Assembly: GCF_000504205.1 (NCBI RefSeq)
Contig: NZ_AZAJ01000001.1
Span: 2,516,879-2,580,878, forward strand
DNA: 64,000 nt
DNA from: Methanolobus tindarius DSM 2278
GTDB taxonomy: Archaea; Halobacteriota; Methanosarcinia; Methanosarcinales; Methanosarcinaceae
Direction of reading: 5' to 3'
The position numbers and the translations under genes were made by a program. How positions within the stretch are numbered: position 1 is the stretch's first letter; each line of letters begins with the position of its first letter. The notes under the pieces were generated by a model that ran no database searches, had not been told where the DNA came from, and saw only the letters and a list, made by a program, of their open reading frames with translations. Below, piece after piece: positions 1 to 64,000 of this stretch.

Positions 1-948
1 ATCAGCATATTAAGAAAATCAGAAGGAACTCCAGTGTCCGGCCAGGAGATAGGGCAAAAATTAGGCATTACCAGGGCCATGGTATGGAAGTACATAAAAG
101 CCCTTCGCAAAGAAGGATACGATGTCCGTTCTTCTCCTAAGACCGGGTATATACTGGATTCATGTCCTGATAAAATAGATCCTGATATGCTGCAAAGCAT
201 TCTTAAGACCACTCTCATTGGTAGTGATATTCAGTATTATACAGAACTGGAATCCACTAATAATACTGCCAGGGAAATTGCCCTTGGGGCTTTAGAAGGT
301 ACTGTTGTACTGGCAGAGACCCAGAAAAACGGAAGAGGGCGCATGGGTTCGGAATGGCAATCTGTTCCTGGTGGATTGTGGCTGTCCCTGATACTTAAAC
401 CTTCGATTCCTCTGGAGAGTCTTTCAAAAATCACTCTTGTTGCGGGTATTGCTGTAACTAATGCTCTGAGAGCTGTAGATGTGGATGCACATATCAAATG
501 GCCTAACGATGTTCTTGTTAGAGGTAGGAAAATATGTGGAATTCTCACCGAAGTCAGTGCTGAGATTGGAAAAGTAGATTATGTTGTTCTTGGAATCGGC
601 ATAAACGTAAATGTCAAGCTTTCTGATCTAAATGAGGATATAAGAAGAAATTCCACTAGTGTTTCAAATGAAATCGGAAAACCTCTTGACAGGACATCTT
701 TTCTTGCATCTCTTCTTTATGAACTTGAGCAGCAGTACATAAGGTTTAAGACAAGACAGTTTGCTGAGATTGTGGATGAGTGGATCAATCTTTCAGATAC
801 AATAGGAAGAAATGTAAGAGTAAGGACTCCTGCTATGCTCATTGAAGGTAAAGCAGTTGGAATTACTGAAAAAGGGGCACTTGTGGTTCTTGATAAAAAT
901 GATAAAAAACACAAGATCATTGCCGGTAATTGCCGTTATGCTGATTAA
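1..948 (+). CDS. birA: Biotin--protein ligase with N-terminal HTH (5' partial)
   Basis: Activates biotin with ATP to biotinyl-AMP and transfers it to a lysine of a biotin carrier domain, here probably a pyruvate or acyl-CoA carboxylase; cytoplasmic. The reading frame is open from base 1, and the residues before the first internal GTG (position 34) continue a typical BirA winged-helix (ILRKSEG, then SGQEIGQKLGITRAMVWKYI), so the true start lies upstream of the window. The catalytic domain shows the biotin/ATP loop GRGRMGSEW and the KWPNDVL motif, followed by a C-terminal SH3-like domain (GRNVRVRTP to the end). The HTH suggests that it also acts as a biotin-responsive repressor, as in E. coli BirA; no operator is visible because the upstream DNA is missing. 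Confidence 0.93.
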   Translation: MSILRKSEGTPVSGQEIGQKLGITRAMVWKYIKALRKEGYDVRSSPKTGYILDSCPDKIDPDMLQSILKTTLIGSDIQYYTELESTNNTAREIALGALEGTVVLAETQKNGRGRMGSEWQSVPGGLWLSLILKPSIPLESLSKITLVAGIAVTNALRAVDVDAHIKWPNDVLVRGRKICGILTEVSAEIGKVDYVVLGIGINVNVKLSDLNEDIRRNSTSVSNEIGKPLDRTSFLASLLYELEQQYIRFKTRQFAEIVDEWINLSDTIGRNVRVRTPAMLIEGKAVGITEKGALVVLDKNDKKHKIIAGNCRYAD

Positions 949-956
949 ACAGTGAT

Positions 957-1553
957 GTGTTCTTCATGACTTTTTTGAAAAGAACGTCTTATGTGTTCTT
1001 CATGATTCTTTTTTTAAGCATGATACTAATAGTTGTAACAGCGGTTAGTGCCGAACCTTTGCGTATCAATGCGGCTCTGGGCATGGATGGGGATGCAGAT
1101 ACTGTACTTATCAATGGTACGGGGATATTTCTGACAACAGGTGATTCCTGGGATTTTTATCAGGGTTATTCCTTAAATGTAAAAAGTGTTAATCAAGACC
1201 AAAAGCAGGTGTGGGTGAAGCTTTTACATGATGGTGAACTACTACAGGATGATATCCTGTCAGAAGGTGATATTTTTGTATATTCCAAAAATACGGAAAT
1301 AATGAACATTACGGTAGATACCATTTACATAAGTCCCGGAGGAGAACTGATCACATTCAAACCTATTTATCAATATCTGGATGAAGAGTATCCTGAACCA
1401 GAGCTTGAAGAAACGATGGATAATTCCACACAGGAAGAAGAGCAAAATTCAACAGTTAATCCATCTTCCATGCAGACAAATGGATTTTCCATTTTTCAGG
1501 CATTTGCATGCATATCTGCAGTAATATTGTGCAGAATTGCTATTAACAGGTGA
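957..1553 (+). CDS. Small secreted protein with one S-layer-type domain segment
   Basis: Starts 9 bases after birA with GTG (957) or ATG (966); neither has a clear ribosome binding site. An N-terminal hydrophobic signal segment ends near VSA-EP. The middle (SWDFYQGYSLNVKSVNQ, QVWVKLLHDGELLQDD) resembles the core strands of the Methanosarcina S-layer duplication domain (PF07752/DUF1608 type), seen in full in the large surface protein at 19887-26147, but here only about a third of one domain is present. A Thr/Asn/Glu-rich linker with N-glycosylation sequons is followed by NGFSIFQ, a hydrophobic helix and a basic end, a degenerate match to a PGF-CTERM archaeosortase signal or simply a membrane anchor. 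Function unknown; probably a minor cell-surface protein. Confidence 0.7.
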   Translation: MFFMTFLKRTSYVFFMILFLSMILIVVTAVSAEPLRINAALGMDGDADTVLINGTGIFLTTGDSWDFYQGYSLNVKSVNQDQKQVWVKLLHDGELLQDDILSEGDIFVYSKNTEIMNITVDTIYISPGGELITFKPIYQYLDEEYPEPELEETMDNSTQEEEQNSTVNPSSMQTNGFSIFQAFACISAVILCRIAINR

Positions 1554-1613
1554 ATCCAGTATAAGTTTAAATATTACTTATATAAAAAATATAATAAAAA
1601 CAGAAGGGAAAGA

Positions 1614-2537
1614 TCAGAATTTAAGATCTCCCTTTTCCATAAGAACTTTCAGGTCTTCAAGACTCAGGCGACCACTCTTTTCCAGTTTCTCTTTTGCAAC
1701 AACAAGATGCTCTTCCTGCTTCTTATCATCCTTTTCAACCTGGATGTCATTGAGTTTGCTAAGATAAACATCAAGTTCTTCCCTAAGAGCTGCTATCTTC
1801 TTTTTGAGTGGGTCTATTTTTTCCCTGATTGGAGCGGTAACTGCATATTTCTCGGGTATCTGTGAGTGAGCGGTGTCTGCTGCTTTTCTCAGTTCATCTG
1901 CCTGATTGTAGAGTTCTATCATTTCTAAATGATGCTTCTGTGACTCTTCAGCAAGCTTGCCAATTTCACTGCCGAAATCCTCTCTGGACTCAAATACTTC
2001 TTTTGATTCGGCATATGTCTCCATCAGTTTTTCATGCATTGCATTAGCATCAAAAGCTGCTCCCAGACGTTCTTTCAGGTCAAGTAGTCTTCCGAAAAGG
2101 TCTATTTCATGTTTAAGGGGAATATCTGCATTAAGGAAAAGTTCAAGGTCTGCAGCATAGGCTTTGGATAGTGTCTCTACACTTCCTTTAGACAGCTTAT
2201 TGAGTTCGTCTCTTTTCGTCTTGAAATCGCTGATGTTATCAGAGAACACACGGCTCTTTTCATTGACTGCATTTCTGGATGCCTTCAGTGAAGAGATCTT
2301 TGCATTTATTTCGTCTCTTTTTGACTTTGAATCACGTGCTTTTCCTACCAGATCTCTTACCTGGGCGTTCAGCTTGTCTCTTTCCTTTTTCAGGTCATCG
2401 GTATTTGTACGGTGAAGTTTGAGTTCACGGAAAATACCTTTAAGCTCACGTTCATGGTGGCCTATCTGGGTTCGAAGATCGTTCACCTTATTTTTGAGGT
2501 CTTTTTCATTCATTGACGAAACATCGATATCGCTCAT
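1614..2537 (-). CDS. Coiled-coil protein, COG1340 type
   Basis: 307 residues, almost all charged heptad-rich helix in two long coiled-coil stretches (about 10-130 and 180-290), joined by a less charged segment around residues 120-170 (SVETLSKAYAADLELFLN, FGRLLDLKERL). No catalytic motif. Homologues in other methanogens have often carried an unsupported 'phosphoserine phosphatase' label; nothing in the sequence supports an enzyme. Its start overlaps the stop of the upstream coiled-coil gene by 4 bases (ATGA), so the two are co-translated and likely form a heteromeric complex. The block lies directly downstream of DUF424 and mcm on the same strand. Confidence 0.85.
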   Translation of the reverse strand: MSDIDVSSMNEKDLKNKVNDLRTQIGHHERELKGIFRELKLHRTNTDDLKKERDKLNAQVRDLVGKARDSKSKRDEINAKISSLKASRNAVNEKSRVFSDNISDFKTKRDELNKLSKGSVETLSKAYAADLELFLNADIPLKHEIDLFGRLLDLKERLGAAFDANAMHEKLMETYAESKEVFESREDFGSEIGKLAEESQKHHLEMIELYNQADELRKAADTAHSQIPEKYAVTAPIREKIDPLKKKIAALREELDVYLSKLNDIQVEKDDKKQEEHLVVAKEKLEKSGRLSLEDLKVLMEKGDLKF

Positions 2538-3208
2538 GCTTCAACCTCCTGCTTCTCACCGGTAAGTGGTTGTTTTTCCCAGTAACCCTGAGCTTCCTTG
2601 TGACTGTTGATCCTGTTCTCCAGCCATTTGTAGCGTGGCTCAATCTCTTTAACTCCTTCCTCATAGGAAGACATATTGCTATTAAATGATTCTTCAGAGC
2701 TGTCTATTGAGCTCATCTCTATTTTATATCCCAAAGCATCTTTCACCCTGTCACTGATGGCCGCAAGCTTATCGTCGATGCCGGATGATTTTGACTTCAG
2801 TTCTGAAATACTCTGAAGAATTGAATCAACCTGTTGCTTTTCTTCTTCAGGACTTAGTGAACCTTTTACTTTGGACAGTTTATCCATTACATTAGATTTC
2901 TCGCGGGTAAAATCGCTATCAGATACAGATTCTGCGAGCTCATCCAGTAATTTTTCTGCCTGATGATAGAACAGCTGTCTTTTTTCAGCCAGTATCTCCA
3001 TCTTTTCCAGAATATCTGTTCGATTCTGTCTGGAAGAATCAATGTTATCCTGAAGTTCCTTCATTTTGCTTCCAAGTTCATTGAATTCAGTAGTATATTC
3101 ATCAATGTACTTTTTGTGCTTCTGTACAACGGCTTCGATAAGCTCTTTCCTGTCATAGGTATGTGGCGCACTGTTATTCGCGCCCTGATCCGCCATGTCG
3201 TTATTCAT
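2534..3208 (-). CDS. Coiled-coil protein, partner of the adjacent COG1340 protein
   Basis: 224 residues, acidic, dominated by coiled coil (residues about 25-110 and 150-205), with a Glu/Gln-rich C-terminus. I chose the ATG at 3208 because a GAGGT ribosome binding site sits 6 bases upstream; a longer reading from TTG at 3226 directly abuts the DUF424 stop and has no such site. It overlaps the following coiled-coil gene by 4 bases. No enzyme motif or membrane segment. The paired genes suggest a two-component filament or scaffold; a role near DNA replication is only suggested by the neighbouring mcm gene. Confidence 0.8.
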   Translation of the reverse strand: MNNDMADQGANNSAPHTYDRKELIEAVVQKHKKYIDEYTTEFNELGSKMKELQDNIDSSRQNRTDILEKMEILAEKRQLFYHQAEKLLDELAESVSDSDFTREKSNVMDKLSKVKGSLSPEEEKQQVDSILQSISELKSKSSGIDDKLAAISDRVKDALGYKIEMSSIDSSEESFNSNMSSYEEGVKEIEPRYKWLENRINSHKEAQGYWEKQPLTGEKQEVEA

Positions 3209-3226
3209 AACTAAACCTCGTAGCAA

Positions 3227-3517
3227 TTATATCCTGAATGCCTGGGCATGTGCTACTTCATTTATGATTTTCACATTATTTTTATCTACAACCCCACATT
3301 CAATGGCACAGGAAACTGCTTTTTCCCCAAAGATATTAACATTGCCGGCTTTTGAAAGAACTTCAACTGCCTTTTCTCTGGATATGAGTTCTCCTTTGTA
3401 GAATTCCTCAGTTATAGTAACATTTATGTTACCTTCTTTAAGTGTCTTTCCAATAAGTTCTCTGTCGCACAGAGCAACAATTGTGCTGTCGCCTGATTTA
3501 TGGATCTTCAGATACAT
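3227..3517 (-). CDS. DUF424 family protein
   Basis: 96-residue single-domain protein of the archaeal DUF424 family (COG2412). Family hallmarks visible are the N-terminal strand MYLKIHKSG, the CDRELIGKTL segment, and the central ISREKAVEVLSKAGNVNIFGEKAVSCAIECG region, where a residue pattern of a small nucleic-acid-binding-like fold is plausible. The function is not established. It lies 21 bases after mcm and 18 bases before the coiled-coil gene, so it is probably on the mcm transcript. Confidence 0.85.
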   Translation of the reverse strand: MYLKIHKSGDSTIVALCDRELIGKTLKEGNINVTITEEFYKGELISREKAVEVLSKAGNVNIFGEKAVSCAIECGVVDKNNVKIINEVAHAQAFRI

Positions 3518-3538
3518 GAGGTCACTCCACCATTAGTT

Positions 3539-5635
3539 CTAAACTACTTTTACATGCTCTTTGTCGGGTTTGATAAGATCACCGGAACGCCTCATGCGTG
3601 CAATAAGGTCTTCAGCATGTTGCCTGTCTATCTGCTGGTTCTGGGCTTCTGCATAGACTTCTTCAAGCGGGGCTTTTCCACCGGGATGCTTTTCTCCAAC
3701 TGATTTTATAATTTCTTTGACAATCTTTATTCTGTCTCTCTGGCTCTTGCTTGTACCGGAGGCAATCACATCAACATCGAAAGCTCCTGTATCTGGATCA
3801 ACACCAACCTGCCTGAGACATGAATATACAATTCTTGTTGTCCTTTTAGCATCATCCATATTTGCAACGTTACTGAGTCGCAAGCGTGCACTGGCCTCGG
3901 CAAGTCTCACAAGAGCTTCAAGCTGACGTGCTGTTACGGGGACAGGTGCATCCTTTCCGTCTCCCATTCTTCGCAAATCCATATAGAATTTTACAAGATG
4001 GTCACGTGCATCATCTTCCATTACCGGGAAAATATTCCTTCTGGAATATGCAACGTATTTTCTAAGGAAATCGGGATCAATTACAGGTTTGATGACTTCC
4101 ATGTGGCCGTCAACCTGTTCCTGGGTGATTGTACTTGAAGGCAGGTTCTTGCGCTGTTCGGAGAGTTCACCTGCGTAGTGTGATTTGAGAATGTGTTTTG
4201 CGATCTTTGAGTCCATGTCCTCATTAGGAGTATCCAGCAGGACAAATATCATATCAAACCTGGAAATAAGAGCTGGAGGCATGTTTATCTGTTGTGCGAT
4301 ACCTTCATACCTGTCAAAACGACCGTATTTAGGGTTAGCTGCACCAAGTAGTGCACAACGGGATTTTAATGTGGCAAGGATACCAGCCTTTGCAACACTG
4401 ATTGTCTGCTGTTCCATTGCTTCGTGGAGTGCACTCTTATCTTCAGTGCTCATTTTATCCATTTCATCCACTGCGGCAATTCCCATGTCCGCCATGACAA
4501 GCGCACCGGCTTCCAGCGTCCAGCGTCCATCTCCAAGATCATCACGTACAGCCGCAGCGGTAAGACCACTTGACGATGCACTTTTACCGGATGCAAAAAC
4601 ACCACGCGGTGAAAGTTTTACCATGTATCTGAGCAACTGACTTTTAGCTACACCCGGATCACCCATAAATAGCATGTGAATATCACCACGCACCCTGGAT
4701 CCGTCAGGAAGGTGTTTTGCAACACCTGAGAATAATTGAAGTGAAAGTGCTTCTTTCACCTCTTCATAACCGTAAATAGAAGGAGCAATAGATCCGATAA
4801 CTTTCTGGTATATTTCAGGATCGCGACTCAGGGCAAGTATCTCCTCTTCCTCTTCAGGTGTGATTTCAAGCTCATCAAACTCAAGATCAGTGTATTCAAT
4901 GGAATTGGCGTGCAGGACTAGATCATAGAAAGGAGATTTTCCTTCTCTTGTGGTTCGCTGGTGAGAGCGAAGCACTCCATTTATAATTACACGGTCACCC
5001 GGTTTAACAAGACCTGCAAGGTCATCCTCAATATCAACATCAAGGCTCTGTGGCTGTGTACCACCCTTCAGATTTTCCGGAGATTCCTGTATCTGAAGTT
5101 TCTGTGCATCAACAAAAACAGACTGGTTGACAAGGATCTTAAAAGGTCCTTTTCGTCCGCACGTTTCGTTCTCACATTCAACCGGTTCAACAAATTTAAT
5201 CTCGTTCTGCGGAACCATTGTCACATGCTCACAGCGCATACACTGGAATGCGGCATTAAGCACCTTCGGACGTACTTCTGTTGCTTTGCGTATCATTCCT
5301 TCGATTGCAACGAATTGCAAAAGGTGCTTACTTCTCAAGTCCCTGTTTGGTATCTTGTTTGGAATCTTAATAAAGCGGACTTTTGCATCAATGAGTTTTT
5401 TTTCAACCGGAAGATCTATCTGCTGAAGTGCGTTGTTAGCACTTGGCATCACTTCATCAGGGTTAAATAAAAGTTCGTTCGCTATTTCTCTGTCAAAAAC
5501 ATCCAAGTCGTAGAAGTCCACTTCCAGACTACGCTGGTCGGGATAGCTATTAGCCAGTTGAAGAATATCATCCCAATAGTATTTTTTAAGGAACACTACG
5601 AATTTTTCGTCCCACTTACCTTCAGTCATGTTCAA
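3539..5635 (-). CDS. mcm: Replicative DNA helicase MCM
   Basis: Hexameric ATP-driven 3'-5' helicase that unwinds DNA at the archaeal replication fork. 698 residues, the normal length, with no intein. An N-terminal oligonucleotide-binding region contains a zinc-binding cluster near residues 132-165 (CMRCEH and CENETCGRKG). The AAA+ core has Walker A GDPGVAKSQ near 325, Walker B AAVDEMDKM near 388, sensor GAANPKYGR and arginine finger SRFD; a C-terminal winged-helix domain follows. The start MNMTEGKW is the first of two in-frame ATGs. It is probably first in a minus-strand operon with DUF424 and the two coiled-coil genes. No origin repeats were noticed beside it. Confidence 0.97.
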   Translation of the reverse strand: MNMTEGKWDEKFVVFLKKYYWDDILQLANSYPDQRSLEVDFYDLDVFDREIANELLFNPDEVMPSANNALQQIDLPVEKKLIDAKVRFIKIPNKIPNRDLRSKHLLQFVAIEGMIRKATEVRPKVLNAAFQCMRCEHVTMVPQNEIKFVEPVECENETCGRKGPFKILVNQSVFVDAQKLQIQESPENLKGGTQPQSLDVDIEDDLAGLVKPGDRVIINGVLRSHQRTTREGKSPFYDLVLHANSIEYTDLEFDELEITPEEEEEILALSRDPEIYQKVIGSIAPSIYGYEEVKEALSLQLFSGVAKHLPDGSRVRGDIHMLFMGDPGVAKSQLLRYMVKLSPRGVFASGKSASSSGLTAAAVRDDLGDGRWTLEAGALVMADMGIAAVDEMDKMSTEDKSALHEAMEQQTISVAKAGILATLKSRCALLGAANPKYGRFDRYEGIAQQINMPPALISRFDMIFVLLDTPNEDMDSKIAKHILKSHYAGELSEQRKNLPSSTITQEQVDGHMEVIKPVIDPDFLRKYVAYSRRNIFPVMEDDARDHLVKFYMDLRRMGDGKDAPVPVTARQLEALVRLAEASARLRLSNVANMDDAKRTTRIVYSCLRQVGVDPDTGAFDVDVIASGTSKSQRDRIKIVKEIIKSVGEKHPGGKAPLEEVYAEAQNQQIDRQHAEDLIARMRRSGDLIKPDKEHVKVV

Positions 5636-5729
5636 TCAATAATTGCTTAAAAATCATTTAGGGAATGCAACATGGGTTTCAAATGATATGAATATTTCGA
5701 AACGCATCCCTCACTATCAATCCTATTTC

Positions 5730-6464
5730 CTATTTTTCGTAATAGGAACCATCGTCGGAATCATCATCTGCATCATTGACAGAATTTCTCTTAATCTTTC
5801 TGAGAATGCCATGCAATGTGTAAACTTCCCTGGATAACAGGCAGGACCTTCCAAATATCCTCCTGAGCATCAAATTTGTTTTTTCCTTTTTGTGTTCCGG
5901 GTAGTTGATATCATCTAGAAGTTCTGTAAGGTGTTGATAAAGCAATCTCATATCCCCTGGGTCTGCCAGTGGAGCCTGTGCATTTTTGATATCACTGAAC
6001 TCGTAAAGGACAACTGCCACAGCATGTGAGAGATTCATGACCGGATAGATATCCGAAGTTGGAATGGACATAATCATATCGCATTTTTTAAGTTCTTCTC
6101 TGGTGAACCCATTGTCCTCTCTTCCAAAAAGCACTGCAACTTTTCCACTGCAACCTGAGAGTCTCTCTTTCATTTCTTTAGGCGAATAACCGGGGACTCT
6201 GAGGTGCAGATCAAATCTGGAACCTGCTATACCTGTAGTACCTATTATTATACTGCAATCTTCAATTGCTTCGTCAAGGGTTGAAACTCTCTTTGCACTT
6301 TCCAGCAGATCCCTCGCATGAGATGACATTGCTCTTGCCTCTCCTTCAAGTTTACAGGGATTTACAAGTACAAGATCAGAATATCCAAAATTTTTCATTG
6401 CCCTTGTAACTGAACCTACATTTCCCTGGTACAGGGGTTCAACGAGCACTATTCTAAGGTCCAT
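5730..6464 (-). CDS. trmJ: TrmJ-like SPOUT RNA 2'-O-methyltransferase
   Basis: Transfers methyl from S-adenosylmethionine to a ribose 2'-OH, in this family commonly position 32 of tRNAs. 244 residues. SPOUT motif 1 is PLYQGNVGSVTRAMKNFG, motif 2 VAVLFGREDNGFTREEL, motif 3 SDIYPVMNLSHAVAVVLYE, which form the trefoil-knot cofactor site. A C-terminal helical extension ends in an Asp-rich tail. The gene is transcribed towards mcm with a 94-base gap. The exact target nucleotide cannot be told from sequence. Confidence 0.9.
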   Translation of the reverse strand: MDLRIVLVEPLYQGNVGSVTRAMKNFGYSDLVLVNPCKLEGEARAMSSHARDLLESAKRVSTLDEAIEDCSIIIGTTGIAGSRFDLHLRVPGYSPKEMKERLSGCSGKVAVLFGREDNGFTREELKKCDMIMSIPTSDIYPVMNLSHAVAVVLYEFSDIKNAQAPLADPGDMRLLYQHLTELLDDINYPEHKKEKTNLMLRRIFGRSCLLSREVYTLHGILRKIKRNSVNDADDDSDDGSYYEK

Positions 6465-6605
6465 TTATTATGACTACCTATTGCTTCTTTTTGTTTTTGC
6501 CTAATTAAGCATTTGACGACATATAAGGTTAATTAATTTTTTGCCATCATTTGTGTGGATATTAAGCACAACAATACGTCAGCCGATGTAGATTTTAATG
6601 ATGAC

Positions 6606-6722
6606 AATCTTTAAATAATATCGGCACCACAATCATGCAAACCAAACTGGTTACTTTAGAGTAAAGAATAAATTATCTTTATAATAATTATATATTTATA
6701 ATAACATCAGGAGAAGAAAAAT
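6606..6722 (+). promoter_or_regulatory. Promoter and leader region of hdrED
   Basis: The intergenic stretch between trmJ and hdrE (divergent genes) is strongly AT-rich. TATA-like sequences for the plus strand occur at 6609-6616 (TTTAAATA) and 6691-6700 (TATATTTATA). A clear ribosome binding site AGGAG at 6709-6713 precedes the hdrE ATG by 9 bases. Which TATA box is used cannot be decided by eye. Confidence 0.4.
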
Positions 6723-7514
6723 ATGGATTATTTTGCCGGTGTAACCGATGCACTAAGGGTTACTTTTGTGCAGATGATGCTCATTTCCTTTTTAGCCATG
6801 GGTATTTTCGTTGTAGGAATGTACATCAACTTAAAGAAATGGGGTATGGGCTCCACAGGGTATGGCGCTGCTCCATCTAAAAGTATTATGGCATTCCCTA
6901 AAATGCTTATGTATCAGATGAATGAGCATGCACATGTTCACAATCAGTCTGTTCTTGAAACATTTGTCCTTGACATCCTTTTCCAGAGAAGGATCCTGAG
7001 AAGAAGCCCTCTCAGATGGTTTATGCACTTCACAATTTTCGTTGGCTGGATGACACTTTTTGCAATGTCCGGTGCAATGTTCGCTGTTGAAATGATACAC
7101 CTGATAGGCGAAAAGGTAGGATATGCTCATTCTCTTCCATGGTTCATGATACCTGAGACATTCAGAGAGCTTCTTGCAGTACCAAATGATGTATTCAGTT
7201 ACATTTTACTCATTGGTATCATCATAGCTATCTACAGAAGACTTTTTGTCACAAAGGTAAGAGAAGCAACAATAGCATACGATTCTATTCTTCTTATCGG
7301 ACTTACAATCATTACAATCTCAGGATTTGTTGCAGATGGTATCAGGACAGGAAGGCTTTGGGGACTTGGAATTGATTCCGAGCTCGCACCACCAATGGCA
7401 CTTTTCCACGTTGTAATTTCACTTCTGTTCTGTATTGCATACATCCCATTCAGTAAATATATCCATGTGATTGCAATACCACTTGCACTCCTTGCAAACA
7501 AGGGAGGAGAATAA
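6723..7514 (+). CDS. hdrE: Heterodisulfide reductase subunit E, membrane cytochrome b
   Basis: Membrane b-type cytochrome of HdrDE, which takes electrons from methanophenazine and passes them to HdrD for reduction of CoM-S-S-CoB, the last step of methanogenesis in cytochrome-containing methanogens. 263 residues with about five transmembrane helices (residues about 13-35, 101-125, 155-175, 188-210, 228-255) and histidines available for heme ligation (for example MHF near 100, FHVV near 228). Similar in length to the family. The AGGAG site at 6709-6713 supports this ATG. It lies one base upstream of hdrD and is clearly co-transcribed. Confidence 0.96.
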
Positions 7515-7515
7515 A

Positions 7516-8760
7516 ATGGCAAAACGTGAACCATCTATTACAACTGAAAACTTTACCGCTGTTCAGCTTATGGAACTTGACTCATGCAGCCGCTGTGGCG
7601 AATGTGTGGACTGGTGTCCAACATACGATGCATCCGGACAGGATCCGGGACTTGCACCAAGAGACAAGATCCTCAGATGGAGAGAATACATGAACCAGTC
7701 CTATGGACTTCGTGCAAAACTCTTCGGTCCAAAAGAGATCTCAGAAGAAGAGATCGAGCAGTTCAAAGATGATGTATACGGCTGTACAACATGTGGTATG
7801 TGTGCAACAGTCTGTGAATCTGCAATTAACACAGTAGAACTCTGGGAATCCATGCGTGCAAACCTTGTAAAGCGTGGAAACGGTCCATTCGGTAAGCAGG
7901 GTGCTTTCCTTAAACTTATTGGAGAGTACAAGAACCCTTACATGGAAGACAACGCAAACAGGGTAAACTGGTTCCCTGAAGACATCAAGGTCGAAGACAA
8001 GGCAGAAATCCTTTACTTCGGAGGATGTACCGCAGAACTCAAACAGAGGAAGCTTGCGCTTGCAACAGCCCGTCTTCTGAACAAGCTTGGAATTAAGTTC
8101 ACAATGCTCGGTGAAGATGAGATCTGCTGTGGTTCAGCTCTTATCAGGACAGGTCAGTATTTCATCAACGACACTGCAAAAGTAAATGCTCAGAAAAATG
8201 TTGACAACATCAAGGCAAAAGGTGCTAAAATTGTACTTTATGCATGTGCAGGATGTTTCAGGGCTTCTAAAGTAGACTGGCCAAGGCTTACTGAGAAGGA
8301 ACTTCCATTTAAGGTAATGCACATTACAGAGTATCTCCAGGGTCTTATCGAGAAAGGAGAGATCAAGTGGGAGAAGTCAATTGACAAGACAGTAACATAC
8401 CACGATCCATGCCACCTCGGACGTCACGTTGGAGTATTCGAGCCACCAAGAGCTGTACTTGAAGCAATACCAGGTATTAAGTTCATTGAGATGGAAAGAA
8501 TCGAAGAGAATCAGCGTTGCTGTGGAGCTGGCGGTGGTGTCAAGGCAGGTATTCCTGATCTTGCACTCGGTGTTGCTTCAACACGTGTTGAAGATGCACT
8601 TGCAACAAAAGCAGAGCTCCTTTCAAGTGCCTGCCCATTCTGTAAGAGAAACCTCAGTGATGGTAGGGACGCAATAGGCGCAAAGGATCTTGAAGTTGAG
8701 GATGTAGTAGTTCTTGCTGCAGAAGCAATGGGAATTGACCTCAGCGACTCACCAGAGTGA
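7516..8760 (+). CDS. hdrD: Heterodisulfide reductase subunit D
   Basis: Catalytic iron-sulfur subunit that reduces CoM-S-S-CoB to the two thiols. 414 residues from the ATG at 7516, which has GGAGGAG at 7503-7509. Two N-terminal [4Fe-4S] ferredoxin motifs ([12 protein letters not shown] and [12 protein letters not shown]) are followed by two CCG domains, each with the CCG signature (EICCGSAL with [13 protein letters not shown] with CPFC) that bind the active-site cluster(s). Uses the unfused HdrDE layout typical of Methanosarcinales. A stem-loop overlapping the stop codon probably ends the transcript. Confidence 0.97.
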
Positions 8761-8787
8761 TTTTATCACTCTATCTTTTTATTTTTA
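8754..8787 (+). terminator. Stem-loop terminator after hdrD
   Basis: Perfect 8-bp inverted repeat AGAGTGAT/ATCACTCT (8754-8761 and 8765-8772), loop TTT, followed by a T-rich run. The left arm overlaps the hdrD stop codon. It likely ends or attenuates the hdrED transcript before the DUF116 genes. Confidence 0.6.
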
Positions 8788-8828
8788 GGGCAAATTGAAT
8801 ATACCTATTCGTACTATTTACTTTTCTC

Positions 8829-9470
8829 ATGCAAATCCCTTATGAATTACTTGGAAAAATCTTTATTTTTGTAGCTTTTGCTGCACTTTTAGTCCTGTTA
8901 ATTGCTTTACTATTGGGTTTATATAGTTTTAAGAATCATAAAATACTGTTCCCAAATTTTGTCCTATTCATTCTCTATCTGTTCTACGGCCCCTCAAAAT
9001 GGATATGCCGTGTATTTGGCATTAAGGACACACTGGTTGATGAAATTCTGGTTGAGGTACGTAATGCCGTAATGCTTGATCAGTTCAGAGAAATTAAAAA
9101 CGGAAGGGTTGTTTTTCTTCCTCAGTGTCTCAGGCATCCAAACTGTAAAGCTCGCTGTGACCCTTTGATTGGGTATGAATGCAAATTATGCGGTCTGTGT
9201 GACATTGGAACTATATGTAAAGCTGCCAATGAACGAGGTTTCGAAGTTTATGTAATTCCCGGCGGCAGTTTTGTCAAAAAAATAATTAAGGCTCACAGAC
9301 CCGAAAGTTGTATTGGCGTCGCATGCTATCCTGAACTGGCCGAGTCAATGCAGGGTGCCTCACCATTTATGGTTGTCCAGGGAGTTTCACTATTGCAGGA
9401 TGGTTGCTACAATACCAGAGTAGATGTAGATGAGGTCATAAGAAAAATGGAGGAATGTGACGATGTATAG
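8829..9470 (+). CDS. DUF116 membrane-anchored cysteine-rich protein (first of pair)
   Basis: 213 residues. The N-terminal half has two hydrophobic segments (about 10-32 and 40-60); the C-terminal cytoplasmic domain is the DUF116 core with conserved cysteines: CLRHPNCKARCD, CKLCGLCDIGTIC, CIGVACYPEL and QDGCYNTRVD. The pattern looks like a metal or iron-sulfur site with a redox or sensing role, but no function is established. It starts 68 bases after hdrD, separated by the terminator, and overlaps the next DUF116 gene by 8 bases. Compared with its neighbour it keeps more cysteines. Confidence 0.85.
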   Translation: MQIPYELLGKIFIFVAFAALLVLLIALLLGLYSFKNHKILFPNFVLFILYLFYGPSKWICRVFGIKDTLVDEILVEVRNAVMLDQFREIKNGRVVFLPQCLRHPNCKARCDPLIGYECKLCGLCDIGTICKAANERGFEVYVIPGGSFVKKIIKAHRPESCIGVACYPELAESMQGASPFMVVQGVSLLQDGCYNTRVDVDEVIRKMEECDDV

Positions 9471-10083
9471 GATTATCGGCATTATTGTGACCCTTTTGTT
9501 TATCATGTCAATACTGCTGGCAGCCCTGGCACTGCTGGTCAGTCGTATCAGTCTTAACAGGCATGTATGGCTTGCAGGATTTTTTGCAGGTATACTGGAC
9601 TTCTTCTACATGCCTCTGAAATATTTCTTCTATAAGTTTTCAGATCCGCGTATTCTTGATAAATGGATGGTATCCCTGAAGAATATCTCCAACAGGAACA
9701 GTTTTAAGAAAGCTGACAGACGTATGATTATCGCTCCTCACTGTATGCGACATATGGAGTGTCCGGCATCATCTAAAAGAACTGGTATACAGTGTGTTTC
9801 ATGTGGAAAATGTATTTTTAGCAGACTCAGGGAAGATGCATCAAAATATGGGTACGATCTCTATATTGTTACCGGTTCATCCTTTGTTAAACATGTGATT
9901 AAAGAAAAGAGCTATGATGCAGCTTTACTTATTGCCTGTGATTATGAACTGAATAAGGTTATGATGGGGCTAAAGGGTAAGAGACTGATAACTTATGGTG
10001 TCCCGATGCTTAATGACGGATGTTTTAATACTGAAGTTGAATATGAAAAAGTGATTGAAACTCTGGAACTGTTCTCTAATTAA
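9463..10083 (+). CDS. DUF116 membrane-anchored protein (second of pair)
   Basis: 206 residues, a diverged paralogue of the preceding gene with the same layout: hydrophobic N-terminus (two segments, residues about 5-28 and 38-55), then a DUF116 domain with CMRHMECP, CVSCGKC, ACDYELN and NDGCFNTEVE. It lacks several cysteines of the first copy (the KARCD and TIC positions). I chose the ATG at 9463 over the GTG at 9457 because the GGAGG site at 9449-9453 is then 9 bases away; this gives an 8-base overlap and translational coupling. Probably a heteromeric partner of the first copy. Confidence 0.85.
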   Translation: MYRIIGIIVTLLFIMSILLAALALLVSRISLNRHVWLAGFFAGILDFFYMPLKYFFYKFSDPRILDKWMVSLKNISNRNSFKKADRRMIIAPHCMRHMECPASSKRTGIQCVSCGKCIFSRLREDASKYGYDLYIVTGSSFVKHVIKEKSYDAALLIACDYELNKVMMGLKGKRLITYGVPMLNDGCFNTEVEYEKVIETLELFSN

Positions 10084-10117
10084 CTATATAAAAAGAGATA
10101 TCGACTAATCGAAGAAT

Positions 10118-10506
10118 ATTGAGTGAGGAGAGTAAGCTCCCTTCTGTTAATGCAATACATTCATTCCAACATGGCAGAATGATGCGCTCAAAAGAGCTGC
10201 ATTGACGGCATTCGGCTACGCGTACATAAACTTCGGGAATGGTCTAAACAACCATTGCCCCCTACTTCCGACTTGCACCCACGAGGATTCGCCGTTCCAT
10301 CCGCATTTCATGAGAACTCAGCTTTTCAGCATCATCGCATTGACATGTTGCGGTATCGTTTCTGTGCCAGCATGTGCAAAGCACATGAGTTGCAAAGCAA
10401 CTGCCCTGGCTCTCGCCAGATACCCTTTACAGGTATTCGTGTGTTTAGAAGGTGGGGAGACTTTCCTCAGGTCAAATGACCCGGCAGCCGTCCTTCCTCT
10501 CTCAGT
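10118..10506 (-). ncRNA. rnpB: RNase P RNA (archaeal type A)
   Basis: Catalytic RNA that matures tRNA 5' ends. Read on the minus strand, the universally conserved segments are present in the right order: GAGGAAAGTC (CR-I, about 10460-10470), ACAGAAACG (CR-II/III region, about 10355-10365) and ACAGAAGGGAGCTTAC (CR-V, about 10131-10148). The ends pair as helix P1: TGAGAGAGGA (10504-10495) with TCCTCACTCA (10129-10120), one A-A mismatch. A GTCATTTGAC hairpin lies in the P3 position. Ends are inferred from P1. Open frames inside it are artefacts of its high GC content relative to the surroundings. Confidence 0.93.
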
Positions 10507-10526
10507 GATTGAGATGAAATCAAATG

Positions 10527-10534
10527 ATATATAA
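10527..10534 (-). promoter_or_regulatory. TATA box of the RNase P RNA gene
   Basis: TTATATAT on the minus strand, centred about 26 bases upstream of the inferred 5' end at about 10505, the standard archaeal TATA-to-start distance. Downstream of the RNA 3' end the minus strand has CTCTTTTTA (about 10090-10098), a likely U-rich termination signal. Confidence 0.6.
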
Positions 10535-10687
10535 CTTGTGACAATGCCTGGCAATTTAACTGGTTTCAATATCATATTAATTTAATACGTCATTAAAATT
10601 TCATATGCTATTTAAAAATAACATCTCATTTTAAAATAGTTCATTATGAATCAAAACATTTATTAAGAATCCTATGAAACAACTAAG

Positions 10688-10921
10688 ATGGTTGGTATGA
10701 AATATAATAGGTATCTCATAATTGGTATCACACTGTTGACGGTACTATTCCTTTTCATATTCTCCGGAGCTGTTTCCGTAACAGACACCGAGCTGTTTAA
10801 TGTCAATGGATTCGATGCCGGGGAAAATGGATTTGAAGTATTGGTACTGGGTATAGGACTTCCTTTATTGCTTGCAGCTATTTACGTTGTTTTCAGATCT
10901 AAAAAGGAGAATTCATCCTAA
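10688..10921 (+). CDS. Hypothetical small membrane protein
   Basis: 77 residues from ATG 10688 (or 74 from ATG 10697). Two predicted transmembrane helices (about 9-31 and 49-68) flank an acidic loop (TDTELFNVNGFDAGENG), with a basic C-terminal end RSKKE. No family recognised, and no strong ribosome binding site. The coding call rests on the clean membrane-protein pattern. It is isolated between the RNase P RNA and the DUF1059 gene. Confidence 0.55.
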   Translation: MVGMKYNRYLIIGITLLTVLFLFIFSGAVSVTDTELFNVNGFDAGENGFEVLVLGIGLPLLLAAIYVVFRSKKENSS

Positions 10922-10967
10922 ATTTAAGTAATGAATATCATTTTTAATTAAAATGTGAAATGATGGC

Positions 10968-11186
10968 TTAGAGTTTAAGCACACCACAGCCACAGCCACG
11001 TGTGAGCAGGAAATCCATTTTTGAAATGATCTCTTCCTGATGGAAGTCTGATAGTGATTCGAACTCTTCCTTGTGCTCAGTCAGGACATGCTCCTTCATT
11101 CTTTCTTTTGCCTTTTTTGGATCATTGTCGATGACTATAAAATCGTCATTAAAACCAAGGTCCTTGCATCTGAGTATATGTACTAT
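10968..11186 (-). CDS. DUF1059-like small protein with ATA in place of a start codon
   Basis: Reads (I/M)VHILRCKDLGFNDDF, then KAKERMKEHVLTEHKEEFESLS and ends RGCGCGVLKL: a DUF1059-type small protein (cysteine after the first strand, DLGF motif). A strong GGAGG site (11198-11194) lies 7 bases before an ATA codon at 11186-11184. Between the upstream in-frame stop (11204-11202) and codon 29 (ATG) there is no ATG, GTG or TTG. So either ATA initiates, the start codon is mutated (recent pseudogene), or there is a base error. A TATA-like CTTATAAG at about 11220-11227 supports transcription. The function of the family is unknown. Confidence 0.7.
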   Translation of the reverse strand: MVHILRCKDLGFNDDFIVIDNDPKKAKERMKEHVLTEHKEEFESLSDFHQEEIISKMDFLLTRGCGCGVLKL

Positions 11187-11271
11187 AGTATAACCTCCTA
11201 CTTAACGTTACAACTCCTGCCTTATAAGTTTTTGTTTTGACTGCAAAAAAGGAAGTAAAAATAACCGTACT

Positions 11272-11823
11272 TCAGAAGAAGAATGAAATACCAATTACAA
11301 TGAAAAGTACGCCTGCAGCTTTGGAAATTGTATTCTTATTTATCTTTTCCATGAGTACTTTGCCAACATATACTGCCATAGATGAAAGCAGTAATAGTGC
11401 AAGTACAACACCTATGAATACCATCAATGGGTTGTATTGGGTTGCAAAAAGTGCAGATGCAAGCTGTGTCTTATCTCCCATCTCTGATACTAAAATAAGA
11501 CCAAAACCCGACATAAAGGGAGTTTTTAGTTCGTATGAACCTTCCTGATCATCATCTTCCTTGTTTATCAGTGTCATTACACCGAAAATGATGAACATAA
11601 CTCCGGCACCGATACGCACGTATTCCATTGGTATTCTGTTGGCAATTACATTTCCAAGAAGGATTGCCAGGCCATCTGTTATAATAAAAGCAAGCATCAC
11701 ACCGGCAAGTAAACGAGTGTATTCTCTTGTTTTAGTAGATAAAACCAATACGGCTAGTTGTGTTTTGTCTCCCAGTTCTGCCAGACCTACGAGGAAGAAT
11801 GGGATCAGTATGTCCTGAATCAT
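11272..11823 (-). CDS. GDT1/TMEM165 (UPF0016) family cation transporter
   Basis: 183-residue membrane protein with two homologous halves of three helices each. Both halves carry the family motif: AELGDKTQ near residue 15 and SEMGDKTQ near 110, the acidic residues expected to bind Ca2+ or Mn2+. Family members move Mn2+/Ca2+ in exchange for H+. An acidic loop (NKEDDDQEG) joins the halves. I chose ATG 11823; an in-frame TTG at 11841 would add six residues. A TATA-like TTTTATATAG ends near 11850, so the message may be nearly leaderless. Confidence 0.9.
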   Translation of the reverse strand: MIQDILIPFFLVGLAELGDKTQLAVLVLSTKTREYTRLLAGVMLAFIITDGLAILLGNVIANRIPMEYVRIGAGVMFIIFGVMTLINKEDDDQEGSYELKTPFMSGFGLILVSEMGDKTQLASALFATQYNPLMVFIGVVLALLLLSSMAVYVGKVLMEKINKNTISKAAGVLFIVIGISFFF

Positions 11824-11993
11824 ATTAACAGGAAGAAACAATAAGTCCTATATAAAACATTTCTAATATGTATCAAATATACTACTTGAAGTTTGCAGTA
11901 CTTTATTTCAGAAGAAATTACGTAAGAATAAAAAAAGGTAAGCATATGCTTACTTTCTTTTCTTCTCAATTGATCTGTTTTACAAAAAAGTAA

Positions 11994-12200
11994 TCAGTCT
12001 TCGACTTCCAGGGCCTGGATTATATCATGGACTGTAAGTTCACCTCTGGCAACCCTGAGGACCATTGGATAAATAAACGAACAATCGTCTATCGCATTCC
12101 ATCGCTTCTCTCCTACGGTTCTTATTACCTCATCCATTACTTTCCCACACTCATTACAATACTTTGTATCACTTTCAATACCACAAACAATACAATTCAT
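11994..12200 (-). CDS. Small zinc-ribbon protein
   Basis: 68 residues. The N-terminal zinc ribbon has two CxxC pairs (CIVCGIES and CNECGKVMD), followed by a helical region (IRTVGEKRWNAIDD... LRVARGELTVHDIIQALEVED). A perfect GGAGGT site lies 5 bases upstream of the ATG, giving high confidence that it is translated. Proteins of this type are common in methanogens without known function; the ribbon suggests a protein- or nucleic-acid-binding adaptor. Confidence 0.8.
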   Translation of the reverse strand: MNCIVCGIESDTKYCNECGKVMDEVIRTVGEKRWNAIDDCSFIYPMVLRVARGELTVHDIIQALEVED

Positions 12201-12425
12201 AATTTACCTCCACATTTACATTATTCCTAGATTCTCATTGGTGCGAATCTCTGGTTATTTTAAATGTCTGTGCTGATAGTATATAGGTTTTGAGCCTGAA
12301 AGGGTTTACATGGAAAATGTTCAAAACAAGGCGCAATTTTAATAATGGAAACTCTCATTATTCAGCGACATAAAAGGAAATTCAAATTAATGTTGATGAA
12401 TATCAAATTTACCTGAGGTAAAAAC

Positions 12426-13568
12426 GTGTCTGATAATCTTTTTGATATTAAAGTAGGAGATTTCTCATTCAGAAATCCAATTGCGCTTGCACCCATGGGG
12501 GGAATAACAAACAGTACTTTTGCAAACAAGAATGCAAATGATGCCGGACTTGTAATTCTTGGAGGATACAATCTGGATTCTGCGACACAGAAAGCTGCTG
12601 CAGAAATGGTATCCCGTGGAAGAAAGGAGTTTGAGTCCCATGAGCCTTTCAAGGTCATGGAAGATGAGATAAAAGCTGTAAATGAAGGCCCCATCGTCGG
12701 TGTCAATGTAAGGAGTTCAAAACTTGAACCTCTCATTAAGGCAGCTGAACTTGTAAGGGATGCAGGTGCCATACTTGAGCTTGATGCTCATTGCAGGCAG
12801 AATGAAATGACTGACATTGGTGTCGGTCAGGCATTACTCAGCGATCTTCCAAAACTCAGCGACTGGATCTCTAAAATCAAGGAAACAGGTGTCGTACTTT
12901 CTGTAAAAATACGTGCAAATGTTGTTAATGATATTGAACTTGTCAAAGCAATCGAATCAGCCGGTGCAGATGTTCTTCACCTTGATGCAATGCAGGAAGG
13001 TGCCGGTGCAGATCTTAAACTCATAAAAGAGATACGTGACTCCACAAGAATGTTCCTTATCTGCAACAACTCTGTCACAGATATTGAGACTGCAAAGGAT
13101 ATGTTTACAAGAGGAGCTGATATGGTTTCTGTAGCACGTGCTGTAATGGATGAACCAGGAATAATAAGTCAGCTTGTAAACAGGATCTCAATACAGCAGG
13201 AAGATATGGGATGGTATAACGCACCTAAACATGTTTGTCGTGGGGAAGGAGACCTCAGGGGACTTGCATTCTGTTGCCTGCCTGTAAAACCATGCCCTGT
13301 TCATAACAATATTGCCAAACTCGGTTACTCTGCACAGGAATTTGCAGATATAAAGAATGAGTTTGCAAAAGGTACAATGCTTGAATACGGTGACAGTACA
13401 TGTTTTGGCAGTCTTGTATGGTGCTGTAAGATATCAAAACCATGCTACCTGAGAGACGGTGTTCTGGAAACTCTTGGTCTTTCTGATTCAGAATACATGC
13501 GCCTTAAAAAGGAACTTGCAGACTACATACTGGAGAACGCTAAAAAGCCAGTCAACGCTCAGGTATGA
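12426..13568 (+). CDS. Methanogenesis marker protein 9, Dus/DHODH-like TIM barrel
   Basis: 380 residues from a GTG start (12426) with GAGGT 6 bases upstream. Residues 1-260 form a flavin-type TIM barrel like dihydrouridine synthase/dihydroorotate dehydrogenase (NPIALAPMGGITNS, GPIVGVNVRSS, LELDAHCRQNEM, KIRANV, ADVLHLDAM, ICNNSVTD, GADMVSVARAVM). The C-terminal 110 residues are the cysteine-rich methanogenesis marker 9 domain: CRGEGDLRGLAFCCLPVKPCPV, then STCFGSLVWCCKISKPCYLRDG, probably binding a metal cluster. It occurs across methanogens; the substrate is unknown. A role in maturing a methanogenesis enzyme or cofactor is inferred. It precedes the H4MPT-related group. Confidence 0.88.
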   Translation: MSDNLFDIKVGDFSFRNPIALAPMGGITNSTFANKNANDAGLVILGGYNLDSATQKAAAEMVSRGRKEFESHEPFKVMEDEIKAVNEGPIVGVNVRSSKLEPLIKAAELVRDAGAILELDAHCRQNEMTDIGVGQALLSDLPKLSDWISKIKETGVVLSVKIRANVVNDIELVKAIESAGADVLHLDAMQEGAGADLKLIKEIRDSTRMFLICNNSVTDIETAKDMFTRGADMVSVARAVMDEPGIISQLVNRISIQQEDMGWYNAPKHVCRGEGDLRGLAFCCLPVKPCPVHNNIAKLGYSAQEFADIKNEFAKGTMLEYGDSTCFGSLVWCCKISKPCYLRDGVLETLGLSDSEYMRLKKELADYILENAKKPVNAQV

Positions 13569-13615
13569 GTGCTAAAATTAAATCAACTCTTTATTATAAG
13601 GCATAAGAAGATACG

Positions 13616-14572
13616 ATGATAGATTCACTCTACACAATTGACAGGGGAGCTTATCCTCTGCCGGCACACATTGCACGGTGCGCACAGCTTGCTATGTGTC
13701 TTGAAGTGTCCTCTTCACCTAAACCTGGAAACATTGACAGGTTTAATGATTATGATGACACCCGATACGAACATTTTCTTGCGTCATCAAGTGCTGTCTA
13801 TCCTGTCATTGAGGAAGCAGTTTCCTGTGAGGCCGGTGTAGGTAGGCTTATTAAGGGTGCTGTTACTGAAAGTATGCGCTGGCAGAAAGGTGGTAATACT
13901 CATTTCGGTGCTTTCTTGTTATTGATTCCTTTTGCGATGGCTGCAGGGGAAATGTTTGAGGAAGATGAAACATTTACTATCCAGCAACTGACAGAATCTG
14001 CATACAGGATAGTAAAGAGCACCACAACTGAGGATTCAGTGGATTTCTACAGTTGTTTTGATAATGCAGGTGTTAAGGTCAATTCGGTAGACGAGTTTGA
14101 TCTTGAGGATAACAGTGCTATAGATGAGCTCCACGAAAAGGATATGAGTCTTTACAAACTCATGGATATTGCCAGGGGTTATGATATCATAGCTAATGAA
14201 TGGGTCACAGGTTTTAAGAGGTGTGCCCGTTGTGCAGACCTGATTATTGATGGAATGAAAGGTCTTGAGGCTCCCAGACTTCGGGCTGATATTAATAACG
14301 TTACTGTTTATGCATTCCTGAAGATGCTTTCTGAGAATGAGGATACGTTCATCAGCACCAAATATGATACGGATACGGCTCTCTATGTATCAGAAAAAGC
14401 AAAAGAGATACTTGAGCAAATGTATAATATCGGTGAAGACTTTAATAGTATATTACCATTGATTGAGAAACTGGATCAGGAACTTCTCCGGAAGAAGATA
14501 AATCCGGGTTCTACAGCAGATATAGCCATTGCAGGTTTGTTCATAGCATTACTTGCCGGAGTCCGATTTTGA
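13616..14572 (+). CDS. CitG-family triphosphoribosyl transferase homologue (COG1767)
   Basis: 318 residues. Classical CitG/MdcB moves the triphosphoribosyl group of ATP onto dephospho-CoA. The family motif SSSPKPGNIDRFNDYDD (residues 33-49) and the HFGAFLLLIPFAMAAGE and STADIAIAGLFIALL helices are present. There is no citrate or malonate lyase in view, and the gene is fused by a 1-base overlap to DUF447, with dmrX downstream, so a tetrahydromethanopterin/sarcinapterin role is more likely than CoA-prosthetic-group synthesis. Family membership is confident; the substrate is inference. Confidence 0.85.
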   Translation: MIDSLYTIDRGAYPLPAHIARCAQLAMCLEVSSSPKPGNIDRFNDYDDTRYEHFLASSSAVYPVIEEAVSCEAGVGRLIKGAVTESMRWQKGGNTHFGAFLLLIPFAMAAGEMFEEDETFTIQQLTESAYRIVKSTTTEDSVDFYSCFDNAGVKVNSVDEFDLEDNSAIDELHEKDMSLYKLMDIARGYDIIANEWVTGFKRCARCADLIIDGMKGLEAPRLRADINNVTVYAFLKMLSENEDTFISTKYDTDTALYVSEKAKEILEQMYNIGEDFNSILPLIEKLDQELLRKKINPGSTADIAIAGLFIALLAGVRF

Positions 14573-15159
14573 TGCATATTAAATTAAATCTTGAGGATTA
14601 CGGGATATATGAAGGCATTTCGGAAACCATTGTTACGACAAACAGGGGATGGTCTATGAATGCTGCACCTATGGGAATTATCCGCAGGAACGATAAGTTG
14701 TTTGTGCGTCTTTTCAAAGGCTCAACTACTTATGATAATGTATTGTCGGAAAAAGTCCTTGTTGCAAATACCACGTGGAATGCCGCAATTTTTGTAAACT
14801 CTACATTTTCCGATCTGCAGGATTCTGATTTTGAATCCATTAATGTTAATGGAAGAACAATTGTAGCTCTCAAAGAGGCACAGTGCTGGATAGCTTTTGA
14901 ATGCATCAATATAAAACTTACATCAGAGGCCCTGGTTGCTGAGCTTATTCCTTTGAGAACACATGTTAACAAGTGCCGGATAAGAGCTCCAAACCGCGGA
15001 CTTTTCGGTGTGATTGAAGCATGCATCCATGCAACCAGATACCGGCTTACAGGTGAGGAAAAATATCTAAAACTCATCAAGGCCTATGGCGAAATTGTGG
15101 ATAAGTGCGGTGGGGAAAATGAAAAGGAAGCCATGAAGTTGCTCTATGCCTACCTGTAA
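14572..15159 (+). CDS. DUF447 family protein (flavin-binding split-barrel type)
   Basis: 195 residues from ATG 14572, which overlaps the preceding stop by 1 base (TGATG). The N-terminus (YGIYEGISETIVTTN, then NAAPMGIIRR) and FKGSTTYDNVL are the DUF447 core, a predicted FMN-binding split barrel; the C-terminal part is helical (RGLFGVIEACIHATRYRL). The family occurs in organisms that make methanopterin-type C1 carriers. The reaction is not known; the operon with CitG and, after a 63-base gap, dmrX supports a cofactor-synthesis role. Confidence 0.85.
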   Translation: MHIKLNLEDYGIYEGISETIVTTNRGWSMNAAPMGIIRRNDKLFVRLFKGSTTYDNVLSEKVLVANTTWNAAIFVNSTFSDLQDSDFESINVNGRTIVALKEAQCWIAFECINIKLTSEALVAELIPLRTHVNKCRIRAPNRGLFGVIEACIHATRYRLTGEEKYLKLIKAYGEIVDKCGGENEKEAMKLLYAYL

Positions 15160-15222
15160 CTCCAGATTCAAACTAAATCCGGTATATTAAAGTATATAAC
15201 ACAGAAGGACCATTTTCTCCCT

Positions 15223-15927
15223 ATGGCAAAAACGATAGCATGGGGGATTACCGGAGCAGGTCATTTCCTTACTTCGAGTTTTGACATATTCGGGCAGATG
15301 AAAAACGAATATGATATCAGAGTGAACACTTTCCTTTCCAGTGCAGCTGAGGAAGTTGTGAGGATGTACGGACTTGAGCATGAACTGGAAAAGATATCCT
15401 GTGGTGAATACCTTGAGGAAGTCTTCCTTGAAACACATCAGGGCAAAAGCTGGCCTAAAACAGGACGCTTTTTACTTGACAAATATGATGCTCTTGTAGT
15501 AACACCCGCGACATCAAACACGGTTTCCAAGATAGCGCACGGTACCGCAGATTCACTTGTGAGCAATGCTGTTGCCCAGGCTGTAAAAGGTAGTGTGCCG
15601 GTTTATGTTGTTCCTGTGGATATCGCAGGAGTGGTTATATCTGAGCTTCCTTATGGCATTGCCAGGGAAAAATGCCGAAAATGTGACTCCTGTCCGCCCC
15701 GGGATAACTGTCCAAACGGTGCAATAAACGACCAGATTGACTTGCTCAAATGCAGTGGTTGCGGTATATGCAAAGACCTTTGCAACTTTAATGCTATAAA
15801 AGGCGGTCCTGTTGAGTTGAAAGTAAGGGATATTGATGCCAGAAACGTGGAAATCATAAGGGAACTCGAAGGTATTACTATACTGGAAAAACCGGAAGAT
15901 ATACCTTTAATTATGGATGAAATATAA
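15223..15927 (+). CDS. dmrX: Dihydromethanopterin reductase, DmrX-type flavoprotein
   Basis: Reduces dihydromethanopterin/dihydrosarcinapterin to the tetrahydro form, the final step in making the C1 carrier of methanogenesis. 234 residues. The N-terminal flavodoxin-like FMN domain resembles the phosphopantothenoylcysteine decarboxylase fold (ITGAGHFLTSSFD; VTPATSNTVSKIAHGTADSLVSNA). A ferredoxin-like part follows with two cysteine clusters (CRKCDSCPPRDNC and CSGCGICKDLC) for [4Fe-4S] centres, matching the Methanosarcina mazei enzyme architecture. It is close behind citG/DUF447 and convergent with the PHP gene. Confidence 0.9.
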   Translation: MAKTIAWGITGAGHFLTSSFDIFGQMKNEYDIRVNTFLSSAAEEVVRMYGLEHELEKISCGEYLEEVFLETHQGKSWPKTGRFLLDKYDALVVTPATSNTVSKIAHGTADSLVSNAVAQAVKGSVPVYVVPVDIAGVVISELPYGIAREKCRKCDSCPPRDNCPNGAINDQIDLLKCSGCGICKDLCNFNAIKGGPVELKVRDIDARNVEIIRELEGITILEKPEDIPLIMDEI

Positions 15928-15930
15928 GCA

Positions 15931-15957
15931 AAAAAGGAATTATCATTTCCTCTTTTT
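15931..15957. terminator. Bidirectional stem-loop between convergent dmrX and PHP genes
   Basis: An imperfect inverted repeat, AAAAAAGGAA ... TTCCTCTTTTT, fills the 34-base gap between the two convergent stops. The A-rich left and T-rich right arms would give a U-tract in either direction. Confidence 0.5.
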
Positions 15958-15961
15958 ATTT

Positions 15962-16633
15962 TCATCTCATTCCAAGGCGCCTGGTGATTTTGTTCATATG
16001 TCCAATAAACATTTGTTTCACCACAAATGACACAGGTGTTTTTCTTCCGCCGGGACTTGTCTTTCCTGCTCTGATTGCATCCAGAACCTCTTCTACAGTT
16101 GTGGCGTCGGTATCAATTTCAGTATATGATATTCCTACCATTTCAGCTTCATGTGCGTCACTCCCACCTGCCATTGGGAATCCAAGTTCTTCTGAAGCTT
16201 TTCGGGCTTTGTTATTGGGGCCGTCTGTTACGCATCTTGAATTCAGGACTTCGATTGCATCCGCATCTAATCCTTCAATGTAACCTATTCCGTGGGATGT
16301 CACTTTAAAGGGGTGTGGGATTATAACTACTGCGCCCTGTTGACGTGCTTTTTTTATAGTTTCTTCCGGACTGAGTCCAGGTTTTATTGGTTTATGGACA
16401 CCGAGAACAAGTATATGGCCTTTTGAAGAACTGACTTCAACACCTGGGATGACAATCATTTTTGAACCAAGTTCCTGCGCTCTTTTGACGCAGGCAAATC
16501 CTCCTTCAATACGATCGTGGTCACATATTGCAAAACCATCAAGTCCATTGGATTCAGCATTTTTTAGAATCTCATCAAGACTGGCGTTGCTGTCTTTAGA
16601 GTAACAGGAATGTACGTGAAGATCGAACTTCAT
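15962..16633 (-). CDS. PHP-domain metal-dependent phosphoesterase
   Basis: 223 residues of the polymerase-and-histidinol-phosphatase fold. The metal-binding motifs are in order: DLHVHSCYSKDS at the N-terminus, FAICDHDRIEG, PGVEVSSSKGHIL, IPHPFK and GGSDAHE. Members of this short archaeal branch are predicted to hydrolyse nucleotide or sugar phosphates; the substrate is not evident. It is transcribed alone, convergent with dmrX. Confidence 0.88.
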   Translation of the reverse strand: MKFDLHVHSCYSKDSNASLDEILKNAESNGLDGFAICDHDRIEGGFACVKRAQELGSKMIVIPGVEVSSSKGHILVLGVHKPIKPGLSPEETIKKARQQGAVVIIPHPFKVTSHGIGYIEGLDADAIEVLNSRCVTDGPNNKARKASEELGFPMAGGSDAHEAEMVGISYTEIDTDATTVEEVLDAIRAGKTSPGGRKTPVSFVVKQMFIGHMNKITRRLGMR

Positions 16634-16736
16634 GTAAGCATCTTGGTCTTCCAGGTTAATAAAGATATTTTAGATTCTATGCTGGAAACCAGTTGAAATC
16701 AGGTAAACCAAGGTAAGTTGAATAATAGAAAATACT

Positions 16737-16821
16737 GCGAACGGGGATAGAATTTTGGTGGTTGGGTGGTTGGGTGGTTGGATAGGATTGGTGGTACATT
16801 AGAGTATTTGTTCCCGTTCGC
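16737..16821. repeat. G-rich short tandem repeat framed by a 9-bp inverted repeat
   Basis: In the 267-base gap between PHP and HflX, a perfect 9-bp inverted repeat (GCGAACGGG at 16737-16745, CCCGTTCGC at 16813-16821) encloses three to four copies of GGTGGTTG (about 16757-16781). The G tracts, on the template strand of the minus-oriented genes, could form a two-tier quadruplex. Two copies of CGCATATATA follow (about 16819 and 16844). No gene is seen in this gap. Confidence 0.5.
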
Positions 16822-16900
16822 ATATATACTAACTACCGGATCGCATATATATATAACGCTGTGAATTAAAATCTTTAAAAATTACAGCTGTATATACATG

Positions 16901-18151
16901 TCATGATAGTTCATTCACTAGAGATATGGCTTTATTTATAACTTTATCCCTTGCTTCAAAATCAATTGAAATTACATCAGTGTAACTGATATTATGGACT
17001 ACTCCTTCGTCATAGATCCATGCTACAAGTGACATACCCTCTTCCGACATTGGTATCGTAATACTGATTCTTTTCCACTCAGGTAATTGGTTTCGTATCT
17101 GTTTTTTGAGCTTTTCAAATCCAAAACCTGTTTTTGCAGATACAGTTACAGAATTTGGGGCAAGATATGCAAGACCCGTCATCTTTTCCTGCAGTTCCTC
17201 CTCTGTTACAAGATCTACTTTATTGAAAACGGTGACAATAGCTACTTCCTGTAATTGGTCCCACATTGTTTCATGACATACAAGAAGCTTTTTACGTATA
17301 ATCTCAAACGGTTCTGATGAGTCTACTACAAGAAGCACGACATCGGCAAGGAATATCTCATCAAGTGTTGATCTGAAAGCGTCAACCATCCAGTGAGGAA
17401 GGTCTTCTATAAAACCAACAGTATCCGTGACAAGAATATCACGACCCTCTACTTTAAGCGATCTTGTTGTGGGTAGAAGAGTGGTGAATAACATATCCTT
17501 TGATTCGACAGTTTCGTCCACGAGTGCATTGAACAGAGTACTTTTTCCGGCGTTAGTATAACCTGCAAGTGCCGCAAGTGAGAATCCTTTTGAATGACGA
17601 TGTGCCCGCAAGGATTCGTTATCCTTCTGTATGGTCTCAAGCTCACTTCTGATACGTGTCATCCGGTTTTTGATATCCTGGGCATATGAGTCCTCATAAC
17701 CGCCAAGTCCCATAAAACCAGGTCTTTCGTCCTTTTTCAGAATGGATATTACTGCCCTTGCACGTGGGAGTTCATATTCCAGTCTTGCAAGTTCCACCTG
17801 TAATTTGGAACGATGTGTAGTTGCTCTTGTTGCGAAGATTTCCAGAATTAGTTGAAATTTGTCAATAGTTTCACAGCGGCATGTTTCAGAAATATTGTAG
17901 ATCTGCATGGTGCTGAGAGGGTTGTGGAATATTAGCTTATCTGGTTTCAGGTCAGAGACCATCAGTGCAAGTTCCTCAACCTTTCCTCTCCCAAGGTGAT
18001 ATTTGCGGTCGGGATGACGTGTCTGGCTTATTTCCAAAATGATTTCATAACCTGCTGCTCCGGCAAGTTCCCGAAGTTCATTCATTTGAAGGTCATTTTT
18101 TTCATCTTCAGACCTTGGTTCATTCCTCTTTACTAATATAGCACGCATCAT
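16901..18151 (-). CDS. hflX: GTPase HflX, ribosome-associated
   Basis: GTPase that binds the large ribosomal subunit and, in bacteria, splits stalled ribosomes. 416 residues from ATG 18151, preferred over ATG 18172 because AAGGT lies 7 bases upstream. The N-terminal HflX domain (RKYHLGRGKVEEL, IFHNPLSTMQ, TIDKFQLILEIFATRA) leads to a glycine-rich linker (RPGFMGLGGYED) and a long helix. The G domain has G1 GYTNAGKST (about 205), G2 LLPTTR, G3 DTVGFIEDLPHW and G4 FNKVD. The C-terminal domain is present. It follows the DUF2209 gene after 22 bases. Confidence 0.95.
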   Translation of the reverse strand: MMRAILVKRNEPRSEDEKNDLQMNELRELAGAAGYEIILEISQTRHPDRKYHLGRGKVEELALMVSDLKPDKLIFHNPLSTMQIYNISETCRCETIDKFQLILEIFATRATTHRSKLQVELARLEYELPRARAVISILKKDERPGFMGLGGYEDSYAQDIKNRMTRIRSELETIQKDNESLRAHRHSKGFSLAALAGYTNAGKSTLFNALVDETVESKDMLFTTLLPTTRSLKVEGRDILVTDTVGFIEDLPHWMVDAFRSTLDEIFLADVVLLVVDSSEPFEIIRKKLLVCHETMWDQLQEVAIVTVFNKVDLVTEEELQEKMTGLAYLAPNSVTVSAKTGFGFEKLKKQIRNQLPEWKRISITIPMSEEGMSLVAWIYDEGVVHNISYTDVISIDFEARDKVINKAISLVNELS

Positions 18152-18173
18152 AGGGGTACCTTGAATTGGCATT

Positions 18174-18566
18174 TCACTGAATATCCAGTTCTTTTAAAAG
18201 AAGCTTTCGTGAACTGAGTGATGCATGATGGGCAATCTCAATACATCTTCTCTCACTGAGTGATTCCTGATATTTGAAATCCCGGGTGAACATACTGTCG
18301 ATTAACCATTGGGGTTTATTATAAAAATCACCCGCTTCTGTAACAATGGTTCCACAGGATTTCAGTTCGGAAACAGTGGTTTCTACCATTTTTACAACAA
18401 ACTGGACATCAGGTGCGGATTTACTCCTGAAAGACCTCAGGTTTATCTGATTGACTTTTTCAATGTGGTCTGCAGTGACAGAAGCAGCAACTGCTGCACA
18501 TACCATGAGGTATTCATCATTTACCTTATGCCTGCCGGAAATATCCACCGCGATTATATCAAACAT
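18174..18566 (-). CDS. DUF2209-like archaeal protein
   Basis: 130 residues, soluble. It begins FDIIAVDISGRHKV, an RNase H/Piv-like first strand with an Asp, then CAAVAASVTADHIEKV and ends SLSERRCIEIAHHASLSSRKLLLKEL. It matches my recollection of the methanogen family DUF2209; the function is unknown. It lies 22 bases ahead of hflX on the same strand, so co-transcription is likely and a translation- or RNA-related role is possible. Confidence 0.65.
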   Translation of the reverse strand: MFDIIAVDISGRHKVNDEYLMVCAAVAASVTADHIEKVNQINLRSFRSKSAPDVQFVVKMVETTVSELKSCGTIVTEAGDFYNKPQWLIDSMFTRDFKYQESLSERRCIEIAHHASLSSRKLLLKELDIQ

Positions 18567-18653
18567 CTTCTAAAGCAAAGTAGGGTATCTTATATAAGTT
18601 TGAGCAGTTTTGGAGTTTATTCCTGTTCTCTTTATTCATTCATGAAACTGTAA

Positions 18654-19721
18654 TTACATCTTTATCCTGCCGATATCGATGTATTCAATAGCACCATTAA
18701 ATTCCACTGCATAGAGCATCTGTTTTCTGACGCTGTTTGCAAGCCTGATGGCTCTGGACATAACAGGGAGTAAGAATTCGTGGTTATGTGGTATGGCATG
18801 AATCAGGAAATTAGAGTGTGGAAGCTTGTCAGTAGAGTGCACTTCGCTGTAAACCCTGAAGTGTGTTCCGAACTTAAAACCGGTCTTCGGGACAAATCCT
18901 CTGCTTCGAAGGTCTACATAGGCACTGTACTTGCGTGTGAAATCAGGATCAATTGAGGCCGCAATTTCTGAGAATTCAGAAATGTCAGGAATTATTTCGT
19001 CATTACTGTTCTTTATCTCTATTATGCCTTTATCAAGCAGGTAGGCAGATTCCACAAGTGACAACTGAAGGCGTTCATTATCTAGTGGTTTGCCATAAAA
19101 GCCGTTCTCATAAAGAAGCCTGGATGTTCCCCCGTCCCAGACAAGTACACGGTCTTCGAGCATCGTAACAGATACTAGCTTCTCTAAAGGCAGAGTTTGT
19201 CCCATTTCTCCTTTAATATCCAGTCTTTTAACTTCGTAGTATGTGATGTCACTTTCCTCGTCAACGATGGCAAGAACCATTTGTTTGCGGACATTAAGTG
19301 CGGCGTTATACTGGGTAAGCAGGTCTTTCAGTAACATTGGCACACGTTCTGACCTGACGTAAACAAACATCTTTGCCTGTGTCTTGCCAGGGTGTCCGCC
19401 TCTAGGATAGACCCTGAAGTCAGTTACACTGGGTTGTACATAGTAGCCTCTTTCACGGAGGTCTTTGTAAACGATGTATTTCAATTCAAAGAATTGCTGT
19501 CTTCTTGATGCTTCTGTGAAAAACTCTTCAAATCCAAGGTTCTTTTCATCCTGACTTATCTCCAGTTTGTTCTTGTAAAGTAAATATGCGGCTTCAACGA
19601 GTGTGAGTTCAAGAACATCGCCCTTTGGACGACCATAGTACCCGGTGTTGTAAAGCTCATTGATGGCTTTTTTTCCGGCTTTTACCTTTTCTTTGACTAG
19701 TTTTCCGATCAAAAATTTCAC
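18654..19721 (-). CDS. endA: tRNA-splicing endonuclease EndA (two-domain homodimer type)
   Basis: Cuts introns out of pre-tRNA and other RNAs at bulge-helix-bulge motifs. 355 residues with two tandem copies of the endonuclease unit. The C-terminal copy has the catalytic triad: Tyr in FRVYSE, His in FLIHAIPHNHEF and Lys in SVRKQMLYAVE. The N-terminal copy keeps the fold (DFRVYPRGG, NVRKQMVLAIV) but has no matching His context and is structural, as in Archaeoglobus/Methanosarcina dimers. The TGYYGRPKG and NGFYGKPL segments mark the N-terminal part of each repeat. Transcribed as its own unit. Confidence 0.94.
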   Translation of the reverse strand: MKFLIGKLVKEKVKAGKKAINELYNTGYYGRPKGDVLELTLVEAAYLLYKNKLEISQDEKNLGFEEFFTEASRRQQFFELKYIVYKDLRERGYYVQPSVTDFRVYPRGGHPGKTQAKMFVYVRSERVPMLLKDLLTQYNAALNVRKQMVLAIVDEESDITYYEVKRLDIKGEMGQTLPLEKLVSVTMLEDRVLVWDGGTSRLLYENGFYGKPLDNERLQLSLVESAYLLDKGIIEIKNSNDEIIPDISEFSEIAASIDPDFTRKYSAYVDLRSRGFVPKTGFKFGTHFRVYSEVHSTDKLPHSNFLIHAIPHNHEFLLPVMSRAIRLANSVRKQMLYAVEFNGAIEYIDIGRIKM

Positions 19722-19886
19722 CTGAAATAAATAAGAATGTATTTACAAATGTATAGGGATTCAAATATTGTACTATATATTTAACAGTGGTGGACTGGGC
19801 TATCTGCAGTTCCAGGGAATTTAAGTGCAAATATAATAATGGCAGGTTAAAAAAAGATTGGAGAAGAAAAACTGAAACTTTCAGTT

Positions 19887-22800
19887 TTAGTCCTTCCTCA
19901 CGCGAGTAATGCAACAGACAGCAAGCAAAAATGCGGCTATTAAAGTAATGCTTTCAAAGCCAGGTGTGCTCTGTGATGCAGTTTCAGTCATTTCCTCTTC
20001 AACATTATTGTTGTTTTCAATTGAATTAGTTGACATTTTTGCGTCGTCAGAGTTAGAATTCAGGTTTTCTTCCTTAGAATCGCCAACTATTGCAAACGGA
20101 GAAAATCCTGATGTTTTTGCTTCAAAGTGAAGATACTCATCATCTTCACCTGTCATTTCCGTATCAAGTTCTTCCCATTCTCCATCTGAATAGTGCAACA
20201 GCCTGATAGAATCTTCATCTATGTCGTTGTCTTCAAGCCACTGCCTGCTTACTTTAAACCCTATAATGCAGTCTTTGATATTGTCTGAATCTGAGAATCC
20301 TGATTTTCCAACCCATATGTTGAGGTTGCGGTACACTGTTCCTTCAGGCTCCTTGTCCACGAGGGCAGATGTGTCATGCAAACATTCAATGGTTGCAGAT
20401 ATCTTACCCCAGTTGCGGGAAGCTGTGAACTGGATGAATTCTACTTCATTGTTCTCATTCTCAAAGTCGTAGTTTGTGACTGAATCTTTGGTTATGAATT
20501 CTGATTTAACGTCCTTGAATGCGATGTTTTCGTAAAGTTCGCCAGAGGTTCCACCGCCTCCTCCTCCGCCACCGCCGCCGGAGCTCGAGGTTGTTGTGAT
20601 TGAAGGGGAAGCTGCATTAACCAGAAGATTTGTTGAAACTTCTTCGGACCAGTCACCATTGTCGTCTTTGGCTTTGAAGTATATCGTGTGATTACCTATA
20701 GAGAGCTCAGAACTTGTGAAACTGGAGTTGGTGCTTAATTGGCCATCGATGTTGGAACGCCAGTTGTAGGCGACTATGGAACCATCTTGATCGGTTCCAT
20801 TTCCATAGAAGCTTACGTCTGAGTTGAATGTTGTAATATTTGTTGATAGAAGTAATGATGAGACAGATGGTAAATAATTGCTTAGTGCTCCGGTTGGCTT
20901 ATATTCTCTATAAGGATAGAACAGTAGTGAATCACTGTCTGATATTCTAAGGTTGATCCCTTCAGCAAGTTCAATCTCATACCCCTTTCCTATAGAAATA
21001 CTTCTGAAATTAAACATATGAATATTATCTTCAGCGATAGAATCGACTACAAATTCCCCAAATCTGTATCCTATATTTATTGCAAGATAGCTTTCAGAAT
21101 CTACTATCCAGAGACCATTCAGGACTATATAACTGTCTGTTTGTTCGGTAACTATTTCTTTGATATTTGTGCGGACAACAATGACATTTTCCTGAGAACC
21201 TATATCTTCCTTAAATTCCAGAGTAAACTCTCCAGCAAAAGAATCTATATTTTCACTGAATAGTAGTTCTCTGTTCTTTAATATGCTTATAACTGCAGTA
21301 TTATTGTTTTCAATCTCATTTACGATTAATTCATAACCTTCTGGAAGTTCAAGCGGTGAACCTATTTTCAAAGTATATTGTGAATCAGAATCAATTACCA
21401 GTTTTGCTAATTCATCCGGTCTACTGTCTTTAAGGGATACGTATTCTTCTCCGAAAATACCTACCATAGGATATTTTTCATTATTATGGATGTTGTTTTC
21501 AGGAGTGAAATTTCCAGCATACTCTTTTTGAATGAGTGTGGAGTAATAAGTGATTCCTTCTTCTTCGATAGAGCTATTTGAAATATAGTTGATATTGATT
21601 TGTTCTGTTCCGATATTTTCTTCAAAGTCATATACAAAGCCTGCAAAGTCCTTGAAATTCCAGGACAATCCATTATTCCATATAATTGGTCCTGTAGCTA
21701 CTGTACCTCTAAGTTCATATTCCTCAGTAGGATAAATATCCTTTTTAAGATAGAAATTGTGATCACTTGAATTTGAAAGTTTTATTGATAAATCCAGTGC
21801 AATGGTTGTGTCTTCTCCTTTTTTCAGAATGATGGCATCATGGTTATTGGACATCTTTATTCTGTTATTGTCCAAGAGATCGACATCTAGTTCGCTGAAG
21901 CGGTCTCCGTGATCAATTTCAAGCAGGTTATCTTCATTACTGTCTATCAACCACATTCCTTGTGTAACTGCAAGAGCATCGACTTGCCCCATGAATACAT
22001 CACTTACAAGTAGTCTGTAGATAAGTACATTAGATTCGTTTCCAAGATCAGAATAATACTCCCATATTGCTAATCCATCACTTACATCTATTACTTCATC
22101 TTCAACGAACTCTCCGTTTCGGGATAGCTCCAACAAGACCTTATTTTCTTCAACTTTAATTTGTTTTGCTGTAAGAGCATAGCCATTTGCAAGTTCAAGA
22201 GAAGAATTTGTTCTTAATGTGTATTTATTATCAGTGTCAACCAGTAATTTTGCAAACTTGCAAGTTTTACTATTTTCTATTTCAGTAATTGGAACATAAG
22301 GATCACCCAGAATTCCTATTACTTGATATGTTTCATTTAATCCATATTTGCTATTTCCATAATCTGATTTGTACATGACCTGCTGAATAGAAGTGGAATA
22401 ATTTAGCCCATATTTTCCAACCTTTAAGTCTCCGTTTTCTGCAGCGGTAATATTTTTTATAATAATCGATTCAGTTGAAGTGTTTCTGTCAAGGTCATAA
22501 TAAAAACCTGCAAAATTGGAAGCATTGATTTCTAGGAAAGTATTGTTATCATTAAGTGCAAATATATCATTTTTGTCATATACAGGGCTTCTGACTTCGA
22601 TATTTCCTGTATGGGTAATATCAACTGAAGTTGTTGGTTTTATAATTCCCCAGTCCCAGTTTATAACATCTGTTCCATTTTCGTTTGATACAAAGGCAGT
22701 AATGTCATAATCACCTGATGCATAAGTATCTGAATAATAGGATGCATCTGTTACTGAGTAATTGATCTGTTGATAATCTCCATCTAAATACCATACCACA

Positions 22801-25800
22801 TCAGAAGGACAATCCAGGCTTATATTAATTGTAGGATTCTCATTTTGGTAACTTCTTATTCTGGTTTCATAAGAATCAATATTTGCTGGTGTATTTTCGG
22901 GTATTGTCTTTTCAATCACCGGATAGTAATAAAGTGTACTGTTATCTGCAACTTCCAATTTCAAACAATTGTAAATATCAAATCTCTCTCCTGATAACAG
23001 ATTGATATAATTCGAATTTGAGAAAGTGATAGAATTCTCTGAAATATCAGCTACTTCTAGTAGACCCTCTTCATCTGAAATTTCAAAGTCCAGTATATCG
23101 TCAAAGTCCAGAATCCAAATACCATCAATTATAAATTGTTTCGAAACCGGTCCCTCTATTTTTTTAATATGCAATTTCATAACTCTGACATCGTCTACAC
23201 CTGCAATGTCATATTCCCATTTCCATATAGCATCTTGAGATACCGGGTCAAAAACTATGGTGTTATCAATGGATGTTCCACCATATATCCAGTTTCCTTT
23301 TTGGAAATAAATGTGAAACTCGTCTTCTTCTTCATCATAGGAATAACGAATACTGTAATCATCCTTAAAATCAATATTACCACTTCCGGTCACAATATAT
23401 TCTTTATCTGTATCAAGAAGCAGTTTTCCAAGTTTTGCCGGATTTCCCTGTTCTAAAGGTATGTACTTCTCTCCGAGTATACCTACAACTTCATATTGCT
23501 CTCCGTCAGAATTTAATTCATCACATGAGAAATAACTTTTCTGGATAGTTGTTCTATATGTGAGGTTTCCTGGGTCTATTATTCGTTCAGTACTCGTCAA
23601 AGGTTGTGTTACTTCAAGTGTTTCAGAAGATATGGCATTGTCAATATCATAGAATAGACCAGCAAAATTCAAATAATCCCATGATTCCGGTCCTGTTGCA
23701 ATAGCACCTGGGATGTCATGTTGAGTTGATTGGTCGTATGTTTTAATCAGACAGAAACGTAATGAATCTGAATCAGCAACTTTAAAGTTAAGGTCATTGG
23801 CAACATTTATAGTACTATCTTTTTCAAGAACAATATTATTCGAATTGTTCATTCTGATTGAATCATTATCCACCAGTTGGACTTCCATTTCATTGAAAGT
23901 AGATCCCTCTTCTACATTTATGGGATTTTCAAAATCAATTAACCATATACCTTCTACATCAACAAATTCGTCTACCTCTCCCATGAATACATCAGTAACA
24001 AGTAATCTAAAAACAATGACATTATCCTCATCACCAACATCCTGATAATACTCCCATGTAACAGGACCTCTTGAAAGATCAATAACTTCATCTTCTATAA
24101 ACTCTCCATTTTGGGATAGTTCCATCCAGACTTTATTTCCTTCAACATCGATTTGTTTTGCTGTAAGTTCATACCCTTCCGGGAGTTCTAAGGAAAAACT
24201 TGTTCTAATCAGATGTTTATCATCGCTATCTAAAAGCAATTTAACAATTTCATCTGGACTTTCATCTGATAGGGATACATATCTGTCACCAAAGAACCCT
24301 ATTGATGGATAGGTGGTAGGATATGTAGATCCATACACCTCTTCGTTATCAAAGTCTGCTTTGTAAGGTACCTGAAGTATTTCAGTTTTGTAATTGAGTC
24401 TTCCTTCTTCGAGAGTCCTGCCATCTGCTGATTGGTTAGTATTTGTGGTATTGTAAATCCTTAATGATTCACTGCCTTTATTAGTATCCAGATCGTAGTT
24501 GAAGGCTTTGAAATTAGAAGAATTTATTTCGATTGCAGAAGATCCGTTTTCAATGTTAATGGCATTTTCTTTAAAAATAGAGTAGAGGTTACTTCCATTA
24601 TAAACCTGACTTCTGATATATGCATCATTATCATTTTCCACGATCAATAGGCTTGTAACTTCTGCTGACCATTCATCTTCGTTGTCTTTTACTTTGAGAT
24701 GAATGGTGTGATTTCCAGGTGACAATTTATTAGTGTTGAAGTAAGCATTGTCACTCAATATTCCATCAATGCTTGATTCCCATTTATATTCCAGAATATA
24801 ACCGTCGTGATCAATACCTATTCCTGCAAAGTGAACAGTCTCCCCGGCCTTTACGTATCCAGGTGATACTGAGAAAATTGAAGCTTCAGGAATTAGATTT
24901 TGGTAGGAATAAAGAGGTAAGAAATCTACATTGTTTTCATTAATTGTATAGGTCTCATCGCAAATTCCATCTTCATCTGTATCAAGATGCGTTTGGCAAA
25001 AATCCGTTCCTGATGGATTGGTCCAACAATTCCCTCCAAGATATGGTCCGCCAACAATATTTTCTCCTGCTGTTTTATCGATATTCCATGTATTAGATGA
25101 ATTTGAATATTGTTTCAGGTTTAAATCGTTGTTGAAATAATTGTTATATATTGTATTTCCGGAAGAATTGTAGCCAACGTACATTCCTTCCATATAACTG
25201 TTCTCTATAGTATTTCCAGCTATCAGGTTTTCTTTATTGTTATATCTCAAAAACAATCCAATTCCGCTTGCTACTGCCAGATTAGGGGTGACATAGGAGC
25301 TAGAGGCAGAGCTCAATACTAAATCTGTGCTGTTTTTACCATCATTTTCGTTTGGGTAGATTACTATCTCTTTTGTAACAAGTTCAAACTCATCAGGACT
25401 ATCAATATTTGAGGAATCAACACTCAATGAGTTTACACTTGTTGATGAAACTTCATAAGAATAAGTGTGAATTATAGAGTTATTAATCAGTGAATTGTTG
25501 TGAGATGACTCATGGAAATATATCCCGTATACTTTATCGCCCTGTAAATGGTTTTCAATAACAGTATTGTTGCAGGATTTTACAAGATCAAATCCTATAA
25601 GGTCATTAAATGAATATGTTGATTTTATTTCATTACTATTACTTTCAAAGAGGCATAATCCAATATAATCGTTAGATTCCAGGGTATTATTGATGATTTC
25701 ATTATTATCTGAATTGTTAAGGTAAATTCCATATTTGTTTGACTTAACAACGTTATTCTCTATCAGACAACTCGATGACTCATAAAGAAATACTGCTTTA

Positions 25801-26147
25801 GAAAAGTCTGCACCAGTTACAGTAAAACCTTTCAGTACAACATCATTTGAATTGATACATATTGTATAACTTTGATTATCAATTGGCCTTATCGTTACAG
25901 TGTCTGGATTTTGAGATTCTGATATAATAGAAATAGATTTTTCAATTATCAGATTCTCCATATACGTTCCTGATTTGACAACGATAGAATCCCCAGAATC
26001 TGAATTGTCAATAGCATCCTGAATAGAAGTATAATCTCCATCTCCTGACAAATCCACTGTAATAGTTTCAGCCATCGCATTTCCTGCAAGCACAAAGGAA
26101 ATACATATATACATAACCAACAACGTTTTAAAATAATGGTGCCTCAT
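19887..26147 (-). CDS. Giant S-layer/PKD/beta-helix surface protein with PGF-CTERM anchor
   Basis: 2086 residues, secreted. Order: signal peptide (1-27); right-handed beta-helix of NosD/CASH type (about 30-400, TSIQDAIDNSDSGDSIVVKSG then NNT/N-rich rungs); PKD-like domain (about 415-505); two S-layer duplication domains in tandem (about 510-1110); a beta linker; a second S-layer pair (about 1200-1790); a PKD-like domain (about 1800-1845); a ten-glycine linker near 1855; a PGF-pre-PGF domain (about 1870-2010); an acidic Asn/Ser linker; and C-terminal TPGFESITLIAAF with basic RVRKD, the archaeosortase signal. Many NxS/T sequons are present. It is probably an S-layer-associated adhesin or sheath component; the beta-helix may bind polysaccharide. 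It is a single-gene unit. Confidence 0.9.
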   Translation of the reverse strand: MRHHYFKTLLVMYICISFVLAGNAMAETITVDLSGDGDYTSIQDAIDNSDSGDSIVVKSGTYMENLIIEKSISIISESQNPDTVTIRPIDNQSYTICINSNDVVLKGFTVTGADFSKAVFLYESSSCLIENNVVKSNKYGIYLNNSDNNEIINNTLESNDYIGLCLFESNSNEIKSTYSFNDLIGFDLVKSCNNTVIENHLQGDKVYGIYFHESSHNNSLINNSIIHTYSYEVSSTSVNSLSVDSSNIDSPDEFELVTKEIVIYPNENDGKNSTDLVLSSASSSYVTPNLAVASGIGLFLRYNNKENLIAGNTIENSYMEGMYVGYNSSGNTIYNNYFNNDLNLKQYSNSSNTWNIDKTAGENIVGGPYLGGNCWTNPSGTDFCQTHLDTDEDGICDETYTINENNVDFLPLYSYQNLIPEASIFSVSPGYVKAGETVHFAGIGIDHDGYILEYKWESSIDGILSDNAYFNTNKLSPGNHTIHLKVKDNEDEWSAEVTSLLIVENDNDAYIRSQVYNGSNLYSIFKENAINIENGSSAIEINSSNFKAFNYDLDTNKGSESLRIYNTTNTNQSADGRTLEEGRLNYKTEILQVPYKADFDNEEVYGSTYPTTYPSIGFFGDRYVSLSDESPDEIVKLLLDSDDKHLIRTSFSLELPEGYELTAKQIDVEGNKVWMELSQNGEFIEDEVIDLSRGPVTWEYYQDVGDEDNVIVFRLLVTDVFMGEVDEFVDVEGIWLIDFENPINVEEGSTFNEMEVQLVDNDSIRMNNSNNIVLEKDSTINVANDLNFKVADSDSLRFCLIKTYDQSTQHDIPGAIATGPESWDYLNFAGLFYDIDNAISSETLEVTQPLTSTERIIDPGNLTYRTTIQKSYFSCDELNSDGEQYEVVGILGEKYIPLEQGNPAKLGKLLLDTDKEYIVTGSGNIDFKDDYSIRYSYDEEEDEFHIYFQKGNWIYGGTSIDNTIVFDPVSQDAIWKWEYDIAGVDDVRVMKLHIKKIEGPVSKQFIIDGIWILDFDDILDFEISDEEGLLEVADISENSITFSNSNYINLLSGERFDIYNCLKLEVADNSTLYYYPVIEKTIPENTPANIDSYETRIRSYQNENPTINISLDCPSDVVWYLDGDYQQINYSVTDASYYSDTYASGDYDITAFVSNENGTDVINWDWGIIKPTTSVDITHTGNIEVRSPVYDKNDIFALNDNNTFLEINASNFAGFYYDLDRNTSTESIIIKNITAAENGDLKVGKYGLNYSTSIQQVMYKSDYGNSKYGLNETYQVIGILGDPYVPITEIENSKTCKFAKLLVDTDNKYTLRTNSSLELANGYALTAKQIKVEENKVLLELSRNGEFVEDEVIDVSDGLAIWEYYSDLGNESNVLIYRLLVSDVFMGQVDALAVTQGMWLIDSNEDNLLEIDHGDRFSELDVDLLDNNRIKMSNNHDAIILKKGEDTTIALDLSIKLSNSSDHNFYLKKDIYPTEEYELRGTVATGPIIWNNGLSWNFKDFAGFVYDFEENIGTEQININYISNSSIEEEGITYYSTLIQKEYAGNFTPENNIHNNEKYPMVGIFGEEYVSLKDSRPDELAKLVIDSDSQYTLKIGSPLELPEGYELIVNEIENNNTAVISILKNRELLFSENIDSFAGEFTLEFKEDIGSQENVIVVRTNIKEIVTEQTDSYIVLNGLWIVDSESYLAINIGYRFGEFVVDSIAEDNIHMFNFRSISIGKGYEIELAEGINLRISDSDSLLFYPYREYKPTGALSNYLPSVSSLLLSTNITTFNSDVSFYGNGTDQDGSIVAYNWRSNIDGQLSTNSSFTSSELSIGNHTIYFKAKDDNGDWSEEVSTNLLVNAASPSITTTSSSGGGGGGGGGGTSGELYENIAFKDVKSEFITKDSVTNYDFENENNEVEFIQFTASRNWGKISATIECLHDTSALVDKEPEGTVYRNLNIWVGKSGFSDSDNIKDCIIGFKVSRQWLEDNDIDEDSIRLLHYSDGEWEELDTEMTGEDDEYLHFEAKTSGFSPFAIVGDSKEENLNSNSDDAKMSTNSIENNNNVEEEMTETASQSTPGFESITLIAAFLLAVCCITRVRKD

Positions 26148-26311
26148 ATCAATAACCCATTTACTCTTAATATATTATTGGTATATAAGTGTAATTAATT
26201 TAGCATGTCTTATAAAAGGTTAGTTTATATCAAGTAGATAAAAAGAAAAATAATAAATCCTGCCCTATCCTGCAGGACACAAATAGTTCAGGCGGAGATG
26301 GTTAATTAAAT

Positions 26312-27985
26312 TCACAGATAGGCTTCGGTAACGTAATGAAGCATCATCCTGTGGCTATTGAAGTAATAGGATAACATCTCAATGGAATTGCTCATCATTT
26401 TTGCCCATTCATCCTTTCTCTTATAATATGTAGGTATCATGATGTACTCCAGCTTATAATAGAGGTCATCAAGCTCCATCATCTCAACCTGCTCAGGAGT
26501 CTTATCGGCCTCAAGCTTCGGACCAATAGAATAACCTGTGATACCTTCCACACAGCCTTCTATCCACCAGCCATCAAGGACACTGAAATTCACAACACCG
26601 TTGTGAGCTGCTTTCATACCGCTGGTGCCTGAGGCTTCAAGAGGTTTCTTGGGAGTATTCAGCCAGACATCCACACCAGAGACGAGCTTCATGGATATGT
26701 CCATATTGTAATTCTCAATATAAGCTATCTCTATCTCACCTTTAAGCTCTCGCATGTACCCGTAAATTCTTTCGATGAGTAATTTTCCCATAAGATCTCT
26801 CGGGTGGGCTTTTCCTGAGAAAATCAGTTGTATTTTTCCTGCTTCGTTAACCTTGCGAAGCCGGTTCAGATCAGAAAATATTAATGTAGGTCTCTTGTAT
26901 TCGGTAACTCTTCTGGCAAAACCAATCGTCAGAGTGTCACAATCCATATTCGTGCCACATTCTTTGTTTACATAGTCCAGGAGATCCTTTTTTGCTTTTC
27001 TGTGAGCTTTTAATATCTCATTATCCGGAATGCTCCGGGCTCTTACAAGCAGTTCTGGTTCGTTTGCCCAGCATGGAAGATATTTATTATAAAGCTCTTT
27101 CATGTGAGGTCCCACCCATGTGTAAGAGTGTACTCCGTTTGTGATTGAGCTGAACTTGTATCCCGGGAACATTTTTTCTGATATCTGCCTGTGTCTTTTG
27201 GCTACTCCATTCACATAATTGGATAAATTCAGCCCAAGCAGTGTCATATTCAGCTGATGTTCACCACCATATTTCTTCAAAATCTCAAAATCCGAATTCT
27301 GGCTGACAAGTTCCCTGACAAGATCATGTGAGAACACATCATGTCCACTTTCAATAGGTGTATGAGTTGTGAATACACAAAGTTCTTTGACTTTTGAGGC
27401 ATTCATATCGTTCTCTTTCAACAGTTCCAGAGTGAGTAAACTGGAGTGTCCTTCATTCATGTGGTACTTCTGAATAGAACAACCTAGTTTTCTAAGCATC
27501 CTGACACCGCCGATTCCCAGTATTATCTCCTGTTTGAGACGATACCTGCGGTCTCCACCGTAGAGACTATCGGTTATCTGACGGTCTTCTACAGAGTTAC
27601 CTTCTATGTCCGTATCAAGGAATAATACTGGAACTGTTTCCTCGGTGAGACTGTGATGAACATAAAGCCAAGACCTGACTTTTACTTCTTTTCCTTGTAT
27701 ATTGACAGTCACTTCGTAAGGAAGGGACTGCATATAGTCTGAAGGATCCCAGTTGTGTGGATGCTCTGTCTGCCTTCCTTCAGAGTCAAGTTTCTGAATG
27801 AAGTATCCTCTTTTGTTGATAAGAGTAACAGCAATAAACGGAAGACCAAGATCCGCACTTGCCCTTATTGTGTCACCTGCAAGTATCCCAAGACCACCAC
27901 TATATGTGGGCATTCCACAGCGAAGTCCGATCTCCATTGAAAAATAAGCTATCTTGCGTTTTTTAGACCCAATGAAATTATCCAT
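26312..27985 (-). CDS. glgP: Alpha-glucan (glycogen) phosphorylase, GT35 family
   Basis: Releases glucose-1-phosphate from alpha-1,4-glucan using inorganic phosphate and pyridoxal phosphate; cytoplasmic. 557 residues, the short archaeal/Thermotoga-type form. Visible motifs are AYFSMEIGL and TYSGGLGILAGD at the N-terminus, NEGHSSLLTLELL, FTTHTP, ITNGVHSYTWVG, FARRVTEYKRP, FSGKAHPRD, and EASGTSGMKAAHNGVVNFSVLDGWW with the PLP lysine near residue 455. It suggests glycogen storage. It stands alone between the surface protein and cfbB; no glycogen synthase is in the window. Confidence 0.94.
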   Translation of the reverse strand: MDNFIGSKKRKIAYFSMEIGLRCGMPTYSGGLGILAGDTIRASADLGLPFIAVTLINKRGYFIQKLDSEGRQTEHPHNWDPSDYMQSLPYEVTVNIQGKEVKVRSWLYVHHSLTEETVPVLFLDTDIEGNSVEDRQITDSLYGGDRRYRLKQEIILGIGGVRMLRKLGCSIQKYHMNEGHSSLLTLELLKENDMNASKVKELCVFTTHTPIESGHDVFSHDLVRELVSQNSDFEILKKYGGEHQLNMTLLGLNLSNYVNGVAKRHRQISEKMFPGYKFSSITNGVHSYTWVGPHMKELYNKYLPCWANEPELLVRARSIPDNEILKAHRKAKKDLLDYVNKECGTNMDCDTLTIGFARRVTEYKRPTLIFSDLNRLRKVNEAGKIQLIFSGKAHPRDLMGKLLIERIYGYMRELKGEIEIAYIENYNMDISMKLVSGVDVWLNTPKKPLEASGTSGMKAAHNGVVNFSVLDGWWIEGCVEGITGYSIGPKLEADKTPEQVEMMELDDLYYKLEYIMIPTYYKRKDEWAKMMSNSIEMLSYYFNSHRMMLHYVTEAYL

Positions 27986-28133
27986 GTTGCCAACCTTCCA
28001 AATAAATAGATAAAATTAATATTTATATAAAATTACCTGAAAGAATAAAATACTTTTTGATGGGATTTATAGGGAGAATATAGTAATATTGAAAAAAGAC
28101 CCGGAAAAATAAAATCAGATTATGAAAACTTTT

Positions 28134-29606
28134 TCACATCTTATTTTTCATCACAAAATCCACAAAACTACCTGCAAATTCCCTGTAAGAGCTTGCAACC
28201 AGATGTGCATAGCATCCAAGTGTATTATCAACAGTAAGTCCGTCCCAGCCATCAATTATGCCGGTTCCACGGGAAAGTTTGATGGCAAATTTTGAATCCA
28301 TTGGAATCTCTGTAACTTCGGAGTGATGGAACTCATGACCACGGAAAGAATTTCCTGTTATACCAATAACAGAATCCATTGCAAGTTCACCAATATTGTA
28401 ACTGACAACACGCTTGTGTCCCATTAGAGTGTGTCCGGGCAGTGCTCCAACCATTTCATGTGTGGATTCCGGCATCTCTGCCATGTGATGCGCTCCTTTG
28501 CCTTTCACCCCTGTACTGAGTTTCTCGGTCAGGTACATCAGGCCACCGCATTCTGCATAGATTGGCATGCCGGAGCGTGATGCATCAAGGATATCCTCAC
28601 GCATGGTTACGTTTTCCTCAAGTTCGGCGGCGAAAAGTTCGGGATATCCGCCACCAAGGTAAAGTCCGTCAACATCCGGTAATTTGCTGTCATGTATCGG
28701 ACTAAAGTATTTGATCTCCGCTCCTGCCATTTCAAGCAGTTCAAGATTGTCGTGATAATAGAAATTAAAAGCCTCATCAAGGGCAACACCAATAACCGGA
28801 CGTTCAGTTTCCATCTCGCGTGGAGTAAAAACGGTTTTCGAAGGACGTTCTAAAGCCGGAGCAGCATGTGCCATTTCCAGAAGCCTGTCTATCTGGATTC
28901 CATCCTTGATTTTGTTTTTGATAAATTCGATTCTCTCATCGTAATTATCAGCACGGCGGCGTTCCTCAATTGCAGGAACAAGACCAAGGTGTCTCATGGA
29001 GATCTTCATGGAATTATTGCGGTGTATTACACCAATTACCGGAATGCCAGTATAATGCTCGATAGCTTCTGTGGCTTTTTTAGTGTGCCTCGGACCACCT
29101 ATATTGTTGAGAATCACACCAGCAATATTAACGTTTTTATCAAAGTCCTTGAAACCATTCACAAGAGCAGCTGCTGAGCGGGTAATGCTCCTTGCATTGA
29201 TAATAAGGATTACAGAACATTTCAGAATCTTAGCTATCTGTGCAGTACTGCCTGTATCGGTAAAGCTGTCAAAGCCCTCATAAAGACCACGGACACCTTC
29301 GATAATAGCAATGTCTGCATCCTCACCAACTTCGACACCGTGAATGAAAACATCCCTGACACCCTCTTCATCCATCAGGAAACCATCAATATTGCGAGCC
29401 CTGCGGCCGGTAATTTCAGTATAATAGCTTGGGTCAATATAATCAAGCCCCACCTTGTAGGGTTGAACCTTATATCCGGCTTCAGTAAGTGCTGCAAGCA
29501 GGCCAATAGTGATTGTAGTTTTACCTGAGGATGAGCTTCCTGCTGACAGGAGTATTCTTGGGATTTCTCTTTTCCCGGAAGGCTGGGGAGTGTCAGACAT
29601 TTTCAT
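28134..29606 (-). CDS. cfbB: Ni-sirohydrochlorin a,c-diamide synthase
   Basis: ATP- and glutamine-dependent amidation of Ni-sirohydrochlorin at the a and c acetate side chains in F430 biosynthesis; homologous to cobyrinate a,c-diamide synthase CbiA. N-terminal dethiobiotin-synthetase-like ATPase (SAGSSSSGKTTITIG, DYIDPSYY), then a class I glutamine amidotransferase domain with the catalytic Cys in PIYAECGGLMYL and a C-terminal His (GHEFHHSE). The start is ATG 29606 (AAGG just upstream) or ATG 29600. It is last in the cfbD-cfbC-cfbB run, which argues for the F430 rather than the B12 role. Confidence 0.92.
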   Translation of the reverse strand: MKMSDTPQPSGKREIPRILLSAGSSSSGKTTITIGLLAALTEAGYKVQPYKVGLDYIDPSYYTEITGRRARNIDGFLMDEEGVRDVFIHGVEVGEDADIAIIEGVRGLYEGFDSFTDTGSTAQIAKILKCSVILIINARSITRSAAALVNGFKDFDKNVNIAGVILNNIGGPRHTKKATEAIEHYTGIPVIGVIHRNNSMKISMRHLGLVPAIEERRRADNYDERIEFIKNKIKDGIQIDRLLEMAHAAPALERPSKTVFTPREMETERPVIGVALDEAFNFYYHDNLELLEMAGAEIKYFSPIHDSKLPDVDGLYLGGGYPELFAAELEENVTMREDILDASRSGMPIYAECGGLMYLTEKLSTGVKGKGAHHMAEMPESTHEMVGALPGHTLMGHKRVVSYNIGELAMDSVIGITGNSFRGHEFHHSEVTEIPMDSKFAIKLSRGTGIIDGWDGLTVDNTLGCYAHLVASSYREFAGSFVDFVMKNKM

Positions 29607-29612
29607 CAAACC

Positions 29613-30404
29613 TTAACGTGTAAGTTCACGCAGTCTTTCATCCTCAAGTGATGAAGGAAGCACTGAACTGTTGTTGGACATAATAGCATGTGCAAGCTCA
29701 CGATAGACACTTGCAACAGGTGAATCCGGAGCTTTTTCAAGCACGGAATATCCATCTCTTTCACAGTCCTGAACTATCTGCTCCTTTGGAATAAATGCCA
29801 TGAGCTTGCTGCCAATTTCCTCCGAGAACTTCCTCACGATTTCCTCTTCCCTTGTAACACTTCTGGAATTACAGATTATTCCGGAAAGTGGTGTGTCAAT
29901 CTTGGCAAGTCCCTTGCAGATATTGTTTGCAGCATAAAGCGGCATGTATTCTCCGGATGTGAGGATGTAAGCCTCATTTACAAGTCCTTTGCGTATTGGT
30001 GCAACAAATCCGCCACACACGATATCCCCTGGAACATCATAGATTATGAGATCCATATCATCAATGGATTTGCACATCTGTCTGAGTTTCTGTATGGCAA
30101 CAATGATTCCACGTCCTGCACAGCCAATTCCAGGCTCAGGTCCGCCGACTTCAACACATTTTACGCCCTTGTAACCTTCGTGTACAATGTCCTCTTCCTT
30201 TACATCGATCTTCTGCCTGAGAAGGTCAAGAATTGTTGGAATTCTTTTACCGCCAAGAAGTGTAATGGATGAATCACTTTTTGGATCACATCCGATGATC
30301 ATAACTTTGAATCCTTCATCGGCACAGGCTGCTGCAACATTGGAAGCGGTGCTGGATTTTCCAATCCCGCCTTTACCGTAAATGGCTATTCTTTTCTGTT
30401 CCAT
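29613..30404 (-). CDS. cfbC: Ni-sirohydrochlorin a,c-diamide reductive cyclase, NifH-like reductase
   Basis: Iron protein that passes ATP-driven electrons to CfbD for the six-electron reduction and lactam cyclisation of the F430 precursor. 263 residues, nitrogenase-iron-protein-like: P-loop [14 protein letters not shown] (8-21), switch region GCDPKSDSS, and the two cysteines that bridge the shared [4Fe-4S] cluster in GIGCAGRG and [10 protein letters not shown]. It overlaps cfbD by one base at the junction and leads directly into cfbB, so the three are translationally linked. Confidence 0.95.
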
Positions 30405-31534
30405 CAGGCTTCCTCCGTGTTTTGCATATCCTTTACAACTTCACGCATTGTTGCACCAAACTCAGACTCAACGATGTTGCTTACACCAAGTGTCTTTGGA
30501 TGCAGATCAATTTCCACAATAACATTTGAGTGTCCCATATCTTTTAGTGGGAATACCTGTCTTGGCCCGTTTGTCACGGAGATTACATCCATATTCCGGA
30601 GATTGTCCATTGGAATGGCATGTGGCACGCCGCTAATGACGGCAAAGTCAAAGTCACTGTATTTTTCAGCAATAAGTTCACTGACCTTTTCACCTGCTAT
30701 AGGGTACTCGTCCATACCGCCGATAATCTCGTGGATTTCAATTCCTTTCTCCTTGAAATCATTCACAATATATGTTGCATGCTGGCGTACACGTGGCAGA
30801 CCAAGTGTATCATCAATATTTGCCATGTTGATGACGTTCTCTGCAACACCAAGCTGCTCAGCTACTTCGTTGATGGCAACGGTAATATCTGCGAACATGT
30901 AACCCGTTTCCTTCTTTGCGTTCATGATCGTCAGGCATTTCTTTCCTTCTTTCAGGTAATTGATTACCTTTTCAGCAACCTTGTATTTCAGATCACCACG
31001 GGATGGGACAAGATATTCCTTACTTGCTGCACCATGGCGTTTCTCAACATTGGTTGCTTCTGTAAGCAGGACTTTCTGCCTGTCAAGTTCCTCATCAGTA
31101 ATTACTCCTGCATCACATGCAGATTCAAGTGCAATAAGAACACCTTTGGTATTATTCGGGTATCCTGCATGTACTTCCACACCTATCACAGGCACGTCAA
31201 GATTTGCGTCCTTAACAGGCTCGCTTAATTCCTCGCCAATGATCATACTGACACATGTCCCAACAACTCCAATGAGTTTAGGATTAAACATTTCGTTAAC
31301 TTTTGTAAGCAGGGATGAAAGCTCATCACGTCCACCGAAAACAAAGCCATTTTCATCAAGGGCTGTTGTTACAACATGTATGCCGTCTTCCTCAAGCAGT
31401 CTTGCATGTTTAAATGAGCATCCTGGTGGACCATGAAGTATTGCAACATCAACATTCAGGTCTCGCAGTGTGTATAAAGCAGCCACAATAGAACTGGGCC
31501 GTGGGTGTATTATAGAAATATCTTTTTCAGCCAT
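30404..31534 (-). CDS. cfbD: Ni-sirohydrochlorin a,c-diamide reductive cyclase, NifD-like subunit
   Basis: Catalytic partner of CfbC, forming 15,17(3)-seco-F430-17(3)-acid. 376 residues from ATG 31534; a further in-frame extension upstream (to 31630) is AT-rich and has no family similarity, so I do not include it. Nitrogenase component-1 fold with cysteines for an iron-sulfur cluster: [14 protein letters not shown] and [15 protein letters not shown]; also [14 protein letters not shown] and [14 protein letters not shown]. Homodimeric in characterised enzymes. The 158-base gap to cfbE contains its likely promoter. Confidence 0.94.
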
Positions 31535-31692
31535 ATTTATCCCGATAAACTTGGTTGATTCTTGTAAATTATTATAATTTTGTAATTTCGTAATAAATAG
31601 TATACTTATTACAAGTCGGTTTTTCTGCACTATCTATATCCTTATTGTATAAAAGGACTAATCATAGTCAATAAACTAAAGGTGGGTAACTC

Positions 31693-33129
31693 TCACCTGA
31701 AGCATTTCACACATGATAGAATGATGTCTTTATCAGAGGCCATTGCTACAGCCATATCAAGTCCTTCTTCAAGCCCGCTGACATAAGTGAAGCTGTCATT
31801 TCCAATATTCTGCATCCTAGCTCCGACAAGTATCATCTTTGAAAGTTCATCACTGCGCCGAATAGCAAACTCAGAAACCTGTTCCGGTGGAAGGCCTTCA
31901 CATACCTGTGCAGCTTCTTCTCCCAGCACCATTATAATACCTGAATCCCTGTTCCCAAGCCTGGTCAAAGCATAGTCAAGCGAACGCTCTGCAGATTTAA
32001 TATCCATGCCTGAGTTAGAATTATCAATGAGCACTCTGCCAGAAAGTTCTTTTTCCTGCATTCTTCCCTGAAGTCCTTCAAAAGAACAAATGACTTTTAT
32101 AATATCCTGTTCGGACATTCCCAGATTCAAAGCAACTGATGTTGATACTGCAAAAGCTGTTGCGTATGATTTTGAATTATATTTCTCAGATAACTTAGCT
32201 GAGAAAATCCCATTTTCATTCCTGAATATAACACTGGAATTGTCGCTTTCAGTAACAATATCAGCCGCAATGTCTGTATTTTTGTAATCAGCGCCGGAAT
32301 ATTCCGAATCTCCAAATGTGAAAACCGTTCTTCCATATTTATTTGCCATTTCCTGAGCTTTCCTGTCTTTGATATTAAGGAAAAATATCTCTTCTGAATT
32401 GGCATAGGAAAGAACGTTCATTTTTGCATCGCTGGAATTTGAAGTTGATGCAGCAATAGGATAATCCGGCTCAAGCGTTGTAATGATTCCTATATCTGCA
32501 AAACCTGTCAGACCGATGGAAACCTCAAAAATGTAGCAGTCTGCTGAAACTTCAAGTTCTTCCAGTTTGTCGATTGCAAGCAGAATACTTCCCGGTGCAA
32601 TGCTAAGTCCCAAGTTTAATATTCTGCATTGTCCCTTTTTCCACAATTCCAGACCTCTGGATGTGTGAAGCACAACTTTCATTTTCTGCGAAAGCATTTC
32701 GGCGAGCAGGGATGCTGAACTGGTTTTAGCTTTTGAACCGGTGATTTCTATGACAGTTCCTCTCTCGGGCCATCCTTTTATGGGCAATATGTTGCCAACT
32801 GCCTGATGGTGAGTAAGTATTGTTATGCCTTTTTTTCTGGCTTCACTAAGTACAGGATATTCTGGGTCAAGATGTGCAGGACTTATCACAAGGTCATTAT
32901 CATTAATTGATATTGGTTCCTTTGATACTTTTATACCATGCTTCTCTTCCAGTTCCTGAAGCACTTTTTCATCAACTGTTTTGTAAACATCAACTGCGGT
33001 AACAGGATAACTCATCTCTGCAAGTTTTGTGGCAATAATAATTCCTGCATGTGTAAGGTCAAGGACAATAATTCCTGAAGCGTCCTGAAATCCTATTTTG
33101 GAAAGATCCATATTATCAATTGAAGGCAT
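31693..33129 (-). CDS. cfbE: Coenzyme F430 synthetase, Mur-ligase family
   Basis: Forms the final carbocyclic ring of F430 from the seco acid with ATP hydrolysis. 478 residues: N-terminal Rossmann-like domain (GIIVLDLTHAGIIIATKLAEM), ATP-binding Mur domain with a modified P-loop ITGSKAKTSSASLLAEML near residue 128, a central domain, and the C-terminal Mur ligase domain (CSFEGLQGRMQEKELSGRVLIDNSNSG). It is upstream of cfbD on the same strand; the cluster order cfbE-D-C-B is the usual methanogen arrangement, with cfbA (chelatase) not in the window. Confidence 0.93.
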   Translation of the reverse strand: MPSIDNMDLSKIGFQDASGIIVLDLTHAGIIIATKLAEMSYPVTAVDVYKTVDEKVLQELEEKHGIKVSKEPISINDNDLVISPAHLDPEYPVLSEARKKGITILTHHQAVGNILPIKGWPERGTVIEITGSKAKTSSASLLAEMLSQKMKVVLHTSRGLELWKKGQCRILNLGLSIAPGSILLAIDKLEELEVSADCYIFEVSIGLTGFADIGIITTLEPDYPIAASTSNSSDAKMNVLSYANSEEIFFLNIKDRKAQEMANKYGRTVFTFGDSEYSGADYKNTDIAADIVTESDNSSVIFRNENGIFSAKLSEKYNSKSYATAFAVSTSVALNLGMSEQDIIKVICSFEGLQGRMQEKELSGRVLIDNSNSGMDIKSAERSLDYALTRLGNRDSGIIMVLGEEAAQVCEGLPPEQVSEFAIRRSDELSKMILVGARMQNIGNDSFTYVSGLEEGLDMAVAMASDKDIILSCVKCFR

Positions 33130-33220
33130 AGTAAGTATAAAAAGAACAAAAGAAAACGATTGTTTTTAGTCAGATCAAGAATGTAATGTAGGAAATATGA
33201 GAGTAGAGAGTTTAAAATCC

Positions 33221-33844
33221 TCAACTCTCATCGTCTTCTTCATCATTCTTATAGCTGTCAGAGCCTACCATCGCTGCTGCTATTGAGTCAATTCCATCAA
33301 GCCATTCAGCAACAAGTCCGTATGGAACTTCTTCCATGACCTTTTCAGTAAGCTCCTTTCCGCTGAGAACAAGGGCACCTATCTCTGCAACAGTGCCAAT
33401 AGCAATCTCTATGTCATCAGAGCTTTCAGCTTCAAGAGCTACCTTAACGAGATCAGATATCTCTGCGTTTTCGTCATAATCTCCACTCAGGTATGCTTCG
33501 CATGCTGCAAAGCTTCCCATGAGGGATGTCTGGAGTGATTCGATCATCATGTCCGCATCTTCAGAGATTGGATCAATCTCTGCAAGAGCTATATCCCTGA
33601 TATCTGCGATGGAGAGCATTGCAGTTTCCGGTGAGATCTGCCCGTTCTCACACTTTGCAATGATCTTGAGGCATGCAAGGATGATGTCATCTTCCATATT
33701 TACGAAGATTGCACCTTCTTTTCCCTGTGGCTCATCGGATTCATCGAATTTGAAATCACATTCCTTTACCTGGTTGACCCAGTTGTTCCAGCGTTCCGCT
33801 GTATAAAAGTCCTGATGGAATACATCACCTTCCGTCCCTGACAT
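33221..33844 (-). CDS. DUF2150-like archaeal acidic protein
   Basis: 207 residues, soluble, very acidic. It starts with FYTAERWNNWVNQVKE and has alternating helices (MEDDIILACLKIIAKCENG, AMLSIADIRDIALAEID, TSLMGSFAACEAYLSGDYDE), ending in an Asp/Glu-rich tail. It matches the euryarchaeal family DUF2150 from memory; no function is known. Located upstream of cfbE on the same strand with a 91-base gap, so linkage to F430 genes is weak. Confidence 0.65.
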   Translation of the reverse strand: MSGTEGDVFHQDFYTAERWNNWVNQVKECDFKFDESDEPQGKEGAIFVNMEDDIILACLKIIAKCENGQISPETAMLSIADIRDIALAEIDPISEDADMMIESLQTSLMGSFAACEAYLSGDYDENAEISDLVKVALEAESSDDIEIAIGTVAEIGALVLSGKELTEKVMEEVPYGLVAEWLDGIDSIAAAMVGSDSYKNDEEDDES

Positions 33845-33956
33845 TCAATTACCTCTATGTGATATTAATTTATTATAATAGTTAGTTATAGTTGTTATTC
33901 GAAATTTTACTTACACTTACGATTTCCTTTTTATATAAAAGATGTTCGCAACGGAA

Positions 33957-34403
33957 CTATAGTTTCAGTTCCACCTTCTTAAGAGAGCATCCGGACACCA
34001 TTCCCTCTTCCATTGGGCCAAGTACTTTAATGACAGTACATTTGTCCCCTTCTTTAAGACCTTCAGGATAAAGGATATCATATACGCTGTCATCAAACTC
34101 CTTACATTTTGGAAGTTCGTAGCTTACTTTTGAACCTACAACAGCCTTGCGTGATTCAATTGCTGCAACTATTGGTGAAGTTTCGACATCAACGGTGAGT
34201 ACTCCGCCCTCGTGTATGAAACACTCATGAACTGTGTCCCCTCTTATCTTTGCAACACGATACTTTCTACCAGGCTCCAGATTCATACATGTTCTCCTGA
34301 GCTTGCATTTTTTGCACTCGCGGGACTCACCCATAAATACGAAGTCTTCGCCTTCTTTTGCAAGCCTTGAGCCTATAAGTGTAATGGTAGTATCATTTGT
34401 CAT
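33957..34403 (-). CDS. UPF0179 family protein
   Basis: 148 residues of an archaea-specific family. It shows the four-cysteine cluster ECKKCKLRRTC that likely binds zinc or an iron-sulfur centre, then NLEPGRKYRVAKIRGDTVHECFIHEGGV and a conserved PIVAAIESRKAVVGSKVSYE core. The beta-rich composition suggests an RNA- or protein-binding fold; the function is not established. It sits between DUF2150 and egsA on the minus strand, separated by 41 bases from egsA. Confidence 0.88.
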   Translation of the reverse strand: MTNDTTITLIGSRLAKEGEDFVFMGESRECKKCKLRRTCMNLEPGRKYRVAKIRGDTVHECFIHEGGVLTVDVETSPIVAAIESRKAVVGSKVSYELPKCKEFDDSVYDILYPEGLKEGDKCTVIKVLGPMEEGMVSGCSLKKVELKL

Positions 34404-34444
34404 ATAATCACCTTGATTTTACTGGTTAGGATATTTTACAGTAA

Positions 34445-35509
34445 TTATGAAATAACTTTTGTTAAACGTGCAACTTTCTCGGCAGCTTCAGGGGTCAGAC
34501 CTGTACCGAGTATAGTGTATCTTTCCGGACGTATCTCATGTGCAACAAGAAGCGCCTCTAATATATATCTATCTTCTATACCCAATTCACTGGCAGTTGT
34601 AGGAGCTCCGATTATCTCCAGGCATTCCTTTATCTTCTTCCAGTCACCACCATGCAGATACATCATCATTATTGTTCCCACACCACATTGTTCTCCGTGC
34701 AGGGCGGAATTAGGTGCAACCCTATCGAGTGCATGACTGAACATGTGTTCTGAGCCTGACGCAGGTCTGGAAGAACCTGCAATGCTCATTGCAACTCCGC
34801 TGGATACAAGCGCCTTTACAACAATCCTTACAGAACTTTCAAGTTCCGGTTTGATGTCCTCCGGAGAATCCATCAGAATCTGTGCCGTCATTCTGGAGAG
34901 TGTTGCTGCATATTCACTGAATGGTTCGTTTCTAAGCCTGTGAGCCATTTCCCAGTCAAGGACAGCAGTATAATTAGAAATTATATCGCCGCATCCTGCT
35001 GCAAGTAAACGGTATGGGGCTTTTGCTATGATACTTGTATCTGCCACCACTGCCATTGGTGCATTTACTTCAATTGAAGCTTTTTTACCTTTATCATGTA
35101 TAGAGGCCCTGGAAGAGACGATTCCATCATGTGATGCAGCAGTTGGTACACTTATAAACGGCAGGTCAAGTTTTGTGGCTGCAAGTTTTGCAACATCAAT
35201 GGATTTACCACTTCCAACACCAATAAGATATCTGGAATTTGCTTCCGTTGCCAGTTCTACAATTTTGTTGACCTCTGTCATGGAAGCTTCTTTTGAAGAA
35301 GCTATTGAAGGGTCATAGCCACAGTCATTAAGGATATCATGTACAACATCTCCAGCTATCCTTTTAGTATTATGTCCCGTAACAATAAAGGCTCCTTCAT
35401 TGAGTTTGAGGTCATTACATACATCCTTCAGATCATAAATAACATCAGGACCGACAACAACATCTCTTGGTAACTGCATCCATTTTTTTTTGCCTTGTGT
35501 GGGAATCAC
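34445..35509 (-). CDS. egsA: sn-glycerol-1-phosphate dehydrogenase
   Basis: Reduces dihydroxyacetone phosphate to sn-glycerol-1-phosphate, which fixes the archaeal lipid stereochemistry; Zn2+- and NAD(P)H-dependent. 354 residues with a GTG start (35509), or 344 from ATG 35479. Nucleotide-binding [15 protein letters not shown] and [17 protein letters not shown], then metal-ligand regions (AGCGDIISN with Asp; [10 protein letters not shown] and HGEQCGVG with histidines) are present. Length is normal. Transcribed divergently from the DUF63 gene across a 198-base gap with secondary-structure potential. Confidence 0.95.
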
Positions 35510-35579
35510 TTAATATACCTACCAGAAACTGTATAGCTTATTTAGTTATGTGGAAATTCGTTGCAGAGATAATAAATAA

Positions 35580-35639
35580 TATCAAATGAGTACAGGTCTC
35601 CAGATGACCTGCCCTTTAAGCAGGAAAAATCTTTTGATA
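35580..35639. other. Nested and overlapping inverted repeats in the egsA-DUF63 gap
   Basis: An outer 7-bp pair TATCAAA/TTTGATA (35580-35586, 35633-35639) encloses two hairpins: CAGGTC/GACCTG (35593-35598, 35606-35611) and CCTGC/GCAGG (35608-35612, 35620-35624). The two inner stems share CCTG (35608-35611), so they are mutually exclusive, as in a switch. Both flanking genes point away from it, so either strand could carry the structure. Confidence 0.4.
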
Positions 35640-35707
35640 CACTCTACATTTCCCATAAACTATTAAATGTTAGTTGTATTAGGATATTCCTATATTATGT
35701 TACTGCT

Positions 35708-36565
35708 GTGATTATAATGCCATTCATAGATAAAGTTACCCAATTCATTAACGAATATTATATAGACCCGATACTGCATGATAGTGGCTACAATATCGTT
35801 AATACTATCACATGGGCAATAGTGCTGGGAATTTGTATTTTCGGCGTTGTAAAGCTGTTGAAAAAACTGGATATCGAGATTGATGACAGGTTTACAGTAT
35901 CCGTGATTCCTTTTATCCTCGCAGGCTCTTCTATGAGAGTTGTAGAAGATACGGGAATACTCACGCATCCTTTGAGTTATTTATTCATAACTCCAAACAT
36001 CTATTTTGTGGTATTTGCCATTACAGTGTTCTTCCTGGTACTTTCCAGGTGGATTGTCAAATTAAAAGGAACAGGTGACTACAGAAAGCTATTTGCCGGA
36101 TTCGGACTTGCCTGGTTTGCAGTTAATCTTTCAATACTTTTCTATCTGGAAGATCTGACTCGTCCATGGGTTCCTATCTTTGTTCTTGGTGCAGCCAGTC
36201 TGATAGTAATATTATTAAAAGCGATATTTGACCGCATAGATTTTGACCTTCTCAAAAGCAATGTCAATGTCGCTATTCTATGGGTCCACCTGATGGATGC
36301 ATCTTCTACCATTGCAGGAATTGACTTTTTGGGATACTACGAAAAGCATGTTGTTCCGTCATACCTGATAGACCTTACAGGAACCGCTTTTGTGATGTAT
36401 CCGTTAAAACTATCTATATTCATTCCGGTATTATATGTACTGGATAATCATTTTGATGAGGACGAGGAATCTGAGACATTAAAGACCTTCCTGAAACTTG
36501 TGATTATAGTCCTTGGATTATCTCCTGCCTGCAGGAATACAATCAGAATGGCATTTGGAGTATGA
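35708..36565 (+). CDS. DUF63 family membrane protein
   Basis: 285 residues from GTG 35708 (or 282 from ATG 35717). About seven transmembrane helices. Conserved features of this archaeal family are the N-terminal YYIDPI segment, the SSMRVVEDTG loop, HLMDASSTIAGID and the C-terminal SPACRNTIRMAFGV. Function unknown, with a membrane location. It is followed after 3 bases by the SpoIIM-like gene, so the two are an operon. Confidence 0.87.
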   Translation: MIIMPFIDKVTQFINEYYIDPILHDSGYNIVNTITWAIVLGICIFGVVKLLKKLDIEIDDRFTVSVIPFILAGSSMRVVEDTGILTHPLSYLFITPNIYFVVFAITVFFLVLSRWIVKLKGTGDYRKLFAGFGLAWFAVNLSILFYLEDLTRPWVPIFVLGAASLIVILLKAIFDRIDFDLLKSNVNVAILWVHLMDASSTIAGIDFLGYYEKHVVPSYLIDLTGTAFVMYPLKLSIFIPVLYVLDNHFDEDEESETLKTFLKLVIIVLGLSPACRNTIRMAFGV

Positions 36566-36568
36566 TCA

Positions 36569-37174
36569 ATGCACGATGAAAATGTAAGAGAGATATTCAG
36601 GACATATATCAATGAGTTAAAACCATTTGTGCTCTTTAGTTTTGTAGCATTTTTAATATCAGCTATCGTAGGCTATGTATATTATGCCACAAATCCTTCC
36701 TATGCACTTGATTCTCTGGGCGGACTCGAGGAACTTGCAGAAATGCTCCAGGGCCTTTCAGCAATTGAAATAATGCTGCTTATTTTTGTGAACAATGCCG
36801 TGAAAATGTTCTTCTCGGTCCTTTTGGGTTTTGCTCTTGGTATCGTTCCTCTGGGATTCCTTGTGTTAAATGGTTTTGTCATTGGCATATTTGCACATTA
36901 TCAGACTGCAGAGAGTGGAGCTCTTTTTGTGATTGCAGGTCTTACACCTCATGGGATTATCGAGGTTCCAATGTTGATAATCTCTTCTGCGGTAGGTATG
37001 AAAATAGGATACACAGCGTTTCAGGCTCTTCGCTCTGAACCTGTTGACCTTAAAGCTGAAATTATCAGGGGAATTAAATTTTATCTCCACTGGCTGTTCC
37101 CACTTATATTCCTTGCAGCAGTGATAGAGACTTTCATAACACCCGTGGTTATCTACATGGTAAGCGGGATTTGA
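36569..37174 (+). CDS. SpoIIM/DUF95-family membrane protein
   Basis: 201 residues with about five transmembrane helices. The family core is visible: ILIFVNNA-type segment (LLIFVNNAVKMFFSVLLG), GIVPLGFLVLNGFVIGIF, and LTPHGIIEVPMLIISSAVG, the HGxxE motif typical of the SpoIIM/DUF95 family. Archaea do not sporulate; homologues are generally of unknown function. Coupled to DUF63 upstream (3-base gap). Confidence 0.88.
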   Translation: MHDENVREIFRTYINELKPFVLFSFVAFLISAIVGYVYYATNPSYALDSLGGLEELAEMLQGLSAIEIMLLIFVNNAVKMFFSVLLGFALGIVPLGFLVLNGFVIGIFAHYQTAESGALFVIAGLTPHGIIEVPMLIISSAVGMKIGYTAFQALRSEPVDLKAEIIRGIKFYLHWLFPLIFLAAVIETFITPVVIYMVSGI

Positions 37175-37259
37175 ACTTAATTTAGTCATTTATATACTAC
37201 AGGCGTAAACAGGTTTATTAACACCAAATACAATGTCTGGGCAAAATCGAGGGTAAATA

Positions 37260-38417
37260 ATGATTGACAGAAAAGAGATCTCAGAGATCATTGAAGATTA
37301 TGATTTAGATAAGGTCAAGATCGGTGCTGTGGCGTCACATTCAGCACTTGATATCTTTGACGGGGCAATTGAAGAGGATTTCAGGACTTTTGCTGTTTGC
37401 CAGCAGGGACGTGAAAAAACCTATACTGATTATTTCAAGTCACAGAGAGACAGCAATGGTAAGGTTGTCCGTGGTATTGTGGACGAGCACATTATGCTGA
37501 ATAAGTTCAGTGAAACCACAAGTGCAGATGTCCAGAAGAAACTCATAGAAGAAAATGTGCTTTTCATTCCTAACCGTTCATTCACATCATACTGTGGTAT
37601 CGATGAAGTAGAGAACGATTTCAAAGTACCTCTTGTCGGAAGTAGGAACATGCTCCGCAGTGAAGAGAGGGGTATGGAACGCGACTATTACTGGCTCCTT
37701 GAGAAGGCAGGCCTGCCATTCCCTGAAAGGATCAACGATCCACAGGATATTGAGGAACTTGTAATGGTAAAACTTCCTCACGCAGTAAAGAAGCTTGAAA
37801 GAGGTTTCTTCACAGCAGGGACCTATGAAGAATACCAGCAGAAGGCACAGTCACTGCTCAAACAGGGTGTCATCACCCAGGATGCACTTGACAACGCAAG
37901 AATTGAGCGTTATGTAATCGGTCCAGTTTTTAACTTTGATATGTTCTACTCACCAGTTGAGACCGAGATGAGCCAGCTTGAGATTCTTGGTATTGACTGG
38001 CGTTTTGAAACAAGTCTTGACGGACACGTACGTCTTCCAGCACCACAGCAGATGACACTTGCAGAACACCAGCTTACGCCTGAATATACAGTTTGTGGTC
38101 ATAACTCAGCAACCCTCAGGGAATCACTTCTTGAGAAGGTCTTTGAGCTTTCCCAGAAATACATTGATGCTGCAAAGAAGCACTATGACCCAGGAGTAAT
38201 CGGTCCGTTCTGTCTCCAGACATGTGTTGATAAGGATCTTAACTTCTACATATATGATGTAGCACCACGTGTTGGCGGTGGAACAAATGTCCACATGTCA
38301 GTTGGTCACCCCTATGGAAATACAACATGGAGAAAGCCAATGAGCACAGGTCGCCGTGTTGCCTTTGAAATAAGAAGAGCAATTGAGACAGACCAGCTTG
38401 ATAAGATTATCACATAA
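37260..38417 (+). CDS. purP: Formate--phosphoribosylaminoimidazolecarboxamide ligase PurP
   Basis: ATP- and formate-dependent formylation of AICAR to FAICAR in purine synthesis, replacing the folate-dependent PurH step in archaea. 385 residues. N-terminal preATP-grasp domain (IGAVASHSALDIFDGA, FAVCQQGREKTY), then an ATP-grasp domain with FFTAGTYEEYQQ, VIGPVFNFDMFYSP and GGGTNVHMSVGHPYGN. The 5' leader (37175-37259) holds the GAGGGTAAATA ribosome-binding area just before the ATG. A stem-loop follows. Confidence 0.94.
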   Translation: MIDRKEISEIIEDYDLDKVKIGAVASHSALDIFDGAIEEDFRTFAVCQQGREKTYTDYFKSQRDSNGKVVRGIVDEHIMLNKFSETTSADVQKKLIEENVLFIPNRSFTSYCGIDEVENDFKVPLVGSRNMLRSEERGMERDYYWLLEKAGLPFPERINDPQDIEELVMVKLPHAVKKLERGFFTAGTYEEYQQKAQSLLKQGVITQDALDNARIERYVIGPVFNFDMFYSPVETEMSQLEILGIDWRFETSLDGHVRLPAPQQMTLAEHQLTPEYTVCGHNSATLRESLLEKVFELSQKYIDAAKKHYDPGVIGPFCLQTCVDKDLNFYIYDVAPRVGGGTNVHMSVGHPYGNTTWRKPMSTGRRVAFEIRRAIETDQLDKIIT

Positions 38418-38431
38418 TTTTATCTTTTAGC

Positions 38432-38489
38432 CCGGTCAGGGTTTATTCTGGCGGGTTCCGGCTAACCTGGCCGGACTTATTTTTATTTA
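38432..38489 (+). terminator. Stem-loop terminator after purP
   Basis: CCGGTCAGG (38432-38440) pairs with CCTGGCCGG (38466-38474) through nine base pairs including one G-U, with an inner GGCGGG/CCGGC-type loop, and is followed by ACTTATTTTTATTTA. Confidence 0.6.
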
Positions 38490-38563
38490 TTGCTTTTGAG
38501 AATAATAATATACAGAAAGTAATAATAGTCTTTTTATATAATTATTTGCATAATACAATTCAC

Positions 38564-39319
38564 ATGCAGATTGACAGAGTTCCTACGGGCATAAAAGAAC
38601 TGGATGAAATACTCGAAGGAGGTTATCCTGCACAACAGGGCATCCTGGTGAGTGGACCTCCCGGTTCTGGTAAAAGTATCCTTGCAACCCATTTCCTTTA
38701 CAGGTCATGTCAGGATGGGAAAAAATGCGTACTTATGCTTACCCAGGTCAATGTAGAAAGTTTTCTTGAACAGGCTCAGAGCATTGGAATAGATTTCAGT
38801 TCATGCATTGAAAAAGGGACTCTGCAAATTAACAAATCCTTTGAAACCAGGACAAATAAGATCTACAATGCTGCAAGACATGGAAGTGGAATCGGATTTC
38901 TGGAAAAAGACTGTGTGCAGAGTGTTCAGGATATTCCCGAGGACACGGAAATTGTGGTTATTGATAATCTGGATATGCTCTCTCTTTACCATGATATGGA
39001 AGAGTTTGCGGATAAGTTCTTTACTATAAACGATATCCTTTTTGATAAGAAATGTACAACTCTTTTTTTGATAGGCCAGGAAGAGAGCGGACAAAAATTA
39101 GCTATCGCACAGCACACTTCTTTTGGTAATATTGAGCTAAGTGTTATCAAAGATAGTGTTACAGGAAAAGGCATGCGCCAAATGTATATACCTAAAATGA
39201 GGTGTACTTATCTCTCACTGGAACCTCTTAATTACAAAATAAGTAATCAGGGTATAAAGATTGAGAAGATTTTCCAGAGGGATGAGATAGTAAATGATGC
39301 GATCAATTCTCTGATTTGA
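38564..39319 (+). CDS. KaiC-like RecA-superfamily ATPase, single domain
   Basis: 251 residues from ATG 38564 (MQIDRVPTG). Single KaiC/RadA-type ATPase domain: GIKELDEILEGGYP, Walker A SGPPGSGKSILATHF (about 30-44), Walker B IVVIDNLDML, and later GKGMRQMYIPKMR. One domain only, so not a clock KaiC; related proteins in methanogens are signalling-linked ATPases of unknown target. A TATA-like TTTTTATATAAT lies at about 38530-38541, 25 bases upstream of the ATG, which predicts a leaderless transcript. Alone between purP and the aIF2-gamma operon. Confidence 0.85.
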   Translation: MQIDRVPTGIKELDEILEGGYPAQQGILVSGPPGSGKSILATHFLYRSCQDGKKCVLMLTQVNVESFLEQAQSIGIDFSSCIEKGTLQINKSFETRTNKIYNAARHGSGIGFLEKDCVQSVQDIPEDTEIVVIDNLDMLSLYHDMEEFADKFFTINDILFDKKCTTLFLIGQEESGQKLAIAQHTSFGNIELSVIKDSVTGKGMRQMYIPKMRCTYLSLEPLNYKISNQGIKIEKIFQRDEIVNDAINSLI

Positions 39320-39554
39320 TCGAGTCATCTTTCTTCTGTTCCAGATTTAAATTATAGTAAATTATATACCTTATTAAAAGAATAAGGCATGGTTTGCCAT
39401 ACCAACAGGTATTTGCATTTTCTGGTCTGTTCGAAATCATTTAAATATGATTAATCGAATGATAGACCACAAATCTAAACAGGTAATCCGTTAAAACTTA
39501 TACTGAAATTATTACACTTTTAAAATATTGCCCAACCGGGAGGGAAATCAAAAA

Positions 39555-40781
39555 TTGAGTCAACCTTGTGTTAATATCGGCATGGTAGGACATGTCGACC
39601 ATGGAAAAACCACACTTGTCAGCGCGCTGTCAGGAGTGTGGACAGATACCCATAGCGAAGAGATGAAGCGTGGAATATCTATCAGACTGGGCTATGCAGA
39701 CACCACTTTCAGGAAGTGTCCAAATTGTCCGGAACCTCAGTGTTATACTGTAGAGAAGACCTGTCCTGGATGCGGAGAAGCATCCGAAGAGCTAAGAACC
39801 GTATCTTTTGTAGATGCTCCAGGTCACGAGACACTGATGGCTACTATGCTGTCCGGTGCAGCTATTATGGACGGTGCTATTCTTGTTATTGCGGCAAACG
39901 AAACATGTCCGCAACCACAGACAAAGGAACACCTGATGGCACTGAACATCATCGGAATCAAGAACATTGTTATCGTGCAGAACAAGATAGACCTAGTACC
40001 GAAGGAAAAGGTCATCGAACACTATCACCAGATTAAGGAATTTGTGAAGGGAACAGTTGCTGAGGATGCACCAATTGTGCCAATATCCGCACAGCAGAAC
40101 ATAAATGTCGATGCTCTTATCATGACAATGGAAGAGAAGATCCCTACACCAGTTCATAAGATAGACAAGCCACCTCACATGCTTATTGCAAGATCATTTG
40201 ATATCAACAAGCCAGGAACACCAATCAAGAAAATAACAGGTGGTGTCATAGGTGGTACGCTTACAGAAGGCATACTGCATCCGGGTGATGAACTAGAGGT
40301 CAAGCCAGGTAGAAAGGTTGAGAGTGATGGTATGACCAGATGGGAACCAATTGTTACAAAGGTCTCACTTGTAGTTGCCGGAAAGGACAATGTTGAAGAA
40401 GCAACTCCCGGAGGATTGCTTGCAGTAGGCACAACACTTGATCCTACACTTACAAAGAGTGATTCACTTACAGGACAGGTAGCAGGTCTCCCCGGAACTT
40501 TGCCACCAACCCGTGATGACCTCAAACTTGAACTTCACCTGCTTGAGAGGGTCGTAGGAGTTTCCGATGAAGAAGTTATCGGACCTATAAAGACCAGTGA
40601 GCCATTGATGCTGAATGTAGGCACAGCAACCACAGTTGGTGTAGTTACCAGTGCACGTAAGGACATTGCAGAAGTCAAGCTGAAAAGACCTGTCTGTGCT
40701 GAAGGAGAGTCCATGGTTGCTATAAGCAGACGTGTAGGCTCACGCTGGAGACTGATTGGTGTAGGAGTTATCAAGGATTGA
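39555..40781 (+). CDS. eif2g: Translation initiation factor 2 subunit gamma (aIF2-gamma)
   Basis: GTPase subunit that carries initiator Met-tRNA to the small ribosomal subunit. 408 residues from a TTG start (39555), giving the family N-terminus [20 protein letters not shown], with GGGAGGG at 39538-39544. A longer frame from 39528 would translate the ribosome binding site and is rejected. Motifs: G1 GHVDHGKT, G3 DAPGHE, G4 NKID, G5 SAQ; zinc knuckle [19 protein letters not shown]; domains 2 and 3 follow. It overlaps the PIN gene by 4 bases and heads an operon. Confidence 0.96.
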
Positions 40782-41146
40782 AGGTAATTATTGATACTAA
40801 TGCGTTAATGATACCCGTCCAGTTCAAAGTAGATATTTTTGAAGAGCTGAAACGTCTTGGATTTGATGTCCATCTCGTTCCAACGGCTGTTATCACTGAA
40901 CTGGACAACCTGATCAAAAATCTTAAAGGACAGGACAGGATTGCAGCAAAAGTTGCCAGGTCAATGGCGCAGAGGTGTGAGACCATCCGTGCAGATGGGC
41001 ATGCTGATGATGTCATTCTGGAAATGGCCATGGACCTTGATGCTGCAGTACTGACCAATGATATAGGGCTCAGAAGAAGACTTGAACAGGAAAATATCCC
41101 GGTTATCTGCCTGCGTCAGAAAAACAGGCTTGAGATTGTATCATAG
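40778..41146 (+). CDS. PIN-domain nuclease-like protein (COG1412, Fcf1/Utp24-like)
   Basis: 122 residues from TTG 40778 (TTGA overlap with the aIF2-gamma stop). PIN fold with the acidic metal-site residues: D in IIDTNALM, E in ITELDNL, D in [12 protein letters not shown] and D in [14 protein letters not shown]. The Fcf1-like PIN branch in archaea is thought to act in pre-rRNA processing. There is no adjacent antitoxin, so it is not a VapBC toxin. Placement inside the translation/transcription operon supports an rRNA role. Confidence 0.9.
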
Positions 41147-41215
41147 GTCATGATAGGTCAGTTTAAAATCATATAAGTTGTTATATAATTATACAGGATT
41201 ATTGGAGTTTTTCAT

Positions 41216-41779
41216 ATGTATAAAAAGATGAAGCTTGCCGATACTATTCGTGTTGCACCAGATCTTTTAGGCAAGGATGTTAACGAGAATGTCAAGAATG
41301 CTCTGAAACACAAGCTTGAAGGCAGAATAGACAAGGAAATTGGTGCTATCGTTGCTATCACACAGATAAATGAAATCGGTGAAGGTCATATCCTTGTAGG
41401 TGACGGTGCAGTATACTACGATGTAAACTTTGACGCAATCGTCTTTGTGCCAACTATCCAGGAAGTTATTGAGGGTGAAGTTGTCGAGACCGTTGACTTT
41501 GGTGCTTTTGTAAGTATTGGAGCAATGGATGGCCTCCTGCACGTAAGTCAGGTTACTGATGATTTCATGTCATATGACGGAAAGAATGGCAGGCTTGTCA
41601 GCAAGAATGGTGGCAGGGCACTTTCTGAAGGTGATAAGATCAGGGCACGTATCGTTGCTGTGAGTATCAATGAAAGAGAACCAAGGGAAAGTAAGATTGG
41701 ACTGACAATGCGTCAGCATTCCCTGGGTAAGTTCGAATGGCTGGAAGATGCCAGAAGGCCTTCCGCTGAGAAAGAGTAA
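41216..41779 (+). CDS. rpoE1: RNA polymerase subunit E' (Rpo7/RpoE1)
   Basis: Stalk subunit of archaeal RNA polymerase, equivalent to eukaryotic Rpb7; binds nascent RNA and aids open complex formation. 187 residues: N-terminal RNP-like tip domain (MYKKMKLADTIRVAP), then an S1 RNA-binding domain (GEVVETVDFGAFVSIGAMDGLLHVSQVTDD). The leader has a TATA-like TTATATAATTAT at about 41178-41189 and TTGGAG 10 bases before the ATG, suggesting an internal promoter in the operon. Confidence 0.96.
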   Translation: MYKKMKLADTIRVAPDLLGKDVNENVKNALKHKLEGRIDKEIGAIVAITQINEIGEGHILVGDGAVYYDVNFDAIVFVPTIQEVIEGEVVETVDFGAFVSIGAMDGLLHVSQVTDDFMSYDGKNGRLVSKNGGRALSEGDKIRARIVAVSINEREPRESKIGLTMRQHSLGKFEWLEDARRPSAEKE

Positions 41780-41799
41780 ACAAAACCGGAGTGCTTTAG

Positions 41800-41985
41800 A
41801 TGAGTGAACAGGTTTGTAGGGAATGCCACAGAATCATTAATGGTCAGACATGTCCTATTTGTGGTTCAAGCAATCTCAGTGCTGACTGGAGTGGTATGGT
41901 AATTATCATAGATCCGGAACGCTCTGAAATTGCAAAGAAAATTGATGTGAAAGTCCCGGACAGATATGCATTGAAGGTGCGCTAA
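41800..41985 (+). CDS. spt4: Transcription elongation factor Spt4 (RpoE'')
   Basis: 61-residue zinc protein that pairs with Spt5 on RNA polymerase to promote processivity. Contains CRECHRI and CPICGSSNLSADWSGMVIIIDPERSEIAKK, the typical Spt4 four-cysteine zinc finger and hydrophobic strand. It lies 20 bases after rpoE1 and directly abuts the dephospho-CoA kinase gene. Confidence 0.94.
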   Translation: MSEQVCRECHRIINGQTCPICGSSNLSADWSGMVIIIDPERSEIAKKIDVKVPDRYALKVR

Positions 41986-42579
41986 TTGGGGCTTGAGCTT
42001 ACTTTGCCCGAAACATTACGTCCTCGTTTTCGGGAAAGTTTTGGATGTCTTTACAGAGGTAAAGGCGCCGATACCATTGAAAAACTTTCAGTGGATCTTG
42101 GTAGTCCCACAAAACTTATATCCGTGGGTGATGTTACTACCTTCCACTTGCTCAATCATGGAATAATTCCGGACATCCTCGTAGTGGATGACCGAACAAA
42201 ACGCGGTCCGGCTTCAGATCGGGTCGTGGTGGGTACCAAGCATAAGGGGTTCACCGAAATATCCGTTGACAATCCAGCAGGGGTCATAACCGAAGATTTG
42301 ATAGATGCCGTAGGAAATGCGCTGAAATCAGATGAACATGTCAGGATATTTGTGCGCGGCGAGGAGGACCTTGCGGCTGTACCTGCAATTCTTATGGCAC
42401 CGGAAGGTTCAGCTGTTCTTTACGGACAGCCGGACGAAGGTGTTGTACTTGTTAAGATAACATCAGATAAAAAGGAACAAATGGAGGATCTGTTAACGGC
42501 AATACTTGACGGACAGAGCTTCACTAATCAGGAAATAGAAACTATTCGGAGGAAACTGAATGGATATCAAAATCATTAA
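41986..42579 (+). CDS. GTP-dependent dephospho-CoA kinase (DUF359)
   Basis: Phosphorylates dephospho-CoA with GTP to complete archaeal CoA synthesis. 197 residues from TTG 41986, which follows the spt4 stop directly; AAGGTG lies about 8 bases upstream. Family motifs include [30 protein letters not shown] and [13 protein letters not shown], and [34 protein letters not shown]. It overlaps rps24e by 20 bases, so the genes are coupled. The placement between Spt4 and S24e is a conserved archaeal arrangement. Confidence 0.92.
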
Positions 42580-42904
42580 AGAAAAAAATAATGCGCTCCT
42601 TAACAGGCGTGAATTAAACCTTGCAGTTACATTCGATGGTGCAACACCATCAAGAAACGATGTTAAAGCTAAACTCGCAGCTATGCTCAATGTACCACTG
42701 GAACTTGTCATTGTACAGAAGATGAACAATGAGTTCGGTAAACAGGAAATGAATGTATACGTCAAGATCTATGAAGATGCAGCTCGCATGAAACAGGTAG
42801 AGGAAGCATATGTTCTTGAAAGGAACAAGCTCCCTGAGCCTGAAGTAGTTGAGGAAGAAGAAGCTCCTGCTGAGGAAGCAGCTGAAGAAACCACAGAGGA
42901 ATAA
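42560..42904 (+). CDS. rps24e: 30S ribosomal protein S24e
   Basis: 114 residues; GGAGG 6 bases before the ATG, inside the upstream gene. Core [46 protein letters not shown]-type sequence and [21 protein letters not shown] are characteristic (only the key segments are noted here). A Glu/Ala/Pro-rich acidic tail extends beyond the usual end. Small-subunit protein. Confidence 0.95.
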
Positions 42905-42906
42905 TC

Positions 42907-43056
42907 ATGGCAGTAAAAGACTACTATAAAGTAAGCGGCGATTCCATTGAGCGCACACACCAGTCCTGCCCACGCTGTGGTGAGGGAGTTTTCCTTGCAG
43001 AGCACAAGGACAGACGTTCATGCGGTAAGTGTGGATACACTGAGTTCAAGAAATAA
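42907..43056 (+). CDS. rps27ae: 30S ribosomal protein S27ae
   Basis: 49-residue zinc-ribbon ribosomal protein, starting 2 bases after the S24e stop. It reads [18 protein letters not shown], then zinc ligands CPRCG and [11 protein letters not shown] at the C-terminus. In eukaryotes the homologue is made as a ubiquitin fusion; here it stands alone as usual in archaea. Last gene of the aIF2-gamma operon, followed by a strong stem-loop. Confidence 0.95.
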
Positions 43057-43069
43057 TATTATTCTTTTC

Positions 43070-43112
43070 AGCAACCCAATGGGTTGCTTTATTTTGTTTA
43101 TTCTTTTAATTT
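43070..43112 (+). terminator. Stem-loop terminator after rps27ae
   Basis: Perfect 8-bp inverted repeat AGCAACCC/GGGTTGCT (43070-43077, 43081-43088) with loop AAT, followed by a long T-rich run. It separates the translation operon from the CobN-associated locus. Confidence 0.75.
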
Positions 43113-43517
43113 TCTTATTTTTTGTGTACAGTAGATATACTGTGTATATGTAAGTTTTTATTTTTCCTGAATGATCAAATATTCTTGCGTTTAATGTTTT
43201 ACACTAATTTTTTTCTTATTTTTACTTGTATGGGAACAGTCATTTTCAAGCTATATAATATGTATTAATTTATTTTATTTTTATTATACATTACTTAGTG
43301 GTACATTGAGAATTTTTGTAGCTCTTGCTATCCTTTTTTTGTAAGAACAATCCGAAAGGTTTAATACTAAGTACTATGTTTGCATATATTAGTCTCTAAA
43401 CAAACAAAAATTAAGTTAACAATAAGTTGCATCATTATATTGTAGATACAATTTATTGAATAAAATATGATACTTAGGAAATTGTTGATACATACAATCT
43501 ATTAGCAGGGGGATATT
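43113..43517 (+). promoter_or_regulatory. AT-rich leader/promoter region of the DUF2162-ExbB-DUF2149 operon
   Basis: About 400 bases without a gene. TATA-like sequences include CTATATAATATG (43251-43262) and CATATATTAG (43383-43392). A 12-base direct repeat, ATACAATTTATT (43446-43457) and ATACAATCTATT (43492-43503), differing at one base, lies just ahead of the ribosome binding site GGGGGAT and could be an operator for a metal or corrinoid regulator (inference). No open frame or conserved RNA is recognised. Confidence 0.4.
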
Positions 43518-44192
43518 ATGAGCTACGTATATGCGGCCGTAATCGGCATACTGATAGGCATCTTCATCTTCGGTTTAAAGACCGGAGTTGGATGTGGCTT
43601 TTCGACGGTAAAGAAAAAAGATGTTCTGATACTTGCAAGTGGTTATTTTCTTATCTCCGTTATACTTGGAAGTCTTGTAGAAATGGTAGACCAGTCATAT
43701 CTTGAAGGTATTGCAAGCCTTGGAATGACATTGCACGTTTTCATTGCACTGGTTCTTATTGGTGCAGGCATTTATACACAAAAAAAATGGAACTGCGGTC
43801 ATGATGTTTCAAAGAAGACTTTCCTTGTAATTTCAGTCCCCTGTCCTGTATGTCTTACAGCTCTTTTCGTATCATGTATGATACTGGCTTCAACCCTTGA
43901 AATAAGCGGGTGGAAGGTCGGAGTCATTGTAGGACTTGTATTTTTTATTTCAGTAATATCATCAACATTCGTCTTCAGGATGATGAAACGTACACCTGAA
44001 GATCTTGGAACTGCAATGATGTTCCTGGGGCTTTTCTATCTTCTCGGAGCAATGATAGTTCCTGCTTACATCAAGGCAAAAAAACTCAGCATGGCACTGA
44101 ACTGTGGTGGAGATTTCGAGATAGTTCCTCTGTTGATATTATCGATATTCATAATTGGAGGCTATGCACTCAATAGCATAAGAGGTCAATAA
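43518..44192 (+). CDS. DUF2162 membrane protein, putative transporter
   Basis: 224 residues with seven or so transmembrane helices (YAAVIGILIGIFIFGLKTGVGCGFS first, LLILSIFIIGGYALNS last). It resembles the DisA/sulfur-transporter-like or cytochrome-c-biogenesis-like folds only in general shape; the family is DUF2162, described as a predicted transporter in methanogens. Cysteines occur in GVGCGFS, KWNCGHD, VPCPVCLTALFVSC and LNCGGD; PCPVC may bind a metal. It is first of a three-gene operon with ExbB- and ExbD-like genes (2-base gap downstream), and precedes the CobN gene. Confidence 0.8.
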   Translation: MSYVYAAVIGILIGIFIFGLKTGVGCGFSTVKKKDVLILASGYFLISVILGSLVEMVDQSYLEGIASLGMTLHVFIALVLIGAGIYTQKKWNCGHDVSKKTFLVISVPCPVCLTALFVSCMILASTLEISGWKVGVIVGLVFFISVISSTFVFRMMKRTPEDLGTAMMFLGLFYLLGAMIVPAYIKAKKLSMALNCGGDFEIVPLLILSIFIIGGYALNSIRGQ

Positions 44193-44194
44193 AA

Positions 44195-44818
44195 ATGGAT
44201 GCTACTTCTACGTTGTTTGGTATATTATACACATTTTCAGCATCATTGCTGTATCCGGTAATTATTATCCTGATATTGCTTGTGGTATTTTCTTTGATGC
44301 TTATAGGGGAATTCCTCTCAGAGTATGCAAAAAGGCACAGAGATATTGAAAACCTTGAACTTTGCTGCAGTGCTGTCAGGGAACATGTAAGTTCTCAACA
44401 ATATGATAAGGCAGCAAAGGCACTTCGCAATATTAAGCAGAATTTCATGGTTATGAGCTTTGCAGAATCCGCAGCTGGTCACCTTGAAAAGAACATGTTA
44501 CCTGCCATTGAATGGCTTTCTCAGGAATATGAGATAAGGATGGCAAAAAGGCTGGAACAGACAAGGATTGTTGCAACAATCTCACCAATGCTTGGTCTTA
44601 TGGGAACACTTATCCCATTGGGTCCTGCACTAATCGGCCTTTCACAGGGCGACATCGAGCAGCTTGCAAACAATCTTATGATTGCGTTTGCAACAACAGT
44701 TATCGGACTTTTCGCAGGAACAATCGGTTATGTTCTCACCCAGGTCAGGAAAAGATGGTACTGGCAGGACATGGCAGATATTGATTATATCCTCGACACT
44801 CTGGAGGTTGGAGAGTGA
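44195..44818 (+). CDS. MotA/TolQ/ExbB-type proton channel protein
   Basis: 207 residues, the ExbB size and layout: N-terminal transmembrane helix (YPVIIILILLVVFSLMLIGEF), a cytoplasmic helical domain with paired cysteine LELCCSAV, then two transmembrane helices containing the family core IVATISPMLGLMGTLIPLGPALIGLSQGDIEQLANNLMIAFATTVIGLFAGTIGYVL (motif positions about 128-190). In this family the pentamer with an ExbD/MotB/TolR-like partner uses the proton or sodium gradient to move an outer component. The partner here is DUF2149, with which it overlaps by 4 bases. Confidence 0.92.
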   Translation: MDATSTLFGILYTFSASLLYPVIIILILLVVFSLMLIGEFLSEYAKRHRDIENLELCCSAVREHVSSQQYDKAAKALRNIKQNFMVMSFAESAAGHLEKNMLPAIEWLSQEYEIRMAKRLEQTRIVATISPMLGLMGTLIPLGPALIGLSQGDIEQLANNLMIAFATTVIGLFAGTIGYVLTQVRKRWYWQDMADIDYILDTLEVGE

Positions 44819-45207
44819 CAAAGAGGAGTGTAAGAAGGCACAGACGAACAGGACTCATAAACAATGAGGATGAGCAGAACCCCTTAACCGGGGTTGCCAA
44901 CCTCTTTGATATTGCCATGGTTTTCTCAGTTGCATTACTTGTAGCACTTGTTATGTCCTACCAGATGCCTGAGCTTCTCAATCCTACAGAGGATATCACT
45001 CTTGTGAAAAACCCTGGTCAAAAAGACATGCAGATTATTATTAAGGAAGAAGGCAAACCCATTGAGGTTCTGAATATGACCGATCAGATTGGTGGCGGTC
45101 AGGGTGAAGCGCTGGGCACTGCCTATAAATTAGCTGATGGAAGAGTTGTTTACGTACCTGAAGAAGAGGAAGGTGCAGAGGAGGTAGAAACCACTACTTC
45201 CGATTAA
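44815..45207 (+). CDS. DUF2149 protein, ExbD/TolR-like partner
   Basis: 130 residues from GTG 44815 (GTGA overlap with the ExbB stop). Basic N-terminus (KRSVRRHRRTG), then NPLTGVANLFDIAMVFSVALLVALVMSYQ: one transmembrane helix with a conserved Asp (LFDIAM) at its start, like the proton-binding Asp of ExbD/MotB. The outer domain is short (about 75 residues, beta-rich, KDMQIIIKEEGKPIEVL) and ends in a Glu/Thr tail. No sequence identity with ExbD is claimed; the topology and operon are the evidence. Confidence 0.82.
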   Translation: MTKRSVRRHRRTGLINNEDEQNPLTGVANLFDIAMVFSVALLVALVMSYQMPELLNPTEDITLVKNPGQKDMQIIIKEEGKPIEVLNMTDQIGGGQGEALGTAYKLADGRVVYVPEEEEGAEEVETTTSD

Positions 45208-45299
45208 TTTTTTTTCTAACAATAAAACAAGTGGAGTTGTTTTAACTTAAATTTGATTTATGTAAGTGGTTGGTGGATAGGAACTTTAAAAGATGGTGG

Positions 45300-45340
45300 A
45301 GCATTTCGGCACAGCCTGCAAGCAAAGTAACCGAAATGCT
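45300..45340 (+). promoter_or_regulatory. Perfect 10-bp inverted repeat in the CobN leader
   Basis: AGCATTTCGG (45300-45309) and CCGAAATGCT (45331-45340) with a 21-base loop. It ends 20 bases before the CobN ATG; the ribosome binding site GAGGGAT (45351-45357) lies between. A similar though imperfect structure precedes the gene at 50797. No B12-box could be recognised. Confidence 0.55.
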
Positions 45341-45360
45341 GCACGTTATCGAGGGATAAC

Positions 45361-48300
45361 ATGCAAAAAGAAAGAATAGTGACATTGTTCATAAGTATAT
45401 TGTTGTTACTATCGCTAACAACAACAGTATCGGCGGAAGAAAATGACTATTATCTGGTTGCTAATACTACCAGTGATGCAGATGGTAATTTTGTATTTGA
45501 GGATATTCCTAATGGCGAATATTTACTATACGCTGTTAATTACTCTTCTGGTAGAAATAATAGTTGGTATTGGTACAATGCTGCAGTTGATCTAAGTGTC
45601 AATAGTTCTGATCTAAGCGGTCTTGAAATAGAACTAAGCAAAGAATCAGGCATCGATGAAAATGAAGTACTGGCGTATCTTGATAAATCAGCAATTGAAG
45701 GGACAACGTACAGTCCCGGAATGAATGGGAAAATCAACTATAAATCAAGCACTTTAGTTCTTGTTGACAAAATAACAGATGAGGTGGTGACTAACACCAC
45801 TTCAGATAGTAATGGCAATTTTACTTTTGTTAATATTCCTAACGGTGATTACCTGCTATACGCCGTGAATTACTCTTCTGGTAAAAACAATAGCTTTTAT
45901 TGGTATAATGCTGCAGTAGATCTAAGTGTCAATAGTTCTGATCTAAGCGGTCTTGAAATAGAACTAAGCAAAGAATCAGGCATCGATGAAAATGAAGTAC
46001 TGGCGTATCTTGATAAATCAGCAATTGAAGGGACAACGTACAGTCCCGGAATGAATGGGAAAATCAACTATAAATCAAGCACTTTAGTTCTTGTTGACAA
46101 AATAACAGATGAGGTGGTGACTAACACCACTTCAGATAGTAATGGCAATTTTACTTTTGTTAATATTCCTAACGGTGATTACCTGCTATACGCCGTGAAT
46201 TACTCTTCTGGTAAAAACAATAGCTTTTATTGGTATAATGCTGCAGTTGATCTAAGTGTCAACAGTTCTGATTTAAGTGGTCTTGAAATAGAATTAAGCA
46301 AAGAATCAGGTATCGATGAAAAAGAAGTATTGGCGTATCTTGATAGATCAGCAATTGAAGGGATAACGTACAGTCCCGGAATGAACGGAAAAATCAACTA
46401 CAAATCAAGCACTTTAATCTTATTAAAACAAAAAGTGGTTTCAGAAACAAGCAATGCTCCACATCTGAATGTCTCTATCATAACAGGATACTCTTCATAC
46501 AAGACACAACTTGCAAATTTTAAACAGCGAATTAATTCTGATTCGAGTCTTAACATCACAGCGAGCTATTATATTACTGATGACCTGCCTGAAAATATAG
46601 ATTTCAACAATACAGATATTATTTATATAAAGATGGTTACACAGACAGCTTCTGAACTAGAAGAGCAGGTCCAATTTGCTATTGACAATGGAGCATTAGT
46701 TATAGGACAGAATACTGAGCTACCTGAAAGTGATTATTCCCTTCCTTCAGACTATAATACGACTGATAAATTCAAAGAATTCCTTGGTTCATACTGGTCA
46801 GGGACTTCCATAAATGATACTAACCTTGATAACCTCATATTTTATCTTGCAAAAGAATATTATGATCGTGATGACCTCGCAGTTGAAGAACCTGAAGAAC
46901 TAGAAAAAGCCATTTATCATCCTGCAATAACGGACAGCGCTTTTGAATACATGATAAGTGATGCTGAAGAATACTTTAGTTGGTATTCAAATAGAACGGA
47001 CGGACATGCTTTCGACGCAGATGCCCCTACAATAGGTATAACGTTCTATTCCACATATTATCCTACAAATATCGATCCTGTTGATAGTCTTATAGAAAGC
47101 TTTGAGGCTAAGGGAGCAAATGTAATAGCCTGCTACGGTGACACTGATGTGCCTATTGATTCCTATCTTAACTACAATGAAGAAACAAAAGTAGATGCTG
47201 TAGTTTCATTCCATTATCGTGGAAATTACTTTGACCTTGAGGAACTCGATGTACCTGTTATAAATGCCGTCCTCAACCCAAGTATGAATGCTTCTGAATG
47301 GGTAAATTCAAGCACACCACTAGATACTGATAAAATGAATCGTATCTACAGGCCTGAAGGTGAAGGCGTCATTGATCCTATCATGATTGGTGCTCAAGAA
47401 GTCATACAGGTTGACAACAGTACTACAACAGCATATGTTGCAGTTGATCAACAGATAGACTGGATTACAGATCGTGCTATAGCACAGGCAAACCTTGGAC
47501 TGGAGGATGAATCTGATAAGAAGGTTGTAATTATCTACTACAATCATGGCGGTGGAAAAGACAATATCGGAGCATCATATCTTGAGGTTATGCCAAGTAT
47601 TGTGAATCTGCTTGAAGGAATGGCAGACGAAGGATACGATATTAACAGCAGTGCTATTCCCAACAAAACCGAACTTGTAGACCTAATAACTTACCAGGGA
47701 AGAAATGTAGGTACATGGGCACCGGGAGAACTTGAAGCACTTGTAGAAACCGGAGAGGTTGAACTCATTCCTGAAAGCACATATCTTTCATGGTTCAATG
47801 AGCTTCCAGAGGATATGCAGGAGGAAGTTACCGAAACATGGGGAGAAGCACCCGGGGAAATAATGGTCTACACCGATGAAAATGGTGACAAGTTCATTGT
47901 TATCCCGAAGATAAATATAAGCGATAATGTAATTCTTGCACCACAACCTACCAGAGGATGGTTGCAGGATGACGAAATACTTTATCACGACAGGGACCTT
48001 GCTCCACATCATCAGTACATTGCATTCTACCTGTGGTTGCAGAATGAATTCGATGCAGATGTAATGGTTAACATGGGAAGACATGGAACTGTTGAATGGC
48101 TTCCTGGAAAAGAATTTGGTCTACTGAGTGATGAATGGCCTGCACTTATGAACGGTGACATACCTGTAATTTATCCTTATGTCATGGACGGACTGGGAGA
48201 AGGAATACAGGCAAAACGCAGAGGCAATGCAGTAATAATTGATCACCTTATACCTTCAGTAATATCTGCAGGTCTTTATGGTGATTATGCGACACTTAGC

Positions 48301-50601
48301 AGTGAAATTACATCATATCAGACATCTGTGTCAGAAGAAGAGTACAAGCAGGCGCAGTTCTATGACATTGTAAATCTCACAATTGAGCTTGGACTTGATG
48401 ATCAGGTAAATATGAGTCTGGCAGCAAGCAATACAACAATTGATGATTTCCTTGAAGAAGTAGATGATGTACTTACAGAACTTAAGAACCTGTCTATGCC
48501 ATATGGACTGCATGTACTTGGTGAACCACCTGAAGGGGATGAACTTGTAGGAATGGTCAATTCCATGCTAGGGGATGATTATTCAGAACTTGTAGAAACG
48601 TACAATGCATCTGATAATGCATCAGCTGACCTGTTAACCCTTGTATTACTCGAAAACATGTCCACAACAGATGCTCAGCTTCAGATACTTGGAAATTCCA
48701 CAGCTGAAATTGATGAAGAGTTGAACTCATCAATTGACTACGCAGAATTACTTGGGGAATCTGACAATGAAGTTCAACAGGTTCTGAATGCAATGGATGG
48801 TGAATATATCAAAGGAAATCTTGGTGGAGATCCTATACAAAAACCAGAGACACTACCATCAGGACGGAATTTCTATTCCTTTGATGAAGACCTTATACCT
48901 TCAGAAAAAGCATGGGACAATGCTGTAGATCTTATAGACAAATGGCTTGCAGAATACTATGCTGAAAACGGAGAGTACCCAACAAAAGTAGGATATATAC
49001 TCTGGGCTGGTGAAACCACACGTCATGAAGGAGTAATGGAATCCCAGATACTTTATCTGATGGGTATTAAACCTGTGTGGGATGATGGAGAAGTTATAAA
49101 CGTCACTGCAATAAATTCTTCTGATCTGGGAAGACCACGTATTGATGTGTTTGTCCAGATATCAGGTCTTTACAGAGATACCTTCCCTGGAAAGATTGAC
49201 CTTCTTGATCGTGCTGTGAGGCGTGCTTATGAGCAGGAAGAAACTGCAGATTGTCCAAACTATGTTAAACAAAGCACTGATGAACTAAAACTGATTTTCG
49301 ATGAATCTATAGAAAATGAGACACTATCTCTTGATGTTGCCCAGTTCAGGATATTTGGCCCTGCACCAGGTGCATACGGAACTGGAATGGCAAATGCTGT
49401 TGATTCCAGTGACACATGGGAAAATACATCTGAACTTGCAGAGCTCTACATAAACAAGATGTGCTACATATATGGAGAAAATATCTGGGGTCAGACGATT
49501 TCAGAATATGTATTGCAACAGACCGGTCGAACAGTTGAAATTAATGATACAGCTGTCTTTGAGAACAATCTAAATGGAACCCAGGTTATTTTCCATAGCA
49601 GAAGTTCCAATGCATATGGCTCTCTCGACATCGATGATTTCTATCAGTACATGGGAGGATTATACAATGCCATATCGTATATATCAGGTGACGCACCGGA
49701 AATGTACGTTGTAAATCTTCAGGATCTAAGTGATCCAGAGATTCAGACACTTCAGACATATATTGAAAATGAACTCTATGCAAGGTACCTGAATCCATCA
49801 TGGATAGCAGGAATGCAGTTAAGTGGCTTTGAAGGAGCAGCCGAGATTTCAAATTTCATTGATAATTTATACGGATCGGCTGTATTCTTTGGAGATGATG
49901 TTATCAGTAATGATGTCTGGAATAAAATATACGACACTTACATTGGTAATTCAGAAATGATGGCATGGTTAAAGGAAAGTAGTCCTTATGCTGCACAGTC
50001 CATAGGAGCAAGATTATTGCAATCTGATGATATGGGCTTATGGGATGCTTCTGATGACCAGTTATCACAGCTTGTCACGGACTATATGGAATCTGTTGTT
50101 GAATCTGGTTCTCCTGCATGTTGTCATCATACATGTGGTAATCTTCTGAATCAGGAAAACATTTTGGCTCTGGCAGAACTCTATGACGTATCAGATGAAA
50201 TCATTCAACAATACAACAATATAATGTTTGAAGCTACTAGCTTGTCAATATATTCATCCAGTACAGAAACGTCAGAAGTGAGCACTGATCCTGAGCTGCA
50301 CATGGAAGACAGGCATTCTGGAAATTCACTCACCAGATCTATGGCAGCATCTTCCAGATCAAATCAGTCATCTACAACAAAGACGGGTATGGGAGAAAAT
50401 ACCAATATAAATCCTGAAAATACTCAAAAATCAACAACCGATGATTATGTAGAAGGATATGAGATGGTAAAAGATGAGATATCTAATGAGCCACTTGCAA
50501 GTTCCTATGCAATTTCAGGGTCTGACATAGCTGCAATGGGATTTGTAGTGTTTTTACTGGGTGCGATCTATATTGGATTCTGGAAGAGGAGAAAATTCTA
50601 A
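45361..50601 (+). CDS. cobN: Secreted, membrane-anchored CobN-family chelatase subunit
   Basis: 1746 residues. Signal peptide (1-25, TVSAEEN). Residues about 34-356 hold three copies of a 110-residue CarboxypepD-regulatory/Cna-B-like beta repeat; the first is truncated at its start. From about 370 to 1610 is a full CobN/BchH large subunit: SFHYRGNYFDLEELDVPVINAVLNPSM, VNMGRHGTVEWLPGKEFGLLSDEWP (about 902), YILWAGETTRHEGV, LGRPRIDVFVQISGLYRDTFPG (about 1256) and ACCHHTCGNLL (about 1585). A Thr/Ser/Asn tail contains YVEGYEMVKDE before the final transmembrane helix and RRKF. CobN normally inserts cobalt into a corrin in the cytoplasm with two AAA+ partners; here it is exported, and no partners are in the window, so the true substrate is open. 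Energised by the ExbB-like pair is my inference. Confidence 0.9.
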   Translation: MQKERIVTLFISILLLLSLTTTVSAEENDYYLVANTTSDADGNFVFEDIPNGEYLLYAVNYSSGRNNSWYWYNAAVDLSVNSSDLSGLEIELSKESGIDENEVLAYLDKSAIEGTTYSPGMNGKINYKSSTLVLVDKITDEVVTNTTSDSNGNFTFVNIPNGDYLLYAVNYSSGKNNSFYWYNAAVDLSVNSSDLSGLEIELSKESGIDENEVLAYLDKSAIEGTTYSPGMNGKINYKSSTLVLVDKITDEVVTNTTSDSNGNFTFVNIPNGDYLLYAVNYSSGKNNSFYWYNAAVDLSVNSSDLSGLEIELSKESGIDEKEVLAYLDRSAIEGITYSPGMNGKINYKSSTLILLKQKVVSETSNAPHLNVSIITGYSSYKTQLANFKQRINSDSSLNITASYYITDDLPENIDFNNTDIIYIKMVTQTASELEEQVQFAIDNGALVIGQNTELPESDYSLPSDYNTTDKFKEFLGSYWSGTSINDTNLDNLIFYLAKEYYDRDDLAVEEPEELEKAIYHPAITDSAFEYMISDAEEYFSWYSNRTDGHAFDADAPTIGITFYSTYYPTNIDPVDSLIESFEAKGANVIACYGDTDVPIDSYLNYNEETKVDAVVSFHYRGNYFDLEELDVPVINAVLNPSMNASEWVNSSTPLDTDKMNRIYRPEGEGVIDPIMIGAQEVIQVDNSTTTAYVAVDQQIDWITDRAIAQANLGLEDESDKKVVIIYYNHGGGKDNIGASYLEVMPSIVNLLEGMADEGYDINSSAIPNKTELVDLITYQGRNVGTWAPGELEALVETGEVELIPESTYLSWFNELPEDMQEEVTETWGEAPGEIMVYTDENGDKFIVIPKINISDNVILAPQPTRGWLQDDEILYHDRDLAPHHQYIAFYLWLQNEFDADVMVNMGRHGTVEWLPGKEFGLLSDEWPALMNGDIPVIYPYVMDGLGEGIQAKRRGNAVIIDHLIPSVISAGLYGDYATLSSEITSYQTSVSEEEYKQAQFYDIVNLTIELGLDDQVNMSLAASNTTIDDFLEEVDDVLTELKNLSMPYGLHVLGEPPEGDELVGMVNSMLGDDYSELVETYNASDNASADLLTLVLLENMSTTDAQLQILGNSTAEIDEELNSSIDYAELLGESDNEVQQVLNAMDGEYIKGNLGGDPIQKPETLPSGRNFYSFDEDLIPSEKAWDNAVDLIDKWLAEYYAENGEYPTKVGYILWAGETTRHEGVMESQILYLMGIKPVWDDGEVINVTAINSSDLGRPRIDVFVQISGLYRDTFPGKIDLLDRAVRRAYEQEETADCPNYVKQSTDELKLIFDESIENETLSLDVAQFRIFGPAPGAYGTGMANAVDSSDTWENTSELAELYINKMCYIYGENIWGQTISEYVLQQTGRTVEINDTAVFENNLNGTQVIFHSRSSNAYGSLDIDDFYQYMGGLYNAISYISGDAPEMYVVNLQDLSDPEIQTLQTYIENELYARYLNPSWIAGMQLSGFEGAAEISNFIDNLYGSAVFFGDDVISNDVWNKIYDTYIGNSEMMAWLKESSPYAAQSIGARLLQSDDMGLWDASDDQLSQLVTDYMESVVESGSPACCHHTCGNLLNQENILALAELYDVSDEIIQQYNNIMFEATSLSIYSSSTETSEVSTDPELHMEDRHSGNSLTRSMAASSRSNQSSTTKTGMGENTNINPENTQKSTTDDYVEGYEMVKDEISNEPLASSYAISGSDIAAMGFVVFLLGAIYIGFWKRRKF
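45461..46430 (+). repeat. Three tandem 330-bp repeats in the CobN gene
   Basis: Period exactly 330 bp (110 codons), units about 45461-45790, 45791-46120 and 46121-46430. For example TACTCTTCTGGT recurs at 45541, 45871 and 46201. From about 45590 to 46250 units are almost base-identical between neighbours; the first unit diverges at its start and the last at its end, the pattern of recent in-frame duplication or gene conversion. Confidence 0.95.
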
Positions 50602-50610
50602 AGAACTTTT

Positions 50611-50648
50611 TGGCGCTTTTAAATAAGCGCCATTTTCATTTTTACACA
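50611..50648 (+). terminator. Stem-loop terminator after CobN
   Basis: TGGCGCTT (50611-50618) and AAGCGCCA (50625-50632) form a perfect 8-bp stem with a six-base loop, followed by TTTTCATTTTTAC. It separates CobN from the small gene downstream. Confidence 0.7.
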
Positions 50649-50724
50649 TTATATTTTGGATATCTATCGCATTTGAAACGCTTGCAAGTATCAATTCTTT
50701 TCACAGTCATAAAATAAGATTAGG

Positions 50725-50767
50725 CAGTACTTGTAAAAACTTCTGCGTAGCTGCTAAGCAAGTTCTG
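50725..50767 (+). promoter_or_regulatory. Inverted repeat in the leader of the 119-residue protein
   Basis: CAGTACTTG (50725-50733) and CAAGTTCTG (50759-50767) pair at 8 of 9 positions with a 25-base loop, ending 29 bases before the ATG at 50797. Arm length, loop size and placement resemble the CobN leader structure at 45300-45340. Confidence 0.4.
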
Positions 50768-50796
50768 AAGAGTTCTACACATCACCGGGTGTTAAT

Positions 50797-51156
50797 ATGC
50801 AATATACAAAAATAATTTCATTGATTTTATTTGTATTTTGTTTGTTAGTGTTAACCAACATTACTACCATGTGTATGGCAGATGTAAATTCAACTAACAG
50901 CAGCAATACTTCATTGAATATCACAGAAACATCTGGAAAGAACCTATCAGTACAGAAATTTGCATCCGGTAATTATGTTAAAGGATATGACATGGAACAT
51001 GAGCAGTCTCCACCGATTCCGGACTCTGAAAACATTGGTATTTCAATATTTGAGCTGGCAGTAGCTTTGATTGTTATTGGAGGCATAGGGACTTTTTATG
51101 TCGTTGCATTGTTAATTGTATTTGCAGTGATTCTGAAGTCTGCAAAGAAAAAGTAA
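50797..51156 (+). CDS. Small secreted membrane protein with a tail motif like the CobN protein
   Basis: 119 residues. Signal peptide or first helix (1-28, LILFVFCLLVLTNITTMCMADV), an Asn/Ser/Thr-rich stretch, the motif NYVKGYDMEHEQ, then a C-terminal helix (ISIFELAVALIVIGGIGTFYVVALLIVFAVIL) and KSAKKK. The motif closely parallels DYVEGYEMVKDE just before the CobN anchor, so this is a CobN-like protein without the catalytic body, perhaps a docking or regulatory partner. No family is recognised. GGGTG lies 8 bases before the ATG. Confidence 0.7.
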   Translation: MQYTKIISLILFVFCLLVLTNITTMCMADVNSTNSSNTSLNITETSGKNLSVQKFASGNYVKGYDMEHEQSPPIPDSENIGISIFELAVALIVIGGIGTFYVVALLIVFAVILKSAKKK

Positions 51157-51508
51157 AACAGAATATTTGATTTTGTGTTCGTTATAATTTGAAGGCTCTC
51201 TAGAAATTCTCAAAATTCAAGCGATTATGCTAGTCTATAAAACTTATAGCTGTTCCCCATAATAGTGATTATTTTTGATGAACTTTAGCTACAGATAGTG
51301 ATTTCAATAGTTTTTCTACAAAGCCAAAACTCAGTTAAACCACATGATGTTAAAGAGATTCTTGTAATCATAATACCTAAATAAAATATGAAATCGTTAT
51401 TCTGCAGACCATTAAATAATAAAATTAAAACAGAACAATTAGCTATAACCTTCTCAAACAGATCCTGCTAATTGTTCAAATGGAATTACTAATACGTTAA
51501 GTTTAAAC
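51157..51508. other. Gap between convergent genes, with a terminator-like inverted repeat
   Basis: No gene seen. A perfect 11-bp inverted repeat, GAACAATTAGC (51433-51443) and GCTAATTGTTC (51467-51477), with a 23-base loop lies just past the stop of the minus-strand giant gene; read on that strand it is followed by a U-rich run (TTTTAATTTTATTATTTAA), consistent with transcription termination. Confidence 0.5.
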
Positions 51509-54500
51509 TTAAGATTCATCCCAGTCATGGCATGAAACACAGCTAGTGTATTCAGGTTCAACAACTGAAATATAATACTGCTTTGTCTTTAAATTATAAC
51601 CATATTGATTTGAAACGTTTAGCTGAACATTATAATCCCTATTTCCTACATACGTATGCGTTGGGTTTTGTTCAGTCGATGTACTGCCATCCCCAAAATT
51701 CCAGTTCCAACTGTTGGCACCGGTAGATACATCGGTGAACTGAACAGTCAACGGAGAAACTCCATACGTAACATCCGATACAAAATTTGCAATTGGTTCT
51801 AGACAATTAGAGATTACATAAACGCTATAATCATCGTATGTGAATTCATATCCACTATTCAATTGTGGACTTTCCATAAAAAAAGTTCTATGATCATCAT
51901 TTAATGGATTATTATAATACCAATCCCATAGTGTAGGTTCACTTTCACCATATTTCCAATGTTTATAATATGCAGTATTATCCTCTTGATAATATTTGAA
52001 CCAATACCAATTTCCTGATTCAGACTTATAATCATATTTTGTGATATTGCAGCTTTCTTCTTCATACCAATAGCATACTCTGTTATTCAGAGCATCATAT
52101 AATATAGATGCTCCAACATCCCCGCTAGGAGATATATAATATGGAGCACGTAAATTAATAATACCATTTGGATCTGTACATCTCATACGATATTGAACTA
52201 TTATGTTACCAGAGGGAATTATTTCTGATTTCGGGTATATCCATACACTTCTGTTATCAGTAATGTGTAAAGACCCTCCGTTCTCAGTAAGGTTTCCACC
52301 AGAGGTCCAATATCCAAGACCGCCATCATTAAATCTGTCAGTGAATACTCTTGTGTATGTTATATTAGGTGAAAAAGAAGTTATTGAAATGTCATCTATT
52401 CCACATCCATTTACACCTACATTTCTTGCATAAACTTCAAAATACTCACCGTCAACAGATGGATCACATATTCCTTCCCAATCCCAATCAATAGGTTCAC
52501 TTGTACCATCTTTCCAAATCTTGAACTTAATGTATCCAGCATCGTGGTATTGCAACTTGATGTGATACCAAGCTCCAATTTCAGACTGGAAATCATATTT
52601 TGTATCAATATGGAGTATGTTCCATTCATTTCTTTCAGTTGTCCATTCTTCAACTGATAACTTATTACTATCATCTGTAAACAATTTTATAGCTATACTA
52701 TTGTCATCCCAGTCTTTTTGAATTGGAAACACCCATAATTCACCAGGGTCATTATTTTTCACCTTAAAATTAATTTCTTTATTTCCATAAATACCTCCAT
52801 TGCTAACTGAAATCTCAGAATAATCTACATTTGATGACAAGTAATAGGAGCTTGCAGACCATGTTCCATCAGCCCACCATGCATTATAGTTCCCATCACT
52901 GAAATCTTCAGTAAAAGAATCAATTGGTACAACATGAATGTAATCTGACTTTGTTTCAGTATAATATCCTTTCTCAGTTAGTATATTCAATTGTACTGTG
53001 TATAGTCCACCCTCATTATATGCATGAATTGGATTTTGTTCAGTTGAAGTGGAGCCATCACCGAAGTTCCATTGCCATGTGCTGGGATTGTTATTTGAAT
53101 CATCATAAAATGTAATATTTTGTCCGACATAGACAGTTTGGGCATTAGTATGGAAATCAGTTACTTGTGAACTATATGCATGAATATAATCTTCCTTTGT
53201 CTCGATAAAGTAGCTTGTAGCATTTGATACATTCACTTCTACATTATATGTCCCAGCATTGGAATAAGTATGTATAGGGTTTTGCTCCGTAGAAGTGTTT
53301 CCATCACCGAAATTCCAGTACCAAGAATCTGCATATCCTGAATTTTCGTAAAAATGAACTGAAAGGGGAACTTCTCCTTCAGTAACATTTGAAGTAAAAG
53401 ACATTGTGTTATTATAAACTTCGATTATCCATGATGTATTACTAGTGCTTTGTTCATCTTTTAAATTTAAAGTAACTTTATGAAGACCTGGATTTAAGAA
53501 CACATATTCTACAACATTTCCATACTTGCTTTTATTGGTATCATCATCAATAATCCACTCATACTGAACTGTTTTCTCAAATGTACCACTTATAATAGTA
53601 CTGTTATTGGCATCGAAAACTATAGGATTACCGACTTCAGGATTTAATGTATTTTCCCAGTCGTAAGTAAACTTTGGAATTAAAGTATTAGATGTTAATT
53701 CAATACTGTCCTTAATTCCTGTGTACCTTTCTGTATCCACTGAATAAACAGTGTATATTGATCCATAATTTGCGCTTGTAACATAGTATGTTTGTGAAGT
53801 ATTATTTAGGAGCACATTATCGCGATATATATAATATTCATCTATATCGTAATCTCCATTTACGCCAATCCACGATAGTTCAATATTGTCATCATCCATC
53901 TCACGAATTGATAAATTTGTAATTGAAACTGGTTTTACATTTCTTATTCTGATTTCTGGCGTTGAGGCAATATTGTTTGAAGTATCAGTTGCGTATATTT
54001 TTATTGTGTGATTACCATAGGATTCATCTAGACTTGCCAATAATAAACCACTATATATACTATATGTGAAATTTTGTTCTTGTCCATCTACAATTAACTT
54101 TATAGACGAGTTATTGACACCAGATCCTTCATCATTTATTGACACATTTACTGTAATGTTTCCAATATAAATATCAGAGTAATCCCATTCAATGATAGGT
54201 TTCTTATTGTCATAACCAATTCCGTAAGTTCCTAGTTCTGAAGACAGATTTGTTGATACAATCTGCAAAGATTTATCAATACTTGAATTATGGGGCACCC
54301 ATGAATCTTTTTCATCATTCCATTCGTAAATTGACAGTTTTGATTCGTCAATTATTGATTTCATAACAGTTTGAGGATAACCATTTCTATCATCTATCCA
54401 AGCAATATAATCTCCTCCGAGGACAGGTGATGATTGATTAAATGAATTGTTACAAATCACAATTTCTTCATTTGAATTCAAGTCATACATGTATATATCT

Positions 54501-57500
54501 GGATTATCATCTCTATCATCTGTCCATACTATTCTATTACCATATATACAAGGATTTGTCTGGTTACCAGATTCATTGCATAGGATTGCAGTCTCATCTG
54601 AAGTTAAGTTGTATAGATATATATCACAATCTCCGTTGCGGTCATCTACCCAAACAATCAGATTACCTGAAACATCAGGACTAAATTGGTTTCCTGAATC
54701 ACTGCAAATGTTCACAGTTTCTTTAGTTGAGATATCATACATGCGTATATCTGTATGTAGTGTAGTATCGTTGATACCTGTCCATACAATATAATTTTCT
54801 GATATAGAAGGTTCTGATTCAAAGAAATAATAATCATCGTCAGTACTTATCTTTGTTTCAGAGCCTGTTGATAGATTGCACATGAAAATGTCTCCTCCAT
54901 AATATTCGCTTTTATCCATCCATACAAGGTTACTATCAGAAATATCCGGCATGCAACTACTTGTTGGAGTGGACATTACTGATATTGAATCCAAATAAAC
55001 CTCACATTCGGCAAAATCAAAGCAATATACCATAAATACCACTTCATGATTACCAGTGTATTCAGATATGTCTATTGATACTGTACCACCATTAGAGTAT
55101 CTTAATCCGGGAATCCCCCATCCACCACTGTTGGGATTTTGGTAACCATATACATCTTCATCATCTATATATACAACAAATTGTGCAATAGAACCGCTAA
55201 ATTCATATCCATCATACATAGAATATGTAAAACAAAGCTCACTTGCATTAGTTAAATTTATATTTTGTCTTATTAGCGAAAAAGAATCTATTTCGTCTTC
55301 ACGAGTATCTGCACGAAGTAAAGCTCTGTTATTTATAACATTTGCAGAACCATAAACATAAGACCAACCTCCCCCACAGCTTACAGTCCACCCGGCAAAA
55401 TCTCCGGTTTCAAATCCACCATTTAGTACTTTATTTATAGATCTTTCTGATGAATTTGTTACACGGATCAATTCGTCAGTAAACAGATTGTATGCCCCTA
55501 TGTTTCCCTCAAGTGAAGCACCTGTAAAAGTAGTCCATGCAATATAATTTTCTGAGATTACAGGGTTGACATAATTGCTTAATCCTATTTTATATTCCTT
55601 ATCTTCATCATTGTTTAAATCAGATATTACTAAATGTGTGTAATTAGACCATACTATTTTATCACAGAAAATGTCATGATAAAGCTGCATTCCATTATTA
55701 ATAGTGCTTTCATTCATTTCAAATGAAGATATATCCTCTTCAGAGTAAGCAAGATTCAATTGAACATTTGAAAAATCACCTGTACCAGATGATTGAATAT
55801 CATTAACACTATTAATCATAATGTTTGCACCACTTGAGCTTTCAATAAAATCTGTAGATATTGAATCATCAGCAAAGAAATTCATAGTTTCTTCAGTTGG
55901 TTTTTCCGGAACATAGGAAACTATAGTAACATTTTCATCAGAAATGTTACTTCCACTTAATAATGATATCTCATTCATTGGTCCGTCGATCACTGTATAT
56001 ATATCTTCAGGGGAACTTTCTAAATCATAATTTATGCTATCAATAAGGTTTAGTGTAATATCGCTAAGATTTTTGGCGTGATATTCTACAGGATTTTGAA
56101 GTATAGAGTTATCTGGATAATTTATGTAATAATAATCTTTTTGGCCAAAAACCAGTCCTTTATCTGTTAAGTAATTGTTTGCGATTCCAGCTTTTAGCCC
56201 TACACCCAGGTCCAGCTTTATTCCATCGACTGTCAATTTGAATGGAATGTCAATTCCAACATCTTCCCCATAACTCTCTTCAGATTTAATTTCTGTATAA
56301 TCATCATGATATGTTGTTGCTAATTGAGAAAAAATTTGACTGTTTAATACAGTCAATAGATTTGAATTAAATGGATTGTTTTTTATCATATCCTCAGATG
56401 TAATTTCACCAATATCATAGGTTACTTCTTTTGTTATGGCCCTACGACCACCAATCAAATTGTCACCTATTACTTCTGTAGCTTTCACTACATGCTTTGA
56501 ATTTAATGTATTATTGTCATTCAGTTCCAGTATTGTAGTAAAATCTGCGGAATCAGTATATCCCCAATCAATTAAAGGAAAACTTGATACGTGCCAGTCA
56601 AGGTTAGCACTTAAATCACTTACAGTTTGTAATCTATATTGTGGATTTCTATCATTGTACGTTCGCAGACTCAAAAGTTTACTTCCTTCGTATCCTACTC
56701 CAAGTGAAGCATCATTAACTAAAACTGGGCTAATATTCGTATTTAGTTTGAATAGTGATGCACTTGCACCCTCCGAGATACCCGCACCGATTTCACAAAA
56801 ATCATAATTAAGTTGTGATTCTGAATTATAGCTCGAAAGGAAATTTAATAATTTAATTGATGTGCTTGATGGAGCTATACTTGATAACATATATGAAATT
56901 GCTTGCCTTTTTTCGGAATTTGGTGCATTTGCATAATCAAGACTTACTTGAGAGCTTTCTGAGATTGTGCATGTTTTATGAATATCAATCCCCAAAGCTT
57001 CGGCGTTTAGCCCGGGCGTTTCCATTTCAAATGCTGAATATTGTGCGCCAACTGTAATTCCTGCTTCCTGAGATGATTGCAAATTTAAATTTGTGTCAGA
57101 ATTAAATGCTGTCATTTCAAAATCAGTTGCACTTTCACCTTTCACATAAACAACAGGTCCACCACCTGCTTCCATCGACTTCCCAGTATACCATGTGGTT
57201 GAATAGTTTCGAGGAATAATTGATAAAGTAAAATTAAATATGGAAGTATCATTAAGGGACTTTGTATTATCATTATGCTCGATTGTTACTTCATTAACTG
57301 AAAGTTCTTTAGAACCCGTTGTTGTAATATCTGAAGTATTTATTTTTATTGCAAATATTCCATTTTCATCCGTATTGGTATGGGTGAAATCTGTTATTTC
57401 ATCTGTGATTATGGTGACTTTTGAATTAGGATATTTTGTCTTGTATACCCGGGAGTAGATGCCTCCGGTTTCTATTGTATCAATATTCGGAGATAATAAA

Positions 57501-58939
57501 TAGCAATCTTCATTTTTATGGACAACTATTTTAAAAGCTGAGATATTTTGATTATTTGCAGAGTCAGTTGCAACAACTGATATACTATTGTCTCCTTCAT
57601 TCAGAGGTACATTTGCAAACCAATCATTGCTATTAAAGGTAGCTTCTATATTATTTACTGCTAATGAAAAGGAATTAGGATCTGAAGCTGAACCCGTAAC
57701 TGTTATGTTAGACATTCCTACTATTACTTGTCCAGGTGAAGGATAGTTAACAGTAATACTTGGAGTAGTTTTATCTATACGATATAAACAGACGTTATAT
57801 GTATTTTCTGTACGAGCAGACCATACGACATACTCTCCCGATATTTGTGGGTGAGACGAGTCATAATAAAGTTTGGTTTTTTGCTTTGTAGATAAATCTA
57901 TCAAATATGTTCCACTATTACTTCCTGATAAAGAGTATACGAGGTATTCATTTTCAATATCAGTTGCTTCTGGAATTACAGCTTCTGAAAAAGAAGCTTG
58001 TTCGCCAGTTTCCAAATTATAGTAAACTATGTAATAATTATTATTTCTCCATTTATGCCAAACAATATATTTATCAGAAAGTATCGGATTAACAAACATT
58101 GAACTAGCTATGTCTCCTTCATCAGCTTCATCCAGATCAAAAGTTGCTTCATGAGTCCAATAAATAGTTCGAACTTTATTAGTTGTAAAGTCTTTATACA
58201 TAATTGAGGTTGTAGGTTTTTCAATAACTTTCTTCGAAAAATTTCCAAATCTTACATAATATGATTTTGCAGGTTCATAATCTATCCATACCATACCATT
58301 TTCGTTTATATAAGAATCATATTGGTCATGATATCCAGTGAAATAATAGATATCATTTTGTGGTGACTGGGGTGTTCTTACGACTACATCTCTTCTTAAT
58401 ATGTCTAATTCCTCTTCCTCCTCTTCTAAATCAAGATAATCATATTGATAACAATCTGTGTATGTAATAAGGTTTCCAGAAATAGAAGGCATTACTTGTG
58501 ACTTTGATAAACCCAAAGTAATATTGGAATATTCACCTGTAGAAATGTCATATGCCATAATATCCCAATTCATATTTCTTTGATATATTTGGTCTAATTT
58601 TCCCCACCAATTATCAATACTTGGTTCATTTTCTATTAACCGGCCATCGGTCCATACTACATAACTATCTGACACCTTTGGTTCTATTTGCTGACCTTCC
58701 GCATTGCATATGACTGTTGATTCTTCTGTGGATATATCATACATCATAATGTCCATGTTTCCATTCATATCATCCTGCCAGACAATTATATTGCCATAAA
58801 TTGAAGGCATGGTCTGATTTGAATTATTATTGATTAATTGGATACATTGTCCTTCATCTAATTCCAATGCAGTTACTATTCCGATACTCAGTATACTAAT
58901 TAATATTGCTAATAAGAAAGTGGTGTATTTCATTCCCAA
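51509..58939 (-). CDS. Giant TolB-like propeller/PKD surface protein ending in CxxCH
   Basis: 2476 residues with a signal peptide (1-24). A first set of TolB/DPP-like propeller blades (about 30-410, NIIVWQDDMNGNMDIMMYDIST) is followed by an Ig-like domain (about 420-490), a unique central region (about 540-1110), a second blade set with an inserted jelly-roll segment (about 1120-1560), Ig and fibronectin-like domains (about 1600-1730), PKD domains near 1740-1980 (FGDGNTSTEQNPIHTYSNAG type), two lectin-like beta modules (about 1990-2375), a last PKD (about 2385-2465), and the end YTSCVSCHDWDES. CVSCH is a c-type heme motif. There is no PGF-CTERM and no C-terminal helix, so anchoring is unclear. 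Probably an S-layer-associated structural or binding protein; composition is AT-rich. Confidence 0.88.
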   Translation of the reverse strand: MGMKYTTFLLAILISILSIGIVTALELDEGQCIQLINNNSNQTMPSIYGNIIVWQDDMNGNMDIMMYDISTEESTVICNAEGQQIEPKVSDSYVVWTDGRLIENEPSIDNWWGKLDQIYQRNMNWDIMAYDISTGEYSNITLGLSKSQVMPSISGNLITYTDCYQYDYLDLEEEEEELDILRRDVVVRTPQSPQNDIYYFTGYHDQYDSYINENGMVWIDYEPAKSYYVRFGNFSKKVIEKPTTSIMYKDFTTNKVRTIYWTHEATFDLDEADEGDIASSMFVNPILSDKYIVWHKWRNNNYYIVYYNLETGEQASFSEAVIPEATDIENEYLVYSLSGSNSGTYLIDLSTKQKTKLYYDSSHPQISGEYVVWSARTENTYNVCLYRIDKTTPSITVNYPSPGQVIVGMSNITVTGSASDPNSFSLAVNNIEATFNSNDWFANVPLNEGDNSISVVATDSANNQNISAFKIVVHKNEDCYLLSPNIDTIETGGIYSRVYKTKYPNSKVTIITDEITDFTHTNTDENGIFAIKINTSDITTTGSKELSVNEVTIEHNDNTKSLNDTSIFNFTLSIIPRNYSTTWYTGKSMEAGGGPVVYVKGESATDFEMTAFNSDTNLNLQSSQEAGITVGAQYSAFEMETPGLNAEALGIDIHKTCTISESSQVSLDYANAPNSEKRQAISYMLSSIAPSSTSIKLLNFLSSYNSESQLNYDFCEIGAGISEGASASLFKLNTNISPVLVNDASLGVGYEGSKLLSLRTYNDRNPQYRLQTVSDLSANLDWHVSSFPLIDWGYTDSADFTTILELNDNNTLNSKHVVKATEVIGDNLIGGRRAITKEVTYDIGEITSEDMIKNNPFNSNLLTVLNSQIFSQLATTYHDDYTEIKSEESYGEDVGIDIPFKLTVDGIKLDLGVGLKAGIANNYLTDKGLVFGQKDYYYINYPDNSILQNPVEYHAKNLSDITLNLIDSINYDLESSPEDIYTVIDGPMNEISLLSGSNISDENVTIVSYVPEKPTEETMNFFADDSISTDFIESSSGANIMINSVNDIQSSGTGDFSNVQLNLAYSEEDISSFEMNESTINNGMQLYHDIFCDKIVWSNYTHLVISDLNNDEDKEYKIGLSNYVNPVISENYIAWTTFTGASLEGNIGAYNLFTDELIRVTNSSERSINKVLNGGFETGDFAGWTVSCGGGWSYVYGSANVINNRALLRADTREDEIDSFSLIRQNINLTNASELCFTYSMYDGYEFSGSIAQFVVYIDDEDVYGYQNPNSGGWGIPGLRYSNGGTVSIDISEYTGNHEVVFMVYCFDFAECEVYLDSISVMSTPTSSCMPDISDSNLVWMDKSEYYGGDIFMCNLSTGSETKISTDDDYYFFESEPSISENYIVWTGINDTTLHTDIRMYDISTKETVNICSDSGNQFSPDVSGNLIVWVDDRNGDCDIYLYNLTSDETAILCNESGNQTNPCIYGNRIVWTDDRDDNPDIYMYDLNSNEEIVICNNSFNQSSPVLGGDYIAWIDDRNGYPQTVMKSIIDESKLSIYEWNDEKDSWVPHNSSIDKSLQIVSTNLSSELGTYGIGYDNKKPIIEWDYSDIYIGNITVNVSINDEGSGVNNSSIKLIVDGQEQNFTYSIYSGLLLASLDESYGNHTIKIYATDTSNNIASTPEIRIRNVKPVSITNLSIREMDDDNIELSWIGVNGDYDIDEYYIYRDNVLLNNTSQTYYVTSANYGSIYTVYSVDTERYTGIKDSIELTSNTLIPKFTYDWENTLNPEVGNPIVFDANNSTIISGTFEKTVQYEWIIDDDTNKSKYGNVVEYVFLNPGLHKVTLNLKDEQSTSNTSWIIEVYNNTMSFTSNVTEGEVPLSVHFYENSGYADSWYWNFGDGNTSTEQNPIHTYSNAGTYNVEVNVSNATSYFIETKEDYIHAYSSQVTDFHTNAQTVYVGQNITFYDDSNNNPSTWQWNFGDGSTSTEQNPIHAYNEGGLYTVQLNILTEKGYYTETKSDYIHVVPIDSFTEDFSDGNYNAWWADGTWSASSYYLSSNVDYSEISVSNGGIYGNKEINFKVKNNDPGELWVFPIQKDWDDNSIAIKLFTDDSNKLSVEEWTTERNEWNILHIDTKYDFQSEIGAWYHIKLQYHDAGYIKFKIWKDGTSEPIDWDWEGICDPSVDGEYFEVYARNVGVNGCGIDDISITSFSPNITYTRVFTDRFNDGGLGYWTSGGNLTENGGSLHITDNRSVWIYPKSEIIPSGNIIVQYRMRCTDPNGIINLRAPYYISPSGDVGASILYDALNNRVCYWYEEESCNITKYDYKSESGNWYWFKYYQEDNTAYYKHWKYGESEPTLWDWYYNNPLNDDHRTFFMESPQLNSGYEFTYDDYSVYVISNCLEPIANFVSDVTYGVSPLTVQFTDVSTGANSWNWNFGDGSTSTEQNPTHTYVGNRDYNVQLNVSNQYGYNLKTKQYYISVVEPEYTSCVSCHDWDES

Positions 58940-59850
58940 TCACATATTTATTTTTTTAAATATCTGCAATTATTGGTTTAATAGATATTAATATTTTTTG
59001 TTTATTTGTTAGTATTTTCGCTGAGGTGATGTTTCATTTTGTAGCAAGTAACTTAATAGCATCTAATTAATGAAATTAAAATATCAAATTCAAAATGTAT
59101 GCAAAAAGAGAATTTGAAACTCTGGATATCTTAATGTACGCTATTTATATCATTCTCAATGCTATTACATATATAGAGCATCTGTTGGTTTTTATGCATA
59201 TTAACATGATTTTGTTATTGAATGTTTGAATAGAAAATTAAAAGGCTTTGTGGAGTTCCTCTTGATTGCAACTTTTAACTCAGCAATTTTCAATAACTAC
59301 ACTATTTCTATATATTGTGGAATGTGATGAAGAAACGTGCTGGCTGCGGCTTTTGGTCATGTTATTCTTTGTTTGTCAATGATTTATTGTGAAACTATAA
59401 GAAAAAAGGGTTTTAGGGGACAACAAGTTTGACTGTTCGAAAGTCATAGGTACTTAAACCATCTTGAAAGCTCCCGGCGAATTTGGCATATCTGAAGAGA
59501 TGAATAAAAATATGTGATCTTCACCTATTTTCTGCATGCTACAATTAATAACTGTGATATTTCCAATAAAATTGATAGTTTTCAATCATGAAAGTAATGT
59601 CAGGATTACATGGGACATTCAATTAACAGGATTTCTACAGAGCTAATAAAAAAATAAGCAATATTCTTTCAATTAGAAAATGATGCTTGATGTCACTACT
59701 ATTTTACACAAGTTTTCTAATTATATTATTATTCAAATACTACTCCTATTTTATATAGAAGTTGGTTTGAATATATTTACCAAATACATATTTTCGTAAA
59801 TATTTCTACGAGTGTTCTTTATACCCAGCACAAAAACAGGAAATGAATAC
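58940..59850. other. Long non-coding gap with a possible gene remnant
   Basis: 911 bases between divergent surface-protein genes. No intact gene found. On the minus strand a 43-codon open stretch (59585-59457, ending SSDMPNSPGAFKMV then a stop at 59456-59454) has protein-like composition, and an adjoining frame upstream reads NVPCNPDITFMIE, suggesting a frameshifted remnant; no family recognised. Ahead of the protease gene are a TATA-like TTTTATATAG (about 59749-59758) and an 8-bp inverted repeat ATATTTAC/GTAAATAT (59773-59780, 59796-59803). Confidence 0.35.
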
Positions 59851-62800
59851 ATGACGGATAGGAAAAAAATTGCATTCATCTTCATAATTTTATTGTTTTT
59901 TACATCTCTTGCTTCGGCAAACAATGACGACAACATAATCTTTCTCAAAACAGGTCATATTGATACTGATCTGGAAACAGATGCCAATTACACTGAACCG
60001 AATACAATGAGTGTTAATTCTGCTAGCGAACTTTCTGGTAGTTCTTACAAATATTATCTGGTTCAATTTGATGGTATTGTGCAGCCAGAGTGGAAAGATG
60101 CGGCAGAAGCCACAGGTGCTGTAATTCAGGATTACATTCCTGACAATACATTTGTGCTGAAAATGAATGATACTATTCTGGTTGAGGTTGAATCTCTGGA
60201 ATTTGTGCGCTGGGTCGGGGAATATTTACCAGAGTATAAGTATGATTTTAGTCTGGAAACAAACGAGAACCAATTATCGATAAATGAAAACCAGATTGAA
60301 ACGATAAAATTAAACGTATTTCTTTTTGAATCGGCAGACTCTGATGAAATCGCCCGGGAAATCAATGATATTAATGGGGATATTATCAGCAGTTCTGGCA
60401 GGATATTGATTATTGTCGTACCTGAAAACCATTTAGATTCACTTGCATCAATAAACGGAATAAGCTGGATAGAGGAATACTCTGAAGTTGTTCTCTTCAA
60501 CGATGTGGCAGCAGGAATAATGAATGTAGACACAGTACACAACGACATCGGGCTTAATGGAAGCGGACAAATTGTTGCTGTTTGCGATACCGGATTGGAT
60601 ACAGGTGTGGACGACAGTACAATGCATCCTGATTTTGCAGGAAGGATAATAAGTATAATTGACTATTTCGGCGACGGTGCAGCTGATAATGCATCAGCCT
60701 GGTATAATGGAGGACACGGAACTCATGTTGCAGGTTCTGTACTTGGTAACGGATCAATGTCAGGTGGCCAGTATAAAGGAATGGCACCTGATGCAGAATT
60801 AGTTTTTGAAGCTGTCCAGAATGGTACCAGTGGAGGTATGAATATTACTTATTCAAATCTCGACGATATTTTCCAGGATGCATACGATCTGGGGGCAAGG
60901 ATACATACAAACAGCTGGGGTTATGAGACAAGTCTTGGGGATTATATTACTCCTTCCAGGATAGTTGATGAATTCATGTGGGAACATCCTGACATGCTAA
61001 TATTATTCTCAGTAGGCAATTCAGGAACGGATTCTGACAAAAATGGTGTGATAGATATTAACTCCACCTCGCCTCCGGCAACTTCTAAGAATTGTATCGC
61101 AGTAGGTGCATCAGAGAATTACAGGCCTGAGATGATCTCTGCTTATGGTAGTTCTTTTGCACTTCCTATATATGAGGATACAAAAGCAGACAACATAGAA
61201 GGTATTGCAGCTTTTAGTAGCAGGGGTCCTACAGACGATGGAAGAATAAAACCTGATGTTGTAGCTCCCGGTACATACATAGCATCCACGAGATCCAGTT
61301 ACATAAGCTGGTATGACTGGGGACTTATTGATGATAATTATGCATACATGGGTGGAACGAGTATGGCAACACCACTTGTTGCAGGTTCCGCTGCTCTTGT
61401 CAGAGAGTACTACACTGAAATGGAACATATATCCAGTCCAAGTGCTGCACTGCTCAAAGCTACTCTTATTAACGGTGCAATTGACATGACTCCGGGTCAA
61501 TATGGTGAAGGTAGTACCCAGGAAATATACGGAAGACCTGATAATTCCCAGGGATGGGGACGTGTTGACGTCGCAAATTCCGTAATAAATGATTATCCGG
61601 AAGTAATTGCATATTCCGATGGTGAATCACTTAGCATGGGTGGGCTATGGACTCATACCTATGATTACATTGAAAGTGGAGAACCATTAAGAGCAACTCT
61701 TGTATGGACAGATTACCCTGCTTCTGCAAGTGCGGGTAAATCACTTGTAAACGATCTTGATTTGACAATCACAGACTCTTCAAATTCATATTATGGCAAC
61801 GACGGTCCTGATCATGTCAATAATGTTGAAGACATCCAACTGGATAGTACATCAGAGGGAGAGTACACATTTGCTGTCGATGCCTATTATGTGCTATATG
61901 GTCCGCAGCCCTTTGCACTGGTAGCTTCTTTCACCTGTGATAACAATGAATTCCCGGCTCCGGGCATACTGGCTGACAGCAAGAACACTGCGGTTTCCAC
62001 AGATGTTGTGCATCCGCAGGGAGTTGATCCTGATTCAATTGTTATGAAAATAAATGATATTCCAGTGACATTTGCTTCCACCCCGGTAACTGATGGATAT
62101 AATATAGAATATCAAACTGTTTCATCATATGCAACCGGTGAATACAATGTATCCGTATCAGCCACAACAGAAACAGGACAGGATTTCTCATATTCATGGA
62201 ATTTCTCAGTTGATGCTGAAAGCTCAAACAATGCACCAGTTCTCTCGTCTATCACCGGAAGCACAACTGTCAGCGAAACATATCCTCTGACGCTTGAGCT
62301 TTCAGCAACAGATGCTGACAATGACACACTTACTTTCGGTACTAACGCAAGTTTCGGTGTTCTTAATGGTAATACTTTTACCTGGACTCCCGGCTTTGAT
62401 GATGCCGGTTCATACGTGGTTGAATTCAATGTAACAGACAACATTGAAGTTGATTCGGAAATTGTCACAATAAATGTAATCAACCTTGATAGAGCACCCG
62501 TGCTGACATCTATAGGTGACAAAACGGTTAATGAAAACAGTCCACTTGTTTTCAGTATCCATGCAATTGATGATGACAATGATACTGTAACATATTATGC
62601 AAACGGATTGCCAGAAGGTGCTGTTTTTGATACAGGTAGCGGGGATTTCAGCTGGACTCCACAATATGATGAATCTGGAAGTTACAGCATAGAATTCATT
62701 GCAAGTTCAAATGGAATTAATGATTCGGAAACGATTACCATAACTGTTTATGATGTTGACCAGAATCCTGTTCTTGCAGAAACAGGCGATCAAGAAATCG

Positions 62801-64000
62801 ATGAAAACGAACTACTTACATTCACAATTTCTGCAACGGATCCTGACGGACCATCCACAATAACATATTCCGCAAATGATATGCCTGCAGGAGCCACACT
62901 TGATTCAGATTCCGGTGAATTTGCATGGACCCCTTTATACAGCCAGTCCGGTGCTTATGATGTGGAATTTATAGCCACATCAAATGGCCTTACAGATTCA
63001 GAGACTATAACCATCACAGTAAATAATGTTGACAGGGCGCCGGTATTTGATACTATTATCGATAAAACAGTTAATGAGAACAATACTCTGACTTTCACGA
63101 TATCAGCAACAGACCCGGACGGTGATGATGTGACTTATTCATCTCCTGATAAACCATCAGGTTCAATTCTTGATTCCGATTCCGGAGAGTTTATCTGGAC
63201 TCCTGATTACAATGATGAAGGTTCCTATAATTTAGAGTTCATTGCCAGCTCAAATGGTCTTACTGATTCTAAAATAATTACAATTACAGTTCTCAATGTT
63301 GACAGACCAGTGGAACTGAATCCGGTTGATGATGTTACGGTAAATGAAACAGAACTTGTTGCTTTCCAGATTTCAGGAAATGATCCCGATGGGGATAAGG
63401 TAACTTATTCAGCATCAGTTCTTCCGGTCAACTCTTCACTGGATGTAGAATCCGGTGAATTCTCCTGGATAACAGGTTATACTGATTCCGGTACATATGA
63501 GATTGAGTTTACCGCCACAGCAAACGGGACAACAGACTCGGAAACAATGATAATTACTGTAAATAATGTTGACAGGCCTCCTGTATTAGATTCTATCATC
63601 GACAGGACAGTTGATGAAAACAATGATCTGGTTTTCACGGTTTCAGCTACTGATCCGGATGGTGGCTCAGTAAGCTATTCATCTCCTGATAAACCATCAG
63701 GTTCTACTCTTGATACAGGATCCGGAGAGTTTTCCTGGACTCCTGATTACGATGATGAAGGTTCCTATAGTGTAGAGTTTATTGCCACTTCAAATGGTCT
63801 TACTGATTCGCAGACGATGACCATCACAGTAAATAATGTAGACAGAGCACCGGTTCTCAACCCGATAGGCAGTAAAACAATTGATGAGAATGAAACCCTT
63901 GCATTTACAATATCCGCAGCAGATCCGGACGGTGAGTCAGTTACATATTCTGTCAACGACCTGCCCACTGGAGCTACTTTTAATACGGCAAGCGGCCAGT
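59851..64000 (+). CDS. Secreted subtilisin-like serine protease with Ig-like repeats (3' partial)
   Basis: Runs off the end of the window, at least 1383 residues. Signal peptide (1-24, FTSLASAN). A propeptide-like region (about 60-230) with two inhibitor-like folds (YYLVQFDGIVQPEWKDAAEATGA type) precedes the S8 catalytic domain: Asp246 in VAVCDTGLD, His289 in GHGTHVAG, Ser504 in GGTSMATP, all intact. A proprotein-convertase-like beta domain follows (about 590-700, LRATLVWTDYPASASAGKSLVNDLDL), then Ig-like repeats from about 795. Likely an extracellular protease or surface-processing enzyme. AGGA 10 bases before the ATG supports this start. Anchor signals, if any, lie beyond the window. Confidence 0.93.
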   Translation, partial: MTDRKKIAFIFIILLFFTSLASANNDDNIIFLKTGHIDTDLETDANYTEPNTMSVNSASELSGSSYKYYLVQFDGIVQPEWKDAAEATGAVIQDYIPDNTFVLKMNDTILVEVESLEFVRWVGEYLPEYKYDFSLETNENQLSINENQIETIKLNVFLFESADSDEIAREINDINGDIISSSGRILIIVVPENHLDSLASINGISWIEEYSEVVLFNDVAAGIMNVDTVHNDIGLNGSGQIVAVCDTGLDTGVDDSTMHPDFAGRIISIIDYFGDGAADNASAWYNGGHGTHVAGSVLGNGSMSGGQYKGMAPDAELVFEAVQNGTSGGMNITYSNLDDIFQDAYDLGARIHTNSWGYETSLGDYITPSRIVDEFMWEHPDMLILFSVGNSGTDSDKNGVIDINSTSPPATSKNCIAVGASENYRPEMISAYGSSFALPIYEDTKADNIEGIAAFSSRGPTDDGRIKPDVVAPGTYIASTRSSYISWYDWGLIDDNYAYMGGTSMATPLVAGSAALVREYYTEMEHISSPSAALLKATLINGAIDMTPGQYGEGSTQEIYGRPDNSQGWGRVDVANSVINDYPEVIAYSDGESLSMGGLWTHTYDYIESGEPLRATLVWTDYPASASAGKSLVNDLDLTITDSSNSYYGNDGPDHVNNVEDIQLDSTSEGEYTFAVDAYYVLYGPQPFALVASFTCDNNEFPAPGILADSKNTAVSTDVVHPQGVDPDSIVMKINDIPVTFASTPVTDGYNIEYQTVSSYATGEYNVSVSATTETGQDFSYSWNFSVDAESSNNAPVLSSITGSTTVSETYPLTLELSATDADNDTLTFGTNASFGVLNGNTFTWTPGFDDAGSYVVEFNVTDNIEVDSEIVTINVINLDRAPVLTSIGDKTVNENSPLVFSIHAIDDDNDTVTYYANGLPEGAVFDTGSGDFSWTPQYDESGSYSIEFIASSNGINDSETITITVYDVDQNPVLAETGDQEIDENELLTFTISATDPDGPSTITYSANDMPAGATLDSDSGEFAWTPLYSQSGAYDVEFIATSNGLTDSETITITVNNVDRAPVFDTIIDKTVNENNTLTFTISATDPDGDDVTYSSPDKPSGSILDSDSGEFIWTPDYNDEGSYNLEFIASSNGLTDSKIITITVLNVDRPVELNPVDDVTVNETELVAFQISGNDPDGDKVTYSASVLPVNSSLDVESGEFSWITGYTDSGTYEIEFTATANGTTDSETMIITVNNVDRPPVLDSIIDRTVDENNDLVFTVSATDPDGGSVSYSSPDKPSGSTLDTGSGEFSWTPDYDDEGSYSVEFIATSNGLTDSQTMTITVNNVDRAPVLNPIGSKTIDENETLAFTISAADPDGESVTYSVNDLPTGATFNTASGQ
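62233..64000 (+). repeat. About seven cadherin/He_PIG-like repeats of about 90 residues
   Basis: Unit starts (Pro-Val motif, e.g. RAPVL) at 62233, 62494, 62764, 63037, 63307, 63577 and 63847: period near 270 bp. Each has LDxxSGEFxWTP and a TxSNG(L/I)xDSETITITV strand. Units starting at 63037 and 63577 are more alike (SSPDKPSGS) than adjacent units, a two-unit higher-order repeat. Confidence 0.9.

Follow-up and report, generated by a model that had tools for sequence, protein, structure and literature searches.

A predicted surface CobN-type chelatase encoded with an ExbB–DUF2149 motor in Methanolobus tindarius, an archaeal relative of HmuS–HmuU–HmuV

The CobNST and ChlHID chelatases are cytoplasmic enzymes that insert metal and are driven by ATP through AAA+ partners. 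What, then, does a homologous large subunit do on the outer face of an archaeal membrane, encoded beside genes for an ExbB-like motor? The question arises from a gene run in the methanogen Methanolobus tindarius DSM 2278, within the window that we analysed (the whole stretch of 64,000 nucleotides). An earlier note, made from the sequence letters, had proposed genes for a DUF2162 membrane protein, an ExbB-like protein, a DUF2149 protein, a CobN large subunit and a small membrane protein, and we confirmed all five at their positions, the first four with Pfam matches (Table 1), the CobN being assigned as such by NCBIfam at 2344 bits. The first four genes (43518–50601) lie in the same direction and are followed by the small membrane protein. 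The description of these genes as an overlapping operon holds for a single run in one direction, but the sole overlap is the 4 bp shared by the ExbB and DUF2149 genes; the remaining spacings are 2 bp (DUF2162–ExbB), 153 bp (DUF2149–CobN) and 195 bp (CobN–small protein).

Table 1. Features of the gene run, in window coordinates
Feature	Position	Strand	Basis
DUF2162 membrane protein	43518..44192	+	PF09930, 225 bits
MotA/TolQ/ExbB-family channel, HmuU relative	44195..44818	+	PF01618, 46 bits
DUF2149 protein, HmuV relative	44815..45207	+	PF09919, 122 bits
Predicted exported, membrane-anchored CobN-type chelatase subunit, 1746 aa, HmuS/BtuS relative	45361..50601	+	Pfam, NCBIfam and PDB matches; tree; Foldseek
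N-terminal transthyretin/carboxypeptidase-regulatory-like repeats of CobN	45436..46485	+	Weak multiple Pfam matches; boundaries approximate
CobN/Mg-chelatase core, residues 485-1568	46813..50064	+	PF02514, 1050 bits
His908 in NMGRHG, HmuS His538 equivalent	48082..48084	+	Alignments to 9d26 and HmuS
CCHHTCGN motif, residues 1587-1594, putative metal hand-off site	50119..50142	+	Motif counts among CobNs
Membrane-proximal box YVEGYEM, residues 1696-1702, candidate motor-docking motif	50446..50466	+	Function inferred
Small membrane protein, 119 residues: signal peptide, NYVKGYDM and membrane helix	50797..51156	+	

The window CobN carries a signal peptide (MQKERIVTLFISILLLLSLTTTVSA) and a C-terminal membrane anchor, as the earlier note had described, and its N-terminal beta repeats were assigned by Pfam as about three repeats of transthyretin-like type. 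Independent support for export came from N-glycosylation sequons, of which the window protein has 42. Archaeal CobNs of the window type have a median of 19.9 sequons per 1000 residues (2.1 times expectation), compared with 1.2 per 1000 residues (0.38 times expectation) in cytoplasmic archaeal CobNs. The signal peptide, anchor and sequon enrichment set the protein apart from CobN of the cytoplasmic CobNST complex, bear out the proposal that it is exported and leave a surface localisation well supported by these sequence features. The protein contains a full PF02514 domain and has the fold of class I chelatases (CobN/ChlH/HmuS; Foldseek match to 9d26). The operon encodes no CobS or CobT partner, and the AAA+ signal in the genome consists of weak PF01078 matches only. 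Both CobN genes of the 3.15-Mb M. tindarius genome encode exported proteins, and there is no cytoplasmic CobN; the second CobN (1812 aa; L015, 8174–13612) has its own DUF2162–ExbB–DUF2149 set, which adjoins a gene for a DtxR-type iron regulator. Because small CbiX-type chelatases are present and both CobNs are exported, cobalt insertion does not require an exported CobN.

The closest relatives of this gene set are found in Bacteroidota. The best PDB match of the window CobN was HmuS (9d26, 3.5e-134), with M. tuberculosis CobN at 9.8e-123, and the window DUF2149 protein is 44–53% identical to HmuV proteins. In chelatase trees of 98 and 37 sequences, exported motor-linked CobNs (archaeal, HmuS and bacterial) were separated from cytoplasmic archaeal CobNs with support of 0.99–1.0 and an SH-aLRT of 99, a split rather than a proven clade because the position of the root is undefined. 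A structure model of residues 403–1598 (pLDDT 62), built with an HmuS-rich alignment, matched HmuS best in Foldseek (9d26; E 1e-54, TM 0.60), followed by CobN and ChlH; the modelled superfamily fold is clear, and the order of matches is weak evidence, as the alignment favours HmuS. The products of the hmu operon are HmuY and HmuR together with a CobN, a membrane protein and one protein each of the ExbB and DUF2149 families (PMC10434189), and among 27 Bacteroidota loci we found the order CobN–HmuT–ExbB–DUF2149 wherever the contig was long enough, with few exceptions. Judged by sequence, HmuS–HmuU–HmuV, of the 'BtuS' type of CobN, have archaeal relatives in the CobN, ExbB and DUF2149 proteins of the window. 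The suggestion of a candidate new system is therefore superseded, as the same S–U–V gene set makes up the Bacteroidota hmu operon. Nor does the statement that no function had been characterised stand, since de-chelation of heme by HmuS, the CobN-like protein of Bacteroides, has been characterised (PMC12583661, PMC10434189) and BtuS, as cited in PMC6460266, was proposed by Rodionov in 2003 as a third CobN type for metalloporphyrin salvage. Like HmuS–HmuT–HmuU–HmuV, the window system combines an exported anchored chelatase, an ExbB-like protein and a DUF2149 protein in one operon, but it has DUF2162 in place of HmuT, lacks HmuY and HmuR, and has no Met-rich insertion in its CobN. It shares with the BtuS family an exported CobN-like protein; BtuS was proposed in bacteria, and we found no description of the archaeal motor operon in the open-licence papers searched.

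The motor genes look functional. In TM2 and TM3 of the ExbB-like protein, residues P131, G134, L135, T138, T167, T168 and G171 are conserved, and the corresponding motifs PxxGLxGT and TTxxGL are near-invariant among 82 archaeal and bacterial sequences, including HmuU. The DUF2149 protein has one predicted helix (residues 23–50) containing Asp32 and a short outer domain, the helix-plus-Asp arrangement of ExbD, TolR and MotB; Asp32 is present in 88 of 89 archaeal and bacterial sequences and is Glu in the other. Conserved channel motifs together with such an Asp are expected of a working ion-driven stator, as established for ExbBD, TolQR and MotAB, and the alignments support well that the motor residues of the ExbB–DUF2149 pair are intact. 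Unlike ExbD, DUF2149 is not matched by the ExbD/TolR profile PF02472, PF09919 being its only Pfam match (the AlphaFold model has a pLDDT of 54.5), and its client would be a surface protein in cells without an outer membrane. Archaea are known to have neither an outer membrane nor a TonB receptor, so the client of the motor is probably the chelatase. Work on the hmu system has supposed that HmuU and HmuV drive HmuR, the heme receptor of the outer membrane (PMC12583661). This role cannot hold in archaea, and T. lovleyi encodes a separate, dedicated exbB–exbD–tonB set beside its ExbB–DUF2149 pair; the simplest explanation is that the pair probably acts on CobN. However, HmuTUV are dispensable for the activity of HmuS in vitro (PMC12583661), and the chemistry may therefore not be powered by the motor.

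Relatives with the window's gene order point to cobalt. Plasmid pSZ77 of T. lovleyi carries a TonB receptor gene followed by DUF2162–ExbB–DUF2149–CobN, the exact order of the window, within a cobalamin cluster that has two cobalamin riboswitches directly upstream; its CobN shares a DNDDFxQYxG motif and a CC-rich tail motif with the window protein, whereas the TonB receptor, the riboswitches and the separate exbBD–tonB set distinguish it from the window. The authors who described this cluster pointed out the absence of CobS and CobT and gave the role as unknown (PMC3403914). In archaea, one locus (L073) reads DUF2162–ExbB–DUF2149–CobN–cbiM–cbiQ–cbiO–cbiT–cbiL–cbiF, and two others (L071, L072) read CobN–cbiT–cbiL and continue into cbi genes, so that cobalt ECF transporter genes (cbiM–cbiQ–cbiO) and corrin genes (cbiT, cbiL, cbiF) lie beyond CobN. 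Relatives without DUF2162 lie among heme genes in Bacteroidota and in nickel contexts in other bacteria (the hyp cluster of Runella; beside nikR in Azospirillum). We read S–U–V as a general extracytoplasmic chelatase and motor whose metal would differ by lineage, the DUF2162 type being linked to cobalt. Kinship alone suggests cobalt for the window paralogue, with less certainty than for the family; iron is possible. No cobalt gene lies beside the window operon, and riboswitch control was rejected, none having been found in the window. Neighbours common to the Methanosarcinaceae loci are housekeeping genes (fibrillarin, NMD3 and others) and thus uninformative on cargo.

DUF2162 itself contains an invariant intramembrane CPxC (Cys109 and Cys112, conserved in 55 relatives), which would be compatible with transport of a metal or with electron transfer through thiols. 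For HmuS, the heme has to be in reduced form, and the path of the electrons was left unassigned (PMC12583661). In Bacteroidota HmuT takes the slot of DUF2162, and in Runella a UreH/NicO-like protein does so. Homology of HmuT to DUF2162 was rejected (hhalign probability 0.4%); a weak DUF2162 match at another site in the genome of a relative is a protein of NicO/DsbD-like type. A tblastn search of plasmids with the window DUF2162 gave no match, although the T. lovleyi DUF2162 was detected by profile. We treat DUF2162 as a predicted transporter in the HmuT position and, with low confidence, favour metal transport.

The explanation that best fits these observations, to which we give slightly less than an even chance, is an archaeal extracytoplasmic class I chelatase system of the BtuS/HmuS type that removes a metal, probably cobalt, from tetrapyrroles at the cell surface, independently of ATP and powered by an ion gradient. 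A CobN-like subunit tethered by one helix to the outer face of the membrane would bind an external metal–tetrapyrrole in its cleft, and the metal would be removed without ATP. The ExbB-like channel and DUF2149 would act as an ion-driven stator and move the chelatase mechanically, replacing the AAA+ motor CobS–CobT or ChlI–ChlD, and DUF2162 would let the freed ion, or else reducing equivalents, cross the membrane; the likeliest cargo would be cobalt from corrinoids or other cobalt tetrapyrroles. The sequences support the export, the gene linkage, the intact motor residues, the kinship with HmuS–U–V and the cobalt and cobalamin context of relatives; from these we infer the direction of the reaction, its metal, the action of the motor on the chelatase and the role of DUF2162. 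Driving by the ion gradient or stripping of metal, both raised in the earlier note, are still the best reading: the exported CobN, the functional-looking motor and the lack of a CobS/CobT-type partner in the operon agree with them, with the substrate, the reaction and the coupling as predictions.

Active-site residues bear on which chemistry is plausible. The authors on HmuS define its family by a Met-rich insertion, Met79, His254 and body motifs (PMC12583661). His538 of HmuS is essential for heme turnover. The His538 of HFG(T/A)HG is retained in the window CobN as His908; the flanking residues differ in the window clade, HFGxHG is found in most archaeal relatives, and the histidine is lost in three relatives that form one clade (L063, L130, L131). 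Where HmuS has LSLDHxxEFMGG with His1209, its catalytic partner, the window CobN reads SLDIDDFYQYMGG, which is CobN-like and has Asp in place of His1209, as in CobN; archaeal surface CobNs have DxDDFxQYxG here, resembling the DSDDYFQYHGG (DDxFQY-type) motif of M. tuberculosis CobN. The domain IV stretch comprises 54 residues with 3 Met, compared with 215 residues with 24 Met in HmuS, and at the Met79/His254 heme-ligand site the window protein has a nearby Met and FHYRG, whose His is not conserved in close relatives. We accordingly rejected the identification of the window CobN as HmuS itself. With His1209 replaced by Asp, conversion of heme to protoporphyrin and Fe(II) cannot be assumed from HmuS chemistry.

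An exported CobN could still be functionally an archaeal HmuS, de-chelating heme or another iron tetrapyrrole for iron salvage or heme turnover. HmuS is its closest solved structure, a DtxR-family regulator adjoins the second locus, and the two BtuS homologues of M. barkeri change with iron or sulfur source (PMC10846266), but the absence of the Met-rich insertion, of LSLDHxxEFMGG with His1209, of the conserved Met79/His254 site and of HmuT, together with relatives among cobalt and cobalamin genes, makes this unlikely. Alternatively, CobN might capture corrinoids or other tetrapyrroles without chelatase turnover, with the motor driving their release to a membrane transporter. In its favour, the clade that lost the catalytic His motif keeps the operon, and a CobN-less motor pair (L079) lies beside an anchored BtuF-type binding protein; we nevertheless consider such a receptor quite unlikely, as the His538 equivalent is kept in most relatives, including the window protein, and the near-invariant CCHHTCGN motif suggests handling of free metal.

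The gene association recurs far beyond chance. In a phylum sample of 295 genomes, DUF2162 occurred in 87 and DUF2149 in 93, and CobN lay within 4 kb of 40 of the 53 archaeal DUF2149 genes that had DUF2162 alongside, a count from hand-picked loci, several of them cut by contig ends. The earlier note had held that DUF2149/ExbB genes regularly found away from CobN would speak against its proposal, and this is partly the case: M. tindarius has a third ExbB–DUF2149 pair, beside an S-layer protein and without CobN, and CobN-less pairs in an uncultured archaeal family lie beside other surface proteins; S-layer, beta-helix/CARDB and binding proteins are among the neighbours of CobN-less pairs. These neighbours could mean that the motor serves DUF2162 or another envelope protein and that CobN is an independent neighbour, which is very unlikely given that CobN–ExbB–DUF2149 is retained in Bacteroidota, Proteobacteria and archaea while the fourth gene varies. 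The taking of nickel from F430 or other nickel chelates, for which the nickel contexts of bacterial relatives speak (Runella, where a UreH/NicO-like protein fills the slot of DUF2162, and Azospirillum beside NikR), is least probable of all, as these relatives are without DUF2162, and the DUF2162 type goes with cobalamin genes. Against ion-powered stripping of metal, most likely cobalt, we counted the lack of a window riboswitch or adjacent cobalt gene, the DtxR-type iron regulator at the second locus, the iron/sulfur response of M. barkeri BtuS (PMC10846266), the change of His1209 to Asp, the clade that lost the HFGTHG histidine, HmuS activity without HmuTUV (PMC12583661) and the CobN-less ExbB–DUF2149 pairs.

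Two motifs follow the chelatase core. An exact CCHHxCGN occurs in 45 of 48 archaeal surface CobNs and in none of 50 others; HmuS has SCSGFVCDN and T. lovleyi ACCDHTCNN at this position, and cytoplasmic CobNs end before it. We propose that CCHHTCGN may be a metal hand-off site. A G..M pattern precedes the anchor in all 46 archaeal surface CobNs in which an anchor was detected, within a box that reads YVEGYEM in the window, VEGFEM in T. lovleyi, VKGYKM in Runella and KGVVM in HmuS. Similar boxes (VEGKRM, VAGHPM) occur next to motor genes without CobN, in anchored proteins of unrelated kinds, namely beta-helix proteins (L065, L077, L078) and the BtuF-type protein, and S-layer proteins adjacent to motor genes lack the box. 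In a prospective test on 20 newly fetched DUF2149 loci, no motor-adjacent protein had a strict VxGxxM before its anchor; proteins overlapping or abutting the ExbB gene had VxGxPF. A looser [VIM]xGxx[MFL] was found in 9 of 18 motor-adjacent anchored proteins and 5 of 53 others (p = 0.0006), the pattern having been loosened post hoc, the sequences being related and some of the others being spurious reading frames. Because the strict form failed this test, a docking role for the membrane-proximal VxGxxM box is only a hypothesis. A wider scheme, which we regard as doubtful, is that ExbB–DUF2149 is a general ion-gradient force module for outer-face membrane proteins, free of outer membrane and TonB, that engages clients through a VxGxxM-type box; CobN would then be ion-powered rather than ATP-powered and would pass metal through the CCHHTCGN site to DUF2162. 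The small protein at the end of the run repeats the tail box and membrane helix of the CobN behind a signal peptide; it may be the remnant of a second tandem CobN, such as occupies this position in five relatives (L106, L109, L113, L115, L126), or a small subunit that mimics the CobN tail.

The chemistry of HmuS, the gene content of hmu, the standing of BtuS as a third type of CobN and the two M. barkeri BtuS proteins are already known, and the HmuS authors described archaeal CobN function as unclear and archaea as without complete hmu operons (PMC12583661). In the open-licence literature we did not find the archaeal motor operon treated as a relative of HmuS–U–V, the link between DUF2162 and cobalt, the CCHHTCGN motif, the shared membrane-proximal box or the argument that archaea identify the client of the motor, and earlier notice elsewhere is possible; the archaeal CCHHTCGN motif and the VxGxxM box are possibly new features. 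As archaea keep HmuU- and HmuV-like genes beside CobN and have no outer membrane, the motor would serve the chelatase itself, in bacteria as well. The archaeal gene set offers a clear way to test whether an ion gradient can drive a metal chelatase, and archaeal genes annotated as CobN gain a testable role in cobalt salvage.

Three of the surface CobN proteins, the exported, membrane-anchored chelatase subunits (loci L063, L130 and L131), have lost the HFGTHG motif with its catalytic histidine, and they retain both the putative metal hand-off motif CCHHTCGN and the motor operon. We also observed tandem surface CobN paralogues, two or three behind a single motor set, at L046, L047, L048, L049, L106, L107, L109, L115 and L126.

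Secreted proteins encoded upstream of the second M. tindarius surface CobN have an N-terminal domain in common with it, a possible shared binding module. About 7 kb from this CobN, a CbiX-type class II chelatase domain lies in an exported protein, of which three further genomes of the genus have close copies, at 72–80%. The PKD surface protein of the window carries a c-type heme motif, CVSCH, within its last residues.

Coordinates of the additional features
Feature	Location	Strand	Detail
Archaeal RNase P RNA	window 10121-10503	(-)	Rfam 151 bits
PKD surface protein	window 51509-58939	(-)	2476 residues, convergent
Secreted proteins	L015 2324-6515		
Third ExbB–DUF2149 pair	L016 9419-10401		
Exported CbiX-type protein	L160 34-1980 (genome C1:311687-313633)	(-)	649 residues

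The third ExbB–DUF2149 pair lacks both CobN and DUF2162 and adjoins a conserved S-layer protein, an arrangement also listed for L111, L114 and L116. In an uncultured archaeal family (L138, L141, L143, L144, L148, L150 and L153), the genes that directly adjoin or overlap ExbB–DUF2149 encode large surface proteins with an anchor; those scanned were of the CARDB/beta-helix type. At the end of these proteins, VxGxPF, a variant of the candidate motor-docking box VxGxxM, precedes the anchor. They are possibly another kind of motor-driven surface protein.
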